From Sphagnum magellanicum (lineage: Eukaryota; Streptophyta; Sphagnopsida; Sphagnales; Sphagnaceae), in the NCBI GenBank assembly GCA_021904315.1, contig CM038907.1, forward strand, positions 16,933,223 through 16,997,222: DNA of 64,000 nucleotides, in the 5' to 3' direction. This document shows positions 1 to 64,000 of this stretch, piece after piece; the stretch's first letter is position 1, and every line of letters begins with the position of its first letter. Below the pieces are notes generated by a model, which worked only from the letters and a program-made list of their open reading frames with translations, did not search any database and was not told the DNA's origin. The translations under genes were made by a program, and so were the position numbers.

Positions 1-1159
1 CCAGACATACTCACATTTTCACCTTGACCCATTATGCTTATATCAGTTAATGTGTCTCCAATATCTAGATCCAACACTCCCTTGTCTCCATGTACGCAAT
101 GAGAGCTCTGTTATGGTGCCCTTACAATCATGGAGTTCAAGGCAAAATGAAAGAGTACAACACAGATGTCATGAGTCAAAGAGAGTGGTGAAGAGCTAAA
201 CTTTGACAAGAAGTACAAAAGAACCAAGAGAAGCTCTCAAAAGTCCCTACCCTACAGGTCCACCGATCTTGTCAACCGATAGGCAACATTAGGGTGCTGA
301 ATCAGATAACTAAAACAAAAGTCATGTAGTCTTCAGACATTTAAGCATGCAGCAAATCACCTTAAGTGCCTGATCAACTGGCCAACTGTACCCATTAGTT
401 AGCAATGTGTGAACATAAAGGACCATGCTCAGTGAGACAGAATTTAGCTGCATCTACAGGCTGTAGATCCTAAGCTCCATCTGTGTCAAGAAATCGCTAC
501 ATCTATTAGGTAATTCTGATGTGATGGTCATTCAGTAGCCTAACTTCTCAATATCCAAAGATTCAGCTATGCAGGACAAGACTCTTATGAACTACACAAA
601 CCACAAGAATATCTAAGTTTCTCTAATCCTGAGATATCCTTGTGTATCATCATCCATGTCCATACTGATGACAGAAAAGAGTGCTGCAGAAAAGTTTACA
701 CAAAGAACAAGAAACAAAGACACATACCCCTGAATCTTCCAAACACAATTGAGTGGGTGGGGTCCCCACCATCAACCCCTTCTTTGGATTCCAGAACATG
801 TTTTTTCAGCTACAGCAAACAGTTAGTTGCACTTTGCAACAGTTGTGTACAGTGAACAACAAACCACACTTCCACCCAAAACTCTCCTAGGATTTGGAAG
901 GCTCCTAGGTTTCTAAAATTTGGAAACAAAAAAACACAAGATGAAGTACTGATCCTCCCCTCTTCCCCCCCCCCCCCCCCCCACACTCCGAATCAGAGCA
1001 ATCTCGACTACTACGCTATTCTCCTGACAGATCCCTAAACCCTAAAGAGCTGGGCCAAATCTCGTATACCCAAAAATGCCCTTGAAACTGCCACTTGACA
1101 AACGGAAAAAATCACGGAAGAGAGACACAGACACACAGAGAAAGAGAAAGAGCATAGAC
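1..1159. other. No recognisable gene; probable intron or flank of the 1.4-kb gene
   Basis: No convincing coding exon was found on either strand. A run of about 16 C residues lies at 967-982. If the exon at 1160-1410 is real, this stretch is probably its first intron. Confidence 0.4.
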
Positions 1160-1410
1160 CTGGGGGCTTTATCCCCTGAGCTTCCCCCCTTCTTGGCCTG
1201 CGCTTGCACCTCAAATTTCTTCGTCTTCAGGTTCCTTTGTCGCCCACTCCATACATGATCACCACCACGACCACCACTACCAGCTGCTGTTTTCCGTCGT
1301 CCCCCGAATCTCACGCCACTTCCGTCCCAAAGCTTCTTCTTCACACACAAGGAACGATCTACGAACGACGAGGCATAAAACTTGGGGATCGCAATTACAA
1401 CACTCGCCAT
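1160..1410 (-). CDS. First exon of a probable plastid-targeted protein (partial)
   Basis: The exon opens with ATG at 1410 (MASVVIAIPK...) and stays open for 83 codons to a good donor, CCCAG|GTCTATG, at 1160/1159. The predicted N-terminus is rich in Ser, Arg, Lys and Gly, nearly free of acidic residues, and ends in an alternating VQAQAKKGG stretch. This is what a chloroplast transit peptide followed by its processing region usually looks like. No second exon could be recognised between 1 and 1159, so the rest either lies beyond the left edge or is too short to see. The tail resembles the pre-mature region of several small thylakoid-associated proteins, but I cannot assign a family. Upstream, on its 5' side, lies a GA-rich (minus strand) minisatellite that could form part of its promoter. 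Confidence 0.45.
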
Positions 1411-1738
1411 CACGAGACTTACAAATCAAACACAATTTCTGCGCCTCCCCTCCTCCCTTCCGCTCCCCTCTCCTCTCTCTCTCGAACACCCCCAAAAAGA
1501 GCGACTTTTCACACGGAATGCATGTCAAATTGTATGCAGCTGATAAATATCAACTTGTCAAGGATTCTGGTGCTTGCGTGTGGGAGGAGCCGCCACAATT
1601 CCGCGACTGTTCAGATCTCCCGCGTGGCCTTATGGGGGCGGGGGAGGGGGGGCAGGAAGAGCTCGCATCACTCTTCCCAACTGCAGAAACGCATAGAAAT
1701 GAATCCATTTTGTGCTGCAGCGTGTAAGAGAGGATCTC

Positions 1739-2556
1739 TTGCCCCCAGTTTTCTCTCTCTCTCTCTCTCTCTCTCTAGGGAGCTTGGTTTTGGAGCTGTC
1801 TAATTTGGCCCCCAGTTTTCTCTCTCTCTTCTCTTTCTCTTTCTCTCTCTTTCTAGGGAGCTTGGTTTTGGAGCTGTCTGATTTGGCCCCCAGTTCTCTC
1901 TCTCTCTTCTCTTTCTCTTTTTCTCTCTCTCTCTCTCTTTCTAGGGAGCTTGGTTTTAGAGCTGTCTGATTTGGCCCCCAGTTCTCTCTCTCTCTTCTCT
2001 TTCTCTCCCTCTCTCTCTCTTTTTGTAGGGAGCTTGGTTTTGGAGCTGTCTAATTTGGCCCCCAGTTTTCTCTCTCTCTTCTCTTTCTCTTTCTCTCTCT
2101 TTCTAGGGAGCTTGGTTTTGGAGCTTTTTGATTTGGCCCCCAGTTTTCTCTCTCTCTCTCTTCCCTTTCTTTCTCTCGCTTTCTAGGGAGCTTGGTTTTG
2201 GAGCTGTCTGATTTGGCCCCCACTTTCCTCTCTCTCTCTTCTCTTTCTCTTTCTTTCTCCTCTTTCTAGGGAGCTTGCTTTTGGAGCTGTCCGATTTGGC
2301 CCCCAGTTTCCTCCCTCTCTTCTCTTTCTCTTTCTCTCTCTTTCTAGGTAGCTTGGTTTGAAGCTGTCTGATTTGGCCCCCAGTTTCCTCTCTCTCTTCT
2401 CTTTCTCTTTCTTTCTCTCTCTTTCTAGGGAGCTTGGTTTGGGAGCTGTCTGATTTGGCCCCCAGTTTTTTCTATCTCTCTCTTCTCTTTCTTTCTCTCT
2501 CTCTCTCTCTTTCTAGGGAGTTTGGTTTAGGAGCCGTCTGATTTGGGCCCCAGTTT
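1739..2556 (+). repeat. Minisatellite, about 10 units of 78-88 bp, with splice-acceptor-like units
   Basis: Units restart with GGGAGCTTGG at about 1778, 1856, 1944, 2028, 2106, 2186, 2269, 2347 (variant GGTAGCTTGG), 2428 and 2516. Each unit has a conserved part (GGGAGCTTGGTTTTGGAGCT, then GTCTGATTTGGCCCCCAGTT) followed by a variable CT-rich tract ending in TTTCTAG. Length differences come almost entirely from the CT tract, as expected of slippage. Long open frames across it (LSLSLSRELGF-like) are by-products of the repeat and not genes. On the minus strand the tracts are GA repeats, upstream of the exon starting at 1410. Confidence 0.9.
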
Positions 2557-5500
2557 CTGCAACAGAACAATAATAATAGTATATGAGGGCTTTTAACAGG
2601 GACCTCCAAAACAACGTCAACAACTACACTCTTATTGGCCACAGAAGGTTCTTTTCTTCACACCAAGACTGGCACACGCCTTCTTTTATTCCAAGCCCCT
2701 CTACACTTCGTGTGTAGGCACTCTATGCTCTTAATATAGTAAAGCTTACAGGGACAAAATTCCTACTGTGTCTCGCTGGAGGCCACGTCATCACTTTGGA
2801 ATTTGAAGGCCACAGTGAACTAACAGCACCCACCACCCTGATGGATGGATGGATGGATGGATGGATGGTAAGTGGTCAGCAAACAGTTTTCTGTCGGGTT
2901 CCAGTTCCCTCGTTAACCATGGATGGTGGTTAGCTCAGTTGCTTTTTTTTTTAAACTTACTAACAACCCACAAGCAAGCAGGTTGTTAGTAGGTAAGGTA
3001 GTGAAAAAGAGTCCTTACCTATGTATAAACCATCTACTTACTTAGTGTAGTTACCTAGTTTCCTACCTACCTGCCTATATATGAGACCTATTTCCTATGG
3101 AATTGGTTACCACGGTGAAACCAACTATTAACTCAGTTGAGGTTCATCCATAACTGAGTAATAATGGGCATCCAGTGGATGGACGGTGTGCTGGTGGATG
3201 CTGGTTCACTCTGACTGGTTGTTTGGACTCTTTAAAACTTTAACTAAGCTTTTTATATTCTTTGACCCAATATTTGTTGATTTTAATGGAAGTTCAACTC
3301 TTTTTTTTTTTTTTTTGGGTCTATTTAAAAACTATTTAAACTTGATATGTAGATGCAAGTGTGATAATTCAAGTCATATTTTCATAACATTTAATATAAA
3401 TCAATAAAAAAAAAACCTAAAGAAAGAAGGAACAATATTGTTATAACATATCATGGCATAAGTGCCCAAACATATTTAGCTTAATTGGTTGAATAACATG
3501 GAAGGTAGGGTGCTCCATGATGGTACTAGTTTTAAGCTTTAATGTAATTTTGGTTTAGTCAAGATGAAAGGTAACTATGTAATTAACAAATATTTGTCGA
3601 TAATTGCACAAAAGACATTCAATAGTTATTTCATTTTTTTTTGGGAGCTTCATGTATCATGAGGCTTCCAATGGGTTTAATTATCCTTACAATAAAATTA
3701 TTTTTATCCTTTCAATGAAATTTATAAAAAGAATTTTCATTTTAAAACTTGTTACTATTCTATTCGAATGTATATTTCAAAAGACAACATTGACAAGATT
3801 TCAACCATTACAAATGTCAATAACACCCCCTCCCCTTTTCACATGACTTGTAAATTGTTAATCTTGACATGGTTTGGAATTATTCTTTTCATGTTGACTC
3901 AAATGATTATGTTTTGTTTTTGCATGAGTATTCATGGGTGTTATCTAATATGTCCAAGGTTAAATCGGGGTTTGGTTTTTCTTATTGTCTATGGTAAAAC
4001 ATTATTATTCTTGTTTACCAATTTTATTTTTTTTTTGGTTCATTTAAAGTTCTTTGGACAAATGAAGTTGGGCCACTAATGTTTAATGATAATGATGAAA
4101 TTGACATTTTATCCTTTGAAAACTAATTATTAAAAAAATTCATAGTCATTTTATTGTTCATGTTTAACTTTATTTTGACCAACCTATATTGACATCTAAG
4201 CATGATTTTTATTTCAAATAAAAAAAATTTGTATATATGAAATTAAAAACAGAGCATATTAAATAAAATTTGTCAACATAGTCTAAATTTTGACCTTACA
4301 ATTTAACTTCAAGCTATTAACTTATTTATGTTTAAAAAAAGTTTATTATTTTTGTAGATTGCATTTGTAAATTTCTCATAAAGTTTGATATGTACATCAT
4401 AAACTTAGCATCTCATGATTTAATAATAAAAATCGTGCAAAATTCGTTCATTTATAATTTTTACATTTCACACATTAATATCATGTATTGAAAACATATT
4501 TAACACACAAATTTATAAGAAGATTGTGAAATTCATTTATTTATAGGTTTGTACTTCATTTAATAACACATTTATTCATGTGTCAAACATGCTTTCAATG
4601 CATGATATTCATGTATAAAATATACAAACTTATAGATGAACAAACTTCACATGATTTTTATTATTTATTGCATGATAATTTTGTGATGTAAAAATTTTCA
4701 TGTTAACTTTCTTGCCCTTTTTATGACATTCATCACAAACTTCCCATACCATGATTTGGTAATGGAAATCATTTGAAATTTATTTTTTCATGGATTGATA
4801 CTTTTTTGCACATAGATGTTGTCTATTTAAAACACATAAGTAGGATGAAAATTTTGTCTTTTCATTTCACACTTTTCTAAACAAAGATTTAGCTACCAAT
4901 TACATAATTATTATTTTTTGTATTATTAACAGTTTCAAGGATTGAAATGATGTATTTTTAATACATAATCACATTACAGACTTCTTGGTACATGACTTTA
5001 AAATAATATTTGTGTGAAATATATTTTTTCATAGATTCAAGCATGGATGTCATGTGTTTAAAACATGTATGAACTAAATATAAGTAAGATGCAAAATTTT
5101 ACTATGCAAACAAATGTAAAATTCTCAACATCAATGTTATGTCTTATAAAAGACCAATACTCCAAGACTCGAGTGGTTGTGAAGTCACTTCAAAAACAAT
5201 TATATGATAATTAGATCAATGGAAGTTATCATGTGGTAGTTTATGGTGCACCCTACCTCACATCTACTTTCTAGGGTAGAAACAAAATTCTTGAAGTTTT
5301 GAGTTTGACTTCTTAATGAACACCGCAAGACTATTTCATCATGTATTATATGTCATAAGAAAGAATCGAATGCATCTTGCAACTATATTAACAGGTCAGG
5401 TTTCTTGAAATAATGATCTTCAACTTTTTGAGTTCTTTCAAAGTTTTGTAAAAATGCAAAACACTTCAAGGCTTTTTGCTTTGTATTTGAACACACCTTG

Positions 5501-6833
5501 CATGGAAAATCTTTTCATGAATTGAAGAAGCCTTCCATTAATCAAATGTAAACCTTTTGCCAATTGCATTAAAAACCCTTTCACGCTTTATGCTATGGAA
5601 GGCCTGCTTCTCATGAGCCTTTCCTAATTCTTGGGCCTACACCTTCAAGCTATCACCCTAGTGGCCACAACCATCAATTATGGGAGGCCCTTCGGGTGTA
5701 CACTTTATATACCTTTTGATGCATCCAACATAAGTCCTACTATCAACAGGATTATGTGACCTAGCACCCGCAAGTGCACCATCCATAGGAATCCTGTAAA
5801 GACCTCGCAAAATTTCTCTAGTATAGTTTGAGGGTGCATTACAACTCGTAAATTATCCTACACAAATCTCCACAACATTGTTTTGAAAGTTGACATGACA
5901 ATGAGTGCTTTGACTTCAACTAAACCTAATCAATCTAACTGATGCTGAGTACTGACTACAGTCTCAAGTTGAAGTGGAGAAAATATGAAGAAATATCCAC
6001 TTGGCTGGAAACAAACTCGATTCTAGAAACATGAAGACTCCAAGGGAACAGTTCTCAAGGGACTTGCCTTAATTATGAATAGCTGTACATCAAGACATTG
6101 GTATTGAGACAGTAAAAAGTGTTCTGAAAGTCAACTGCAAAGATCCAAGAGATGAAAAAAATTCTTTCAAGTTACATGGTCACCACACTTCAGACAATTG
6201 CACTGTAACTAAACATTTGTTGACGAGCTTCTGAGATGCATAAAAATTTGTCAGTTTGGAACTCCTCCAGCGAACATTGATTCTTCAAAGCTCAAAGACT
6301 TGGAAAGCTCAGGAATACTGCTTCAAGCAGCTCTCTGCAAGTGCAGGAGCAGTGCACAATGCATTAGCAGGCAGTTTTAATACTTTCCTATTAGAGCTCA
6401 TATACTAAACTACACAACAATGACAAAAACAAAAGTTTGTACAATCCCAAGTTTTAATCTTACTCTCTTGCACACTAGGGGAGGAATCTCAAACATCAAG
6501 ACTGCTAGTCAGGTCTGCAATATTGTAACCATATGGAGTAGATATGTCTAGACATGTCAAATCTGTCAAACTGCTCTATGCTGCAAGAGTTGAAGAAGTT
6601 GCAAAGAATTTTCAGGATCAAATTCCACAACTAGCATGACCAGAGGTTTCCCATCACTCACTACAGATACACTTGGAAAGGACCAGAAAAGTGGTGGTAA
6701 CATCCAATACAGGGTTTATTTGCCTGAAACATTACTGGTCCTTTTTGTGTGGATACAGTTTCCATCAGTCATCAGCAAGAAATGAGTATTTGCAGAACGC
6801 GTCAGCTTCCAAAGTCTTAAGAAATTACCCAGG
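2557..6833. other. Intergenic, AT-rich from about 3.2 kb, with degenerate repeats
   Basis: A (GATG)n microsatellite lies near 2840-2867. From about 3200 to 5150 the sequence is strongly AT-rich with poly-T and poly-A runs. A loosely repeated block recurs near 4391, 4736 and 4976: 'ca(t/c)aaactt...catgattt' followed by a poly-T stretch and 'aaaacata'. It looks like an old, degenerate local duplication. No gene was recognised. The 3' untranslated region of the methyltransferase gene presumably occupies the last few hundred bases. Confidence 0.6.
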
Positions 6834-9800
6834 TCAACGTATCTTAGCTTTCTTCACTGGTTCCTTCACGACTTGAAAACCTCGAGCAATGCGCTGGGAA
6901 AAACCAAGTTGTGAATCCAGAAGGTTCTCTATTTGCTTTGATTCAAATGTCAGAGCTCTAACAACAGCTTCATCTCCTTTACTTCGGCCGTTATGTGACA
7001 AAGTTCCAGGTATATGATGCCCAGAAACCCCTCTTGAGACTACAAGGCAAACATTTCCCTGCAATGGAACTGCTACCGTAAATGCAATTCCAGTTCTTGA
7101 TGAATCATATGTTGTATCTCCATGAAAATCTGAATCTGAATTGAGCAATGCATCCCTGACAAAGTACCAACTGACAGGTGAGACATTGGAATGGTGAACC
7201 CATTTTTGCAATATGGCTCTTCAAGACATCTGCCTTGGACAACCAACAACAAAAGAGGCAGATCTCACCTTGTTCAGCAAGGCTACCAAACAAAGTAGTA
7301 ACAGCAGTTCTGCACTGACATGGAAATGCTAGCTGCAAAAATGTGATAAATATAACAAAACTACTGCCCCAATACAATTAAAAGACACAGCTTTGTTGAG
7401 AATTGGGCCCACATCCACAACTAATAATTTTCACAAGCAGAAGGCCCACATCTGTCTTTCAGAACCCTCACTTTGTTCAACTGTAAAGAGGCAACAGCCA
7501 GCAGTCAAAAAACCTTTTAACAGGGACCTTGAGGACAGTACTGACCGATAATTCAAGCAGGCTTCTTGCACTTTGCTGCCCAGTGGCAATTGAGGGTCAA
7601 AGCCTGGCCCATACTGTCCAGAAAGTCTCTCCAATAATGATGGAAAAGGTGCATCACTATGCAAGTTGACCTGCATTCAATTGTCAGATGACTACTTATA
7701 CTCAAATATTGCTGCAAGAGGGGAAAGAAAATGCAACATTGTGATTAAAAAAAAAAATGAACCTGATTGGAACAGGGTCAAACAGACTCAAGATCATAGC
7801 CCTTGCCATGATGTCCACAATGAATACTACATAATGAAACATCTGTCACCAAGAATTTTTCAAAATGAGGGCTCCAAAACATTCAATGATGTTGCTTACC
7901 ACGACAGTGCCATGATGAGGATGCAGAAGGTGACTCAGAGCTGTTAAGAAGGGTCCTTCTCTGCACCATAGTTTCAATGGTACAGTATCATGCCCATCAT
8001 AGGCATCTACAAACACCATGTCATAGTAACCTGAAATTTGCCCCATGCCATGGTTCAAAACAAAATCCTCACCATCACCCTCATATACCACCATATTTCT
8101 CAGTGTGCTGCCCCATAGAACCTCCTCGTGGGGATCAGGCCCTCTCTGGCAGCATGATAAACCTGGTAATGTAGAATTTCCAGTTCTGTTTCTTACCCCC
8201 TGATCAACACCAATCTTGGATCCTGTGCAAGATGCACCAGAATTTGGGTGTAACAGTGTTTGTTGCTTGGAAATACTATTGGTTTCTCCAGAAAATGGTT
8301 GTCCATTGGAATACATATGCCCAGAATGCACTGATTGAGCTGCTGTGACCTGAGGTGTTGATGACTGCTTTCCTATTTGGTGGCGTTTGGGCAAAGGACC
8401 TCCATAGCATGGAGGAAAACCCATGGCCTCTGTCGCTGCCTCTATAACTGTATGATCAATCTCAACCACTTCCACCATTGCACCTTTATGCCCACAATCA
8501 CCATCATTTACTGTGAGCAGAGATTGGAACTGATAAAGTTGGATAGGTGATTGAATGAGGAAGCCTACACTATTTGTTAGTTAGGGTGTTGGAGCAGAAA
8601 ACATGGACATACCTGAAGACATAGAATGGGATATCATAACAAACCAAAACTAAAACTGAGTGGAAACAGGACTAAAATGTGCTTTAAAAAAAGGCCTGAT
8701 ATCTAAGATTGATTACCTGGATATTGTTGGAAAACCAAAGAGATTCTGAGAGTAAAGAATGGAGTGGATGTCACAATTTGAACACCATTCTTAACAGTAG
8801 TAGATGGAGGCTCACCAGGTAAGTTGTGGGCAAGGAAAAGTGGAAGACTTCCACCACCAAGTCCCACACACAAAACCCGCATCTTTGTTGTTCCATTTGC
8901 AACCTGCTCAATTTTCAGGCCTCCGAGGCTCACTGTTGCCAGGCCCACTGAAAGCATGCTCTTTACATCTGCAAGCACATGTCATTTGCTGCAAATGTGA
9001 AAAAGTTTCCACATCAGGAACAGATCACCAACTAAACCTTGCAGAAAATATAGAAGAAAACTGGAATAACCAGATACTGTAAAGCTATGCATGCATAAAA
9101 CAATTACTATCAATCACTGCACTTACTTGCATGCTCAATAACTCTTGGATCAATCCTCAGCTGTAAAAAAGTTTTACCAAACGGTTACATTGAACTCACT
9201 CACAAAGGATACAAAATCCTCTGCACATACTCATCCATGGCCCATGTGGAGCTCTCTCCAGTTCAAGATGAATGCGACTGTGCAACAAAGGGTCCTTAAC
9301 AGTTCCACTCTCTATCTCAACAGACACTTTAATGATTAATGAAATCCACACTACACTGGAGAAACAATACTCACATTCAAATGCAACACAATTTGGTTGC
9401 TGCATGAAATAAAGTTGAGATGGGTCTCCATCTTTGGCAACCAGCATAACTTTTGCCACACTTTGGCGTGTCACAGTGTTGAAACGCAACACTCGCCACT
9501 CAAACCCCATCACCCGAAAAGCCTCATCATCTTTTCCTGCTTTCACTTCTCTCTCCCATCTTTGTTGCAGCTCCCTCTCTATGCTTGGCCAATTCTCTGG
9601 CCGCTTTTCCAATGCCACCAACAAGACCAGTAGATGAGCTTCATGATTTGATACTGTACACAACTGACATTTGACATCATACCATACAGCTTGAGTTTCA
9701 CACATACCATGAAGAAAAAAACAATAAAAAGTGAACAAGCTGAGGATCCTCTGTATGGGATAGTGAGACAGACCAAAATGCAATGCTAAACTTCAAACAG

Positions 9801-10047
9801 CATGTACCGGAGTAGAAGCCGTGTGTGAAGTAACTGTTATAACACCATTGTCCATGGTCGACTGCACTTCAAACACCACCAGACCAGCATCATGGCCCCA
9901 GCCACCCCCCTGGCTGCCCCACCATTCTGGTGAATACTTCCAGTCCCCTTCAACCTCACGAGCCCCCCTTGGTGCCTTTGTGCTCATCCCCTTCCTCAAT
10001 GCCCCTAAGTTCATCACCCTCAAATTCCTTGCTCCATACATCACCAT
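6834..10047 (-). CDS. Class I SAM-dependent methyltransferase, spermidine-synthase-like fold, six exons
   Basis: Exons (minus strand): 10047-9808, 9663-9375, 8968-8816, 8510-7900, 7670-7528, 7155-6834. Phases are consistent throughout and give about 585 residues. The start ATG at 10047 is preceded by an in-frame TAA. The SAM-binding glycine-rich motif I is VLCVGLGGGSLP (exon 3). The acidic residue that contacts the ribose lies in VEVVEIDHTVIEAA (exon 4), and a catalytic-core strand reads DMVFVDAYDG. The C-terminal exon (GIAFTVAVPLQGNVCLVVSRG, then a Lys/Arg-rich end) belongs to the same fold. Between the ribose-binding strand and the next core strand lies a low-complexity insertion of roughly 90 residues rich in Ser, Gly, Gln and Thr. 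The N-terminal part, with PEWWGSQGGGWGHDAG, resembles uncharacterised plant members of the family. Substrate unknown: fold similarity to spermidine synthase and METTL13-like enzymes does not fix it. Confidence 0.85.
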
Positions 10048-13000
10048 CTTTGCAGTGCCTGAAGGAGTTTATTGATTTCACATATATCAGAACACCAGCT
10101 GCAGTTGCTTTTTTGCAAGAATTGAAATCCCTGTTAGCTGGTGCATGCAATGTAATGGGAAGTTCTCAAAAGAATGGACAACTCAGCCAATTTCTCTCCA
10201 AAGTTTGAAAATATACTGTGATCCCAAAACAGGATCCTTAGAAATGGTACAGAATAGTTGACCTTGAAGGCAGATTGCACTGAAACCCATTTCACGTATT
10301 TTGAGCAATTTTGGTTGCCTTCTCCTCTGGACAGCACGAGGGACAAGTGAAGACTCCCAAACTGCTATCTCCTGTGAGAACCTGTTGCTTGCAAGTTCAT
10401 CCCTTTTCTGGCAAACCATTCAATGTATCAGAAGTTTCTGAAGGCAAGAAACTTAGAAAGAAGCACTTCATCAGACAGCTTTTTGCCATACCCAACCTCA
10501 AAATTGCTAAGGCCTCAACAGACATTGTGATGACATGGACTTAGTCAAGAGCTATCTTGCTTTCTGTTTGTTGTGATGATAGCTTGTCATTCCTACATTT
10601 TTATCCCTCCTGAAATATTTTCTGTTGATCCTCTCATTTTCATATCCTAGTTTGTTTGTTCAATCATGAACATGTCTCCACCATGAGTTTGTCTTCTTGA
10701 ATGTTCTGTATTTGCACAACTTTGCGGTGGGAATTTTGCTTATCCTTTGGCGGATGCTTTAACTTACATGCCCTGCCAGAAGCAAACTCCACCATCCTCC
10801 ATTTGCAATGCCTCTGTAGACGTCCAAGCAACAACTCTGTCCCCTCACTAGAATCACAACCAATGCAGTCTGTTTGGTGAGCTCCAGACAGACCTAAGAA
10901 ATTTAATCCACAGAAGAATGATAGCATTAAGAACCATGATGAACAGAAGGATAATGTCATTGTTAATGTACTCACTAGGTATGTGGAAACACAAAACCCT
11001 GTGAGTGAATCCCTTGCTCTTCTCTCTGAGCTGACTTGGGATGCACATATCCAAAACAATGTTCAAGCAAAGCGTCAGGCTTTGCGACCCAAGTGTCCAA
11101 GATCACAAACAAAGCAGCAAACACATCTGTGCAAACAACATTGCACAGAACTTCCTATCTTGTTGCTGTTGAAAACATGGATAAGGGGGAGGACTTAAAG
11201 GGCAACCTAAAAGGGGTGCCTGCCATTTGGTTCCAGATTTACAACCAAACTAGGGGCAGGATGTCTACATTCAAACATTAAGCAGAGGCAGATAGGGTAA
11301 GCAGAGTCTCAACTATCAATACTAAGTGTGCAGAGAAAAGAAAACAGTGTCTTGCTTCTATGCATCCAAAAGGAGGCCCTTTTTATGAAAGACTGTTTTA
11401 TGACATTCAATGCCACTTTTGCAATTGTCAAGGGTGAACCTAAAGCCTAAGCTCTAGCATTGCGGGAGTGCAATTTCTTGGTAGATCACACACACCCAGA
11501 GCTACCTACCAGACATACCTGGGATGACAACCTTGAAGGCCTCCAGCAATTATAACATAAAAATTCTCTGCTATGAAAGCAAGCACACCTGATTGTAGTC
11601 GATGAGTTTGACAGTTGGCTTGCCAGAGCATTCCAGGTTCAATCAGAGCCATGAGCTTCATTTGATCATTTTTCACTGCAGAAGAATGCAAATGGGCTGA
11701 TGAACTACAACATATGTAAATCTCATCTCAGCTCCAGAAGCAAGCTCATTTGATCTTATGTGACATTTTCTATACCCAGATTGCCGGACAGAAGCAGAAG
11801 ATTGCAAAGGTGACCATTCTGTCAGTTCCAACCAAACCAAACCAAACTGAAAAGAACAAGTGCACTTATAACCTTGTGAGTATACATGACAAAGTATCAG
11901 ACCATCACCTTCATCATGAATGGCAATTGCTAGCTGCCATTACTCCCCACTGACTTCATCAACTCCTGACAGTGGGTGTAGATAACTTTACAACAATCTG
12001 CTCAGAATTTCAGGCAAAAAAGTACAGAAAAGTCTGAATCCTGAATTTCTATCACATTTCTGGAAGCAGTTATGATAAGTAAGAAAGACTCAGTTATGAT
12101 TGTTGGCAAGCACTCAAGAGACAAAGCTCTTGCAGGAACATGAAGAGAAGAAATGCATGAACAGAATTTAGACATTTAAAATTCTCTTTTGCAGAGAATG
12201 AACTATTTCAGTTCTGATAATTGTTTGGTCACTGTGCCACGCTCACATTGTGAAGGTAAAAGGAGAAAATTGCTCACTCTTGTTTGCAATCACTCATCTT
12301 CCTCTCATGTCGAGACAAGGGTGACCAGTAATAGAACTATCTCCTCAAAACTGCAACCAGAATCATCTCCTACCATGTACAAATTCCTCAACCCCCCCCC
12401 TGTCCTCTGCCCACTTCCCAACATTGCTTGCTGTTTCTAAAGCTTGAAAACTACTAAGATGCCCTCTTTAAAAAGTTTAAACAACGAGAATCTCTCCCGC
12501 TCGAATTCTGAGCTCACAGCCAAGAACAAGACTTGCAGAAGAACACGATTGATAAATGTGAGTGCTAAACAAAAGATGTGACGAAGTATCTCTCTGGACA
12601 ATAGAACTTCGGCTAAGCTTCACTCGTCCCGGATCGATTCCCTCATCCAAAACACAAACCAAGTACCTAAAACGACCCCACAAACGCTTAGCAATCAAGA
12701 GGCTTCTGAAAAGACTTCTGGGCGCGGCACTCAAAGCGTCACAACCACCCCTACTTGCAAAGCGGCATAATGAGCTTAGAAAAGGCAAGAAGAAATCCCT
12801 CTTTGGGTCAGAAACACCCACCTCGGCGGTTGTGCTTGACTGAAAAAGGAAAGGTTCTTGAGGAGAATAGCCAACTAGTCGAAGGGAAGAAAAAGAAACC
12901 GGGATGTCGCGACAAGCTCCACGCACGCACAGGTAGCAGCGACATATTTATGCAGTAGCAGCCATTCAGAAGAGGAGCGCGTCAGGTGCTTACGCACGTG

Positions 13001-13245
13001 ATATCTGCGCAATGAGAGCAGATCGGGGAAGTTCGTAGGCATTGTGATTGGTAGCGAACGAGCCAGGGATGTGGCCTGCATGCACTTATCCAAATGGTGG
13101 GACTCACAGAAGAATTATCATCGTCATCACCTCCAAACGATTGTGATTGCAAGCACTTGTAGATTGCAATGGAGAGACGTCAGAAACCCTAGCCAGTCGT
13201 TCAAGATGCTGGGTGTCATTCGCGAGATCCTTTGGCGCGCATGAC
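10048..13245. other. Intergenic or 5' untranslated region of the methyltransferase gene
   Basis: No coding exon was recognised. The 12.5-13.1 kb part is richer in C and G than its surroundings, with open minus-strand frames (for example 12926-12477). It could be a promoter plus untranslated first exon for the minus-strand methyltransferase, whose coding start is at 10047. No splice evidence joins them. One copy of a dispersed repeat lies at about 11875-12070. Confidence 0.3.
11875..12070 (-). repeat. Dispersed ~200-bp repeat copy
   Basis: On the minus strand it reads GTGATAGAAATTCAGGATTC, then TTATCTACACCCACTG, GAGTTGATGAAGTCAGTGGG, CATGATGAAGGTGATGGTCT and GATACTTTGTCATGTATACTC. This is the same order as the copies in the acidic-gene intron. 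Confidence 0.8.
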
Positions 13246-13318
13246 AAAGTGGAGCCTGAATTTGCTGCTGCAACTGAATTTTCTGTTGAGTTGGAGCAGC
13301 AAATTCAGGCTCCGCTTT
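13246..13318. repeat. Perfect 19-bp inverted repeat (hairpin) with 25-nt loop
   Basis: Left arm 13251-13269 (GGAGCCTGAATTTGCTGCT) is exactly complementary to right arm 13295-13313, with a loop at 13270-13294. The flanks extend pairing by a wobble (13250/13314) and AAAG/CTTT, giving about 24 pairs. The size would suit a small-RNA precursor or the core of a short fold-back element. It lies just beyond the relatively GC-rich 12.5-13.1 kb region. Confidence 0.85.
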
Positions 13319-14282
13319 CAGAAGACTTGTTTTCCGGTGTGTTCTTCTCCCATTGCTAGATTACCAAGAAGACTTCTGCAACAACCTAGCAAGACCATCG
13401 CCGACACACAGCCACGTTTTCCGGTTTACAGTAGCAATTGTATTGTATTGATCGTGGTCTTCTGCTTCATGGAGGCTGCCATGTGACAATTTTGGCACAC
13501 ATCCATTCGAGATGTGCAAGAGCTTCTTCCCGTTACCAAGCCTGCATGGCGCAACTCTTGAAACTGAGAGCATTATGTTGCACACTCTCCAAGCCCTGTT
13601 GTTGCAATCCAATCTGACCTCATGATCATGGCATTTTGCAATTCCAAGAGGCCACAATTGCGGGGCATCATCTTGTGGAACACACTCTCCAAGCATCCTC
13701 CATGCTCCCACTTCTTTCTGGCATGTACATAGATGCCAACAAAGTGTTGTAGCCACAAAGACATCAGGATCAAAGACGGCACATCGACTTATCTCTGCAT
13801 GAAACAGGCTCGTCCTTCCCAAGTGCTCGTAAACTAGCAAGCTCCTCCATCAAGCAATACATGAAACAAAAGTGAACATGTCAAGCAAGACACATACATG
13901 ATACCTCCTCCTCCACAAATTTTATTAGAGCTCCATTGTCTTCTCAGGTCAACCACATATCCCCATTGCAGCTATCTTCGCTTCCTTGCACGGGGATTGG
14001 TTTCTGTCAGTCATGAAGCCAAGATTGCCTTAGAAGCTCAGACTAAGATCTTCTTCCAGGCTTGAAAAATTCCTGATTCAATCTTGCATTTCAATGATGA
14101 ACAGATGGCAAGATTGCTTCAGTGATCAATTGTGAATTGCTCATTGCTCATAGAGCTGCAATCGGGAATGCACCAATCCAGGTATAACTGCAAACAACAA
14201 ATAATATTCAACGAAACAACATTCAAAAGTGATTTAACTGAACTTCCTCCATCAACAAAACAAACATGAAAATTGATTTCTG
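13319..14282. other. Intergenic, no gene recognised
   Basis: Open frames on the minus strand (13840-13361) have no recognisable domain or clear exon boundaries. Nothing else stands out. Confidence 0.4.
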
Positions 14283-14590
14283 GACTTCCTCCATCAACAA
14301 AACAATTTCTGATGACCAGCAACAAATCTTCTCAATTCACCTTCTCTGAAACTGTGATCCTACCACCATTGCAAACTTGAATCTTATTCGACTTCCTCCA
14401 TCAACAAAACAATTTCTGATGTCCAGCAACAAATCTTCTCAATTCCCCTTCTCTGAAACTGTGATCCTACTACCATTGCAAACTTGAATCTTATTGGACT
14501 TCCTCCCCCAACAAAACAATTTCTGATGACCAGCAACAAATCTTCTCAATTCACCTTCTCTGAAGCTGTGATCCTACCTCCCCATTGCAA
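14283..14590 (+). repeat. Tandem repeat, 107-bp unit, about 2.8 copies
   Basis: The unit begins GACTTCCTCCATCAACAAAA and recurs with CTTCCTCC at 14285, 14392 and 14499. Units also share ACAATTTCTGATG, CAGCAACAAATCTTCTC and GTGATCCTAC. A shorter related piece lies at about 14241-14270. Divergence between units is only a few bases, so the expansion is recent. Confidence 0.85.
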
Positions 14591-14999
14591 ATAATCTAGA
14601 CGAAGAAGAAGAACTCCAGCCAAAGAACATTTATTGCATCAAAAAAAAAATGGATCTAGATGATTAGTCTTATTCAACTAGATGACTACAGTATTCTACT
14701 ATTTGTGTAGTTGAATCAGACTTGTCACTTATGCCACACTATTCGACAATTTGAGTGATCGAATAAGATTCACCATGCACTTATGTCAAATTGTAATCAT
14801 ATAATTGAATAGGATAAGTCATAATATCCATGTTTTTGGCACAATGATTTCTCTTTCTTGACTTGCATGAATGCCATTGAAAGAGCAAGAAGACATGGAA
14901 GCTCATTCAATGAGAGAGAGCTCATTCCTGTGTGTGACTGTGAACACAAACTTGGGGGCACACTACTGAAAAGAGAAAGGTTGGAATTGGAATGAAAGC

Positions 15000-16460
15000 C
15001 CAAACTATGGATGAAAAGAGAGGCATATGGATGATAATGAGACCCATCTCCATAGCGAAGACATGGATGAAATTTCACACTGTACTTCCATGAAAATGAT
15101 AAACTGGATGAAACCCAATAGAGAACACATATAAGAAACCTTCTGTGAATTGGTTGAAATGGGATAACTTGGGTTCAGAAATGAGAGAGGAATGCTTGAA
15201 TTTGGAAGGGAGCTCAGACATGGATGAGAAGTGGGGACAGCATGGATGGAAATGGGACCACGGGACTATGCATATAGTGGAGACATGGATGAAATTCCCA
15301 TTGAAAATGACATGGATGAAAAAGATAAGTAAGATGAGAAACCCATGAGAAGGATTGAAAATGAATAACTTGAAACACTTATAAAACCCTACAAATGGTT
15401 AAAATGGGATGACTTGAGGATGTTTAAGAGACACATGGATGAAATTGAGACAATCATGTGGGTGAATTTGAACCATGTGAATGAAATCTTTGTTGCAATG
15501 AATGAAGTCAAACAATATGGCCGAAGTGATGAATTGGATGACCTTGATGACATGGGATGAGATGGCCATAATGAATGAAATCTATGATGTACAAGAAACT
15601 GATTGCATGGATGAAATTCTTAATGTTAATAAAATTCACTGCATGGATGAAGTTGGACCATATGGATAAACCCTAATCAAATGGCCAATATCAATGAAAT
15701 TTGGCAATATGGATGAAATTGATTAAATGCATGACATTAACATGAATAACTTAGAACAAACATGACAATATGAATGAATGGCGTCAATGAAATACACCAC
15801 AAGAATGCAATTAACCATTTGGATGAGGCTTGATTATGTGGTAAGTTAGGTTAATTAAAGAAATTGTGTCATACAAATATCCATTGCTTGTGGTGCACAT
15901 AAACTAATCATCTTGATGATAATCTATTTCATCCATGTATTACACATCATCATCCATGCTTTGAAATTTCATTTGTACTCTCATTTGTGAGCTTCATTTT
16001 TATCCATGTGGTATATTCATCCACATGGTTGAATTCCATTGATACTATTAATTGCATCCATGAGTGTGGTTTCATCCATGTGGTTAATTTTCCATGTCAT
16101 CAATTTCACCCAAAATGTCCTAGTTTCATCCTTGTAATCATCAACTTCATTGTGAAGGATCACTTTCATCCATATTATCAATTGCAAATGTGTCCCATCC
16201 ATGTGCTATGACTTGATTGTTTGACGTTGTCTTTTATTTCATCCATGTGGTATATTTCATTGGTTGAAATTATCTTTTTATTTCATCCATATTGTCACAA
16301 TCCGTAAACAAATTTTCATCCATGTGATCTAAGTCCAATTGTTTGAAACTCCCTTTTATTTCATCCATATTGTCAAGAATCCATGAATAATTAATGTTTC
16401 ATCCATTTGATTCTATCTTCATTGTTGAGATTGTGTAGTGTTTCATCCATCCACGTTGCT
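15000..16460. repeat. Fold-back array of ATGGATGAA motifs
   Basis: From 15000 to about 15840 the plus strand carries more than ten copies of (C)ATGGATGAAA. From about 15925 to 16460 it carries roughly a dozen copies of the reverse complement TTTCATCCATG. The switch point is near 15880. Spacing is irregular (20-120 bp) and the sequence between motifs differs, so this is a clustered motif in opposite orientations and not a simple satellite. It ends about 330 bp before the Romo1-like gene. No coding content was recognised. Confidence 0.7.
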
Positions 16461-16761
16461 AATGCACACGGACCACGTCTTCCTTCTTTGTTGCAGGGAA
16501 AGATTAGGGCACCAACGCCATCGCTGCTGCTCTCGTGCAATTCACCGCTGCCGAGTTCGCTTGTCTCGCAAGCACTTTGATGAGTGTGTTTGTGCTGCGT
16601 TCGGTCGTTCTCGGTTTTCCGTTTGGCTAGCAATTTGAGGGTTCCATTTTCTTCCTCTTCGCTGCAAGAAGAACGCACTGCCCATCGTCTTTGGTGCAGA
16701 AGAATGAGCAGAGCTGGTGTGGAAGCCAGAGCATGAGGTGGTGAGGAAAGGTGGGGTCGGG

Positions 16762-16790
16762 GGAGGAGGAGGAGGAGGAGGAGGAGGAGG
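16762..16790 (+). repeat. (GGA)n tract abutting the Romo1-like start codon
   Basis: A GGA repeat of about 29 bp directly precedes the ATG at 16791, so it lies in the 5' untranslated region if transcription starts upstream. It is purine-only and variable by nature. Confidence 0.8.
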
Positions 16791-17015
16791 ATGGCGAGGA
16801 ATGATTGCTTGACGCGGGTGGTGGCAGGCGTGGGAGTGGGGGGAGCGGTAGGTGGGGCTATTGGAGCCGTCTATGGTACCTACGAGGCTTTCAGGTATAG
16901 AATCCCGGGCCTTCTCAAGGTTCGTTATGTGGGACAGACTACCCTGGGTAGTGCTGCAGTTTTTGGCCTGTTTCTGGGAGCTGGTAGCCTGATCCATTGC
17001 GGGAAGAATTACTAG
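16791..17015 (+). CDS. Romo1/Mgr2-family mitochondrial inner-membrane protein
   Basis: A single exon of 74 residues begins MARNDCLTRVVAGVGVGGAV. It has two glycine-rich membrane segments: about residues 10-30, with repeated GxxxG-type spacing (GVGVGGAVGGAIGAVYGTYEA), and about residues 47-67 (QTTLGSAAVFGLFLGAGSLI). They are joined by the basic loop YRIPGLLKVRYVG. This matches the small Romo1 (animal) / Mgr2 (yeast) family. Yeast Mgr2 is a subunit of the TIM23 presequence translocase, and Romo1 is linked to reactive oxygen and membrane organisation. Length and the fully open frame fit the plant members. The start is the first ATG, directly after a GGA tract. No neighbour hints at a special role. 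Confidence 0.9.
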   Translation: MARNDCLTRVVAGVGVGGAVGGAIGAVYGTYEAFRYRIPGLLKVRYVGQTTLGSAAVFGLFLGAGSLIHCGKNY

Positions 17016-20000
17016 GGGCCGTACCCACCCCAAAGGATGGCGCTATTCGTCGATTTGCAGTTTTGAAATATGGACAGGATTTTTGGAGAAGAATGATTTG
17101 CCTATGTTCCGTTCACACTCAAGGCAAGAGGGGCAAGGAATGACTCTCGAGTTTTTTAGGGTTTTAGTTAGTTTGCTTAGCTTGTGCCATGATTTTCAAA
17201 TGATCATTTGTTTAGGGTATCTGGTTTTACTGAATTTCTGAACATGATGAATTGCTATCAGCCATGCTGATATTTGCATGGGAGATGTGAGAGTCCCTAT
17301 CCGGTGTGGAAATGCATAGACACTCTGTAACCAGACTTCTACTTTCAAGAGTTGTCTTTGAATTGCTTTGGACTGTTGTAAATCACTTGTTTACTTGCTG
17401 AGGACCACTTTTTTGATTTTGATTTTGGTCATGGAGTTGGTGAGGACTACTTCTTTGATTTTGTTGTTGGTCACAGAGTTGAGCTCCCAGCTGATGCTAG
17501 TAAGGCCAAAATGTACTATCTGTGGATGAACAAAATGCAAAGGTCCTGATTTGTGTTGCCTGCATATTTTGGATGATAAAACCGAGCTATTTTGGTTTTG
17601 CTGGAATTGACAGAAATGGTTCGCCTTCAAAGTGTTATTATGAAGTTTTCACTGCAGGCATATAATGATTGATTCAAAGACTTCTTAAATCATAAGTGAG
17701 GAGCTTTTCTAAGCCCACGTTGTCCTCTTGAGATCAGCTCTTAAAGTTCTCCATCCTGTTTCACCAGATTCTCTTCTTTCTTTCTTGTTTGGGTTTTTTC
17801 TGATCTCTTTCTCTTTTAGGTTTTATTGACCTAACCCACATCACTGCTGAGTTTTCTTGTCACTGCTGGTCTTATCATAGAAACGTAGTGTGATTGTCAA
17901 TCTCCACCCATCAATGGGAGGTGATGAAGTCAGTGGGGATGTTGTCGAATGTGGTTTTGGGGTTTCTGAACCTGCTTATGACTGTTGCTATTGTTCAAAC
18001 TGCTCCTTGTGTTTGTCACTGGTCTTCTTTTCTGCTTCATTTTGGGTTTGTTTCTGGTCTTTTTTTCTCTTTCCAACACTCTTTTGGTGGCAACATATAC
18101 CCAAAAACATTTTGTGAGTTGAATTGTATGTCTAAAGGCTTCTATTGTAATTTCTTGGATCTAGCTGTGAGACAAAGTCCTCAAGGTTTATCCTGGGACA
18201 TTTTTGACAAGCACTCTCAACCAGAGTATGCAGGTATTGAAATGATTAGAATGCCTCAGGTTTATTCCAATATCTCAATTACTGCGAAGCTGGGGGTTAT
18301 CAATAGTCAATTTTATACGTTCTTGAGGCTTTGTAGTTGTAAGAAGTTTTTTGTCTTTCAGATGGTCAGTCTTATTGTCCTTCTGAAGATAAAATGTTAA
18401 CCTTTAAAGATTCTTCTAAAGAGAACTAGAGGGTTGCTTAATAAAGAAAAATTCCTTTTTGGAACTTCAGCTTTTGGAATTTTCAGACTGATTTTGTTTA
18501 GAGTTCTGTAAGTGGGGAGCTTCTTGTAAGTCTACTTGTTCATTGTTTTTCCCTGCTGTCCTTTCCTTTAGGTTCTACTTTTCCCTTAGAAACTCAGTTT
18601 GTGGGATGGTGCTGTTCACTGGCTTTTACCCACTGTAGGGAGCTGATGAAGTCAGTGGGGAAGTTGTGGTAGATAAGTCACTATCATACATACAACTGTT
18701 GATGGTCCCTGAACAAGTCTGAGATTGAATATTGTTCATACCGCTGTTTTTGTTTTTTCTTTATTTTGTCTTTCCTAGTTTGGAACTTTCTGTGGCTTTT
18801 TGAAGAAGTGTTAACCTTGCTGTGTTTTTCCTTCATCGTGAAAATGGAGATTTCTCTTTTCTTATGAAAGATATTCTTTTCTCTTTCCTTTTGGGTTTGG
18901 ATGTTGGCAACATCCATGGATATTGTGATGGGGATGTGAATAGCAAGACATGTATGAAGAAAAATTATGGGAATTGTTCAACCATAGCAAGAGGATACAT
19001 TAATTAGCAAGGACAAGCACAAAGAATCAAGAGACATGAATGGATATTTTGAACAATTTTATTCAGCTGTGCAGTTGAGGAATTTGAGGTGATGACTTTT
19101 TATTTCCTCTGCAAATTCTGCTTGATTTTCTGATACATTGAATGCCCTGTGTTCACTTGAGTTGAATGGAGGGAATAAAGGAGATATGATATTCAGCAAA
19201 AGGATGACCATCATGCATCACTGATTGAAAGGTTTGAGGCTTGATTCTGTATGTTGAGGTGAACTTTAGCATCTGATACAGATCCTGCTGTAAAAGCTTG
19301 GAGTAGTTGATGGGTTACATTGTGCACAGCTTATGCTGAAAACTTTGCCTTGTAATTTCCAGAATTCATCATCCCATTTTTCAGCATGTCAGAAGAAACA
19401 TCTAAGGGGTATTTGTGCAGGAATCCTTGCAATACAAACTTTTTTCCAACCATTGAGTTCATGAATTGCTCTCAGTTTGCAGGATAATCAAATTGAGAAG
19501 AGTAAATTTCTCTTCGGAACAACAAAGCTGACAATTCAAGAGCACTTTCAGAAGATGGCAATGAGGGTCTCTCCAATTTGTTCTACAGCAAGTCCTATCA
19601 AGCCGAAGATAGCTGAGCTCACCTCCTCTGGGTCATGGCACAAACATCCATTCCAGTATTTGACATAGTTGACATGCTTGCCTGATGTTGAAACACAAGT
19701 GGTGGTGGTGGTGATCCATTACTGGAGCAGCGAAGCGCAAACTTCCGCAAACGCGCAGACGCTCGGGGGCAAAGCATTCACAGCGACAATATCTGAAGTC
19801 TGAACCTGGATATTTCTAGACACTTTACTAGACCATCCTATTCATACAGTCGGCTAATCGGGCAAACTTTTTGGTTCTCTGTTCAGACGTGAAGAGGACG
19901 GGCGGAGCAAAAGTGGAGTAAGATTGCCGATGTGTCAGAAGCCGCGTCGTCAATTCGAAAGGCCGTGAAAAAGAGACCGGAAAGAAAACGAGCGCCCGGA

Positions 20001-20718
20001 AAGAAATGAACGCAGTTGCTGGCTAGAGATGAAAGACGAAGGAACCAGGAACCGTATGGTGAGTAAGAAAAAGAGGAAAAAGCGGAAAAGAAACAGTGGG
20101 TCGAGGGTTCCGTTCTGAGGCTCCACTGTGCATGCAGCCAAGTTCTTTCGGAGATGGCGGTCGTCGTCGTCGTGGCGATGGAGCAAGGAAGTTCGGAAGT
20201 TCTCGCCACGCAGTCGACAACTGCGTCATTGGCGTTCTCAAGTGCGCGCAGTAGAACTCGCGAGCTTCTTTGCTTGCGCACTTGCGCTACCTGTGAATTA
20301 CAACCGAGCGGAGAGCAGTTGGAGCATCTTGGCGGCGCCTGCGTCTACCACTTATCAGGCGGCGTTGTGCAGCAGCATTCGGAGGAGGCGGAGGAATAGT
20401 AGTAGTAGTAGAAGAAGAAGGAGCTGGGTCTCAGTGACGAGCCGCGTACCTATTGGCGAGAGGTGTTGGAGGAGTTGGAGGTTTTGCAGGTGGATTTTGG
20501 AGGATCTTGATCTGTCCACTGAGTAGGTGGTGGTGATGATGTTGTGTATTCAGTTGAGCTGCTGAAGAACCGCTTTGGAGGCGCGGAAGAGTGTGGCGAG
20601 TGTCCGTCGGGCTCTAAACTCCTCCTCCTGTGTATGTTGTTACTGCGGATGCTTTGGTGCTAGACGAGCTCGGGAACTTTGTGATTTTGATACCGGGGTC
20701 GGTCGTTTTGTTGGCACG
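17016..20718. other. Intergenic with copies of a dispersed repeat; promoter of the acidic gene at the right end
   Basis: Partial copies of the roughly 200-bp dispersed repeat lie near 17900-17960 and 18620-18720. The long frame 17894-18400 overlaps the first copy and has no domain. From about 19700 to 20700 the sequence turns GC-rich, consistent with a promoter and 5' untranslated region for the acidic-protein gene. Confidence 0.5.
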
Positions 20719-23432
20719 ATGAAGGGTAATAAACAGTACTTGCAGGGGACGGCGGTAGATGCCAAGCGGCCGGAGTTGTTCAACGGGGAGGGAGATTCTG
20801 AAGAAGAAGAAGAAGAAGAAGAAGAAGAAGACGACGTGGATGACGTTAATGGCCATGGCGGTGTTGTGAATGGCAATAACCACCAAGGCGTGAGGGACTC
20901 AAACGGAATTGTTGTTGAAGAAGAAGAAGAGGAAGAAGAGGATGATGATGATGGCGATGATGATGATAACGACGGTAAAGAAGGCGAACCGGAGGATGAA
21001 GGAGACTATGACGGGGAAGAAAACGAGGAGTTGGACGACGAGGAAGACGAGGATGGCAGCTATCAAGAAGAAGAAGCCTTAGCGATTGCTCGTGACGACA
21101 GAGGTGTCGTGACGACTCGCGCGAACAATATACATGGCTCCGAGGATGACGAGGTTGAAGACGAAGAAGAAGACAATGTGGAGGTGCAGGACGTTGATGA
21201 AGAGAGCGAGGATGCAGAGACCGAGAACGATGAAGAAGAAGAAGAAGAGGCCGTGGGTGATGAGGAAGAGGAAGGTGAAGTCCATCTCTATTCTCTCCTC
21301 ACAGTCCTAGAGAATGTCTATAGGCGTTGCTTTTCAGAAAAAAAACATACTGGTCCTGCGTTTTGTAGAAAGAAAAACATTGGATCGTTGTAGATTTCAA
21401 GTCCTGGTCCATTGATTGTTGCACCAACCTTGTGCATTAGGCCTTAGTTTGAGCCAGATACCATCACAAGTGTGTTCAGTGATAAGACCTTTATTGCCAT
21501 AAGTATCAGCGTTTCCTTTCTGACACCTGCAGTCTTGGTTTTTTTCCGCAGTGCATGTGAGTCGGGCGCCTGTCATCTCGAATGGTGAACTTGATGTTCA
21601 AGAAAATGATGAGAATGAGGAAGACGAGAATGGAGAGCTTGGAGAAGATGAAGATGACATAGCAGACGACGATGACCAGGAGGCGGATGACCATGGTAAT
21701 GATGATGAGGTATGGCAGAAAGACCTCTTCTCTGGCCTCTGCTTTTATCATGGTCTACACCTTGCAAGATCTCATCCAGGTTTTTTGCAGATGGGTCTAT
21801 CACAGAGTGCAGATTGATTCTCGTGAGTGTTAGCCGGCACCATGACCGAGTCTGAGTCTTCCTGTTGCTTCTGGCACATCTGACTGAAATTCCAGGTCTC
21901 AGATTTTGCTACAATTGTTTGCCTGACATTTTAGTAGATTATGATATGTTTCTCAACACTGACAGTTGGGAGCTGAGAAAGTCAGTGGGGGAGTCATGGC
22001 AGCAGCTCATTACTGCTCTCTCCATTGATGAAGCTGGTTGTCTGATACTTTGTGAGTGACACTCATAAGGTTATGATGAGCGTGTACTCATTCTTGTTAG
22101 TTTTGGTGGCACTGGAACTGACATAACTGTTACCTTTGAGCATTATGTGGAGTTTTATTGCTTCATAGATTTGTTTTCCAGTGACTAAAGTTGATCTACT
22201 GCATCCAAGTAGTGCGCCAGTTGTGTGCCATAAGGATATGCTCATGGTGTAGGACACTGCTGCAACGACTACCTTCTATGTAGGCCTCTCTCTAATCATG
22301 CCAGATGTCCTGCTGGTACTCATGGCAAGCTGAAATGAAGCTTACCCACCCTCACAAGATTGTTGCAGCTTGAATGAGAATTTTTTTTCATAAACTTGTG
22401 CTAACCAGCATCATGCAGTTGCCTGCTCTAGAAATGTGACAGAAACTCAGGAGTTGGATTTTCTGCAACTGAATGCCTGGAATTTCAGCCAGATTTATTA
22501 TGTACTTATCTGCACCCATTGTTGGGAGCTGAAGACCTCAGTGAGAAGCCATGGCAGCATGTCATTGTTTGTCATGTTAGTCTTGGTTGTGCAGGAACTG
22601 ACACCAGTGGTTACCTTTATAGTATTATTTTGGAGATTTTCTCTGTAATCTTATTGCAGCTTGAATGAGGATAGGAATGTGTTTTGGTTAGCTATGTCTC
22701 TTAAGTGCTAGACAATGTCATGACCAAGTCATCCTATAGCTTTCAGAAATTTGGTAAAAACTAGAAACTGTGAACAGAAACAGATGTTTGTATACAGCAT
22801 GCCTGGAATTTTGGAAGGATCGTTACCTACTTGTTTACATGCAGCATGGGGAGCTGATGAAGTCATTTGGTAGTCATGCCAATCGCTTCTCATGGCTCTT
22901 CATGATGACATTGATGGTCTGATGCTTTGTGAGCAACTCTCAAAGGTCACAACCACACTCATTGTCTATGTCACCTTCATAGCGGTGTGGAGTTTTTTCT
23001 GCAATCTCAGAGAAATCTGTGTATCAGTATGCATGTGTATACATAATATATATATGTCTGGTGATTCTCTGTAATGGTGATATCTTAGTACATTATGTGT
23101 CTCAATGATGTGAGATCATTGAGTGAGATGCTGTGTAATTGAGGCAGAGTTGCTAGTTGGAAGTGTCAAATTTGACCTCTATGTCTATGTTGCAGGAGGG
23201 TGAAGAGGACCATAGTGCAGAGTATCTGGTGCAATCAATGGACCAGCCAGAAGATGATGAAGGAGCCAGTGACTTTGAACCAGGCGAAGGTGACAATGAG
23301 GGTGAGGAAGATGAGTTTGAAGATGAAGAGGAGGATGTTGTGCATAAGGCTGTTAAGGAACCAGTGTTGTCCAAGGGGAAAAGAAGTAGAGGCGAGGATG
23401 ATGGAAAAGAGGAACGCCCACTTAAACAGTAA
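20719..23432 (+). CDS. Highly acidic Glu/Asp-rich protein, three exons
   Basis: Exons 20719-21274, 21552-21709 and 23196-23432 keep frame and give 316 residues. The protein starts MKGNKQYLQGTAVDAKRPEL. Several Glu/Asp-only blocks follow, then a less biased segment (VHVSRAPVISNGELDVQEND). The C-terminus is better structured, with EDHSAEYLVQSMDQPEDDE, ASDFEPGEGD, and then a basic/acidic tail (KGKRSRGEDDGKEERPLKQ). The C-terminal EYLVQ..EDDE.ASDFEP pattern is what plant databases list as acidic or spermine-binding-like proteins. Molecular function is unknown; such tails often bind histones or basic proteins, but that is inference. An in-frame ATG at 20575 would add 48 residues with a Cys cluster. 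I prefer 20719 because conserved-looking sequence starts there. Intron 2 (21710-23195) holds three copies of the dispersed repeat. Confidence 0.8.
21890..22990 (+). repeat. Three copies of a dispersed ~200-bp repeat inside an intron
   Basis: Copies lie at about 21890-22090, 22432-22640 and 22735-22990. They share, in order, AGAAACTCAGG-like, CCTGGAATTT, a TACTTATCTRCACCCA-like block, GGGAGCTGATGAAGTCAGTG, CATGGCAGC, GATGGTCTGATACTTTGTGAG and a CTCATAAGGTTATGA-like block. Divergence between copies is large (visibly more than 15 percent), so they are old. No open reading frame or clear terminal inverted repeats are visible; a SINE- or MITE-like nature is possible. Confidence 0.75.
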
Positions 23433-24170
23433 TTGACTAATTGTTGGAAAAGCAGCAAGAGCATTCTTTCTTCCAGTTCCAGTGTTTAGTCTGCAAGGGG
23501 GTTGGGAGCCATGCAACAATGCATCTTGTGGAAAATCTATCACTGTGATTAGTTAAATCTCTGTAAAGAGAATTTGGAAGAATGACAAAGAGCAACTCAA
23601 AGCATCTGTGGTGCATCACAGTTTTGCAAATGAACAGGAGCTGATGATACTTGAGCTATCAAAAGTCTCCCATACTCATCAAACTGCAATTTGTAACATT
23701 GCTTAAGCATTTTGTTTTCTCTCTGACCTTTGGTTTGGTGACTTTGAGTGTGGCCGTATATTTGTTCCATATTGTAAACTTCATCTGCACCTCTAGCAAA
23801 TGTAAGTTGTAAGAACAATTTGTACGTGTCACTTGATGGGGAGCTGTTCCATGTGTGCACAAGACTGATTTAAGTTTCAACGGAACCCATGGCAAACCTG
23901 AGCTCAGAATTTAGGTCAGTCAAGCATGTATGACGACTGATGATACATGAAATAAAATACCAGTTTGCAGCACAGCACATAATACTTGAAACTGTGGCTG
24001 ATCTCTACTGAAACTCACTTTCACATTGTAATGCCAATAAGTTCTTGATCACAGTGAACACACACACAGTGTATCCTGAATAAGGTAGCACAACTCTAAA
24101 ATACAGTAAAGAGAACTTACAGTTACATGAAATGACAAAGGTGTGGTTTTCAGAACAGTCAAGTCAATGA
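23433..24170. other. Convergent 3' untranslated regions of the acidic and p24 genes
   Basis: The acidic gene (plus) and the p24 gene (minus) end facing each other, 738 bp apart. No coding exon was seen between them. Confidence 0.5.
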
Positions 24171-25983
24171 CTATACTCGGTTGTAACCAAGACGCTTGCT
24201 GAACAGCTGCTGAATAAGATAGACTTGACCAATACTTACTGCCAATAGTATAATGTACTCTGCCACTGTGTATGCTACTAGCCGTCTTTGTGTGCTTTCA
24301 TTTGCTGCAACACCACATTTATACAGGAAAAACATTAGACATGTTTAATGATATTGGAGAGAAACATCCACCTAAAAAAATTATAGGTAAAACAGTCATA
24401 ACCTTATGAGAGTGACTCAAAAGTGTCAGACCATCACCTTCTTCATTGTGAATAATAGCAGTAACCAGCTGCCATGACAATGCACTGATCACTTCATCAG
24501 CTCCTGAAGGAGGGTGTTGAAGCATATGATCAACTGCCTGAAGTTTTGAGCAAACTACTCTCCAAAGTCTGTATCTTACTAAAGATATCTAGAAATTGCA
24601 GAGAAATTCCCAAAACAACAATTTGGAGGTACCAATGAGTGTAGTCATAACCTTATGAGAGTGCTCACAAAGTGTCAGACCATCACATTTATCATGAATA
24701 GCAGAGATGAGCTCCCATGACTACCTAGTGATTCATCAGCTCCTAATGGCAGGTGTAGATAAGTATATAATAACAGACCAAAATCTGGACAAACATTATA
24801 CAAAATCTGCATCCTGAGTTTCTGTCACATTCAATACTTCACAACAGAAGAGGAAAAGCTGTATAAGGTGTGTGCAAGCACCCAACATGTGCCATCCTTA
24901 CTTGTTGACTAAAGACAATATCTTCATAAGTACTCAGAATTTCCCAACACTTACAATTTTAGTCAACCTCATAGAAAGAAATTGAGAGATGACAATTATG
25001 TAATAAGGCTGAAAATGATGGCAAGGTGGGAGACAGACTTACTGCTACGGTGTCGCTTATCTCTGATTTGCATGTAACGGATTTCCGCAGAAACAGATTC
25101 AAGTGCTTCAGCAAGTTGTGCAATCTTTACATTCACAGGTTTCAAATGTTCTGCACCCAGAAAACGCAGAAGAAGAGAACCCTCAAGAAACTGCAACTTG
25201 TGCATGGAGTCCCACACCCTTAATTCAGAGGATTTACTTGCCTAGAGAAAGTGCACACCCTACAGATATTAAATCTGTCCCCTCACAAGTTGAAGTTACA
25301 ATCACAGGATGGCTGCTGCACACACACAAACACACACACAAGGAGACAGACCCCTGACCTTACCTCCAAAATTCTTTAACTCTAGCCCAATTGCAGGAAA
25401 GCAAAAGCAAAAGATCAAGAAAGATGTAAGCCAAATCAACAATTGCAAATAGCAACTGCACTGAGCACATATCTTAAACCCCTGAATCCTTGAAAAAGGT
25501 AGAAACAAAACTTTTGAAGTCTAAAGACTTAGGGGCCTACCATCCTGTGCTAAATCTTGAATGCCTGGAATATGGCCAACGTGAATGTAGAAAGTGAGTT
25601 GCTCAGGGGCCAAAGATGGACCGTGAAAGCAGAATGTGTATAGTCCTCTCCTGTTGGCCCGGAACTCGAATTTTTCTGAGTCCTTGGTGGTCGATGCATG
25701 CACCCTGTTGCCCTGCGGCCCTGTCACCTTGAAGAAAAACCAAAAAAAAAAAAGTCAATTTTCTCGCTAGAAACCTCGAAACCCCAAATCCCATACCCTC
25801 CAGGATTCGTGACATGATCACCAAGAACCACATAACAAGACGAATTCACCGAATTCCTTAATCGAACCTTTTTCATTTTCCGACCCTCCAGCCCCTCTGT
25901 GTGTGTGTGTGCACTCGTTCTTAATGAATAGCAACGGGAACAAAATTTTCACCAAACTTCCAGAGTCACTCACAAGTGCAAAT

Positions 25984-26059
<76 letters not shown>

Positions 26060-26348
26060 GATTATGCAATCCTAGTTAAGCACATACCACGAGTTCTATT
26101 CCTGGATGATCAGACCCCCAAAATGCTCCTCGGTCCTGGACCACAAAATTGCCGTAAACCATATCACCGTCGTACTCCACCTCCTCGTACACACACTCCA
26201 CCTTATGGACTGTTATTGTCAGCCCCTCTGTGCTCCGCAGGAACACGCTCAGTACTGTTGCAACCGCGAGAAGTAAATTCCACATCCTCCTACCACCCCT
26301 GCTGCTGCTGCCGCCATCGTCACCGATCTCAATAGCTGCTGGTGCCAT
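24171..26348 (-). CDS. p24 (emp24/GOLD) cargo receptor, beta-type tail, four exons
   Basis: Exons (minus strand) 26348-26088, 25727-25541, 25150-25043 and 24304-24171 join in frame to 229 residues. Order of parts: a signal peptide (MWNLLLAVATVLSVFLRSTEG); a GOLD beta-sandwich (LTITVHKVECVYEEVEYDGD ... GLYTFCFHG); a coiled-coil linker (HLKPVNVKIAQLAEALESVS); a single C-terminal membrane segment (VAEYIILLAVSIGQVYLI); and a short cytosolic tail, QQLFSKRLGYNRV. p24 proteins cycle between ER and Golgi in COPII and COPI coats and help sort cargo such as GPI-anchored proteins. The tail suggests the p24-beta subfamily. Chosen start: ATG at 26348, leaving an N-terminal extension of about 23 residues before the hydrophobic core. 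An internal Met just before the core (MWNLL) could be the real start. The gene is head to head with cpFtsY; 307 bp separate the two ATGs. Confidence 0.92.
24395..24850 (-). repeat. Two tandem copies of the dispersed ~200-bp repeat in a p24 intron
   Basis: On the minus strand the copies cover about 24600-24395 and 24850-24635. Both contain the GAGCTGATGAA and GATGGTCTGACACTTT-like blocks and end in CTCATAAGGTTATGACT. They lie in the last intron of the p24 gene. Confidence 0.75.
25987..26057 (+). repeat. (GA)n microsatellite in p24 intron 1
   Basis: About 70 bp of uninterrupted GA on the plus strand, which is CT in the p24 transcript. It lies about 30 bp downstream of the exon 1 donor (26088/26087). 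Confidence 0.95.
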
Positions 26349-26515
26349 CACCAATCACTCCTTCCCCCCTCTTCGCTCGTGCTGGCAGCAGAAAGAGTCC
26401 ACCCGCCGCGGACCACAGCCCCGCAAGCTTGTGGAATTAGGGTTTGGCGCTCATGGCGCTCATGGCGCTCTTCCTTTGAAAGTTCAAACAAGCATTAACC
26501 GGATATGTTTCCGGG

Positions 26516-26589
26516 TATAAAAGACGACAAAAGATGTCATATGTTATGGCGTATGGTTTGTCTATATGGATAGATACCCGGTATAAAAA
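26516..26589 (+). promoter_or_regulatory. Duplicated CCGG-TATAAAA boxes upstream of cpFtsY
   Basis: TATAAAAG lies at 26516-26523, preceded by CCGGG. TATAAAAA lies at 26582-26589, preceded by CCCGG and followed by CCGG. The second box would place transcription start near 26612. That favours the ATG at 26656 over the in-frame ATG at 26596. The p24 start at 26348 lies on the other side, so this 0.3-kb stretch is probably a shared divergent promoter. Confidence 0.5.
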
Positions 26590-26655
26590 CCGGATGTGGT
26601 GCTGGGTTGCAAAGCGTTGTTGTTTGCTGCGGAGCTGCCTGCGTGCGAGCGAGCG

Positions 26656-29600
26656 ATGGCGTCGCAGGTTTCCAAGGCGGCAATGTTTGGGGCTGCTGCG
26701 TCGCCCGCGTTGGCTCAACTCTCATCTGTGCCTAGGACTCATCATCTTTTCAAGTGCTCTAGTTTTTTCGTCGCAACTCCTCTGCGTTGTCCGCAAAGTA
26801 GAAAGCAAGGCTGGCAATCTGCTCCGAGCTCTCTAGAAGGCCGCGTGAGATGCAGTAGTAGTTCCGACAGGGTAGGTTTTCTAGGAAGATTAGGGCGCGT
26901 CTTCAAGGAGAAGGCTAAGAGTGACATACAGTTGTTGTTTTCGGGGTTTTCCAAGACGCGGGAGAACTTGGCTGTCATTGACGAACTTCTCACTTACTGG
27001 AACCTGTCTGATTCCGAAAACATACTCGATGAGCTGGAAGAGGTACTTGTTTGCAGGTTGTCATTGAGCCTAGTAAGACTCTTTTGGTTCACGTTGCCGC
27101 CACTTGGTTATGGTGTTCTCGTTTTGATGAGTACAATGTGTAGAATTTTGCGGAGGATATAGTATTAAGTTTTGGACTGCTGTTGCGGATTGCTCCTTGT
27201 TGTTCTTCTCATGTCAACAATGAAACTGGCAATTATAGGCTTGCTTTTTGCTAGTTTTCCATTTGTTTTGGTAGTGCTTGGTTTGTATTTATTGCCTCAA
27301 TGTACCTTTGTGAATTTCACAGCTAAAAATATTTGCTTTTCCACATCTGATCAGATCAATTCAGTATTATAAGCTGTATATGCATTCAGACCTGCCACCT
27401 ATTTGCCTAGGTTGAAGCACTTGTTGGAATCTGTATGCTACATGACAGCATACACTTGTATGCTCATGATAGCATGTGTCAAGGAGAAAACTGGTAATCT
27501 GAAAGCATGTAATTTATGGCTTGCTTCAGCTTCATTCCTGGTTTCTTCTAGCTGCTAATCTTGTCTGATTGTGGCATATAATTGCTTAGCTGGAAGCTGG
27601 ATAACAGGGTAATGGAAACATCATGATGAAGTGAAGAAAATTGGAAGCCTTATTCTGTGCTGCTGGGCTCTTTGCAGGCATTGCTTATCTCTGACTTTGG
27701 ACCTGGAACTGCTATGAAGATTGTCGAGAGTCTCCGCAAAGATATTCTTAATGCAACCCTGAAATCAGGTCCAGAGATAAAGGTTGGTTGCAGCTTCATT
27801 TCTCTCTCATTCCCTTGAATCTTGGTGAGGAATAACTGGAAAGAGCATGTACTGAATCTGAAGTCTAAATATACAGGCTGTTAAGATTGCTTCCTGATCT
27901 ACAAGCATTGTCAACAGTCTTTGGATGCTTCTAATGCTGTATTCCCTTCTGTTGCAACTGGAGCCTGGTGGTTGATACTAATGTAATGGTTGTGCACTGT
28001 TAAAATAGTGGTATTTACAGAACCTTGATATGGCACCTGTGCTTTGTGTGGCCTTGTAGGTTGCACTCAAGAAAATTATAGTCAGACTCCTTACAGAGAA
28101 GGTGAGCAGCACTGAGCTACAGCTTGGCCAAAGGTAATACTGCTTTCTTCCTCAATCCAGTGAACAGCCTGGAAACATGTCTGAATCATATGTCATGAAA
28201 AAAGCATAGAAGATAAGACCTACTGCAAAAGCTTGCCCAAACCAACAACTTTTGTGGGTTCATATTGTTGCTGCAGTCGACCGGCTGTCATCATGATTGT
28301 TGGTGTCAACGGTGGAGGAAAGACAACTACCATTGGTGAGTATAAAATGGTGTGGTCTTTTTGGGTGCTCATGGTGATATGATTTTGGGTGTTGATTGCT
28401 CCAGTTTACATAAATGATGATTCAGGTAGCTCCTTTCTAGTGGAATCTGTGTTTCAACATGGATGAGAGCAAATTTGCTGAAGGAATGAGACTGCTGTTT
28501 TATGCAGGAAAATTAGCCCACAGGTTCAATAAGGAGAATGTCAAGGTGTCTCCTCATTCCTTTCTTTGCAGTTGAAAGGAACTTTCGTTCAGTCTTTCCC
28601 CTGGTTGGATTTCTTTCAGCAGCTAAACTGATGCAACTCCTGAAAATTATCTTCTTTTGGTTCATTGCATATTTTATGATTTCTGTTTGCTGCCTTCAAC
28701 TTTCAATGTCTCTGGTATGCCACTCTTCTCCTCATAATGATTCCAACTCAAATATGCATTTCATCCGCTTTATAGCTGCTGTTTAGGTGCTGATGCATGA
28801 GTGACAACATTACTATGACTGGCTGGCATGTTAAAGGTGCTCATGGCAGCAGGTGACACTTTCAGAGCAGCAGCCAGTGAGCAGCTGGAGGTCTGGGCTG
28901 AGAGAACTGGCTCAGAAATTGTGGTGGGAGAGGGATTAAAGCCTAGACCTGCAACAGGTAAGCTAATTGCAGAAGTTACTTCTTGCTTTCCCCTGTAGCA
29001 CTGGGTACAGCATTAAGGGTTTTCTTTTCCAATTCTGCTGACCTGTTGGCCTCCTGTTGATATTTATGGTGCAGTTCTGGCAGAGGCTGTCCGCCAAGGT
29101 GTGGAGAGAGATTTTGACCTAGTTTTATGTGACACATCTGGTCGTAAGTACCTACTACACACATCTGAGTTATTTTGTACACACATCTGGTTGAGAGCTG
29201 CCATGCACAATGATAGATGTCATACACAACAATATGATTGTGAGCCTTAAGAGTCTGGGGAGGTGGATATGTGACAGGGCTCCACACAAACTACAATCTG
29301 ATGGAGGAGTTGCGCTCCTGCAAACGTGCTGTCACTAAAGCTCTTCCAAGTGCACCCAATGTATGTATGTCTTGGTATGTGTTGATGATTTATTCTGTAT
29401 AGCTGATGCTATGTTGGGAGCACTGAATCATGAATTCCGAATTGGGTTGCCAATTTTGAAGAGCTTCAGGGCCTTACAGGTCATTGTCCTTTCTGACTTT
29501 TGTTTACTTTCTCTGCAATCATCATAATACCTGAAAGGAAATGCCAACTTGATTAGCCCCTCTCTGCAAAATGATTCTATGTGGATACAGAACTCCAAAA

Positions 29601-30446
29601 CTTTTACCTATTCTGTGAATGAACGTGAAGTGGTCTTTCTATGTGGTCAGGAGGTCTTACTAGTTCTGGATGGTACAACTGGCCTAAACATGCTTCCACA
29701 AGCTAGGGAATTTAATCAGGTAAAACTGCCTTTGAAATCACACATTCTTAATGATCATAGTAAGCATTTCTGGATAAGAACATCATGTCTGTTCAGAGGT
29801 TGCAGCTTCCATTGTGTTAAGCCTTTCTGCTGAACTGGTTGGCTTGATCCAGGTTATAGGTGTAACTGGTTTTGTCTTGACCAAGCTTGATGGTACTGCT
29901 CGAGGTGGTTGTGTGGTGAGCATCTTCTCTCTAACTAGCCATGCATGCCAGTGCCTACTTCTCCAAAGTTGACAATTGAAAATTGCCTCCTCAATGCTTA
30001 TCCTAGTCACAATGTGTTCATCCAGGTCACTGTGTGCATGCAATTGTCTGGGGTTAGGGTTTATGAAGTACCAGAAGACTATTCATTGGTGTTGTATTGG
30101 ATCCTAGAGCCAGATGAACCATGTGCTCTAGCTCCCTATCAGCAGAACACAGTTTGTCAGCACTAAAGCAACACAAATACGCACAGGTTGTTTGACTGAT
30201 GAAAATGGAATCAGCAGAGGCTGTTGATTGTTCTCTGTGTATTCTGGAGCTTTTGTACACACAACTACTGTTGACATGTTTGGAACTTGCCATCTAACTG
30301 AGTCTTTTACATTACTTCTATTGGTCTGACAGGTAAGCGTTGTGGATGAACTTTCGATCCCTGTAAAATTTGTTGGGATTGGGGAGGGGCTCAATGACTT
30401 GCAACCTTTTGATGCGGAAGCATTTGTGGATGCTCTTTTCCCTTGA
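26656..30446 (+). CDS. cpFTSY: cpFtsY, chloroplast signal recognition particle receptor GTPase, eleven exons
   Basis: Exons: 26656-27042, 27678-27782, 28060-28133, 28277-28335, 28508-28545, 28837-28957, 29075-29143, 29278-29360, 29651-29719, 29853-29915, 30333-30446. All junctions keep frame and give 393 residues, close to the usual length. The Ser/Arg-rich N-terminus is a plastid transit peptide. A short N domain follows ([20 protein letters not shown] ... [20 protein letters not shown]). The G domain has G1 [10 protein letters not shown], the insertion-box region with [18 protein letters not shown]3 DTSGR, G4 [10 protein letters not shown], and G5/closing loop [15 protein letters not shown]. 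With cpSRP54 and cpSRP43 it delivers light-harvesting proteins to Alb3 in the thylakoid. The bacterial-type acidic A domain is absent, as in other plastid FtsYs. It shares a divergent promoter with the p24 gene. Confidence 0.96.
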
Positions 30447-30547
30447 TAAGAACTGTCAATTTCTGTAAAATTTGTTGGGATTGGTGAGGGGCTCAATGAC
30501 TGCAACCTTTTGATATGGAAGCATTGATGTCATGTTCTTTCCCTTGA
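30361..30547 (+). repeat. Tandem duplication of the cpFtsY terminal coding segment
   Basis: The end of the last exon (30361-30446) is repeated at 30473-30547, just past the stop codon. Both carry CTGTAAAATTTGTTGGGATT, GAGGGGCTCAATGACT, GCAACCTTTTGAT, GGAAGCATT and TTTCCCTTGA. The second copy has small deletions and a frame change, lies in the 3' untranslated region, and cannot extend the protein. Confidence 0.9.
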
Positions 30548-33500
30548 GATGTTGATGGTAGTAGTTCCATGTTAGGAGGTGTAGATCGAATGTATGCCTT
30601 GTAATTGTGGCAAGGCCTCATCCTTGTCATTGCAATAAGAAAACTGTTGGGTCAAAATTGGTATTGTTTGGTCAGAGCACACTGTATTGTAGCACAGTAT
30701 TATCAGACATGCAGCAAAACAGTAGGGTGTTCTTCAACTTGACTACTTAGCCTGTGCAGTGTGAAGAACAATTCTATCCACACATCTGTTTAGAAGAGTG
30801 ACAAGTTGATGTGTACTCTTTTTCCTATCCTACTTCTTGCATAGTTCAGGAAGCATGATTGCTATTTTCAGTTAGGTTTTTGTGAAAATAAGCTTCAAAT
30901 CTTTTGCCACTTTATCATGGGGTTGTTCTGCAAAGATTGCATTTTCAGGTGACACAAAGCTGGGAATGATGAGATAGTCTTCAGGCAGTGGGATTGTAAC
31001 ATTTGAGCCATAGTCTTCACACTTCAGTATTTGGTGAAGACAAAAAAAAAGTGAGAACGGAAGAACTGAAACAACATGTCTTTTCTGATAGAAAGGACAG
31101 ACTTCCATATTCCTTCATGATCTTTAATGAAGAAAATTCTGTATCTCGAGAGCCTGTAGAACTGTACAAAAACACGGCACCAACAAACATACAAAACAAC
31201 ACCCCTACTGTTGTTGTCCTGAACGACTCGAAGAACGGAACAGACAAAAGTGTTTCCAAACTGTTGCAACCTATTCGAGGTTCTGTGTACAGAAAAAAGT
31301 CTTCACCAGATCCCGGAGAGGTTTACATCGTTTTTGCCACATCTCAAAACACGCCAAGCCATTGCCGTGGGTGTTTCAAGCCCCAGCCGCTCAGCTGCTC
31401 TGCCTTATAGATATGGCGCTTGCAGAAAACAAGGCAAGGAAGAAAGATAACATCAAAGAAAGCTCACTCCCTTTCTACAAACCTACGCAGACATAGTCAG
31501 TAAGAAAAGTAGGTACCAAAGAAAATCAGTACGCATCACGACTGATCGCGAGATCTTCGCGACAAACACAGATCAGAAGTATTTGTCTACAACCAAAATG
31601 ACAAACTTTCTCTCATCTTAACTGCAAACTCAGAGAAAATGGAAGAAAACACGAAAACATCCAGCAAGGCAAAGGATTTTTTTCCTTGCAAACAACAATG
31701 CAAAGGCCAAACGATCCGAAATCGCCACTGAAAGACGCTAGGGACTGTAAGTACGCAGCCCAAGTTCATGAAGTTCGCAATGCAGCGACATACTCAACAC
31801 ACTAGACAATGTTTCCTGCACGCACTTCAGAAGCCGTTACGCCGCAACCTGAGAGAGAAGACTGTGAAGGGGGCATCTTTATAGCTCAGAAACCGGGCTC
31901 GGTTGCGGTGGCTTGCCTTCTCAGACCTAAGATTCCGTTTGGAGAAATCCGAGGCTATCTTTTGTATCGTTCGACAACAGACCCACAGTGGTTACGTCGC
32001 ACAAAATTTGAGAAGAACAGAGGATGAGGAGTGAGAAGCACACATTCTTCTGTCTGTCTGTGAGCAGCGAGAGATGTTAACACCTTTGGCACAGATCGAC
32101 CAATATGTGCAACTTGTGTGATTGATTACCTCATGTGGAGAAAGCTTATGAGGATTCCTTTTTGTTTCCTGGTGCCTTGGTAGGGGAGAGTTTCCCGTGT
32201 CTCTCGGCAACGGTTGTAGGCTCTGTTTTTCCTTTATATGCAATCGGATGATATCGGTTCTGTTTTTGTCAAAATGCATTGAACAGCTCTTGAGCTTGCA
32301 GTGTGACGCGTAACAAAGGTTGCAGTTCGCGACATCGATGTGCAGCGAATTGGATGTTCCATTCCTTGTCCTGGCATCTCTTTCCATGTGTGTATGTGGC
32401 AATGTGGTTTTTCCTGAATCCTTGTCTTGAACCTTCTGGCTTAACCGTAAGGTTCTATCATCACGATCTTGAGAGAATTCCGGGAGAAAGGAAAGAGCAT
32501 GAAGAGCTCATTGAGCCTTTGTTCTTTTCAGATGTGGCCTCACTGTTGGTCCACAGCCTGGGTTTGGAAAAAAGAATCCCTCACTTCAGAATCCAGTCAT
32601 TCTTAATTACTGAGTCATAAAGCACATCAGGAGCATGGAATTCAGCAGCAGAAGTGGTGGAGCTGCAGTGTTGTGGGTGGGGTAGGATTTCTACACATGA
32701 AACACAGTGTCAGACATAAGGTCTTCCATACTGCCATCAGCTGCTGATATGCCATTGATGAAAGAAGAAAAAATGGTCAATGCAATGGCATAATCTTAAG
32801 CACATGCTGTTGCATCTGTTCATTGTGGAAAAAGAGGTGAAATGCCTGATATCATATGTTTGATGCAAAAGGCTGGTTGTTGCATATGCTGGTTAGAAAG
32901 TGCCTGTACATATGTGGAGAACTGAAATAAACTTGGCTGCAAAAGGACTGTGCTGAATGGTTTTCCATGTGCAACTCAAGCTCATCAGTATTGGCATGAT
33001 GTACACTGAATCTTGTCACCCCTATGTCAATTATTCTGAGTAATGTTTTGTTTCTTCTTTTGCCCCAGACTCTTTGTAAAGCCTTTTGTGGGCACACAGT
33101 GAAGGAGTTGTTCTTCAATCACTCTCATTGATTTTTAATGCAAATTGCTAAAGTTCATAGCTTTCACAAGCAGTGGATTGTGAGTAGTTTCAGATGATAT
33201 GTTTTGTGTTGGTGTACAATTACAACGCCATGGATAAAGTAAAGCTGTGTGAGGCTGACACTGAATCTGTCTGTTTGTGTGTCAGTGCATCCTATGGTTT
33301 CATATGTGCTGTCTTCATCTGATGACATGCTTGTAAACCTATGTGATGGGGACAAAGGCCAGACTTGCAATCAAATATTCAAAGGCCAATCCCACTATGC
33401 TCTGTAAGTGACCTTCAGTCCAAAGGAGACCAACACCTTCACCAGCAATTCACATTACTGAACTATCCTGCTTTTGCTTCAGGATTGTGTCGGGTTCGGT

Positions 33501-34857
33501 TCTTCCATCATTAGAATGATCATGAGGTTAGTCATAGTGAGTCAACTTCAGGATGTCGGTCTCATGCCAAAAATATGAAAGAGCTCAAATAGGCAAGTCT
33601 GCCTTGATTTCCACTCTCACTTTGCCTAAGCATCCAATTTGAATTGTCTTCAAGATCACTCTTTCATGAGTGACTCTTTGAGTCCTAGCTTTTGTCTCCT
33701 TTGTTTATAGGCAGATTGATTCTCTGTTCGCTCATTGTGAAGGGCATGATTATTTCTAATGATTTAAAACCCTTGACTAGGCATCCTTTAACATTATGCT
33801 TTACTCATCAATAAGCAAAGTCATACAGGAAATGCTCTCCTGAAGAGATTGAAGGTTTAACTTTAGAAAGATGAATTTAGTCCACCATGTTGGTCCCAGG
33901 GCAAGCTTGAAATCTACTAGTCCTTGGTCCTCCAAACACGTTGCCCTAGCTTAACTTGGCCTAGCTAGATTTAACTTATGAATGATTGCAGATACCATTG
34001 GGCATGGACATGGAAGATGTGATAGTTGTAGAATTTGTATTCATGAAGCTCATTCACACGTAGGTTTCTGTGTGAAATTATCAAATCAACTTGTCTATCC
34101 AATTATTTCCCAGCGAATATTGCAGGTTGTTCTAATCTTAGTCAGTCAAACGGATTTGAAATGAAATCTTCAAATCTTGAATCACCTTCAGACATTTCTT
34201 GTGAGGTCTTTGGTTCCAAATTTGTGTAGATGAAGAAGTTGGATGCAAATCAAGCCCCATCATTAAGGGCCTGCTTACCACCCAAATGCTTTGATTATTA
34301 TGTACATCATTGTAGTGTCCCCTTTGACAAATGTTTCATTTTGTTGGCTTTAATACACATTAATAAACTACTTTTACATTAGATTGGGCCATTTGTCATT
34401 TGTCATATTGGTCCACCTTCATCACCCTTAGTAATTGAATGTCTATTGGGTGGCACTTTTGCACACCACCATTGTTGGGAATTTCCATGGTAATTGTCAC
34501 ATTCTTGATGAATTGATTACTAGAATTGCATGATGTCCTTCCCACCTTGGCATCCTAGCTTAAATATGAGCTCATGTTCACCATGAAATTTTGCATTAAT
34601 TATAATGACTTTTAGCCAGATTGCCATTTATGTTGGATGGTTAGGTTGCAAGTATCCAAAATCCCTTGAAGGTCATGCCATAGGGATGTTGAGAAACTTT
34701 GGCAGGAGTTTTTCTCAGATCCATCACAATGGTGGGATCACTGGTCAGAAAAGGTAATGAGATCGTTTTTTCTTGTAATTCTCTTGCTGATGCAGGAAGT
34801 TAGTGCATGGTCACTTGTTGATGGTTCTGGTAGTTTTGGACATCTGGTCAAAGGCAA
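30548..34857. other. Intergenic; possible promoter at 31.5-32.0 kb
   Basis: Apart from the doubtful exon near 30.9-31.0 kb, no gene was recognised. The 31.3-32.0 kb part is less AT-rich than its surroundings and might be a promoter. The remainder is unremarkable. Confidence 0.4.
30888..31027 (-). CDS. Possible last exon of an unidentified minus-strand gene
   Basis: A frame of about 46 codons reads CEDYGSNVTIPLPEDYLIIP, then SFVSPENAIFAEQPHDKVAK, DLKLIFTKT and a stop. It begins at a pyrimidine-rich stretch that could be a 3' splice site. Its balanced composition looks more like coding sequence than its surroundings. I do not recognise a family, and upstream exons (expected between 31.1 and 32.0 kb) could not be defined. 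It may be spurious. Confidence 0.2.
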
Positions 34858-35700
34858 ATGTCAGGTATCCAGATTTCAAACATAGGAAGACACAGAAGGC
34901 ACTCTGGCTCAACCACAAATGGAAACCTGACTGGGTGGAATCGGAACTGGCTGCATTGCCACCAGGGACTATTACCCACAAAAGCAAGCACCTTTTCCTG
35001 GAATGTGCGGCTTGCAAGATATGTGAAGACAGAGCAACCTCCAAAGACAATGGAACTTTTCCAAAAAATTCAGCAAGAAGGCATGGTTCCAGACAAGTTC
35101 ACTTTTGTGCCAGTGCTCTATGCATGCGCACAAGCACTTGAAGAGGGCAGATGTGTCCATTTGCAGATCATGGAGAGAGGTTTTGAGTCAATTCTTTATG
35201 TAGGAAATAGCCTCATTGACATGTATGCCAAGTGTGGGAACTTTGACAATGCTTTGAAGGTATTTGACAAGATGTTGACACATGATGTGGTTTCTTGGAA
35301 TGTCAAATGTAGGCAAGCAAAGAAGGCATTGGAACTATTTCAACAAATGCAACAGGAAGGATTCGATGCAGACAGGGTTTTCTTAGCAGTTCTAAATGCA
35401 TATGCTATTGAAGTGGCACTTAAAGAAGGCAGACGGATCCACAATCACATCATTCAAAGTGGTTATGAGTCTGATGTTTTTGTGGGTAATAGTCTTGTTG
35501 ACATGTATGCTGAATGTGGGAGCATAGAAGATGCCCAGAGGGTGTTCCATAAGATGCCCCATGTGCAATGTTGTCTCTTGGAGTGCAATGATTTGGGGAC
35601 ATGTGAAATGTAGGCAGGGACAGAAAGCATTGGAACTACATCAACAAATGCAAGTGGAAGGTGTGAAGCCAGAACCTGTCACCTTTATGCCCACCTGATT
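34858..35700 (+). pseudogene. PLS-type pentatricopeptide repeat (PPR) gene remnant
   Basis: About 3-4 PPR motifs are readable: MELFQKIQQEGMVPDKFTFV, VHLQIMERGFESILYVGNSL, IDMYAKCGNFDNALKVFDKM, LELFQQMQQEGFDADRVFLA and VDMYAECGSIEDAQRVFHKM. These are the P/L/S alternations of organelle RNA-binding proteins. Signs of decay: no organelle-targeting start, about six residues missing after DVVSWN, and a frame change near 35570. After that change the next repeat continues in another frame (VVSWSAMIWGHVKC, LELHQQMQVEGVKPEPVTF) before a stop near 35697. PPR genes usually have ten or more motifs, so this is a broken fragment. A dispersed repeat copy follows. The motif style is typical of the expanded fern PPR family, in my judgement. 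Confidence 0.8.
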
Positions 35701-35814
35701 GCAAAATGAAATTTTAAAGCTTGTCACAGCTTTAATGAGAATACTATTGGCTGTATGTCTTATCTATGTCTCTTGGGTGCTTGTCAACATGATGACTGAG
35801 GCTTCTTACTACTT

Positions 35815-35990
35815 CTTGAAATGTAACAGAAACTCAGGCTGCGGGTGTTTGTACAACTGTTTGCTTGAAGTTTTGGGCAGGTTGTTGTCTACTTATCTAC
35901 ACCCATTGATGAGAGCTAATAAAGTCAGTGCAGAGCTAGACACTGCTATTTATGATGAAGGTGAGGTTCTGATATCTGAATGGTTCTGTA
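35815..35990 (+). repeat. Dispersed ~200-bp repeat copy abutting the PPR remnant
   Basis: It contains TGTAACAGAAACTCAGG, CTACTTATCTACACCCATTG, GAGAGCTAATAAAGTCAGTG and ATTTATGATGAAGGTGAGGT in the family order. It begins about 115 bp after the last recognisable PPR codons. Confidence 0.75.
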
Positions 35991-37334
35991 ATCTCATAAA
36001 TGGTTCTGCAATCAGAATGTTTCTGCAACCTCATAAATTTTCTCTCATTGGTTCTGACAATTGTAAACAAACAAATCAATAAAATATCATATCAGTTACA
36101 AAAGTCTCATATCAGGAGCTAATTATGCGGCATTTGCAAGAAAACTGTTTCAAAATTGCTGGTAGTAGAATTTACATGGGACAAACTTAATTGAGAAAAA
36201 TCCAACAATTCAAATTAGGATAATTCACATGGTGGTGGTGATTTTTCACGTGTGTACATTGTCATGCTTCAATATTTTAGATTCAAGGCCAATGGATACA
36301 AATGGCCCAGTAACACAAACATTGCACCCATCACATCACATTTTCAATAGCTCTCTGCAAACAACACTCCAAATCCTGGACTCATCTTCCTTGATTATTA
36401 CACAATTGTATCAAGCTAGCTGCAGACCCAACCTAGAACTCATAGGAAATGTTGCCAGCAAAATATGGCATGCATCTGCTCCAAAAGCGGCCCATATGAA
36501 TTTTTGTGAGCATTATCCCAGTGAGGTGGACACAGCAGACACGTTCCTCAAAGAAAACGATGCGAACATCACGATTTATACCAGCAATTCCGTGCAGATA
36601 GCCGATACCCATCGAGGGGAGGAGGAAAGGAAACCCTAAAATCCATCTGAGCTGCAACATCCAAGGATTTTCTTCGATAGATTGTAGTAGGTACAATCAG
36701 TAAGCGCAAGCTCTTGCGATGGCGTGCGGCTACAATGCGAAACATTTTTTTGTCTCATCCCCAACAATAAACAAATGTTCGCCCAAAACTCAAGGTCCCC
36801 CACTTCTTTCTCGGTTCCCAACCAAAATCCCCAAGCCGTCAGTTACCGGAAATAGCTTCGGCGCCTGGCGGCCTCTCGCTGGTGACCTCGTCCATAATCT
36901 ACTATGATTTTATTCTAGGGGAAGGGCCTTTTCTTTTGAATCTTGCAAGAGTTTTTAGATAGCACCCACTCAGCCTAATGACCTTCTGACAGATCCTCAA
37001 ATCCTGCAATGTTCTCAAGGTAGGGCCTTCTGTCCTGCAGAAGGACTCCTAACAGGTACCTCAAATCCCGGGAAGGTTCTCAAGACAGGACCTTCTCTTG
37101 GAGGAGGAGGACACAGGACACGGTTCTTGATCTTTGTATTGTTGTTGACGACGTTGCTGCGAGAATTGGAACAGCGACGGACACGAGAAGGAGAAGAAGT
37201 ATTCAACAACGGTGGAGAGCTCGAACGGCAGACGAATTTGTTGTCTTTCGAAGGCGAACAACAGCAATAGCAACGCGGGCATCTTTTGGATACAAATCTG
37301 AAGGGGAGTGCCTAATTGGAAGAAGCTCTTTGAC
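35991..37334. other. Intergenic and 5' untranslated region of the cyclase gene
   Basis: There is an imperfect tandem duplication of about 58 bp at 36987-37110: CCTCAAATCC, then GTTCTCAAG and GGACCTTCT/GGGCCTTCT in both copies. A 62-codon frame at 36719-36907 (MACGYNAKHFFVSSPTINKC...) is Ser/Pro/Lys-rich like a transit peptide, but has no second exon or family match. I do not call it a gene. Confidence 0.4.
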
Positions 37335-38403
37335 ATGAATGTCGTCCAAGAGAAAGCATCGCAGGGGCCGGAACAGAGCCACAGCCGGGAAGAAGAAGGG
37401 CAATCATCGAACAATAATAATGAAGAAGAAGAAGAACAGCAACAACAAGAACGAAGGCATTTTTCAGACTTGTCTCGCACGTTTTCCTTATTTCCAGGAG
37501 ACGAGATTTCGAATGATTTAGGATGGCATCAACAATCTGGTGCACTCGAAACTTTCAATGACACATCACATGTTGCGAAGACCTTGATAATTGACGATGA
37601 AATCTCAAGTCTAGATGCCTCAAGTTCATCTTCGCAACAAGGAGTTGGTAATCAAGCTCTTCTTGTTGCGCATTACGATGTGTCTTCTTCGACGACGGAG
37701 AACACCCAATTTGCTGGGATGTCAAGAGACGCAGAAGACTGGTCGAGTAATGTGCCTTCAAAACCAGCCGCTAAACTAGCGTGCGTGAAACGCAGCGTGC
37801 CGCAACGGCTCACGATTGAGAACCTAACATCTCGTGAAATTTTGATGCGGAGCCCATCTAGTTGTATAGTGGGGAGAACAAGAAGGATGTCCGACCCCGG
37901 GACGCTGGCTGTGAACCTGGATCGCGTAAGCACGTCCATGTACAGCGAGACTCCCACAGGACAGACTCCCCGCTGGGATAGCTGGCAAGAATTCGCAATT
38001 GTGGTACTTGCGCAAGAGAATAAACCCAACTTTGTTTTCATTCAAACCATTCCAGAAACATGTTTCAGCATGTTCTACTACACATTGAAGTCCTTGGCTG
38101 CTTCTACTACGTTTTCACGTGCTGCTTAGTTACTCAAATCTATTGTTTGAAGAGGTACATACATGTCTGTGCACTCAGAAGGGAAAAGACACTTTCTTTG
38201 TAAAATGCAGAATTCGCCGACGACCCCGGCAGGCGTAGAAACTGAGCAGACATCTCAGAAACTGAAAGAATTAATTCGCTATCTCCCCAAATTGCTGCTC
38301 CGGAAAGCACTCTCGGATCCAGGTTGGCCCTCTGGCCGTGTTGCTTAGAAAGTAACTTTCTTCTGCAGCCCAGATTCAACCCATTCTGCCACAGACATTG
38401 CAA
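37335..38403 (+). other. Cyclase N-terminal region: disordered, Glu/Gln-rich, then basic helix
   Basis: Exons 1-3, about residues 1-270. An EEEEEQQQQERR stretch is followed by Ser-rich sequence. An RRMSD site at about residues 183-187 fits the basophilic R-R-x-S pattern. The conserved-looking helix LKELIRYLPKLLLRKALSDP precedes C1, as in other soluble cyclases. Exon 2 ends at 38322 and exon 3 (38374-38403) is only 30 bases long; both are chosen for frame and a CAG acceptor. Confidence 0.6.
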
Positions 38404-41400
38404 GTAATGTAAAAAATACCAGAGGGTTTCTTGGCGTGAACGTTGAAGAGGTTCATGTCTGCATTTCTCGATCCCATTTTGTGCCACGGCTTAGAAGGAT
38501 TCACGGTTCTCTGTTTAGACATCCTGCTCAGGAGCTAATGCAGAGAGTGATGGTAAATTGTCCTTGCCATTATCCATAGATATAGGTGAAGATCTCACAC
38601 GTTGCGACAATCACAATCCTTATATCACACTCCGTTCTGTTGTATGTGGTTGAGGTATTTCAAGTATCACTGGAATAGTTATTGGTTGCCACCTTACAAA
38701 AATCTGCGGATATTATCCTTCGTGCAACCTCACTGTTGTCTTTATACAGTTTTAAGCTCCTCCCACAATACAGAATTCATAGTAGCTTTGTCTAAAATTT
38801 GACAATTTCTGAACAACCAATCTTCATCTCTGATCATTGCAGATACTGTGGCTACACAACCAGCGATGGATGTGTTTCAAGCAGCTGTACTTATCGCTGA
38901 TATAACTGGATTCACACCACTTACTGAGCGTGCCTTGACATCAAAACGTGGATCAGAGCTTGTGGAAGAACTCACTGTTACTATGAACAATTACTTCGAT
39001 GAGGTTTGCCTTCAATTCTTCGTAAAACACTTATGCCCTTCTAACTGCAATAATGCTTTTGAAGTGAACTCCTGTTGTCTGTACATATGAATTCATGACC
39101 AAAATACCCGCCCCATTATCCCATCTAGTGTCCACGACATACTGAGATCACATCAAAAGTTTCAGGGTTGTGTTTTTAGTAGTCCTTCTGAGTTGTACAT
39201 GGAAGACTGTACCTCTCTGTGCCTAACACAATGGTTTTGATTTGTTGACTTTTTCCCAACCTACCACAGACTATCAGATCCTTTTTGGATACAGAAGGTG
39301 CAATTGCCACATGGTGGCATTTCTCCTGTTCGCTGCCACCTTTTTTCTTTGTAGCTCTGTGTTGCAGTTGATTCCTTCAATTGGGGCCTCAGAAGAATTG
39401 AAATACACTTTATTTGTACTCTCAAAGCTTTGGTCATGCTCTTCCTTGTAGGGAGAAGAAATTATCTCATCTCTATCAGCTTGCTGCAGTTGCTTGCTAA
39501 CTCAGCTCCTAAAAAGTGTCATCTGGTTGTAGGCCATTGAACTGGTTTTGAACTATGGTGGTGACATCACAAAGGTCAAGACCTCATCCTCTCTCGTACC
39601 AGTTGTTGCTAAAAGCTATAAGAAACATCAGAGATCTTTGTAAATTGTATGCCTTGCAAATCTAGGTGATTAGTATTTTTTGTTGTTCCAACACATGCTC
39701 ATCAATTCTCAAGTAAATTGTTCCAAACTTCAAAGGGCTTTCAATTTTGGACAGTTTGCTGGTGACTCCATGATTGTGTGCTTCCCTGTTGACATAGCAA
39801 GCAATGAGGTGATGTTCACTCACCAATAAATGGCCTTTAACGTCCGTATGGACTGACTACATTTAATCTGAATGTAGGTTTGACCTAGATGTTTGCTTGT
39901 AAACTATCATGTTGCTATTACATTCTCATTTTCACAGGGAGCTATATATCAGGGTTAGCATAGTAATCCAGCATTAGAATGAACAACATGCTCTTGTTTT
40001 GGATATACAATGGTCCTTGTGGGCAATTTTGTTGCTCAACATCTAACTATGCCTGTCACTATTCTTGTTTGTGTTCTCTGTGCATTCTAGAAAGCAAAGA
40101 GATGTCCCTCTTCACTAATCATAATCAGCTGCTTGATGGCTTATTGCTATCATCCCTATTGACAAATCTGATGCTCAGATTTATGCATATGGTGCTTTTT
40201 TGGACTATGTTTTGTTTTCAGAGTCAATCAAAGTGTGCTCTCCGTGCTGCTGCATGTGGTTTTGATCTGGTCTCCAATCTTGGTGCTTACACTCCCCAGG
40301 CATGCTTTCTATAGTTGAATTTCTGACTATTACTTAATCAATTGTGACAGCAACTGGGTCAAGGCAATCATGTAAGTTCAATTAGCAGCCATGTCTATTT
40401 CCTTCATGTTGAGCTCTACCATTGAGGACTTATGTAGCTACTTTGCAATCAAATCAAAACCAATGCCACCTATTACACAGCATATCTCCACTCCAGAAAT
40501 GAATGTCTCTAGAAATATCTACGTCTGAAGGCTTTTTGATTCTAACAGTATTTTCCCTTGCAAAGAATGGTTAAGAATCCAGGCCTCTCCCTTACCTTCA
40601 TGCAATGTCAATGACAATTGGCATTACTGGAACATGGGTTCTGCTTACCACTACCAAACTGTTGCAGCTAGGTGGCTATGGTCACACTTCAAACAAATGC
40701 AACAATCAGGAAGAAGAGGATTGCTCACCAAGGGCTTCAACCAGTTCCACAAGAATGAAGGGCTCCTTTGATTCTGTGCATGTCTTGGTAGCAGACGGGT
40801 TGGTGCTTAATCGTGTGGTGTTAAGCAGAATGCTGGGTAAACTCAACTGCAAGGTAAGTCTGATGTTTTAGTCCTATATTGCTTATCCCAAAAACATCAC
40901 AATAGCCAAGCTTTGGGATAATATCCTTGAAATCACTCTCCACTGCAAAAATAGACGAATGTGCAGATAGACAGTTTTCAATTTTTAGAGGCAGGAAACA
41001 AAGATTTGAAAGTGGACTAATCCTGCATCCAACTGGAAACATCTGTGCACCTTGTTACGTTGTACATTGCTCCTCTCATGTATAAGAAAGAGGTGACATA
41101 TTGCAAATGGCAGCAAGTTACAAGCATCCCATGAGTGTTGTAGAGGGGTTGGCCACATGATCCCCTTACAAAGTAGTCCTGGGGTGTAGTCTTTCTAGAG
41201 AGCATGATATTGATTACTACTGTAGCCAAAACCAGGCTGCCTATGTTTATAGGGGTATATCTTGGTCATCTGCTTTTCCGGTGGGGAAAATACAGGCTAG
41301 ATTTGTTGTACTTGGATACAAAAAGGAGACTTCAAAGAATGAGAGCTAGTTCATTACTTACGTATAGTAAGAAACCTAGTCTTTTATGGTGAAGAGGCAC

Positions 41401-44400
41401 CATAAACTATGCCCTCATCAATCTCATTCTTGCATTATGTAAGAGTCCTTGTTTGCTAGAGACACCTCAAAGAGTGCCAGGCCAAAGAGCCACACAACTT
41501 AAACAGAGAGAACCACTAAATCAGGGGCAATCTCACCTGTGTGTTACAGGACCTGTGTAAGTTACATCTGTGAAGATGGAAGCTGAATCTGATGTGGAGA
41601 ATTAGAATGCCACAGGTAGTGCTTGCTGCAAATGGAAGGGATGCTGTGGCAGCACATGGCAAGCAGACATTCCAGCTGATATTTATGGATGTAAACATCC
41701 CCATCATGGATGGCTTTGAGGCAACCCGTCAGATTCGACAAAATCCTGTGTGGCCTGGTGAGAAGGATGTACCATCCCTGGAAACTTCTGAATCTAGGTC
41801 CTATAATGAAATTTTTTCATACCCTTTTGGCAGCAGATGCTGCAGTTATCCTCAATCATATATTATACAAAGATAGTTCTTATAAGTCTTAACAAAACTG
41901 ATGGACAAGTGAGCTCTCAATACATTCTCTAACTTAGTTTTCTAATCTGAATCATCATAGATGATCTGGTCTACCTACGCAAAAAATGATGTGGAATTTG
42001 TGACAAATTCACTGCACAGATATGTCCTCATGTGCAGACCGCCTCCAAAAGGTCAAAGTGTGGAACTGGGGAGAAATTTCTATTTGATCAGAAGATCCAT
42101 CTCCCAATCTTTATCACCAATCCAGTATTTAGTTTGAAGTCGCACTCTTCTTACACATAGCAAGCAAGAAGCAGCATGTTGTTAGTTCCAGAAAGTAGTA
42201 CTGTCTCAGTCTATAGTCCAGATGAATCCATCTTCTGTGTGAGGCATGTGAACACTCTACTTATGCTCTTGATAAACAAGTTCAACAGAGGTGCTGCGCT
42301 TTGAATATTGTTATTAAGTTCCACTGGTGCTGATTGAGACCTTTTCTAGGATGCTAGAACCGATGTAGGAATTTCCAGCTGGTTATGCAAGATTGTGGTG
42401 AATAGTGTGTTATTACATATGATGAGTGGTGTGAACAAGAGAAATGACAAGAAGAAATTCCAAGGAGGGCTGTTGTTTAGAACCTGTAGACCATACAGAT
42501 CACTGCATGTCCAGACCTCTAATTCATTGAGTGTCAAAGAGGTTGAAACTCAAAAATGTGAGGAAGAATCCAAAACCATCAGTAGCGCATCTTTTGTTGT
42601 ACTAAAGCCCTGGACAAGTTTTTCCAAATTGTATTTCACTTTTTAAGTGCTGAAAGAAGCCTCCTGTCTATGGTATGTGGATAAATGTCATCCCTTTGCA
42701 GCTGTAATGAAATCAATAACCTGGTGCCTTTGTCTGGGTGTTTCTCTTGAGGCCAAGTTCAGACAGGCAAACCAATCATCATTGGGGTACGTACCATTAC
42801 ACACTGACTTTAGAGGGCTTGTAAAATTCAAGTCAGCTTTATTGTACAGAGCATGACCAGAAATTGAAGGGTTTGATGCCATTGTCAATTGAGTGTTGCT
42901 TGCAAGTCTGGCTGGTCTCCTTTTAGTTCTCACTGGATTCACTCTCTAAGGCCCATAAAGACCTCACAATTAATTGCAGTTATTCCTAGCTGATTCTTTC
43001 TGCAAATTGACATCTGAGCTCAATTATCCATGAGCTTTTTCCACTACAAGGGTGTGTCTAACTCAGTTCTAGAAATGCATGTAATGCCTGGTAGGTCTGT
43101 GGAAGCTACAATGACGAGCTCAAGAAGTCTTCTATGGCATCAGGAATGGATGATTTGCTGATAAAGCCCCTCACTATGACACAACTGGTCAACATTCTGC
43201 AAACATATACCGAGCATAGTCAACAGGTTTCATCTGTTCCCCATGATAGTAATGGTGCAGTCAAGAACACTTCAAGCAAGCAGCGATCTTCCTGCCAGAG
43301 AACATTGATGCACAAGGCGGTCCTCCACCACACCTCTGAGTTGGATTCCTGCAAACTAGCTATACCAACAGAGACTCCCCTTACTCTTACACTGAAAGTC
43401 ATGATTGGCATGGGAGAGGTACATCCATTCATTTGACATTTTATTCTGGATGCTGGATTTGATGTTGAGTCAGCATAGATTAATCCCAGTGATGGAATTG
43501 CACATCCTTGATGCAGTGAAGACAATGATGAAAGCGGGTCATTCTGTAACCTGACAGGTGTGCACTTTGAGTGTTGGAGGTGGAGTGCAAGTTCCAACTG
43601 GACAGCCACGTTGGGAGTTTTTCATGGCTGATATCCCTTCACCTCTTGGAACCACTACCCACAATCCTATGGACCAACTACGTTGTTGTGAGGAGCTGGC
43701 AAAGTCTGGCAAGGAGAACAAACCTTATGAGTTGAACTTTGTTTTGGATAATTATTTCACCAAGAAAGTTTCAGTTTGTCTCCCTTTGGACATTGTGCAT
43801 TTTCTTGTCAGATCTTACTGATTGCCTTCATTTATTTGTCCAAACATGACATGTGCTTCCATAAAGGCCAAACATCCAACCTAAACATGTTTGTATTTGA
43901 AACTGCAGGGGATGTCATTTTGTCTCCAGAGGCATGGACCCATATTTTAAAGGAGTGTGATGGTGAGGTGTTAAAGGGGGGCTTTGTGCGGCTTGGTCAC
44001 ATATTTGGCAATATCAGTGTTCCTCTTTCTCAGCGCAGCTGGTGTAATATTGAAGACCAACTAGTCCCTAAAATTGTGAACAACTTGAAACGGTAGGATG
44101 TCAACCCATTTCAGTCAATGTAACAGATGCAGGTAGTAGGCAGAGTTTGTAATTCAAGCATGATTTCCTAATATCAAAGAGGTCTGATTGTCATTGTCTC
44201 TGCTGGAATTTCTTTCCCTTAGTAGTCAGCAGAGAGACAATCTCAGGTACAGGTTTGGAATAGCCTAATGTAGATACATGGTCATATATTTACATCGAGC
44301 ATTTGGACCCAACTCAAAACTGATACACAGCAGCTGGTTGATGGTGAAATGGAGAGAAAAGGCTTTTGTATATGAGACCATTGGCTATGTAGAAAGAGGG

Positions 44401-47400
44401 ATAGAAGCATAGCCAACTAAGAGGGTGTTGCTTTCTACTTTGCTTAGGTATTTACAAGAAGTGTTGAGAAGCAACATAGGTTCTAGCCCCATGAGTGTGA
44501 TACAAGCAGAAATGCGGCATGTTACCTGCATTTTCTTGGGGCTTCCTTCTTTGTCTTCATATAAGGAGTGTCGCTTGTCCCACCTTCAGTGTGTGCAGAC
44601 TGCCATGCTATCAGTACAGCAACCTCTCCGTCAGTATGAGGGGGCACTTGCACAGTTTCGAATGGATGAAAAAGGTAAGGGGCCCATTGCTTTTTATGAT
44701 GACTCTGTAATGCTTTTTTCTTGCAGTGAGACTGAGTACACACCAGAAAAGAACAACAAATTGAGCGTTACTAATGTGTGGCTTAGGAGACGCTGGTCCC
44801 TATGTCTAACATTTCCTAAGAATTTGCAGACTGGTGTATGGCAGGTTACCTAATGATTTGTGCATTTGGGCTTCCGGGAAATCTACATGAAGATGATCCA
44901 AAAAGAGGAGTTCAAACAGCATTGGCTATCAGGGAAAACCTTAAGGAGCAAGGGCAAGATAGTGCAATGGGTGTTACAACTGGCAAACTTCTTTGCACTC
45001 TTGTAGGTGGCAAGAAGCGTTGTGAATACACAGTGTTTGGGGACACCATCAATTTGAGTGCTCGCCTCATGATGAAGGCTAAGAATGAGGTACAAAGAGA
45101 TAGTATTTGATTAGACAACCCAGGGGAGATCATGTACTTCAGCAGTAAAATTCATCACAAGATTAGTATGCCATTTGACATGTAATATGTGGGATGTGAT
45201 GGACAAAAGATACTCTTGCTGTTAATTGCAGCCATAGCCTTGCAACCTGCTAACCATACATCCTCTGTCCAGTTTGGATGTATGGATCGGACTTGCAGGA
45301 ATAGCATCAAGTTTGGGAGAGGGGGCTACTGGGGGGAGGAAAGAGAATGGTGACCTCAGTTTCCTGGACTGCTCAACTTCATAGACGAGAGCTTACCTTA
45401 ACACATATTACCAGTTTGGCCTGTTCTTTAAACATTTTAGGACTGCCCATCACAAGATGAGAGTATATTTAACCCATTCTGTCCTAGCATCCAGACCTCC
45501 CCTTTACTGCCCAACCACTAGCTCTTACAGCAGTTTCAAGCTCCAGTGAACACATCAATGTATCTCAAAGTATATCATCCCCCCATCAGATGCCCATCCC
45601 TACAGTAGTGGTCTTGTCCACTAGTACTGGGATTGGTTGGTCTATCCATGGTTACCTTTTGTGATATATCCACATGAACCTGGTTGATGAAAACACTGAA
45701 GAGCAGTGCAGAAAAATCTTCCATCTTACAATCTTGGGCAGGGTTTTGACATAATCTAATAAATTGAATTGTGACACAGGCTTGAGAGATAGAATGTGAC
45801 TACTTGTGTTATAATAAAAAATGTACTTATTGATGAATTTATCTCTGTGCCACTGTTGACATCTTCCAAGGTTTGTGTATCTTTGTGGCATTCCTAACTG
45901 GTAAGAAGTGCATTTTTGAGCTGCAGATACTTGCAGACATGGAGACCTACAAAGCTACCTCAAACTTGTTCAACTACCTGGCACTCCCACCAATGACACT
46001 GAAGGGGAAAAAGAGAGCTACTTATGTCTACTGTGTGTTAAATGCCACACCACAGGCCAATATTGCCAACCACATACCTCCTTCAGAGGATGCCAAGCAT
46101 GCTCCAGAGGATCTTTTGATTGGAAGGGAGGTGGAGTACCAAATATTCATTAACACAATACACACTTTTCTCAAGCAATTTTTAGCTCTTTCACCTGTCA
46201 GAGCCATCAGTGGTAGGACAATTGTTGAAACTTTGTCTGCTGCAAGTGAGGATAAAGCAAAAATATCTGAGGAGTTTTCAGTGGTGCAAGACATGGTTGA
46301 TGCCAGAGAGAAAGAATTTCAATATAGTAGCAGGCTCCCTGATCTCGAACCTGAAACCCACCAACTTAATGTGGAACCCTGTGGAATGATTCTGTTGATA
46401 GGGCATGCTGGAATAGGGAAATCAAAGCTGTTACAGTCGGTCATTAGTAGACTTAAAAAGGAACAATCACCTGTGCAAATTCTCCTAAGTGCTAGTGATC
46501 CTGAACATAACAATGTGTTGGTGTTTGGTCCTTGGGCAAGGCTTGTGTGTGATCTCTTGTGCTTTGACCCAAGGTCAAGTCCAGAGGAGAGGGGAACCAT
46601 TGTGGCAAAGCATCTGCATGCTTCTTCAATGCAACATGCCCACTTGTTGAAGGATATCCTCAAGATCAAAATCAAGGTACCCAACTCTCTGCTGCACAGA
46701 ATGTCCTTTTAGTTGAATCTCTCTCATGTGGCAATTATGCAAATTGCTCATTAAACATGCATCATATTCTGTTTTACAATTCTTACTGGCCTTTGAGAAG
46801 GGCACTTGACACCAGTTTTCATCATGGATTCTCTAAGGCCACCATCCTGTGTCCTTATCATTAATGCTGCATCTTGTGATGGCAACAAAATTTACTTGGA
46901 AACATATTGCTCATCATATCAACAATCAGGTATTGGTGATGACATTCATGCAGAAGCCTAGTAAGACAACCAGTCAAATTCCATCAGCCAACAAAGGGAA
47001 GATGCTCAAGCGCTGGCAGAGTGACCCAACTCAGTCAAGTGGAAACAGCTCCATTAGCAAGAAGGTGTTGTGTGTGCTTCAACTCCCATTGCACATGTTT
47101 CTGGTATTGTTGAGAAATTCTACATTACTGTAGGGATCATATTCTTCTGGATTTGACAGAAATACCACCTTCTTCACCCTGCTATTTCTTGAGCTACAAA
47201 GGATTCTCTCACACTCGCATATCCCCTCCATTCTGCCCAGTGCTACATTACAACCCCAAATAGCATGTGTATGCAGTGACCATGGCTGACATTGTAGAAG
47301 GCCAATACGCATATGTAATATATTTCAACCTTGTCTCTTCTCCATGTTCCAGGGTGGGAGAGGACAACGCATGTCATTCATGTCACATCTTGCTGCCCAA

Positions 47401-50400
47401 GGGGCACAATTTCTTTCTACTCTAACCCCCAGGAAAAGCTTTGGCTTGACCAGGAAAAGCTTTGAAGCCAAAAGAACTTCGAATGTTGGATCTGGTTCTC
47501 CAATCTTAAGTGAAACAAAGCTGGCTGCAGTCTTAAGTTCTGGTGAACAAACTGGTATATTTCTGCACAGTTGACAAGCTTCAGGACATGTATGGTGCAT
47601 AATTTACCATGAAATTTCTAGCCTTAGGTGCATTCAGTAGGATAAGCTCATTTGGAAAGTGAAAGCTGAAAACTTCCATAGATAAACCATTTGGATGTGA
47701 GTTTCCTTATCTTGCAGTCACAGATTTGAGAGCTGATGTGGGTGGCAATTCTAGAAGGAATCTGATTGAGACTCAAAAGCAGAGTAGAGACATCAAGCAA
47801 CTCGATGACAAAAAGAGGGCATCAGCAGATGTCCGTGTGCAAAGAATTGGGCAGTTAATTCTGGAGCTGCTACTGTCACTTGTATTGAGGCCTTGCATTA
47901 TCTTTATGGAAGATGCTCAAGTATCCTCTTTAACAATAACTCTTCCAACCCTGTACTTGTGAGATGAGATGATGAGAGAGAAAGTGTTGAAGACACCAAT
48001 ATAAAGGTTTGGATGGTTCTGATGATCTCCCTTGATAAAGACCTGGCAGCTTCTGGACAAGCCATCCTGGGGTGTGCTGAAGGGTGTCAAAGATGTGCAA
48101 GGGGGTGGGATATTGGTGGTGGCTGCATGTCGCCCCTTTGGGTGCCATGCCCCAAGAGAGTACACAGCACTTCTTCAATCTGATACTACTGTGGTTATTC
48201 ATCTCAGGCAAGGACAGAAATCTATGAACTTCAAGAAGTTAGAGGCTCAGATGAGTTTCAGGTGGTCTATGTAAGCATGGTGGTGAAAATTGCTCCACCA
48301 AAGTTCTGATGGGTCATCTTTTGGGACTTTTTAGAGACTCTGATAATGTTCTGACATGAGTTTCCTCCTGTGCAAGGACAGGGAGCTGAGTGAAACAGCC
48401 ACAGAGGAGCTGGTTCAGCAAAAGATTGGTAACTTGCAACAAGCACCACTGAAGATTCCAAAAGAGATATTTGATGTCATTTTCAATCGGACCCATGTAT
48501 GTCCTCTTGCAGTCCAATTGCACCTTGGGAACATTTGCAGAGCAATTGTGTGACTGAAGCAACACAAATCATACTCTTTTTTTATATCTAGTATGTGAGC
48601 CAATAGGGGCCATGATAAGTCATTGTTTTGCTGACAATGACAACTGAAAATCCATATGCTGGTTTCCATTTCCAATTTCAGTCGTATGACACCAAATGTG
48701 GATGTCTATGAGTTAGTCATCTCTGAGAGAAATTATTAGAAGATGCTGAAGATCACTCTATCCATATTCCTGCAGGGTCATCCACTATTTGCTGAACAGA
48801 TGGCAAGTGCACTGGTTGATATATACATGAAATCTAGTGAAGCACAAGAAGGGGAGAACAGACCATCAAACATCACCCTCAATCTCCACCAATTCAGCTT
48901 CTCACATTCTATGGAAGCTCTTATTGCATCACGTGTTGACCTTCTGGAGCCCAAGCAAGCTTTGACTCTGAAGGTTGAATGATCTCTGAACTCATCTGGT
49001 AGAAACATTGACTTCCAAACAATTCACTAAACAGGTTCTCAATGTACAGGGGAATCAAAGCTGATTTGTCTTGAAGTCTTTGACAGTAGTTTAGTGCAGT
49101 ACCATCAATTGTTACATGAAAAACTCGATCTTTGACACATCTGTGATCCAGGTGGCAAGTGTCATTGGCCTCAACTTTTCAGTGGACCTACTTCTCAGTA
49201 TTCTTAACGAACAGATGCAGAGGTAAGATGATGTCCCCTTTTATGTATATTAAACTGCAGGTATCCTCCAATTCTTTGCAGCCAATGGCACCCACATCAC
49301 ACCCAACAGATTGCAAGCAAAGTGCATTCTTTTCTGTGACTAAGACGAATGAACACTTGAAATTCATCATGGTGAGAGAAAATAGGGAGAAGAGAGTCAT
49401 CCTGTGTGCAGACAGATGTAAGGAGATAGAGATGGGAACTTGTAGGAACTTTTCTTCTGAAGTAGGGGTGGGCAGAAGGCAGGGAGGATGCATGGTCATT
49501 AAGCAAAGAACGGCTGCTGGTGGCTTTGCAGAGCCTTGACAAGCTGAACTTCCTCACACACTGGCCGACTGACCCTGAAGGATTTTATTCCTTCTCTAAC
49601 TCAGTATGACATTATTTTCAACCTCTGATTGCATTTCTTGCTCAGTGATGCAATAATAAAGAGGTACTCAGGTTTGAATAGAGTTGACATCTATCTCACA
49701 TAGTCATTGACTCCTGAATGATCATCTCTTGATTAGTTCTATTTTTTATTTTGTTCATTCCAATTGTTGTCATTGCCTAAATGTCCCAGGTTGATATGCT
49801 GTGGCAGGTGATCAAAGATGTGATATATGAAATGCTTCCATTTAAACAGAGGCGTCACATCCATGCCCACATTGCAAGGGAGCTCCTCAATCAAGGCACC
49901 AGTGGGATGCAATGTGTGAGTATTGCACATCACTACACTATGGCTTGCAAGGATGTGGAAGAAATGGAAATTGGTCTTGCCACCATTGCCATCGACCTTT
50001 GGGAGACAGCAGTGTGTTGAATCTCAACTTTTCTTTGTAATTTGGCTTAACATTTGATGTTTTTTACAGCCTCTGCAGATGGAGAGTAGTAGTATTGTAT
50101 ATACTTTATAGAACATAACTTTCAGCAATGTTCCTGGAATACTAGGTCTATGAATGTGCTTAGTCACACATCTATGGTTGGTGGTCAAGTTCATATGGGA
50201 AAATACAAAGATGCTATTCTTCATTTATGAAAGGATACCCTCTGATTTTCCATTGTTGGATGATGGTCTGCCATGTTCTGGGATCAATTTGAGATACATT
50301 CAGTTTACAATCCAAATGTGTAGATTTTCTGATCCTTAAAATTAGAAAAAGCTCAACGGAATGGATTTTACACCCCTTGAGTAATGTTGGTTCTGAAAAA

Positions 50401-53400
50401 AAGTATTGACTACCTTCTATATGGAAGTGAAGTCCTCATTAGTGTAGTCTGTTCAAATTTTGGGCATCCAATTAAAGGAAATACTCTTCCTCTGGGAATT
50501 CCTCTTCAGATGAGTCGGTTACTGAAAGTTGAAGTGAATAATCTAGAATCTTGCCCTGAAAGACTTTGATGTACTTCTGACGACAGGCTTCAAGTGCACT
50601 TTTCAACTTTGGACAGTACAGAAGTGCCATCCAGTACTATAAGAATGCTCTTTCTCTTGGAACCATTGTTCAGGAGCACATCAACCTGATGCGGCTTGCC
50701 ACCTGGCATCAACATCTTGCAAGAGCTTATGTTGCACTGGGGGACATCAACAACAGTTGGCAGCACAATCTGCTGGCTCTTGAAATAATTGGAGAGCACC
50801 TTCCAGCCAATTTCTCAGTTCAGTGGTACAGCACATTTCCATATGTGGATTGTGTATCATTTTTCAAACTGACATTTGGAGTCTTCAAGCTTTGCAAAAG
50901 AGGCGATATTTGTGCTGGTTTTGGGGTTGGGAAGGCCTTCAGATGTGGAGCATTGTCACAGCTTGCAACTCTTGCTATCCTAAGGGTAATGTATGAGTTT
51001 TTCCCTGAAAGTATCTTTGTGTCCTTCATAGCTGCATGCATACTGCCATTATCTAGATGTACCATGGGACAAACATGTAAGAATGGGATCATCAAATTGC
51101 TAACTCCGATGCAACAACCTTGTGGTGCAATCAACTTACAGGAGGACCTTCAAGCAGCAAAGTATTTGAGCCATCGGTGCTTATCCATGGCTCTAAGTGC
51201 AGGCAAAGAACTGCCATTAGAAGTGGCCAGAGCACACTCTGTGCTGGCTCTGGTGGCTGGTAATAGACATGTAGCCAAGCGCCACTTGAGAGTATGTTTG
51301 GAAATGCTGACAGAGCAAGCTGAGCTTCTCCGAGTCAAGCTGAGCCAAGCTGGAGATATCCATCATAACCTTTCATGTGTCTACCTGTTTCATGGTAATG
51401 TGTACTGAATCCAGATTGGAATTGTTGAAGGGGTGAAAATTAGAATAAAGAGAGAAACCAACCATTTAAGTTTGCAACGTAAGGTTCTAGAGAAAGCAAA
51501 GACAAATTAGAGAAGAAATGTAAGTTACACTTATTGTGTTGCAGGTGAATGGTATCTAGCTACATCTCATGCAGTGGAGGCAATGAGAGCCTATAAGGTA
51601 TGCCAAGGACACAAGGAATTCGACTTGTGCCAGTGCTTGAAGGCTGTTAGCCAGTTGTATCAGGTGCGGGGCTCACAGAATTTCTCAAGTTAAAGCTCAT
51701 TTATGGACTGGTTTGAAAAGGTCATTGAACTTGATTTTGGACTTCATACCTCTAGGATGTAGTTTAAAATGTTCAATCCCTGATTATCACTGCTGTCTCT
51801 CTGATGAGACTTAGCTGTGAACTGGACATCAGTCTCATCTATGATTTCCACAGGGTGAATTGGAAGAGTGCCACAAGAAAGGCTCCACACTACTTGCATC
51901 TTGTAAAGATGACCCTCAGCTGCAAGTGTGGGCACTTTTCTTGGTGGTAGTGAGCTTGAATGGTATGGAACGCTACAAAGAGGCTGCAGAAGCTTTGGCC
52001 CAACTCCAAATGAGTGACTGCCCATTTTGTACATTGGCATTGCAGGTGGGTATAAAACTCTCACTTGTAGAATTTAGGAGAGGTTCTGGATAGGAAAGCA
52101 CTAGATGGTCTGTTTGCTTAATGTTTTGACAGCTGAGAGGTTGTTAATTAGACATGTAACACACCAAATATGATACATCACAATGAAAGAAGCACCAACA
52201 CAAGTTGTAAAGGAATCAACACATAAAGTATTTCTATGCTGTATTGTGGGGTCTGGTCACTGTAATTCAGGGCTTGGTTCTTTTCTAATGCTTTAGTGAG
52301 AGACTGGCCCATTAGTGGAGAGAGTATGCTCTACTTCATGACTTCATTTGATGAAAACTCACACAATCCAACTTCTAGTAAGTATGCCCATTTGTCCCGA
52401 TTCATAGCGTTCCTTGGCTTTGCAAGATGTGAAGTGATGGTGGCTTGGAAATTTCAGAGCTTTCCCAAACCAACAAATCATTCTCGCATTATTCTGTTTT
52501 ACTGTTTATGATAGTGAAGGAAACATTGTCTATCACAGTAGGAAGCAAGCAAAGATCTGAATGTTGGTGGTATCAGGTGAAAGCTGTAGGGTGGACAGCT
52601 TCCATGCATACAGAGTTAAGAGAAAAGGTGATAAAGGAAGCTTCCACATTGGTGCCACAGCTTATCAGCATCACCCCTCTGACTCTGATGTTTCCATTGG
52701 CTTTAGCTTCAGCCATTGAACTGTTCCTTCCAGAGCACCCCAACAGCTTTTGTCCTCAAGATAGAGAGAGAGAACAAGTTGTGGAGCTTCTCCTCAATCA
52801 CTTGAAAATTGTGTCCACTCGAATTGGTGAAACACTGCACTCTACCTCTTCATCCTCTCTCTTCTTGCATTTTCAGGCTGTATGTTCCTTCTCCCTGTAT
52901 TGTGATTGTCTAGTAGCATTTGTGACTCTGGCATTTCTATTGAATCAGAAATCGCTTTGTGCTTCAGCTTCCCATGTCTCATGGTTGACAAGCTAACATT
53001 TGGTTGAGCTGCACAAAAAAACAGAAATTGCAAGGGTGTATTACAAACTATACAAAGCTCGCCTCACATATATGAGAGGGAACATAAACGTGGCAATTGT
53101 TCAATTCAAGGCAGCAACCATATCTGCTTCTAAGTTTACAATGAGGTACGCAATTCCTCAATATCTTTCAATTCTAGTGATTTTCTCATTTTTCACTTAT
53201 TGAAAAGTTTGTGTGGACCAAACCATATTTGAGAACCTGGAGAGTAGAACATATGATGAGATTATATTGTTTTCAGCTTCTTGCAAACTGATATAAAACC
53301 CGGTGAAACACTGAAATCCAAAGGCTTGCAGAAAAGATGGCACACCCATGGATAGAAGAGTGCAACCAGGCAGTTGCTATGTCAAAAGTAACACCAGCTT

Positions 53401-53991
53401 GATTACAAATTTATTAATATTGTGGATCATCCAAAGGCCAAGGACTACTACTACACTAAGTTCTTACCTGTTCCAGTTTTGTAATTCAAAATGTCTTATT
53501 GCTGTCTCTGGAATTGTAAGTCAAGGGAGTAGTACACTTGCCCATGACCACAAATTGTTCCCTTAGGTAGGAGAAGATAACAGAAGCTGGTTATGTGAAA
53601 TCTTTGAGACATCAAATAAATGAAGAAGGCATTTTACAAAAGGTAAGTGATCAAATGGTGGACTTGTGAGGTGAGTGGCAGTAGCTATGAGTGCCGGTGG
53701 CTATGAGTGCTGCTGTTGGTTGACTCATTACTGCTATTTGCCTCATCTATTGATAGATGGATGTGCATCTAGTTTTATTTGTTGTACAAAACCAATATAC
53801 TTATCCAGATTTCCACGTCTGCTGAAGATGGTGTTCATCCATCCAGACCGGATTGTGTGTTAGCATATAAGCAATTATCAGCACAGAATGTTCCTTATCT
53901 ACGCCACAGTCAACCAACAACCACCAGTGCACTGTCTGTCCATTGGAAGCTTATGATGAATCAGTTGTGCATGAGTAACATATCTCGGTAA
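37335..53991 (+). CDS. Soluble-type (ADCY10-like) adenylyl cyclase with nested receiver domain, ~36 exons, ~2,168 aa
   Basis: Exons: 37335-38003, 38211-38322, 38374-38403, 38843-39003, 39533-39574, 39755-39808, 40222-40299, 40351-40371, 40668-40853, 41616-41757, 42020-42051 (weak), 43095-43418, 43558-43708, 43909-44092, 44448-44674, 44845-45089, 45927-46676, 46954-47064, 47353-47554, 47718-47920, 48041-48207, 48382-48496, 48776-48973, 49152-49222, 49534-49603, 49790-50011, 50587-50985, 51142-51394, 51545-51663, 51854-52045, 52577-52879, 53009-53145, 53277-53302, 53332-53387, 53571-53642, 53809-53991. All join in frame. Order: disordered N-terminus; cyclase C1 split by a receiver; C2; P-loop NTPase; long helical-repeat C-terminus. 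The C1-C2-NTPase order is that of soluble adenylyl cyclase, which makes cAMP from ATP and in animals serves sperm motility. Flowering plants lack this class. No signal peptide or membrane segment is evident, so it is likely cytosolic. Confidence 0.88.
38843..40371 (+). other. Cyclase C1 domain, first half (exons 4-8)
   Basis: VLIADITGFTPLTE carries the first metal-binding Asp (about residue 290). FAGDSMIVCFPVD carries the second (about residue 342). The linking strand-helix reads AIELVLNYGGDITK, then CALRAAACGFDLVSNLG. This is the class III nucleotidyl cyclase fold up to the helix before the central hairpin. The intron after exon 7 uses a GC donor (CCCAG|GCATGC at 40299/40300). Exon 8 is only 21 bases. 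Confidence 0.88.
40668..43190 (+). other. Receiver (REC) domain inserted in C1 (exons 9-12)
   Basis: Beta-1 is VHVLVADGLVLNRVVLSRML, where the usual acidic pair is reduced to AD (Asp at about residue 432). Next come VVLAANGRDAVAAHGKQTFQ and the phosphoacceptor strand LIFMDVNIPIMDGFEATRQI (Asp at about residue 476). The closing motif is MASGMDDLLIKPLTM (Lys at about residue 533). These are the hallmarks of hybrid histidine kinase/ETR-type receivers. The beta-4 strand with the conserved Thr/Ser could not be found; the 32-base exon 11 at 42020-42051 that bridges the gap fits frame but not homology. Confidence 0.85.
43360..44092 (+). other. Cyclase C1 domain, second half (exons 12-14)
   Basis: LTLTLKVMIGMGE at the end of exon 12 continues in exon 13 with VCTLSVGGGVQVPTG and PRWEFFMADIP, then ELAKSGDVILSPEAWTHI. 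These correspond to the hairpin, the WEFF strand and the closing helix that follow CALRAAACGF in uninterrupted soluble cyclases. The junction of exons 13 and 14 uses a GC donor (TCTG|GCAAGG at 43708/43709). Reading it this way restores the family sequence AKSGDVILSPEAW. Confidence 0.85.
44448..46020 (+). other. Cyclase C2 domain (exons 15-17 start)
   Basis: MRHVTCIFLGLPSL replaces the metal-binding strand without the Asp, followed by GALAQFRMDEKGAGYLMICA and FGLPG. KRCEYTVFGDTINLSARLM retains a Lys, an Asp suited to adenine recognition, and the Asn-x-x-x-Arg pair that stabilises the transition state. It closes with ILADMETYKATSN. C1 therefore supplies metals and C2 supplies base and transition-state contacts, giving one expected active site. 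Confidence 0.85.
46100..48973 (+). other. Cyclase NTPase (AAA/STAND-like) domain
   Basis: DLLIGREVEYQIF opens the domain. Walker A is GHAGIGKS (about residues 1045-1052). Walker B is CIIFMEDAQ (about 1300-1308). It continues with KTWQLLDKPSW, VAACRPFGCH, VVIHLRELSETATEELVQQK and RTHGHPLFAEQMASAL. This order matches the NTPase half of soluble adenylyl cyclase. A Ser/Lys-rich insert (exons 18-19, for example RKSFGLTRKSFEAKRTS) separates Walker A and B more widely than usual. The intron after 48207 uses a GC donor (CTCAG|GCAAGG). Confidence 0.82.
49152..53991 (+). other. Cyclase C-terminal helical-repeat region
   Basis: After a winged-helix-like segment (VASVIGLNFSVDLLLSILNE; VDMLWQVIKDVIYEMLPFKQ; RRHIHAHIARELL) come TPR-like helix pairs. 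Examples are ASSALFNFGQYRSAIQYYKN, HQHLARAYVALGDINNSWQH, EDLQAAKYLSHRCLSMALSA and VYYKLYKARLTYMRGNINVA. The last four coding exons are short (26, 56, 72 and 183 bases) and were placed by frame. The stop is TAA at 53989-53991. Such tails serve protein contacts in this family. Confidence 0.75.
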
Positions 53992-55990
53992 CCTCGGTAA
54001 CCTATCTTGTAAAGAATAGCTCCTTTTGGTAGGTATGTACAAAGGAGAATAGGTAATAGGTGGATTCTAGGTAAGTAGATGCATGTGGATGGTTAGTACA
54101 TCAGTAAAGGGCTAGCGAGTTGTTTGTAGGTGGATAGTGAAAACTGAAACTGAGCTAATCACCTTTTGGCTAAGGAACTGGAACCCAACAGAAAATTGTT
54201 TCCGATGCACCTGCACTATGCATCCCTCCTGGAGTGCAAGTGGCTGGTGGTCTGTGGTTCACCATATCCCCTAATCTTGGCCTCACTCTAGATGGTCTTT
54301 CTTGCGCTTTCAGCATGCTAATACTGTTATGAAGAACAAGAGTTGTTACACAAGATCCTTGGCGTTTCAAGTTCAGGTGCACAAGGAAAGAATTGTGCCA
54401 TCCAGCTGAAAATCCGGGTTGAGAGAAGTTGATGTATAGGGTAAGGCACCCACCCAAGGGACTTCACAAGTTTGAGCACTTGTAAACAAGGGTAATTGCT
54501 CAATGAAAAGGGCAAAAGCTTATTTTTCGAAAAAGGATGAGTTTTAACAAAATGTCACCCATTGGACCAACTTGGGCAAGTGTGTAATCTTGTGGATGCA
54601 TCCCAGCAAAGTTCCAAGAGGTTCACAAGAAAAGCAGATTCAAAATACAAAGGAATTAAGTTTTTATTCAGCCAACTTTGGTTCCAACCGAAAATCTTGA
54701 ATTGATTAGGCAATAGGTTATGTAGGGTTTTATGTGAGAAGACACACCTACACTAATAGAGAGAGCTCTAAAAAAGCAGCAACAATGAAGCAGTAGCAAT
54801 CTGCATCTTTTGTTTTGTCCTTTGAAGGGTTTCACCAAAAAACATGTTCTTTTGCCATTCTAAGAGCAATTGATTACATCATGTTGTTAGCAAGAAACAA
54901 CATAAAAGACCAATGACCTCAAACAATTGATCAATTTATGAATCCTTCAAAAGAAAAAAATTGTTTTGAATGACTTGTAAGCATGATTTTCAAATTAAAC
55001 AAAGAACAACAAATAGGAATAGCCTATTGGAATATGATATACGAAATATTGTAGCAATGGTGAGGGAACCTATTATGTTGAGAAAACTATTGGAAGATTT
55101 TTTTATGTATCAACAACTTGTCATTCTTATGAGAACATTGGAAATGGAAAGTTTCCTTGAATTTCATGTTCACTTTTTGAAAACATGATGTTTCTTTCAC
55201 AAAGGTATAAGCATATGGCTTGTGTCAAATGGTGCTTGTTTTTCATTACATGAGGAAACATGTCTACATAGTAACAATTCCAAATTTGTGTTGAGATGGA
55301 AAAATCAATTATCAGCAAGTGGATCATCAACCTTCTTCCCAATGAAATACATTCTTGTAGGATTGATTAAAACACATAATTATTGTAGTTGGCTTCAAAA
55401 ACAAATCAAATGCACATTAGTGGGTACCTAAGTTTGGAAAGGAACATCATGGTTATTGGCCTCCTTTAGTCATTGAAGGTTTGACTCACATGAAAGCTTG
55501 GGCATTCCAATTGTATACCCCAACCCCAAGTTGTATTCCAATGTCAATGGCTTCATGGTAAATGCACTACTTGAAGGGGGGTGAGCAGTATTGGAAAGCA
55601 AAATCCAAAATGACATAATCAGTTGCAAGGAATATTTGATGAAAACAAACCATGTGATGGAACAAGCATTCAAGGATGAGCAAGCAAGGCAAACTACTTC
55701 ATTGGCTTTCAACAAAACATTCAAATGTAAGCATGGTAAGTTGTTGCCTACTACATTCTTCCAACCTTTCATTCCATGTGCTTGATATCTTGATTGCCAA
55801 GCTCAAGTTGTTGCCATTGGTTAATTTCTGGAGACTATGCCTATTCATTTAGTTCATACTAAATGACAATTGCATTGCCATGGGCCTCAAACACTAGGTG
55901 CAAATAGGGTTTCAACCATTATAATTGTGCAATATGAATTCAATTTGTCAACGAGCTATAACTGATTTCATTCTTGAAACTTGAATTGTT
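53992..55990. other. AT-rich intergenic DNA with unidentified fragments
   Basis: The first few hundred bases are probably the cyclase 3' untranslated region. Fragmentary open frames at 54457-54170 (minus), 54970-55188, 55222-55431 and 55591-55785 show no recognisable domain. They look like eroded repeats of unknown family. Confidence 0.4.
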
Positions 55991-56039
55991 GGACCTATAC
56001 GAATGCCCCATGACTAGCATTCCTCAATAGAAATCTTGC

Positions 56040-58150
56040 ATGTTTGGCCTAATGAAGTCATTGCATTACTTGGACAAGGCAAATGACAAAGATGATGTGC
56101 AACCAAAGTTTGACAAGGAGGAAAAGTTGGAAGACAAGGACATGGATGATGTTAACAATGTGGAAGGGGATGGCAATGATGAAGAGAGAATGGGCATCAA
56201 CTATAAAAAGGTTATTGTGTGTAAAGACAATGACTACAATGAAGGCAAAGAAGAGGAAGAAGATGATGATGGAGAAAAAAATGATTATATAGTAGATGAG
56301 GATGAATGCATGTTATAGTGTAAACAAAAAACTATCATAGTTTGATAGTTTTCAATACATGTAGAACTTTGATATATCATAGTGGATGTTTGGAAAACAT
56401 TTTCTAACAAAAAATTTCAATTAATGGTGGTTTACATTCCAATATATCATTTTATCATGAAATTGGGACAAATATGAAAAAATCAATTATTAATTGGAAT
56501 ACATTTTCACTTTACAACAGCCCTATCACAATTTGTAATTATAAAAAATGACTACAAATGACTAAATTAATGGTAATTTATTCGTAAAATTTTGCAAATG
56601 TAAAAAAACAACCATGAAGAAGAATCTTCTTCACCAAAATTTTCAATTTTTCTTTTCAAGTTGTGAAGTTCATATTAGATTTTTTTAAACATTTGTTAGT
56701 ACATTATGTTATAATAATAACAACAATGGCTATGATTTTTTTAAGTTATAAAATGTTCTTCCATTGGAAATGTAGTTGGGTTAAATGTAGTTTTTACTAT
56801 TTTACATAAAAAGAATGAATTTTCAAAATTAATAAAAAATGGTAATATGCTATCAAATAAGGGTTATAAATCAATGTTTATAAAATTAGTGGTGTACTTT
56901 TACACAATGATGCAACTATTAATCAAGCTCATATTGATGGGTTTAATAATTTATTTTAGGTTTGAAGCTCAAATTAACTACATGTGATGATTAGAAAATT
57001 TCAAAGTGAACAAAATTTTACATGTTACTATATTTTATACTTTTTATACTATATGTAGTCCTAATTTCATAGCCACAAAACCTACCAATACAAATGACAA
57101 AAGGATAGGTCTAAATTTAAATCAAAAACACAAAACAAAAGGATTAAGACAAGAACACAAATGTTAAATAGAAAACATGAAATGTGCAAGACCCAAGTAT
57201 AAATGAATTTTTATTGCAATGAAGTAAATAAACACAAAAAACAAAAAAAGGTTATAAAACAACATTGTACCTCAAATTGGAGTTCAACAAATGAAGATAA
57301 TGGGGATCCTATCTTTATTTATACCCCTTTGGGGATTTAGCTCAAAAAAACTTCATTAGAGATTTCCAATGTGCCCACCGACTAGAGAAACTTCTTGAAA
57401 GGCTTTTTAATTACAAGTGAACTATGAGTTGATTAAAAGTAGAAATTAATTAAAAATCAATTATGAACTATAGATGAACATTCATATGAATGAACTCCAT
57501 CCATCATGTGAAAGTGGTGTCTGTGACATTGTAAAGGAACTATAAGCCACTTCAACAATATTCATGGCCCAATGATGACAAGGTCAAAAAAACAAATGAC
57601 ATGGATATGAGGTCAAAAAGGAGGAGGACATGGACAATGTTAAGGTTCAAAATATCAAAAACAAGAATGATGAAAATAAAGGGGCTAGAGATGAGAACAA
57701 AGAGGAGCCCATTGGTGAGGAGACAAGGATGAAGGTGATGCTGATTTTTTCTTTCCTAGCTTCACAAATTAATCACAAAAAAATAATATGACAATTATGT
57801 TTTCATTTTCCTCCTTTCAAACACATAATGTGTGTTACTTTTGGAGGTTGAAGATTTCCAAATTGTCATCACCAATATTTTACAAACTTCAATTTTTTGT
57901 TTTAACCATGAAAGGTCTAAGGTGTTTCATGGAAACACTTGTACAAGACCGTTTCTATTGAACACATCATCTTGTTTAGTTTTTTGAAGTTTGTTGTTTC
58001 AACTTATTTCATAAAACATGCAAGTGGTGCACATATGAACACAAAAGACAAGCTTGATGTTCAAGAAAATGATGGCAAGGAAGCCAAAAGTTGAAAGTTT
58101 GGAGAAGATGAAAAAACCAATGAGGTGGAAGACAAAGGCAAATACAAATA
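56040..58150 (+). pseudogene. Acidic coding-like remnants, partly similar to the acidic-protein gene
   Basis: 56040-56318 is open for 92 codons of Glu/Asp-rich sequence (KDMDDVNNVEGDGNDEER ... EEEEDDDGEKNDYIVDEDE). A shorter acidic piece lies at about 57590-57740. At 58053-58110 the sequence shares a 22-bp match with exon 2 of the acidic gene (21590 on), plus TTGGAGAAGATGAA at nearly the same spacing (45 versus 48 bases). The AT-rich flanks hold nothing recognisable. Possibly an old captured or duplicated copy; low-complexity convergence is an alternative for the 56-kb part. Confidence 0.4.
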
Positions 58151-58669
58151 AAGAAAAAAAATAATCAAACTACAACATTTGTTCCTTCAACTTGTTATCC
58201 TTTGGATTATAGTTCACAATTTACAACAAGATGTAATTGAAGTTACTTTTGGTCCTCCAAAGGGTGAGCTTTCAAATGTATTTCAAGTTGTTGTCTATTG
58301 TTTGATGTTATGACACATAAGTGTTTTTGTTCCTAGTCCTATGTAAAAGTAGGGACAATATTAGAAAGGTGATTTTAAGAGGGAGTGGCAAGGTGTATTC
58401 AAGTGTGCATGTCTTTCAAGATTTTATGGAAGGCATATGTGTTGTTGCTTGTGTTAGAAAATTTAGGACTTTGTCACCCTCACACAAGTTTTGTGGTTGC
58501 ATTTGATTCAATGGAATTGTTAAGAACACACTTGAAAACAAAATCTTCCCCTTGTTCATCATATGATAATACAATTTGGGGAATAACATGGTTTTTTGCA
58601 AGGTAAAGTTATTAAATTGTGTTTTCAATTTGTGAATGTGTGACATGTAGTGTCATGACGTACAGTGTT

Positions 58670-59300
58670 GCAAGGGTGTAAATCCACAATAAACTCTACT
58701 AAACAAAAAGACTAAAACTAGTCAAAGGCAGAAAATAATCAACCAAAAAGATATGCACGCACATATATATACAATGCACAAAAGGAGGCTGAAATGAAAT
58801 TCTCATGTATATTATATTGCAAAAAAGGAAAGAAAACATAGTGTATGTAAATGGTGATCGTGTAATAGCCACCGTGAGCATCTAAAAATCCAGTCTGACT
58901 ATGGAAAACACTCTCCTTGACAAAGGAATTCTATAAAAACTAACAAGAGAAGGGAGGAGCTTGGCCTTTTATACTCTTGTCAACAAGTTGAAACCCTAAA
59001 CAAGCCATAACCCTAAAATACCTAATAATGTACAATAACCTTAAAAGCGTACATTAACCTTAAAAGGCATGAATGGCATGCCCGTAACCAGTCGCATGTA
59101 TGAAGCCATGCATATGGGCATGAGAGCTGTCGTGGCGTGTTGTGTCGTGACGTAGGGGTTATAAGGGTGTAAATCCATAGTAAACTCTACTAAACAAAAA
59201 GATTAAAACCAATCAAAGGCAAAAACTAATCAACCAAAAACATATACACGCACATATATATATAATGCAAAGAGAAGGCTAAAATGAAATTTTCATGTAT
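58670..59300 (+). repeat. Pair of ~140-bp direct repeats about 490 bp apart
   Basis: 58670-58808 and 59160-59300 share AAGGGTGTAAATCCA, TAAACTCTACTAAACAAAAA, CACGCACATATATATA and GAAATT.TCATGTAT in order. They may be remnants of a non-autonomous LTR-type element or of one repeat inserted twice. No coding parts were seen between them. Confidence 0.7.
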
Positions 59301-59738
59301 CCCCCCCTAGACCTGAACCGGGAAAAGCGTGGTATGGTTTAAGTAGAAATCAAGGTGTTGCAGGAAAACATGATGAACAGTACCAAATGCCGACGGGAAC
59401 TTGAGTGAGTTTCGGCTTAAGGTAGAATAGATGGTATCCACCATTACAATTATTTCAAAGCAGCATCTGATCAACATTGTCTATCCTTTGACATACCTGA
59501 CATGGATAGTTAAGTGGAAGAATCCAAGTTGATGTGTAATGGTAGGATTTAAGTTCAATAGGTGGCAGGGCGCACAATTTTTGGAGTGATCCCGAATTGT
59601 GCGTCCGTTAACTCCTTGCAACTCCAACACACCTAAAGCCCTAATCACCTCAATCCTCAAGATAATGTGACCTGAAGAAGTGTCTAAAATATCATTAGGT
59701 TGTCGTTGGAGATATATAAAGTCACTAACATCAAATTG

Positions 59739-60573
59739 TCACACCTTAAGTTTGTAAGTGCCACCTTGTGTGTGTGCATACTGTAAGGTGTCTTGATGTT
59801 GTGCAATGGACAAGTTCTCCATGGCCATGGGCATAACCCTCTTGGATAGAGCAACCTTCTTTACGATGACCCTAGCCCAAGTGGCTAGGGGGTCCTTGTA
59901 CACAACATCTAGTTTGTCTAGTGGAAAATGTAACATAATGTTGTATTTGGACAAATCGTTGTGCAAAATTCCACAATGATGTATTGCATTCATAATATTT
60001 ATTAATGCCCATGCCAACTTCACATGATTTCACCTAAAGGCGACAAGTCATGTTTACCCTTCCATATTTGACCCCCCTTGCCGCAATAAAGTATGATTAT
60101 CCATAATGGGGGAGTACTTCGTGTTGTAATCCAACATTTTGCGAAGAGTTCTCCCATTCCGCCACGATGTGCATGCATTTATGTTTTTTGTGTGGATGGC
60201 AAGGAATTTGAAAACATTTGGATGTTTGCACAAGCATGCGAATCCTTCCACTGATCATTGCTTATGTGTTTCTCACTTATCATCCATCTTCAGTGTCTTC
60301 CTTGGCAACTCAATCATGCTCAGGATGCAATTGAATCTTTCAATTTACACCTTGTGCACCACACCATAGCCACCCTAATTGTTTCCACCCAACAATGGGA
60401 GCACATTTGTTGTGCTTATAATCCATTACACACCACGACCTCCAATTTGGGCCAAAAGGTTTTGAGTTCCTTTTTCCATCCATGGTGCAAACCTTTTCTT
60501 CTTCGACCAATTCTTTGAAAATTTGGCTCACCATGAAATTGTTTCCCACAAACTCGCCACCTCTATGCTCCAA
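59739..60573 (-). pseudogene. Protein-kinase-like fragment (catalytic loop HND variant)
   Basis: Minus-strand frames read HPNVFKFLAIHTKNINACTS, TLRKMLDYNTKYSPIMDNHT and then MKLAWALINIMNAIHHCGIL followed by HNDLSKYNIMLHFP. The last is a kinase catalytic loop with HND replacing HRD, retaining the Asp and the downstream Asn. The conserved Lys lobe and DFG motif are not visible, and the fragment spans more than one frame. It probably belongs to a multicopy, decayed kinase-like family scattered through this genome and is not an expressed kinase. Confidence 0.6.
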
Positions 60574-61324
60574 TGCACCTTGTCCTTTTGTTGATAAAAG
60601 ACATCAAACCATTACCATAAATTTTGCATTCAAACCATTCTGGAAACCCTTTAGAATTCTAAAGCTCGGTGTATTGCAAAGAACCATCTAGTTTTGCCAA
60701 AAACTTATGCTCCATGACCTATTTTCTTTAGGCTAGTTCTTTGCTTGTTCACAAAAGCACTATCAAGGTGTGCCATTGTGTGTTCCATGAAAAATGTCAC
60801 GACAATTTCCTAGAATTGTCATGTTGCAATTCATTTAAGATAATTATCTTCAAGCTTTTGATGCTTTCGAGATTGTGTGGATGAAATGTTTTCACCACTA
60901 GAAATTTCTACAACCCTTCACTTATGCATGGTTGAGGGTGGGCTGCTCAAAGGTATGGGGGGGAAAATATTAAATGATGTGTGGGATAATTTGTTTTGGG
61001 GGTTTTGGTAAGATTGTCCGCCTGATGGTTATCTACTCAATTACATTGTTGAAATCTTGGATGAAAAATCCAAAACCTTTCCAAACACTAATTGTTATTA
61101 GCAATTAGAGTTTCAAAAAGTCAAGGTTTCATGTGTTCCAAAAAAATTTCAAAATGTGAAAAAGATCGCCCCTTCACTAGGGTTCACCTCAATTTAGCCA
61201 AGGTTCCATGTAATGGTTATAAATGGGCAATGAAAGACACAAAACTCAAATGTTTTATGAAAACAAAGGTGTTAAAAAATGAATCAAAAGTTGCATTTTA
61301 AAACTCATATACCCTCAAAAACAT

Positions 61325-63135
61325 CTTTGAAAATCGGTTGCCATTGGACGATTAAAAAAATATTTAGTCACCATCTAATGAATCCCAAATGGTGATCGAA
61401 AATGGACTTAATCCATCATGGGTGATTGAAATTCATAGTCGTCATTTGATGGTGACCAAATTTAATTGATGTCATTAGATGGCAACCGAATTCCATTACC
61501 ATGCAATTATGGTGACCAAAAACTTTTCAATTGCCACCTGCACGTGGCAATGGAAAACCTTTTGATCACCACCACATGTGGCAATGACAAACCTGTCGAT
61601 CACCACGATTATTTCCCTTCCCCCCCACCCCTTGTTTTTTTTCCTTCTTTGCTTTCCCCCCTTGATAATGACTAAAACCCTTTTAGTTGCCATGTTGTGT
61701 GATCCCCTCAAAAAAAGATGGGGGTACTAATGGGAACTCATTGGGAACTTGAAGGGAACATGTTGGGAACAAATGGAAAAATGAAAAATAATCCTTCCTT
61801 GTTGGGAACAAAATTTGACACAATTTTGTAACACATCTTTTTAATGGGGGCTAAAAGAAAGGAACATTTAGATGTAATTATTGTAATAAAAAAATGAAAA
61901 ATTACCAAAAAAAAATGTTTTTAATTTATTCAAACCAAATCAATTGCATTTTCTATCAAAAGATGAAATCTTGATAATACATTATCAAAATGGTATTTCC
62001 AATATTTTTTAAATAGAGCCTCAAATGGCAAAAATGTTTGTTCCTTTTTTTAAAATGAATTCAATTGAAAATTAACAACTGTCATATTGTATTGAAATAG
62101 TCTTGTGTGTCATAAACATGAAATTCCATCAGGATATCCTCGTACAACAAGTCCTCAATAAATTGGAGACATCTAAAACATAGACTCCTTCAAACGCACA
62201 TGGAAGATATTTGACACTAGTCCTATTATGATCCCAGATTATGAACACACTCTCCTTATCCATTTCATTCTCAATTCTAGCATATAATGTCAATGATATG
62301 TCCTTGTACAATAAACCCTTTAGTAATTAAGAAATATCAACATCATATTTGCCTTCTTAGCCTAGGAAATATATAATATCCACCCCCTCATAGTCCCGAG
62401 TCATGATGGTGTGGTTGTCCCATTTGCGAGCTTGCTTGATTATCTTTCCTTCAACTTGATTGCTCGACATATTTCATTTTGTGAAAAAAATTGAAATCAC
62501 AAAAATAACAAAAAATAGTGCAAGCAGTCCCCTCCCCCCCCCTTTTTAATTTATTGTGCACCAATTGTCCAAAATAATCGGAGTTGTATTTGTTGAAAAG
62601 AAAGTGAAGAAAAATGAAAACGTGAAGCTCTTTATATAGATTAATTTAGGGGTAACCCCAAAACTAAGGGCACCCAGAGAATTTGGCAATCAAAAAAAAT
62701 TAGTCGTCATTTGACAACATTCCCATGTATTAGCCACACATGGCTATCGAATGTTGTCGGATGGCGACCAAATGTTTTTGGTCACCAACGACCTGTTTGG
62801 ACAATTGACAACCTAAAAATTTAGTCGCCATTCCTAAAGGCTAAAGGTGATTGAAAATTTTTGGTCACCAACTAAAGACTGTATGTATGGTTGGCGATTG
62901 AAATTTTGGTCACCACGTGCTTAATGGCAATTGAACTTGTTTCGATCGCCTTCAATCACCATTTGATGCATTGGTCTAGTGGTGACCAAACCACTTTTTG
63001 GTCACCATTTGACGACCTTGAGTCAATGATTCTTGCAAGTTGTCGAATGGTGGTCAAAATCTTTGGTTGCTGAGGAATTTGGGCCACTAGACTAAGCATA
63101 ATGCCTAAATTGTGCATTGGATGGTGACCAAAGGC
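61325..63135. repeat. Two clusters of GGTGACCAAA / TTTGGTCACC motifs
   Basis: Motif copies in both orientations occur at about 61330-61560 and again at 62690-63130. In the second cluster one pair forms a perfect 10-bp inverted repeat (62981-62990 and 62997-63006, loop CCACTT). The intervening kilobase is AT-rich with no gene. The symmetry suggests the two ends of a fold-back type element, but element boundaries and target duplications were not identified. Confidence 0.55.
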
Positions 63136-64000
63136 AGCTGAAATAGGCCCGGGCCCAGTCTTGGGGCTTTGGGCATGTGTGGGTCCATTATAAAATGCAC
63201 ACTTTTGTCATTCCATGTATTTTCTTCCCCTACATGTGAGGATTCTATTTGCTTTGAACAATCAATGCCATACACTTGGAAGAAAATGGGAGTCCTTTGG
63301 AGAGTTTTAAAGTTCACAATGCTAATTGTGAAAATAATTGTGTGCTAAACTTCAAAGTTGAACTTCTTAAAGGACCTCCATACCAATTCATTATACATTT
63401 TTTTTCTAAATTTAACCTTAATTTACCCCACCTTTAACCCTAATTTACCTTTAAATTACATGTTTATTAACGAACTATGGGTATGATGGTGGACAATGTG
63501 AACCAAAAGATAGTGGCCAAAGGCCATGGCGCGAAAGGAAGACGACACAAGGCAAAGCTCAAAGCACTTGAAGACCCAACCATTGCAGCAGATGCTAGAT
63601 GGCAAAACCTTCCCTAGCCTTGATTATACACATTATGTTTGCATTATGTGCAGTGGTGCCACATTGACAAGAAGTGGCCACTTTCTAGGCATGAGACCTG
63701 TAGGAAAAATAATTTCACCCAATATACAAGTTGCTTGGATGAACATATGAAGGCACGCATGTCATGTGCACATGGCCATGACAAGGAGCCAATTCTTTTC
63801 TAGAACCTAAATGTTTTTTATTGTGGCACAAATGGTTTATGCAAAGGAGTTGCTTGGGGTTTATGTTAATTAGAGGACAGTTCCAAGCCAACGAGTTGAC
63901 AATGTGTTTCTATACCGATCAAATAGATTTGTAATGGCAAATCTATCGGCTCTTCTAAAAACTTGACCAACTCCTACAACAGTTCCTGCAGTTCTTATAA
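63136..64000. other. Intergenic, no gene recognised
   Basis: Short open frames only (for example 63526-63750), without recognisable domains. Confidence 0.4.

Follow-up and report, generated by a model that had tools for sequence, protein, structure and literature searches.

A receiver domain nested within the C1 catalytic domain of an ADCY10-like tandem cyclase gene of Sphagnum magellanicum

A whole receiver domain is nested in the C1 domain of an ADCY10-like tandem cyclase in Sphagnum magellanicum, an arrangement confirmed at the level of the DNA sequence in the window analyzed (a 64,000-nucleotide stretch of contig CM038907.1). Splicing of 14 exons on the forward strand (38211–46676) gives an open frame of 892 residues, with exon phases and frame in agreement across all 14 (Table 1). 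In the predicted protein, the beginning of C1 is separated from its remainder by an insert of 209 residues (model residues 150–358), and a C2 domain and a P-loop follow. An earlier note had proposed a receiver inside C1 of a soluble-type cyclase, within an insert of about 210 residues. This layout is borne out by the alignment with ADCY10 and by the Pfam match, and the motifs named in the note all lie on the forward strand in one consistent spliced frame. The segment 43095–43418, described there as unbroken, is part of an open frame (43095–43436) that spans the second half of the receiver and continues to the C1 strand LTLTLKVMIGMGE.

Table 1. Modeled exons and neighboring features, with positions in the window.
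Feature	Positions	Strand	Content	Basis
Possible N-terminal exon	37335..38003	+	ATG at 37335; Ser/Glu/Gln rich	Open frame
E1b	38211..38322	+	ELIRYLPKLLLRKALSDP; segment before C1	AG/GT sites, phase
E2	38843..39003	+	C1 β1 with metal Asp (ADITGF)	ADCY10 alignment
E3	39533..39574	+	GGDITK, with the counterpart of human sAC Lys95	ADCY10 alignment; residue role from an excerpt of PMC12867704
E4	39755..39808	+	Second metal Asp in the C1 hairpin (FAGDSMIV)	ADCY10 alignment
E5	40222..40299	+	C1 helix α3 (KCALRAAACGFDL); GC donor	ADCY10 alignment; donor bases identical in C12 copy
Optional 21-nt exon, unsupported	40351..40371	+	Frame-neutral	Acceptor AG lost in C12 copy
E7	40668..40853	+	Polar linker and receiver β1-α1 (VHVLVADGLVLNR)	Pfam; stop-free in C12 copy
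E8	41616..41757	+	Receiver β2-α3 with phospho-Asp (FMDVNIPIMDG)	Pfam
E8b	42767..42786	+	20-nt micro-exon; receiver β4 (KPIIIG)	Profile and splice ranking; Pfam gain
E9	43095..43418	+	Receiver α4-α5 with Lys (LLIKPL), C-linker, C1 β4	Single open frame; Pfam; ADCY10 alignment
E10	43558..43708	+	C1 remainder with the counterpart of human Arg176; GC donor	ADCY10 alignment
E11	43909..44092	+	DVILSPEAW and C1-C2 linker	ADCY10 alignment
E12	44448..44674	+	C2 start; Gln at human sAC Lys334 position	ADCY10 alignment
E13	44845..45089	+	C2 core, EYTVFGDTINLSARL (Thr405, Asn412, Arg416 equivalents); alternative start 44830	ADCY10 alignment
E14	45927..46676	+	C2 end and P-loop GHAGIGKS	AAA_16 20.6 bits, cut-off 32.6
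Remainder of gene, roughly modeled	46930..53000	+	Partly weakly TPR-like	Crude exon chain

The best solved relative of the spliced protein is ADCY10, and eight of the nine functional residues compared are retained (equivalents of Asp47, Asp99, Lys95, Arg176, Lys144, Thr405, Asn412 and Arg416; residue roles as given in excerpts of PMC12867704 and PMC12250328). Both metal-binding aspartates of C1 are present, in ADITGF (Asp47) and FAGDS (Asp99), as are the C2 residues Asn412 and Arg416, with which TINLSARL aligns. The bicarbonate residues Lys95 and Arg176 are both kept, and strand β4 of C1 in E9 (LTLTLK) carries the equivalent of human Lys144. In the adenine-recognizing pair, Thr405 is kept while Lys334 is replaced by glutamine; the protein is therefore described only as ADCY10-like, adenylyl specificity not being established, and with this substitution its nucleotide choice and activity are uncertain. 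The Pfam Guanylate_cyc profile matches C2 at 35.4 bits, over its cut-off, and the receiver-excised C1 at 17.1 bits, under the cut-off of 21.9. The sole PF00211 match found in the genome by an exon-by-exon search is E13; other cyclases may exist, because this search missed even the C1 exons of the present gene. Upstream of C1, E1b aligns with the corresponding segment of three bacterial tandem cyclases (L045–L047), and the region downstream of the P-loop gives a TPR_8 match of 19.1 bits, under the cut-off of 25.7.

Mapped on ADCY10 and four bacterial homologs, the insert occupies the α3-β4 loop of C1, which is short in the four aligned bacterial tandem cyclases and varies among them by a few residues. 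The strand that follows the insert is β4, and not the C1 hairpin strand of the earlier note; the metal-binding hairpin (FAGDS) precedes the insert.

The receiver is recognized by Response_reg (PF00072) with an E-value of 3.1e-18 (66.4 bits, cut-off 30.2) over profile positions 1–110 of 111. The phospho-accepting aspartate (FMDVNIP) and the conserved lysine (LLIKPL) are present. Compared with another receiver from this genome, to which it aligns without gaps in the relevant stretch, the acidic pair is DG rather than DD or ED, the second aspartate being replaced by glycine, and the switch Thr/Ser at the end of β4 is cysteine, given the modeled micro-exon and start of E9. Linkers of ~36 and ~58 residues, mostly polar, lie between the receiver and the catalytic fold. 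Identity to three receivers of the same genome is 26–30% over the whole domain, and the first 80 residues give local matches of 34–39% in the five best. Derivation from a receiver of ethylene or cytokinin type would be plausible. An exon-by-exon search found at least 52 receiver matches in 439 Mb, a lower bound from which the chance of such a match in the C1 gap, on the same strand, is about 2e-4.

With the aspartate and lysine retained in a Pfam-complete receiver, and many receiver exons in the genome, a histidine phosphorelay could be imagined to phosphorylate the aspartate and to switch C1 through a change in the receiver face. We consider this unlikely in view of the glycine and cysteine substitutions and the long linkers. 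It is doubtful that the nested receiver still takes a phosphate signal, and the same two substitutions and linkers weaken the previous suggestion of a C1 hairpin shifted directly by phosphorylation.

The 20-nt micro-exon (42767–42786) had been overlooked in the earlier note. It is required because the best donor needs it for frame and the receiver for completeness. It ranks first among 3260 candidates when profile bits are combined with a hand-made splice score, and fourth on profile bits alone. Including the micro-exon brings Response_reg to 69.5 bits, a gain of 6.4–7.7 bits over the two joins that omit it (41768/43095 and 41797/43106), which score 61.8 or 63.1; these joins, whose splice scores are also poor, were rejected. 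The junction 40371/40668 put forward earlier depends on a 21-nt exon (40351–40371), which was discarded since its acceptor AG is gone and four of its 21 bases differ in a second copy of the gene on contig C12; direct joining of 40299 to 40668 from a GC donor is the simpler alternative. For the second C2 exon, a start at 44830 was dropped in favor of 44845 (ADCY10 C2 match of 59.0 vs 68.7 bits), where the acceptor percentile is slightly lower (89th, compared to 92nd at 44830). The start at 44830 gives an 897-residue version of the model, instead of 892, and was still in the query for the Pfam scan and for the plasmid, viral-contig and genome-contig searches. We infer that the gene contains a micro-exon and two GC donors. 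GC is the rarer type of splice donor.

Among the 14 exons, acceptor scores are lowest for E7, E8b and E9, which rank at the 73rd, 80th and 81st percentiles among AG sites; each of the remaining eleven reaches at least the 89th. E7, E8 and E8b together form a cassette of 348 nt with phase 0 at both ends, the skipping of which would keep the frame. These features, and the GC donor at E5, would fit alternative splicing into two enzymes, one with the full receiver and one in which it is reduced or absent. However, E9 holds half of the receiver and a C1 strand in one open frame, so that simple skipping leaves half a receiver, and the acceptor within E9 nearest to β4 (43374) is only at the 13th percentile. 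Regulation of this kind seems improbable.

The copy on contig C12 is broken; it retains C1 exons and, after them, the first exon of the receiver, in the same order up to E7. This order counts against mis-assembly. An origin of the receiver exons from another gene or a mis-joined contig, which the predicted introns might allow, also runs counter to the presence of both domains inside E9 itself and to the consistent frame and phases through 14 exons, and is very improbable. E2–E5 and E7 differ from the copy at 38 of 519 positions, compared to 231 of 2190 in five introns (Fisher p = 0.027). For E7 alone the count is 14 of 186, not significant against the introns (p = 0.21). The possible N-terminal exon differs from the dead copy at 68 of 629 positions, and its coding status is uncertain because this divergence resembles that of introns; its end (38003), one of five phase-0 donors listed, is uncertain, and its single Pfam match is under the cut-off.

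The lack of significant constraint on E7 alone, the loss of two switch residues and the position of the insertion in a surface loop that varies by a few residues among the four bacterial relatives would all fit a degenerate passenger: an insertion that the loop tolerates and whose only remaining role is that of a spacer or protein-binding surface without catalytic effect. Maintenance of the frame over four exons, and of a complete 110-position receiver including the KP motif, argues in the other direction, and we regard a mere passenger as somewhat unlikely.

We favor a tethered regulator acting at the C1 groove over a phosphorylation switch that would work by tension on a strand, and give this reading about even odds. 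The catalytic core of the ADCY10-like cyclase would fold with the receiver looped out from α3-β4 of C1 on two flexible tethers, and the receiver would bind back on the α2/α3 groove of C1, thereby setting C1-C2 closure. This groove would be pseudo-symmetric to the Gsα site of C2 and correspond to that used by Gαi in membrane cyclases; the docking is proposed by analogy with these sites. An excerpt of PMC2576301 describes Gsα docking between the α1-α2 and α3-β4 loops of C2, and a shift of the start of β4 toward the active site upon closure. Gαi was docked in the α2/α3 groove of C1 by modeling, with known mutants as a guide (PMC10996109), and PMC7563791 bears on the same site. Occupancy of the groove might be altered mainly by a partner protein, perhaps an HPt or a kinase receiver; phosphorylation would be a weaker possibility.

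cAMP signaling in land plants is poorly understood. A receiver in the core of a plant cyclase would directly link two-component signaling to cAMP. An HPt or a hormone-receptor kinase might bind or phosphorylate the nested receiver and so switch cAMP synthesis, atop bicarbonate-site residues common to the animal sperm cyclase, although we hold this to be a long way from probable. Since the nested receiver occupies the kind of site used by G proteins in animal membrane cyclases, allosteric control would have been reached independently at a single position of the fold.

The receiver-in-C1 layout is absent from the bacterial plasmid relatives and from the open-licence paper matches listed. Plasmid records covering 80% of the query numbered 11 when the receiver was excised, and none when it was retained. 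Single-protein queries, which reach close relatives only, gave one locus in the genome-contig collection, from a Bacillota MAG and matching the receiver alone, and zero matches among viral contigs. The earlier statement that no cyclase with a receiver inside its fold is known agrees with the open-licence papers listed, none of which has such a case in its title or the beginning of its abstract.

The bacterial proteins from Microvirga (L045) and Ensifer (L046, L047, L049) share the C1-C2-P-loop order of the Sphagnum gene, with 26–27% identity over 92–99% of the receiver-excised query for L045–L047 and 25% over 75% for L049. Unlike the Sphagnum gene, all four have a short α3-β4 loop with no receiver there. 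Mammalian ADCY10 likewise has tandem C1 and C2 domains, but its C1 lacks a receiver. CAPE, from basal plants with motile sperm, combines an N-terminal phosphodiesterase with a C-terminal cyclase domain (PMC8115329). It is, like the Sphagnum gene, a class III cyclase of non-seed plants, and differs by its phosphodiesterase, for which no Pfam match was obtained in the 897-residue model, the N-terminal frame or the three downstream stretches scanned. In Marchantia, Mapoly0178s0022 has an N-terminal putative cyclase and no phosphodiesterase, and several of its catalytic residues are reported to be missing (excerpt of PMC5159850); Mp7g08500 is a second AC-like sequence, and neither is CAPE (excerpt of PMC8115329). 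These excerpts mention no receiver. It is possible that these are orthologs, and the two identifiers may denote one gene. Cyanobacterial CyaC and Dictyostelium AcrA have a receiver and a class III cyclase in a single chain, with the receiver outside the cyclase domain and not within its fold. PMC4758236 refers to AcrA as an adenylate cyclase. The Sphagnum protein departs from this layout, in which the cyclase domain is uninterrupted, in that its receiver lies within C1.

The C1 catalytic domain of the ADCY10-like tandem cyclase is interrupted by an insert of 209 residues (residues 150–358), located between helix α3 (KCALRAAACGFDL) and strand β4 (LTLTLK). A Pfam scan, run on an 897-residue version of the model with an earlier C2 exon start, places Response_reg at residues 188–300 (E = 3.1e-18, 66.4 bits), covering positions 1–110 of the 111-position profile. 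The interruption of about 210 residues containing a receiver, as described in the earlier note, is thus borne out. The fusion claimed on the 3′ side also stands, since exon E9 by itself joins the receiver to C1; at the DNA level the nesting is genuine. The receiver has DG in place of DD and a cysteine in place of threonine. Two linkers, about 36 and 58 residues long, flank it, and the C-terminal one continues directly into β4, the strand bearing the Lys144 equivalent. Receivers with a VALTAN...LKPIS pattern, similar to ethylene receptors, occur in the same genome (loci L016 and L017–L019) and are among the nearest relatives that the nested receiver has within that genome.

Features of the gene and its surroundings (window coordinates unless a locus is named)
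Feature	Position	Strand	Remark
Final gene model	38211–46676	+	892 residues, 14 exons, zero stops
Possible N-terminal exon	near 37335–38003	+	uncertain
Further exons	beyond 46676	+	uncertain
Micro-exon E8b	42767–42786	+	20 nt
C12 copy	L003 about 8160 to L004 about 2340		broken duplicate
Open frame	34834–35613		PPR repeats (PPR 76.4 bits)
Tandem array	1750–2556		about ten 78-bp units
Long open frame	20566–21393		extremely high Glu/Asp content

The gene contains introns, and its exons were chosen by homology together with AG/GT sites (AG/GC twice) of agreeing phase. Two introns (40299 and 43708) appear to have GC rather than GT donors, the former being unchanged in a copy on contig C12. The C2 exon has two in-frame acceptors 15 nt apart (44830 and 44845), and with the start at 44845 the hairpin aligns to ADCY10 without a gap. 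Joining the best donor at 41757 to 43095 breaks the frame. Stop-free, frame-compatible joins or extra exons (3260 candidates) were scored by a small profile drawn from six receivers and by a splice score devised by hand. Micro-exon E8b ranked first on the summed score, the next candidate being 5.8 lower, and fourth by profile score alone. With E8b included, the stretch from the KP motif onward aligns without gaps to the L016 receiver.

All 14 acceptors score above the region's median AG, 11 of them at or above the 89th percentile. The acceptors of E7 (73rd), E8b (80th) and E9 (81st) are the weakest of the gene, so skipping is possible; E7, E8 and E8b together are frame-neutral (348 nt). An acceptor inside E9 (43374), whose use would delete the rest of the receiver, is poor (13th percentile).

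The C12 segment duplicates about 37.0–41.6 kb at roughly 90% identity, with frame breaks and stops, and lacks the stretch bearing E1b. It retains the C1 exons and, after them, the first receiver exon; similarity stops before E8. This order is therefore older than the copy and, up to E7, not the product of a contig mis-join; past that point the link between receiver and C1 lies within E9 itself. Between exons E2–E5 plus E7 and their counterparts in the copy, 38 of 519 aligned sites differ, versus 231 of 2190 in five introns (Fisher p 0.027), a count that omits the possible N-terminal exon (68/629, intron-like) and 38350–38842 (68/465). For E7 alone, 14 of 186 sites differ (p 0.21).

By sequence, ADCY10 is the best solved relative (C2, 68.7 bits; receiver-excised C1, 38.5 bits). 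Eight of nine human sAC role residues are kept, Lys334 being replaced by glutamine; their roles follow a table in PMC12867704 and passages of PMC12250328. The receiver-excised C1 alone reaches 17.1 bits, under the Pfam cut-off of 21.9, and its assignment thus depends on how it aligns to ADCY10 and to the bacterial cyclases. Across the genome (31 contigs, 439 Mb), with exons searched separately, the single PF00211 match among those listed is the C2 exon of this gene. No CAPE, a cyclase-phosphodiesterase reported from another moss, was seen in that search, possibly because it takes exons apart.

Among 72,556 plasmid records searched with tblastn (plasmids only), the receiver-excised query (477 residues) matched 35, of which 11 cover at least 80%, each in one piece. 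The nested query (641 residues, from the C1 start) matched 569 plasmid records, none with coverage of at least 80% (best among matches listed, 58%). Six of the 35 records were aligned: four contain C1, all with a short α3–β4 loop, and two have one cyclase domain only. Among the open-licence papers listed, no title or abstract start reports a receiver within a cyclase fold. Within the literature and sequences searched, the nested arrangement is new.

Judging from its anatomy, the receiver would be tethered at the α3–β4 loop of C1. The earlier note proposed that phosphorylation moves the C1 hairpin directly. The DG and cysteine replacements speak against an ordinary phospho-switch. The long linkers speak against rigid pulling and favour a receiver that would act by docking. 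In membrane cyclases, according to passages of PMC2576301, the Gs-α site lies in C2 between the α1–α2 and α3–β4 loops, and closure brings the N-terminal end of β4 closer to the active site. Gα-i was placed in the α2/α3 groove of C1 by modelled docking with residues known from mutants (parts of PMC10996109 and PMC7563791).
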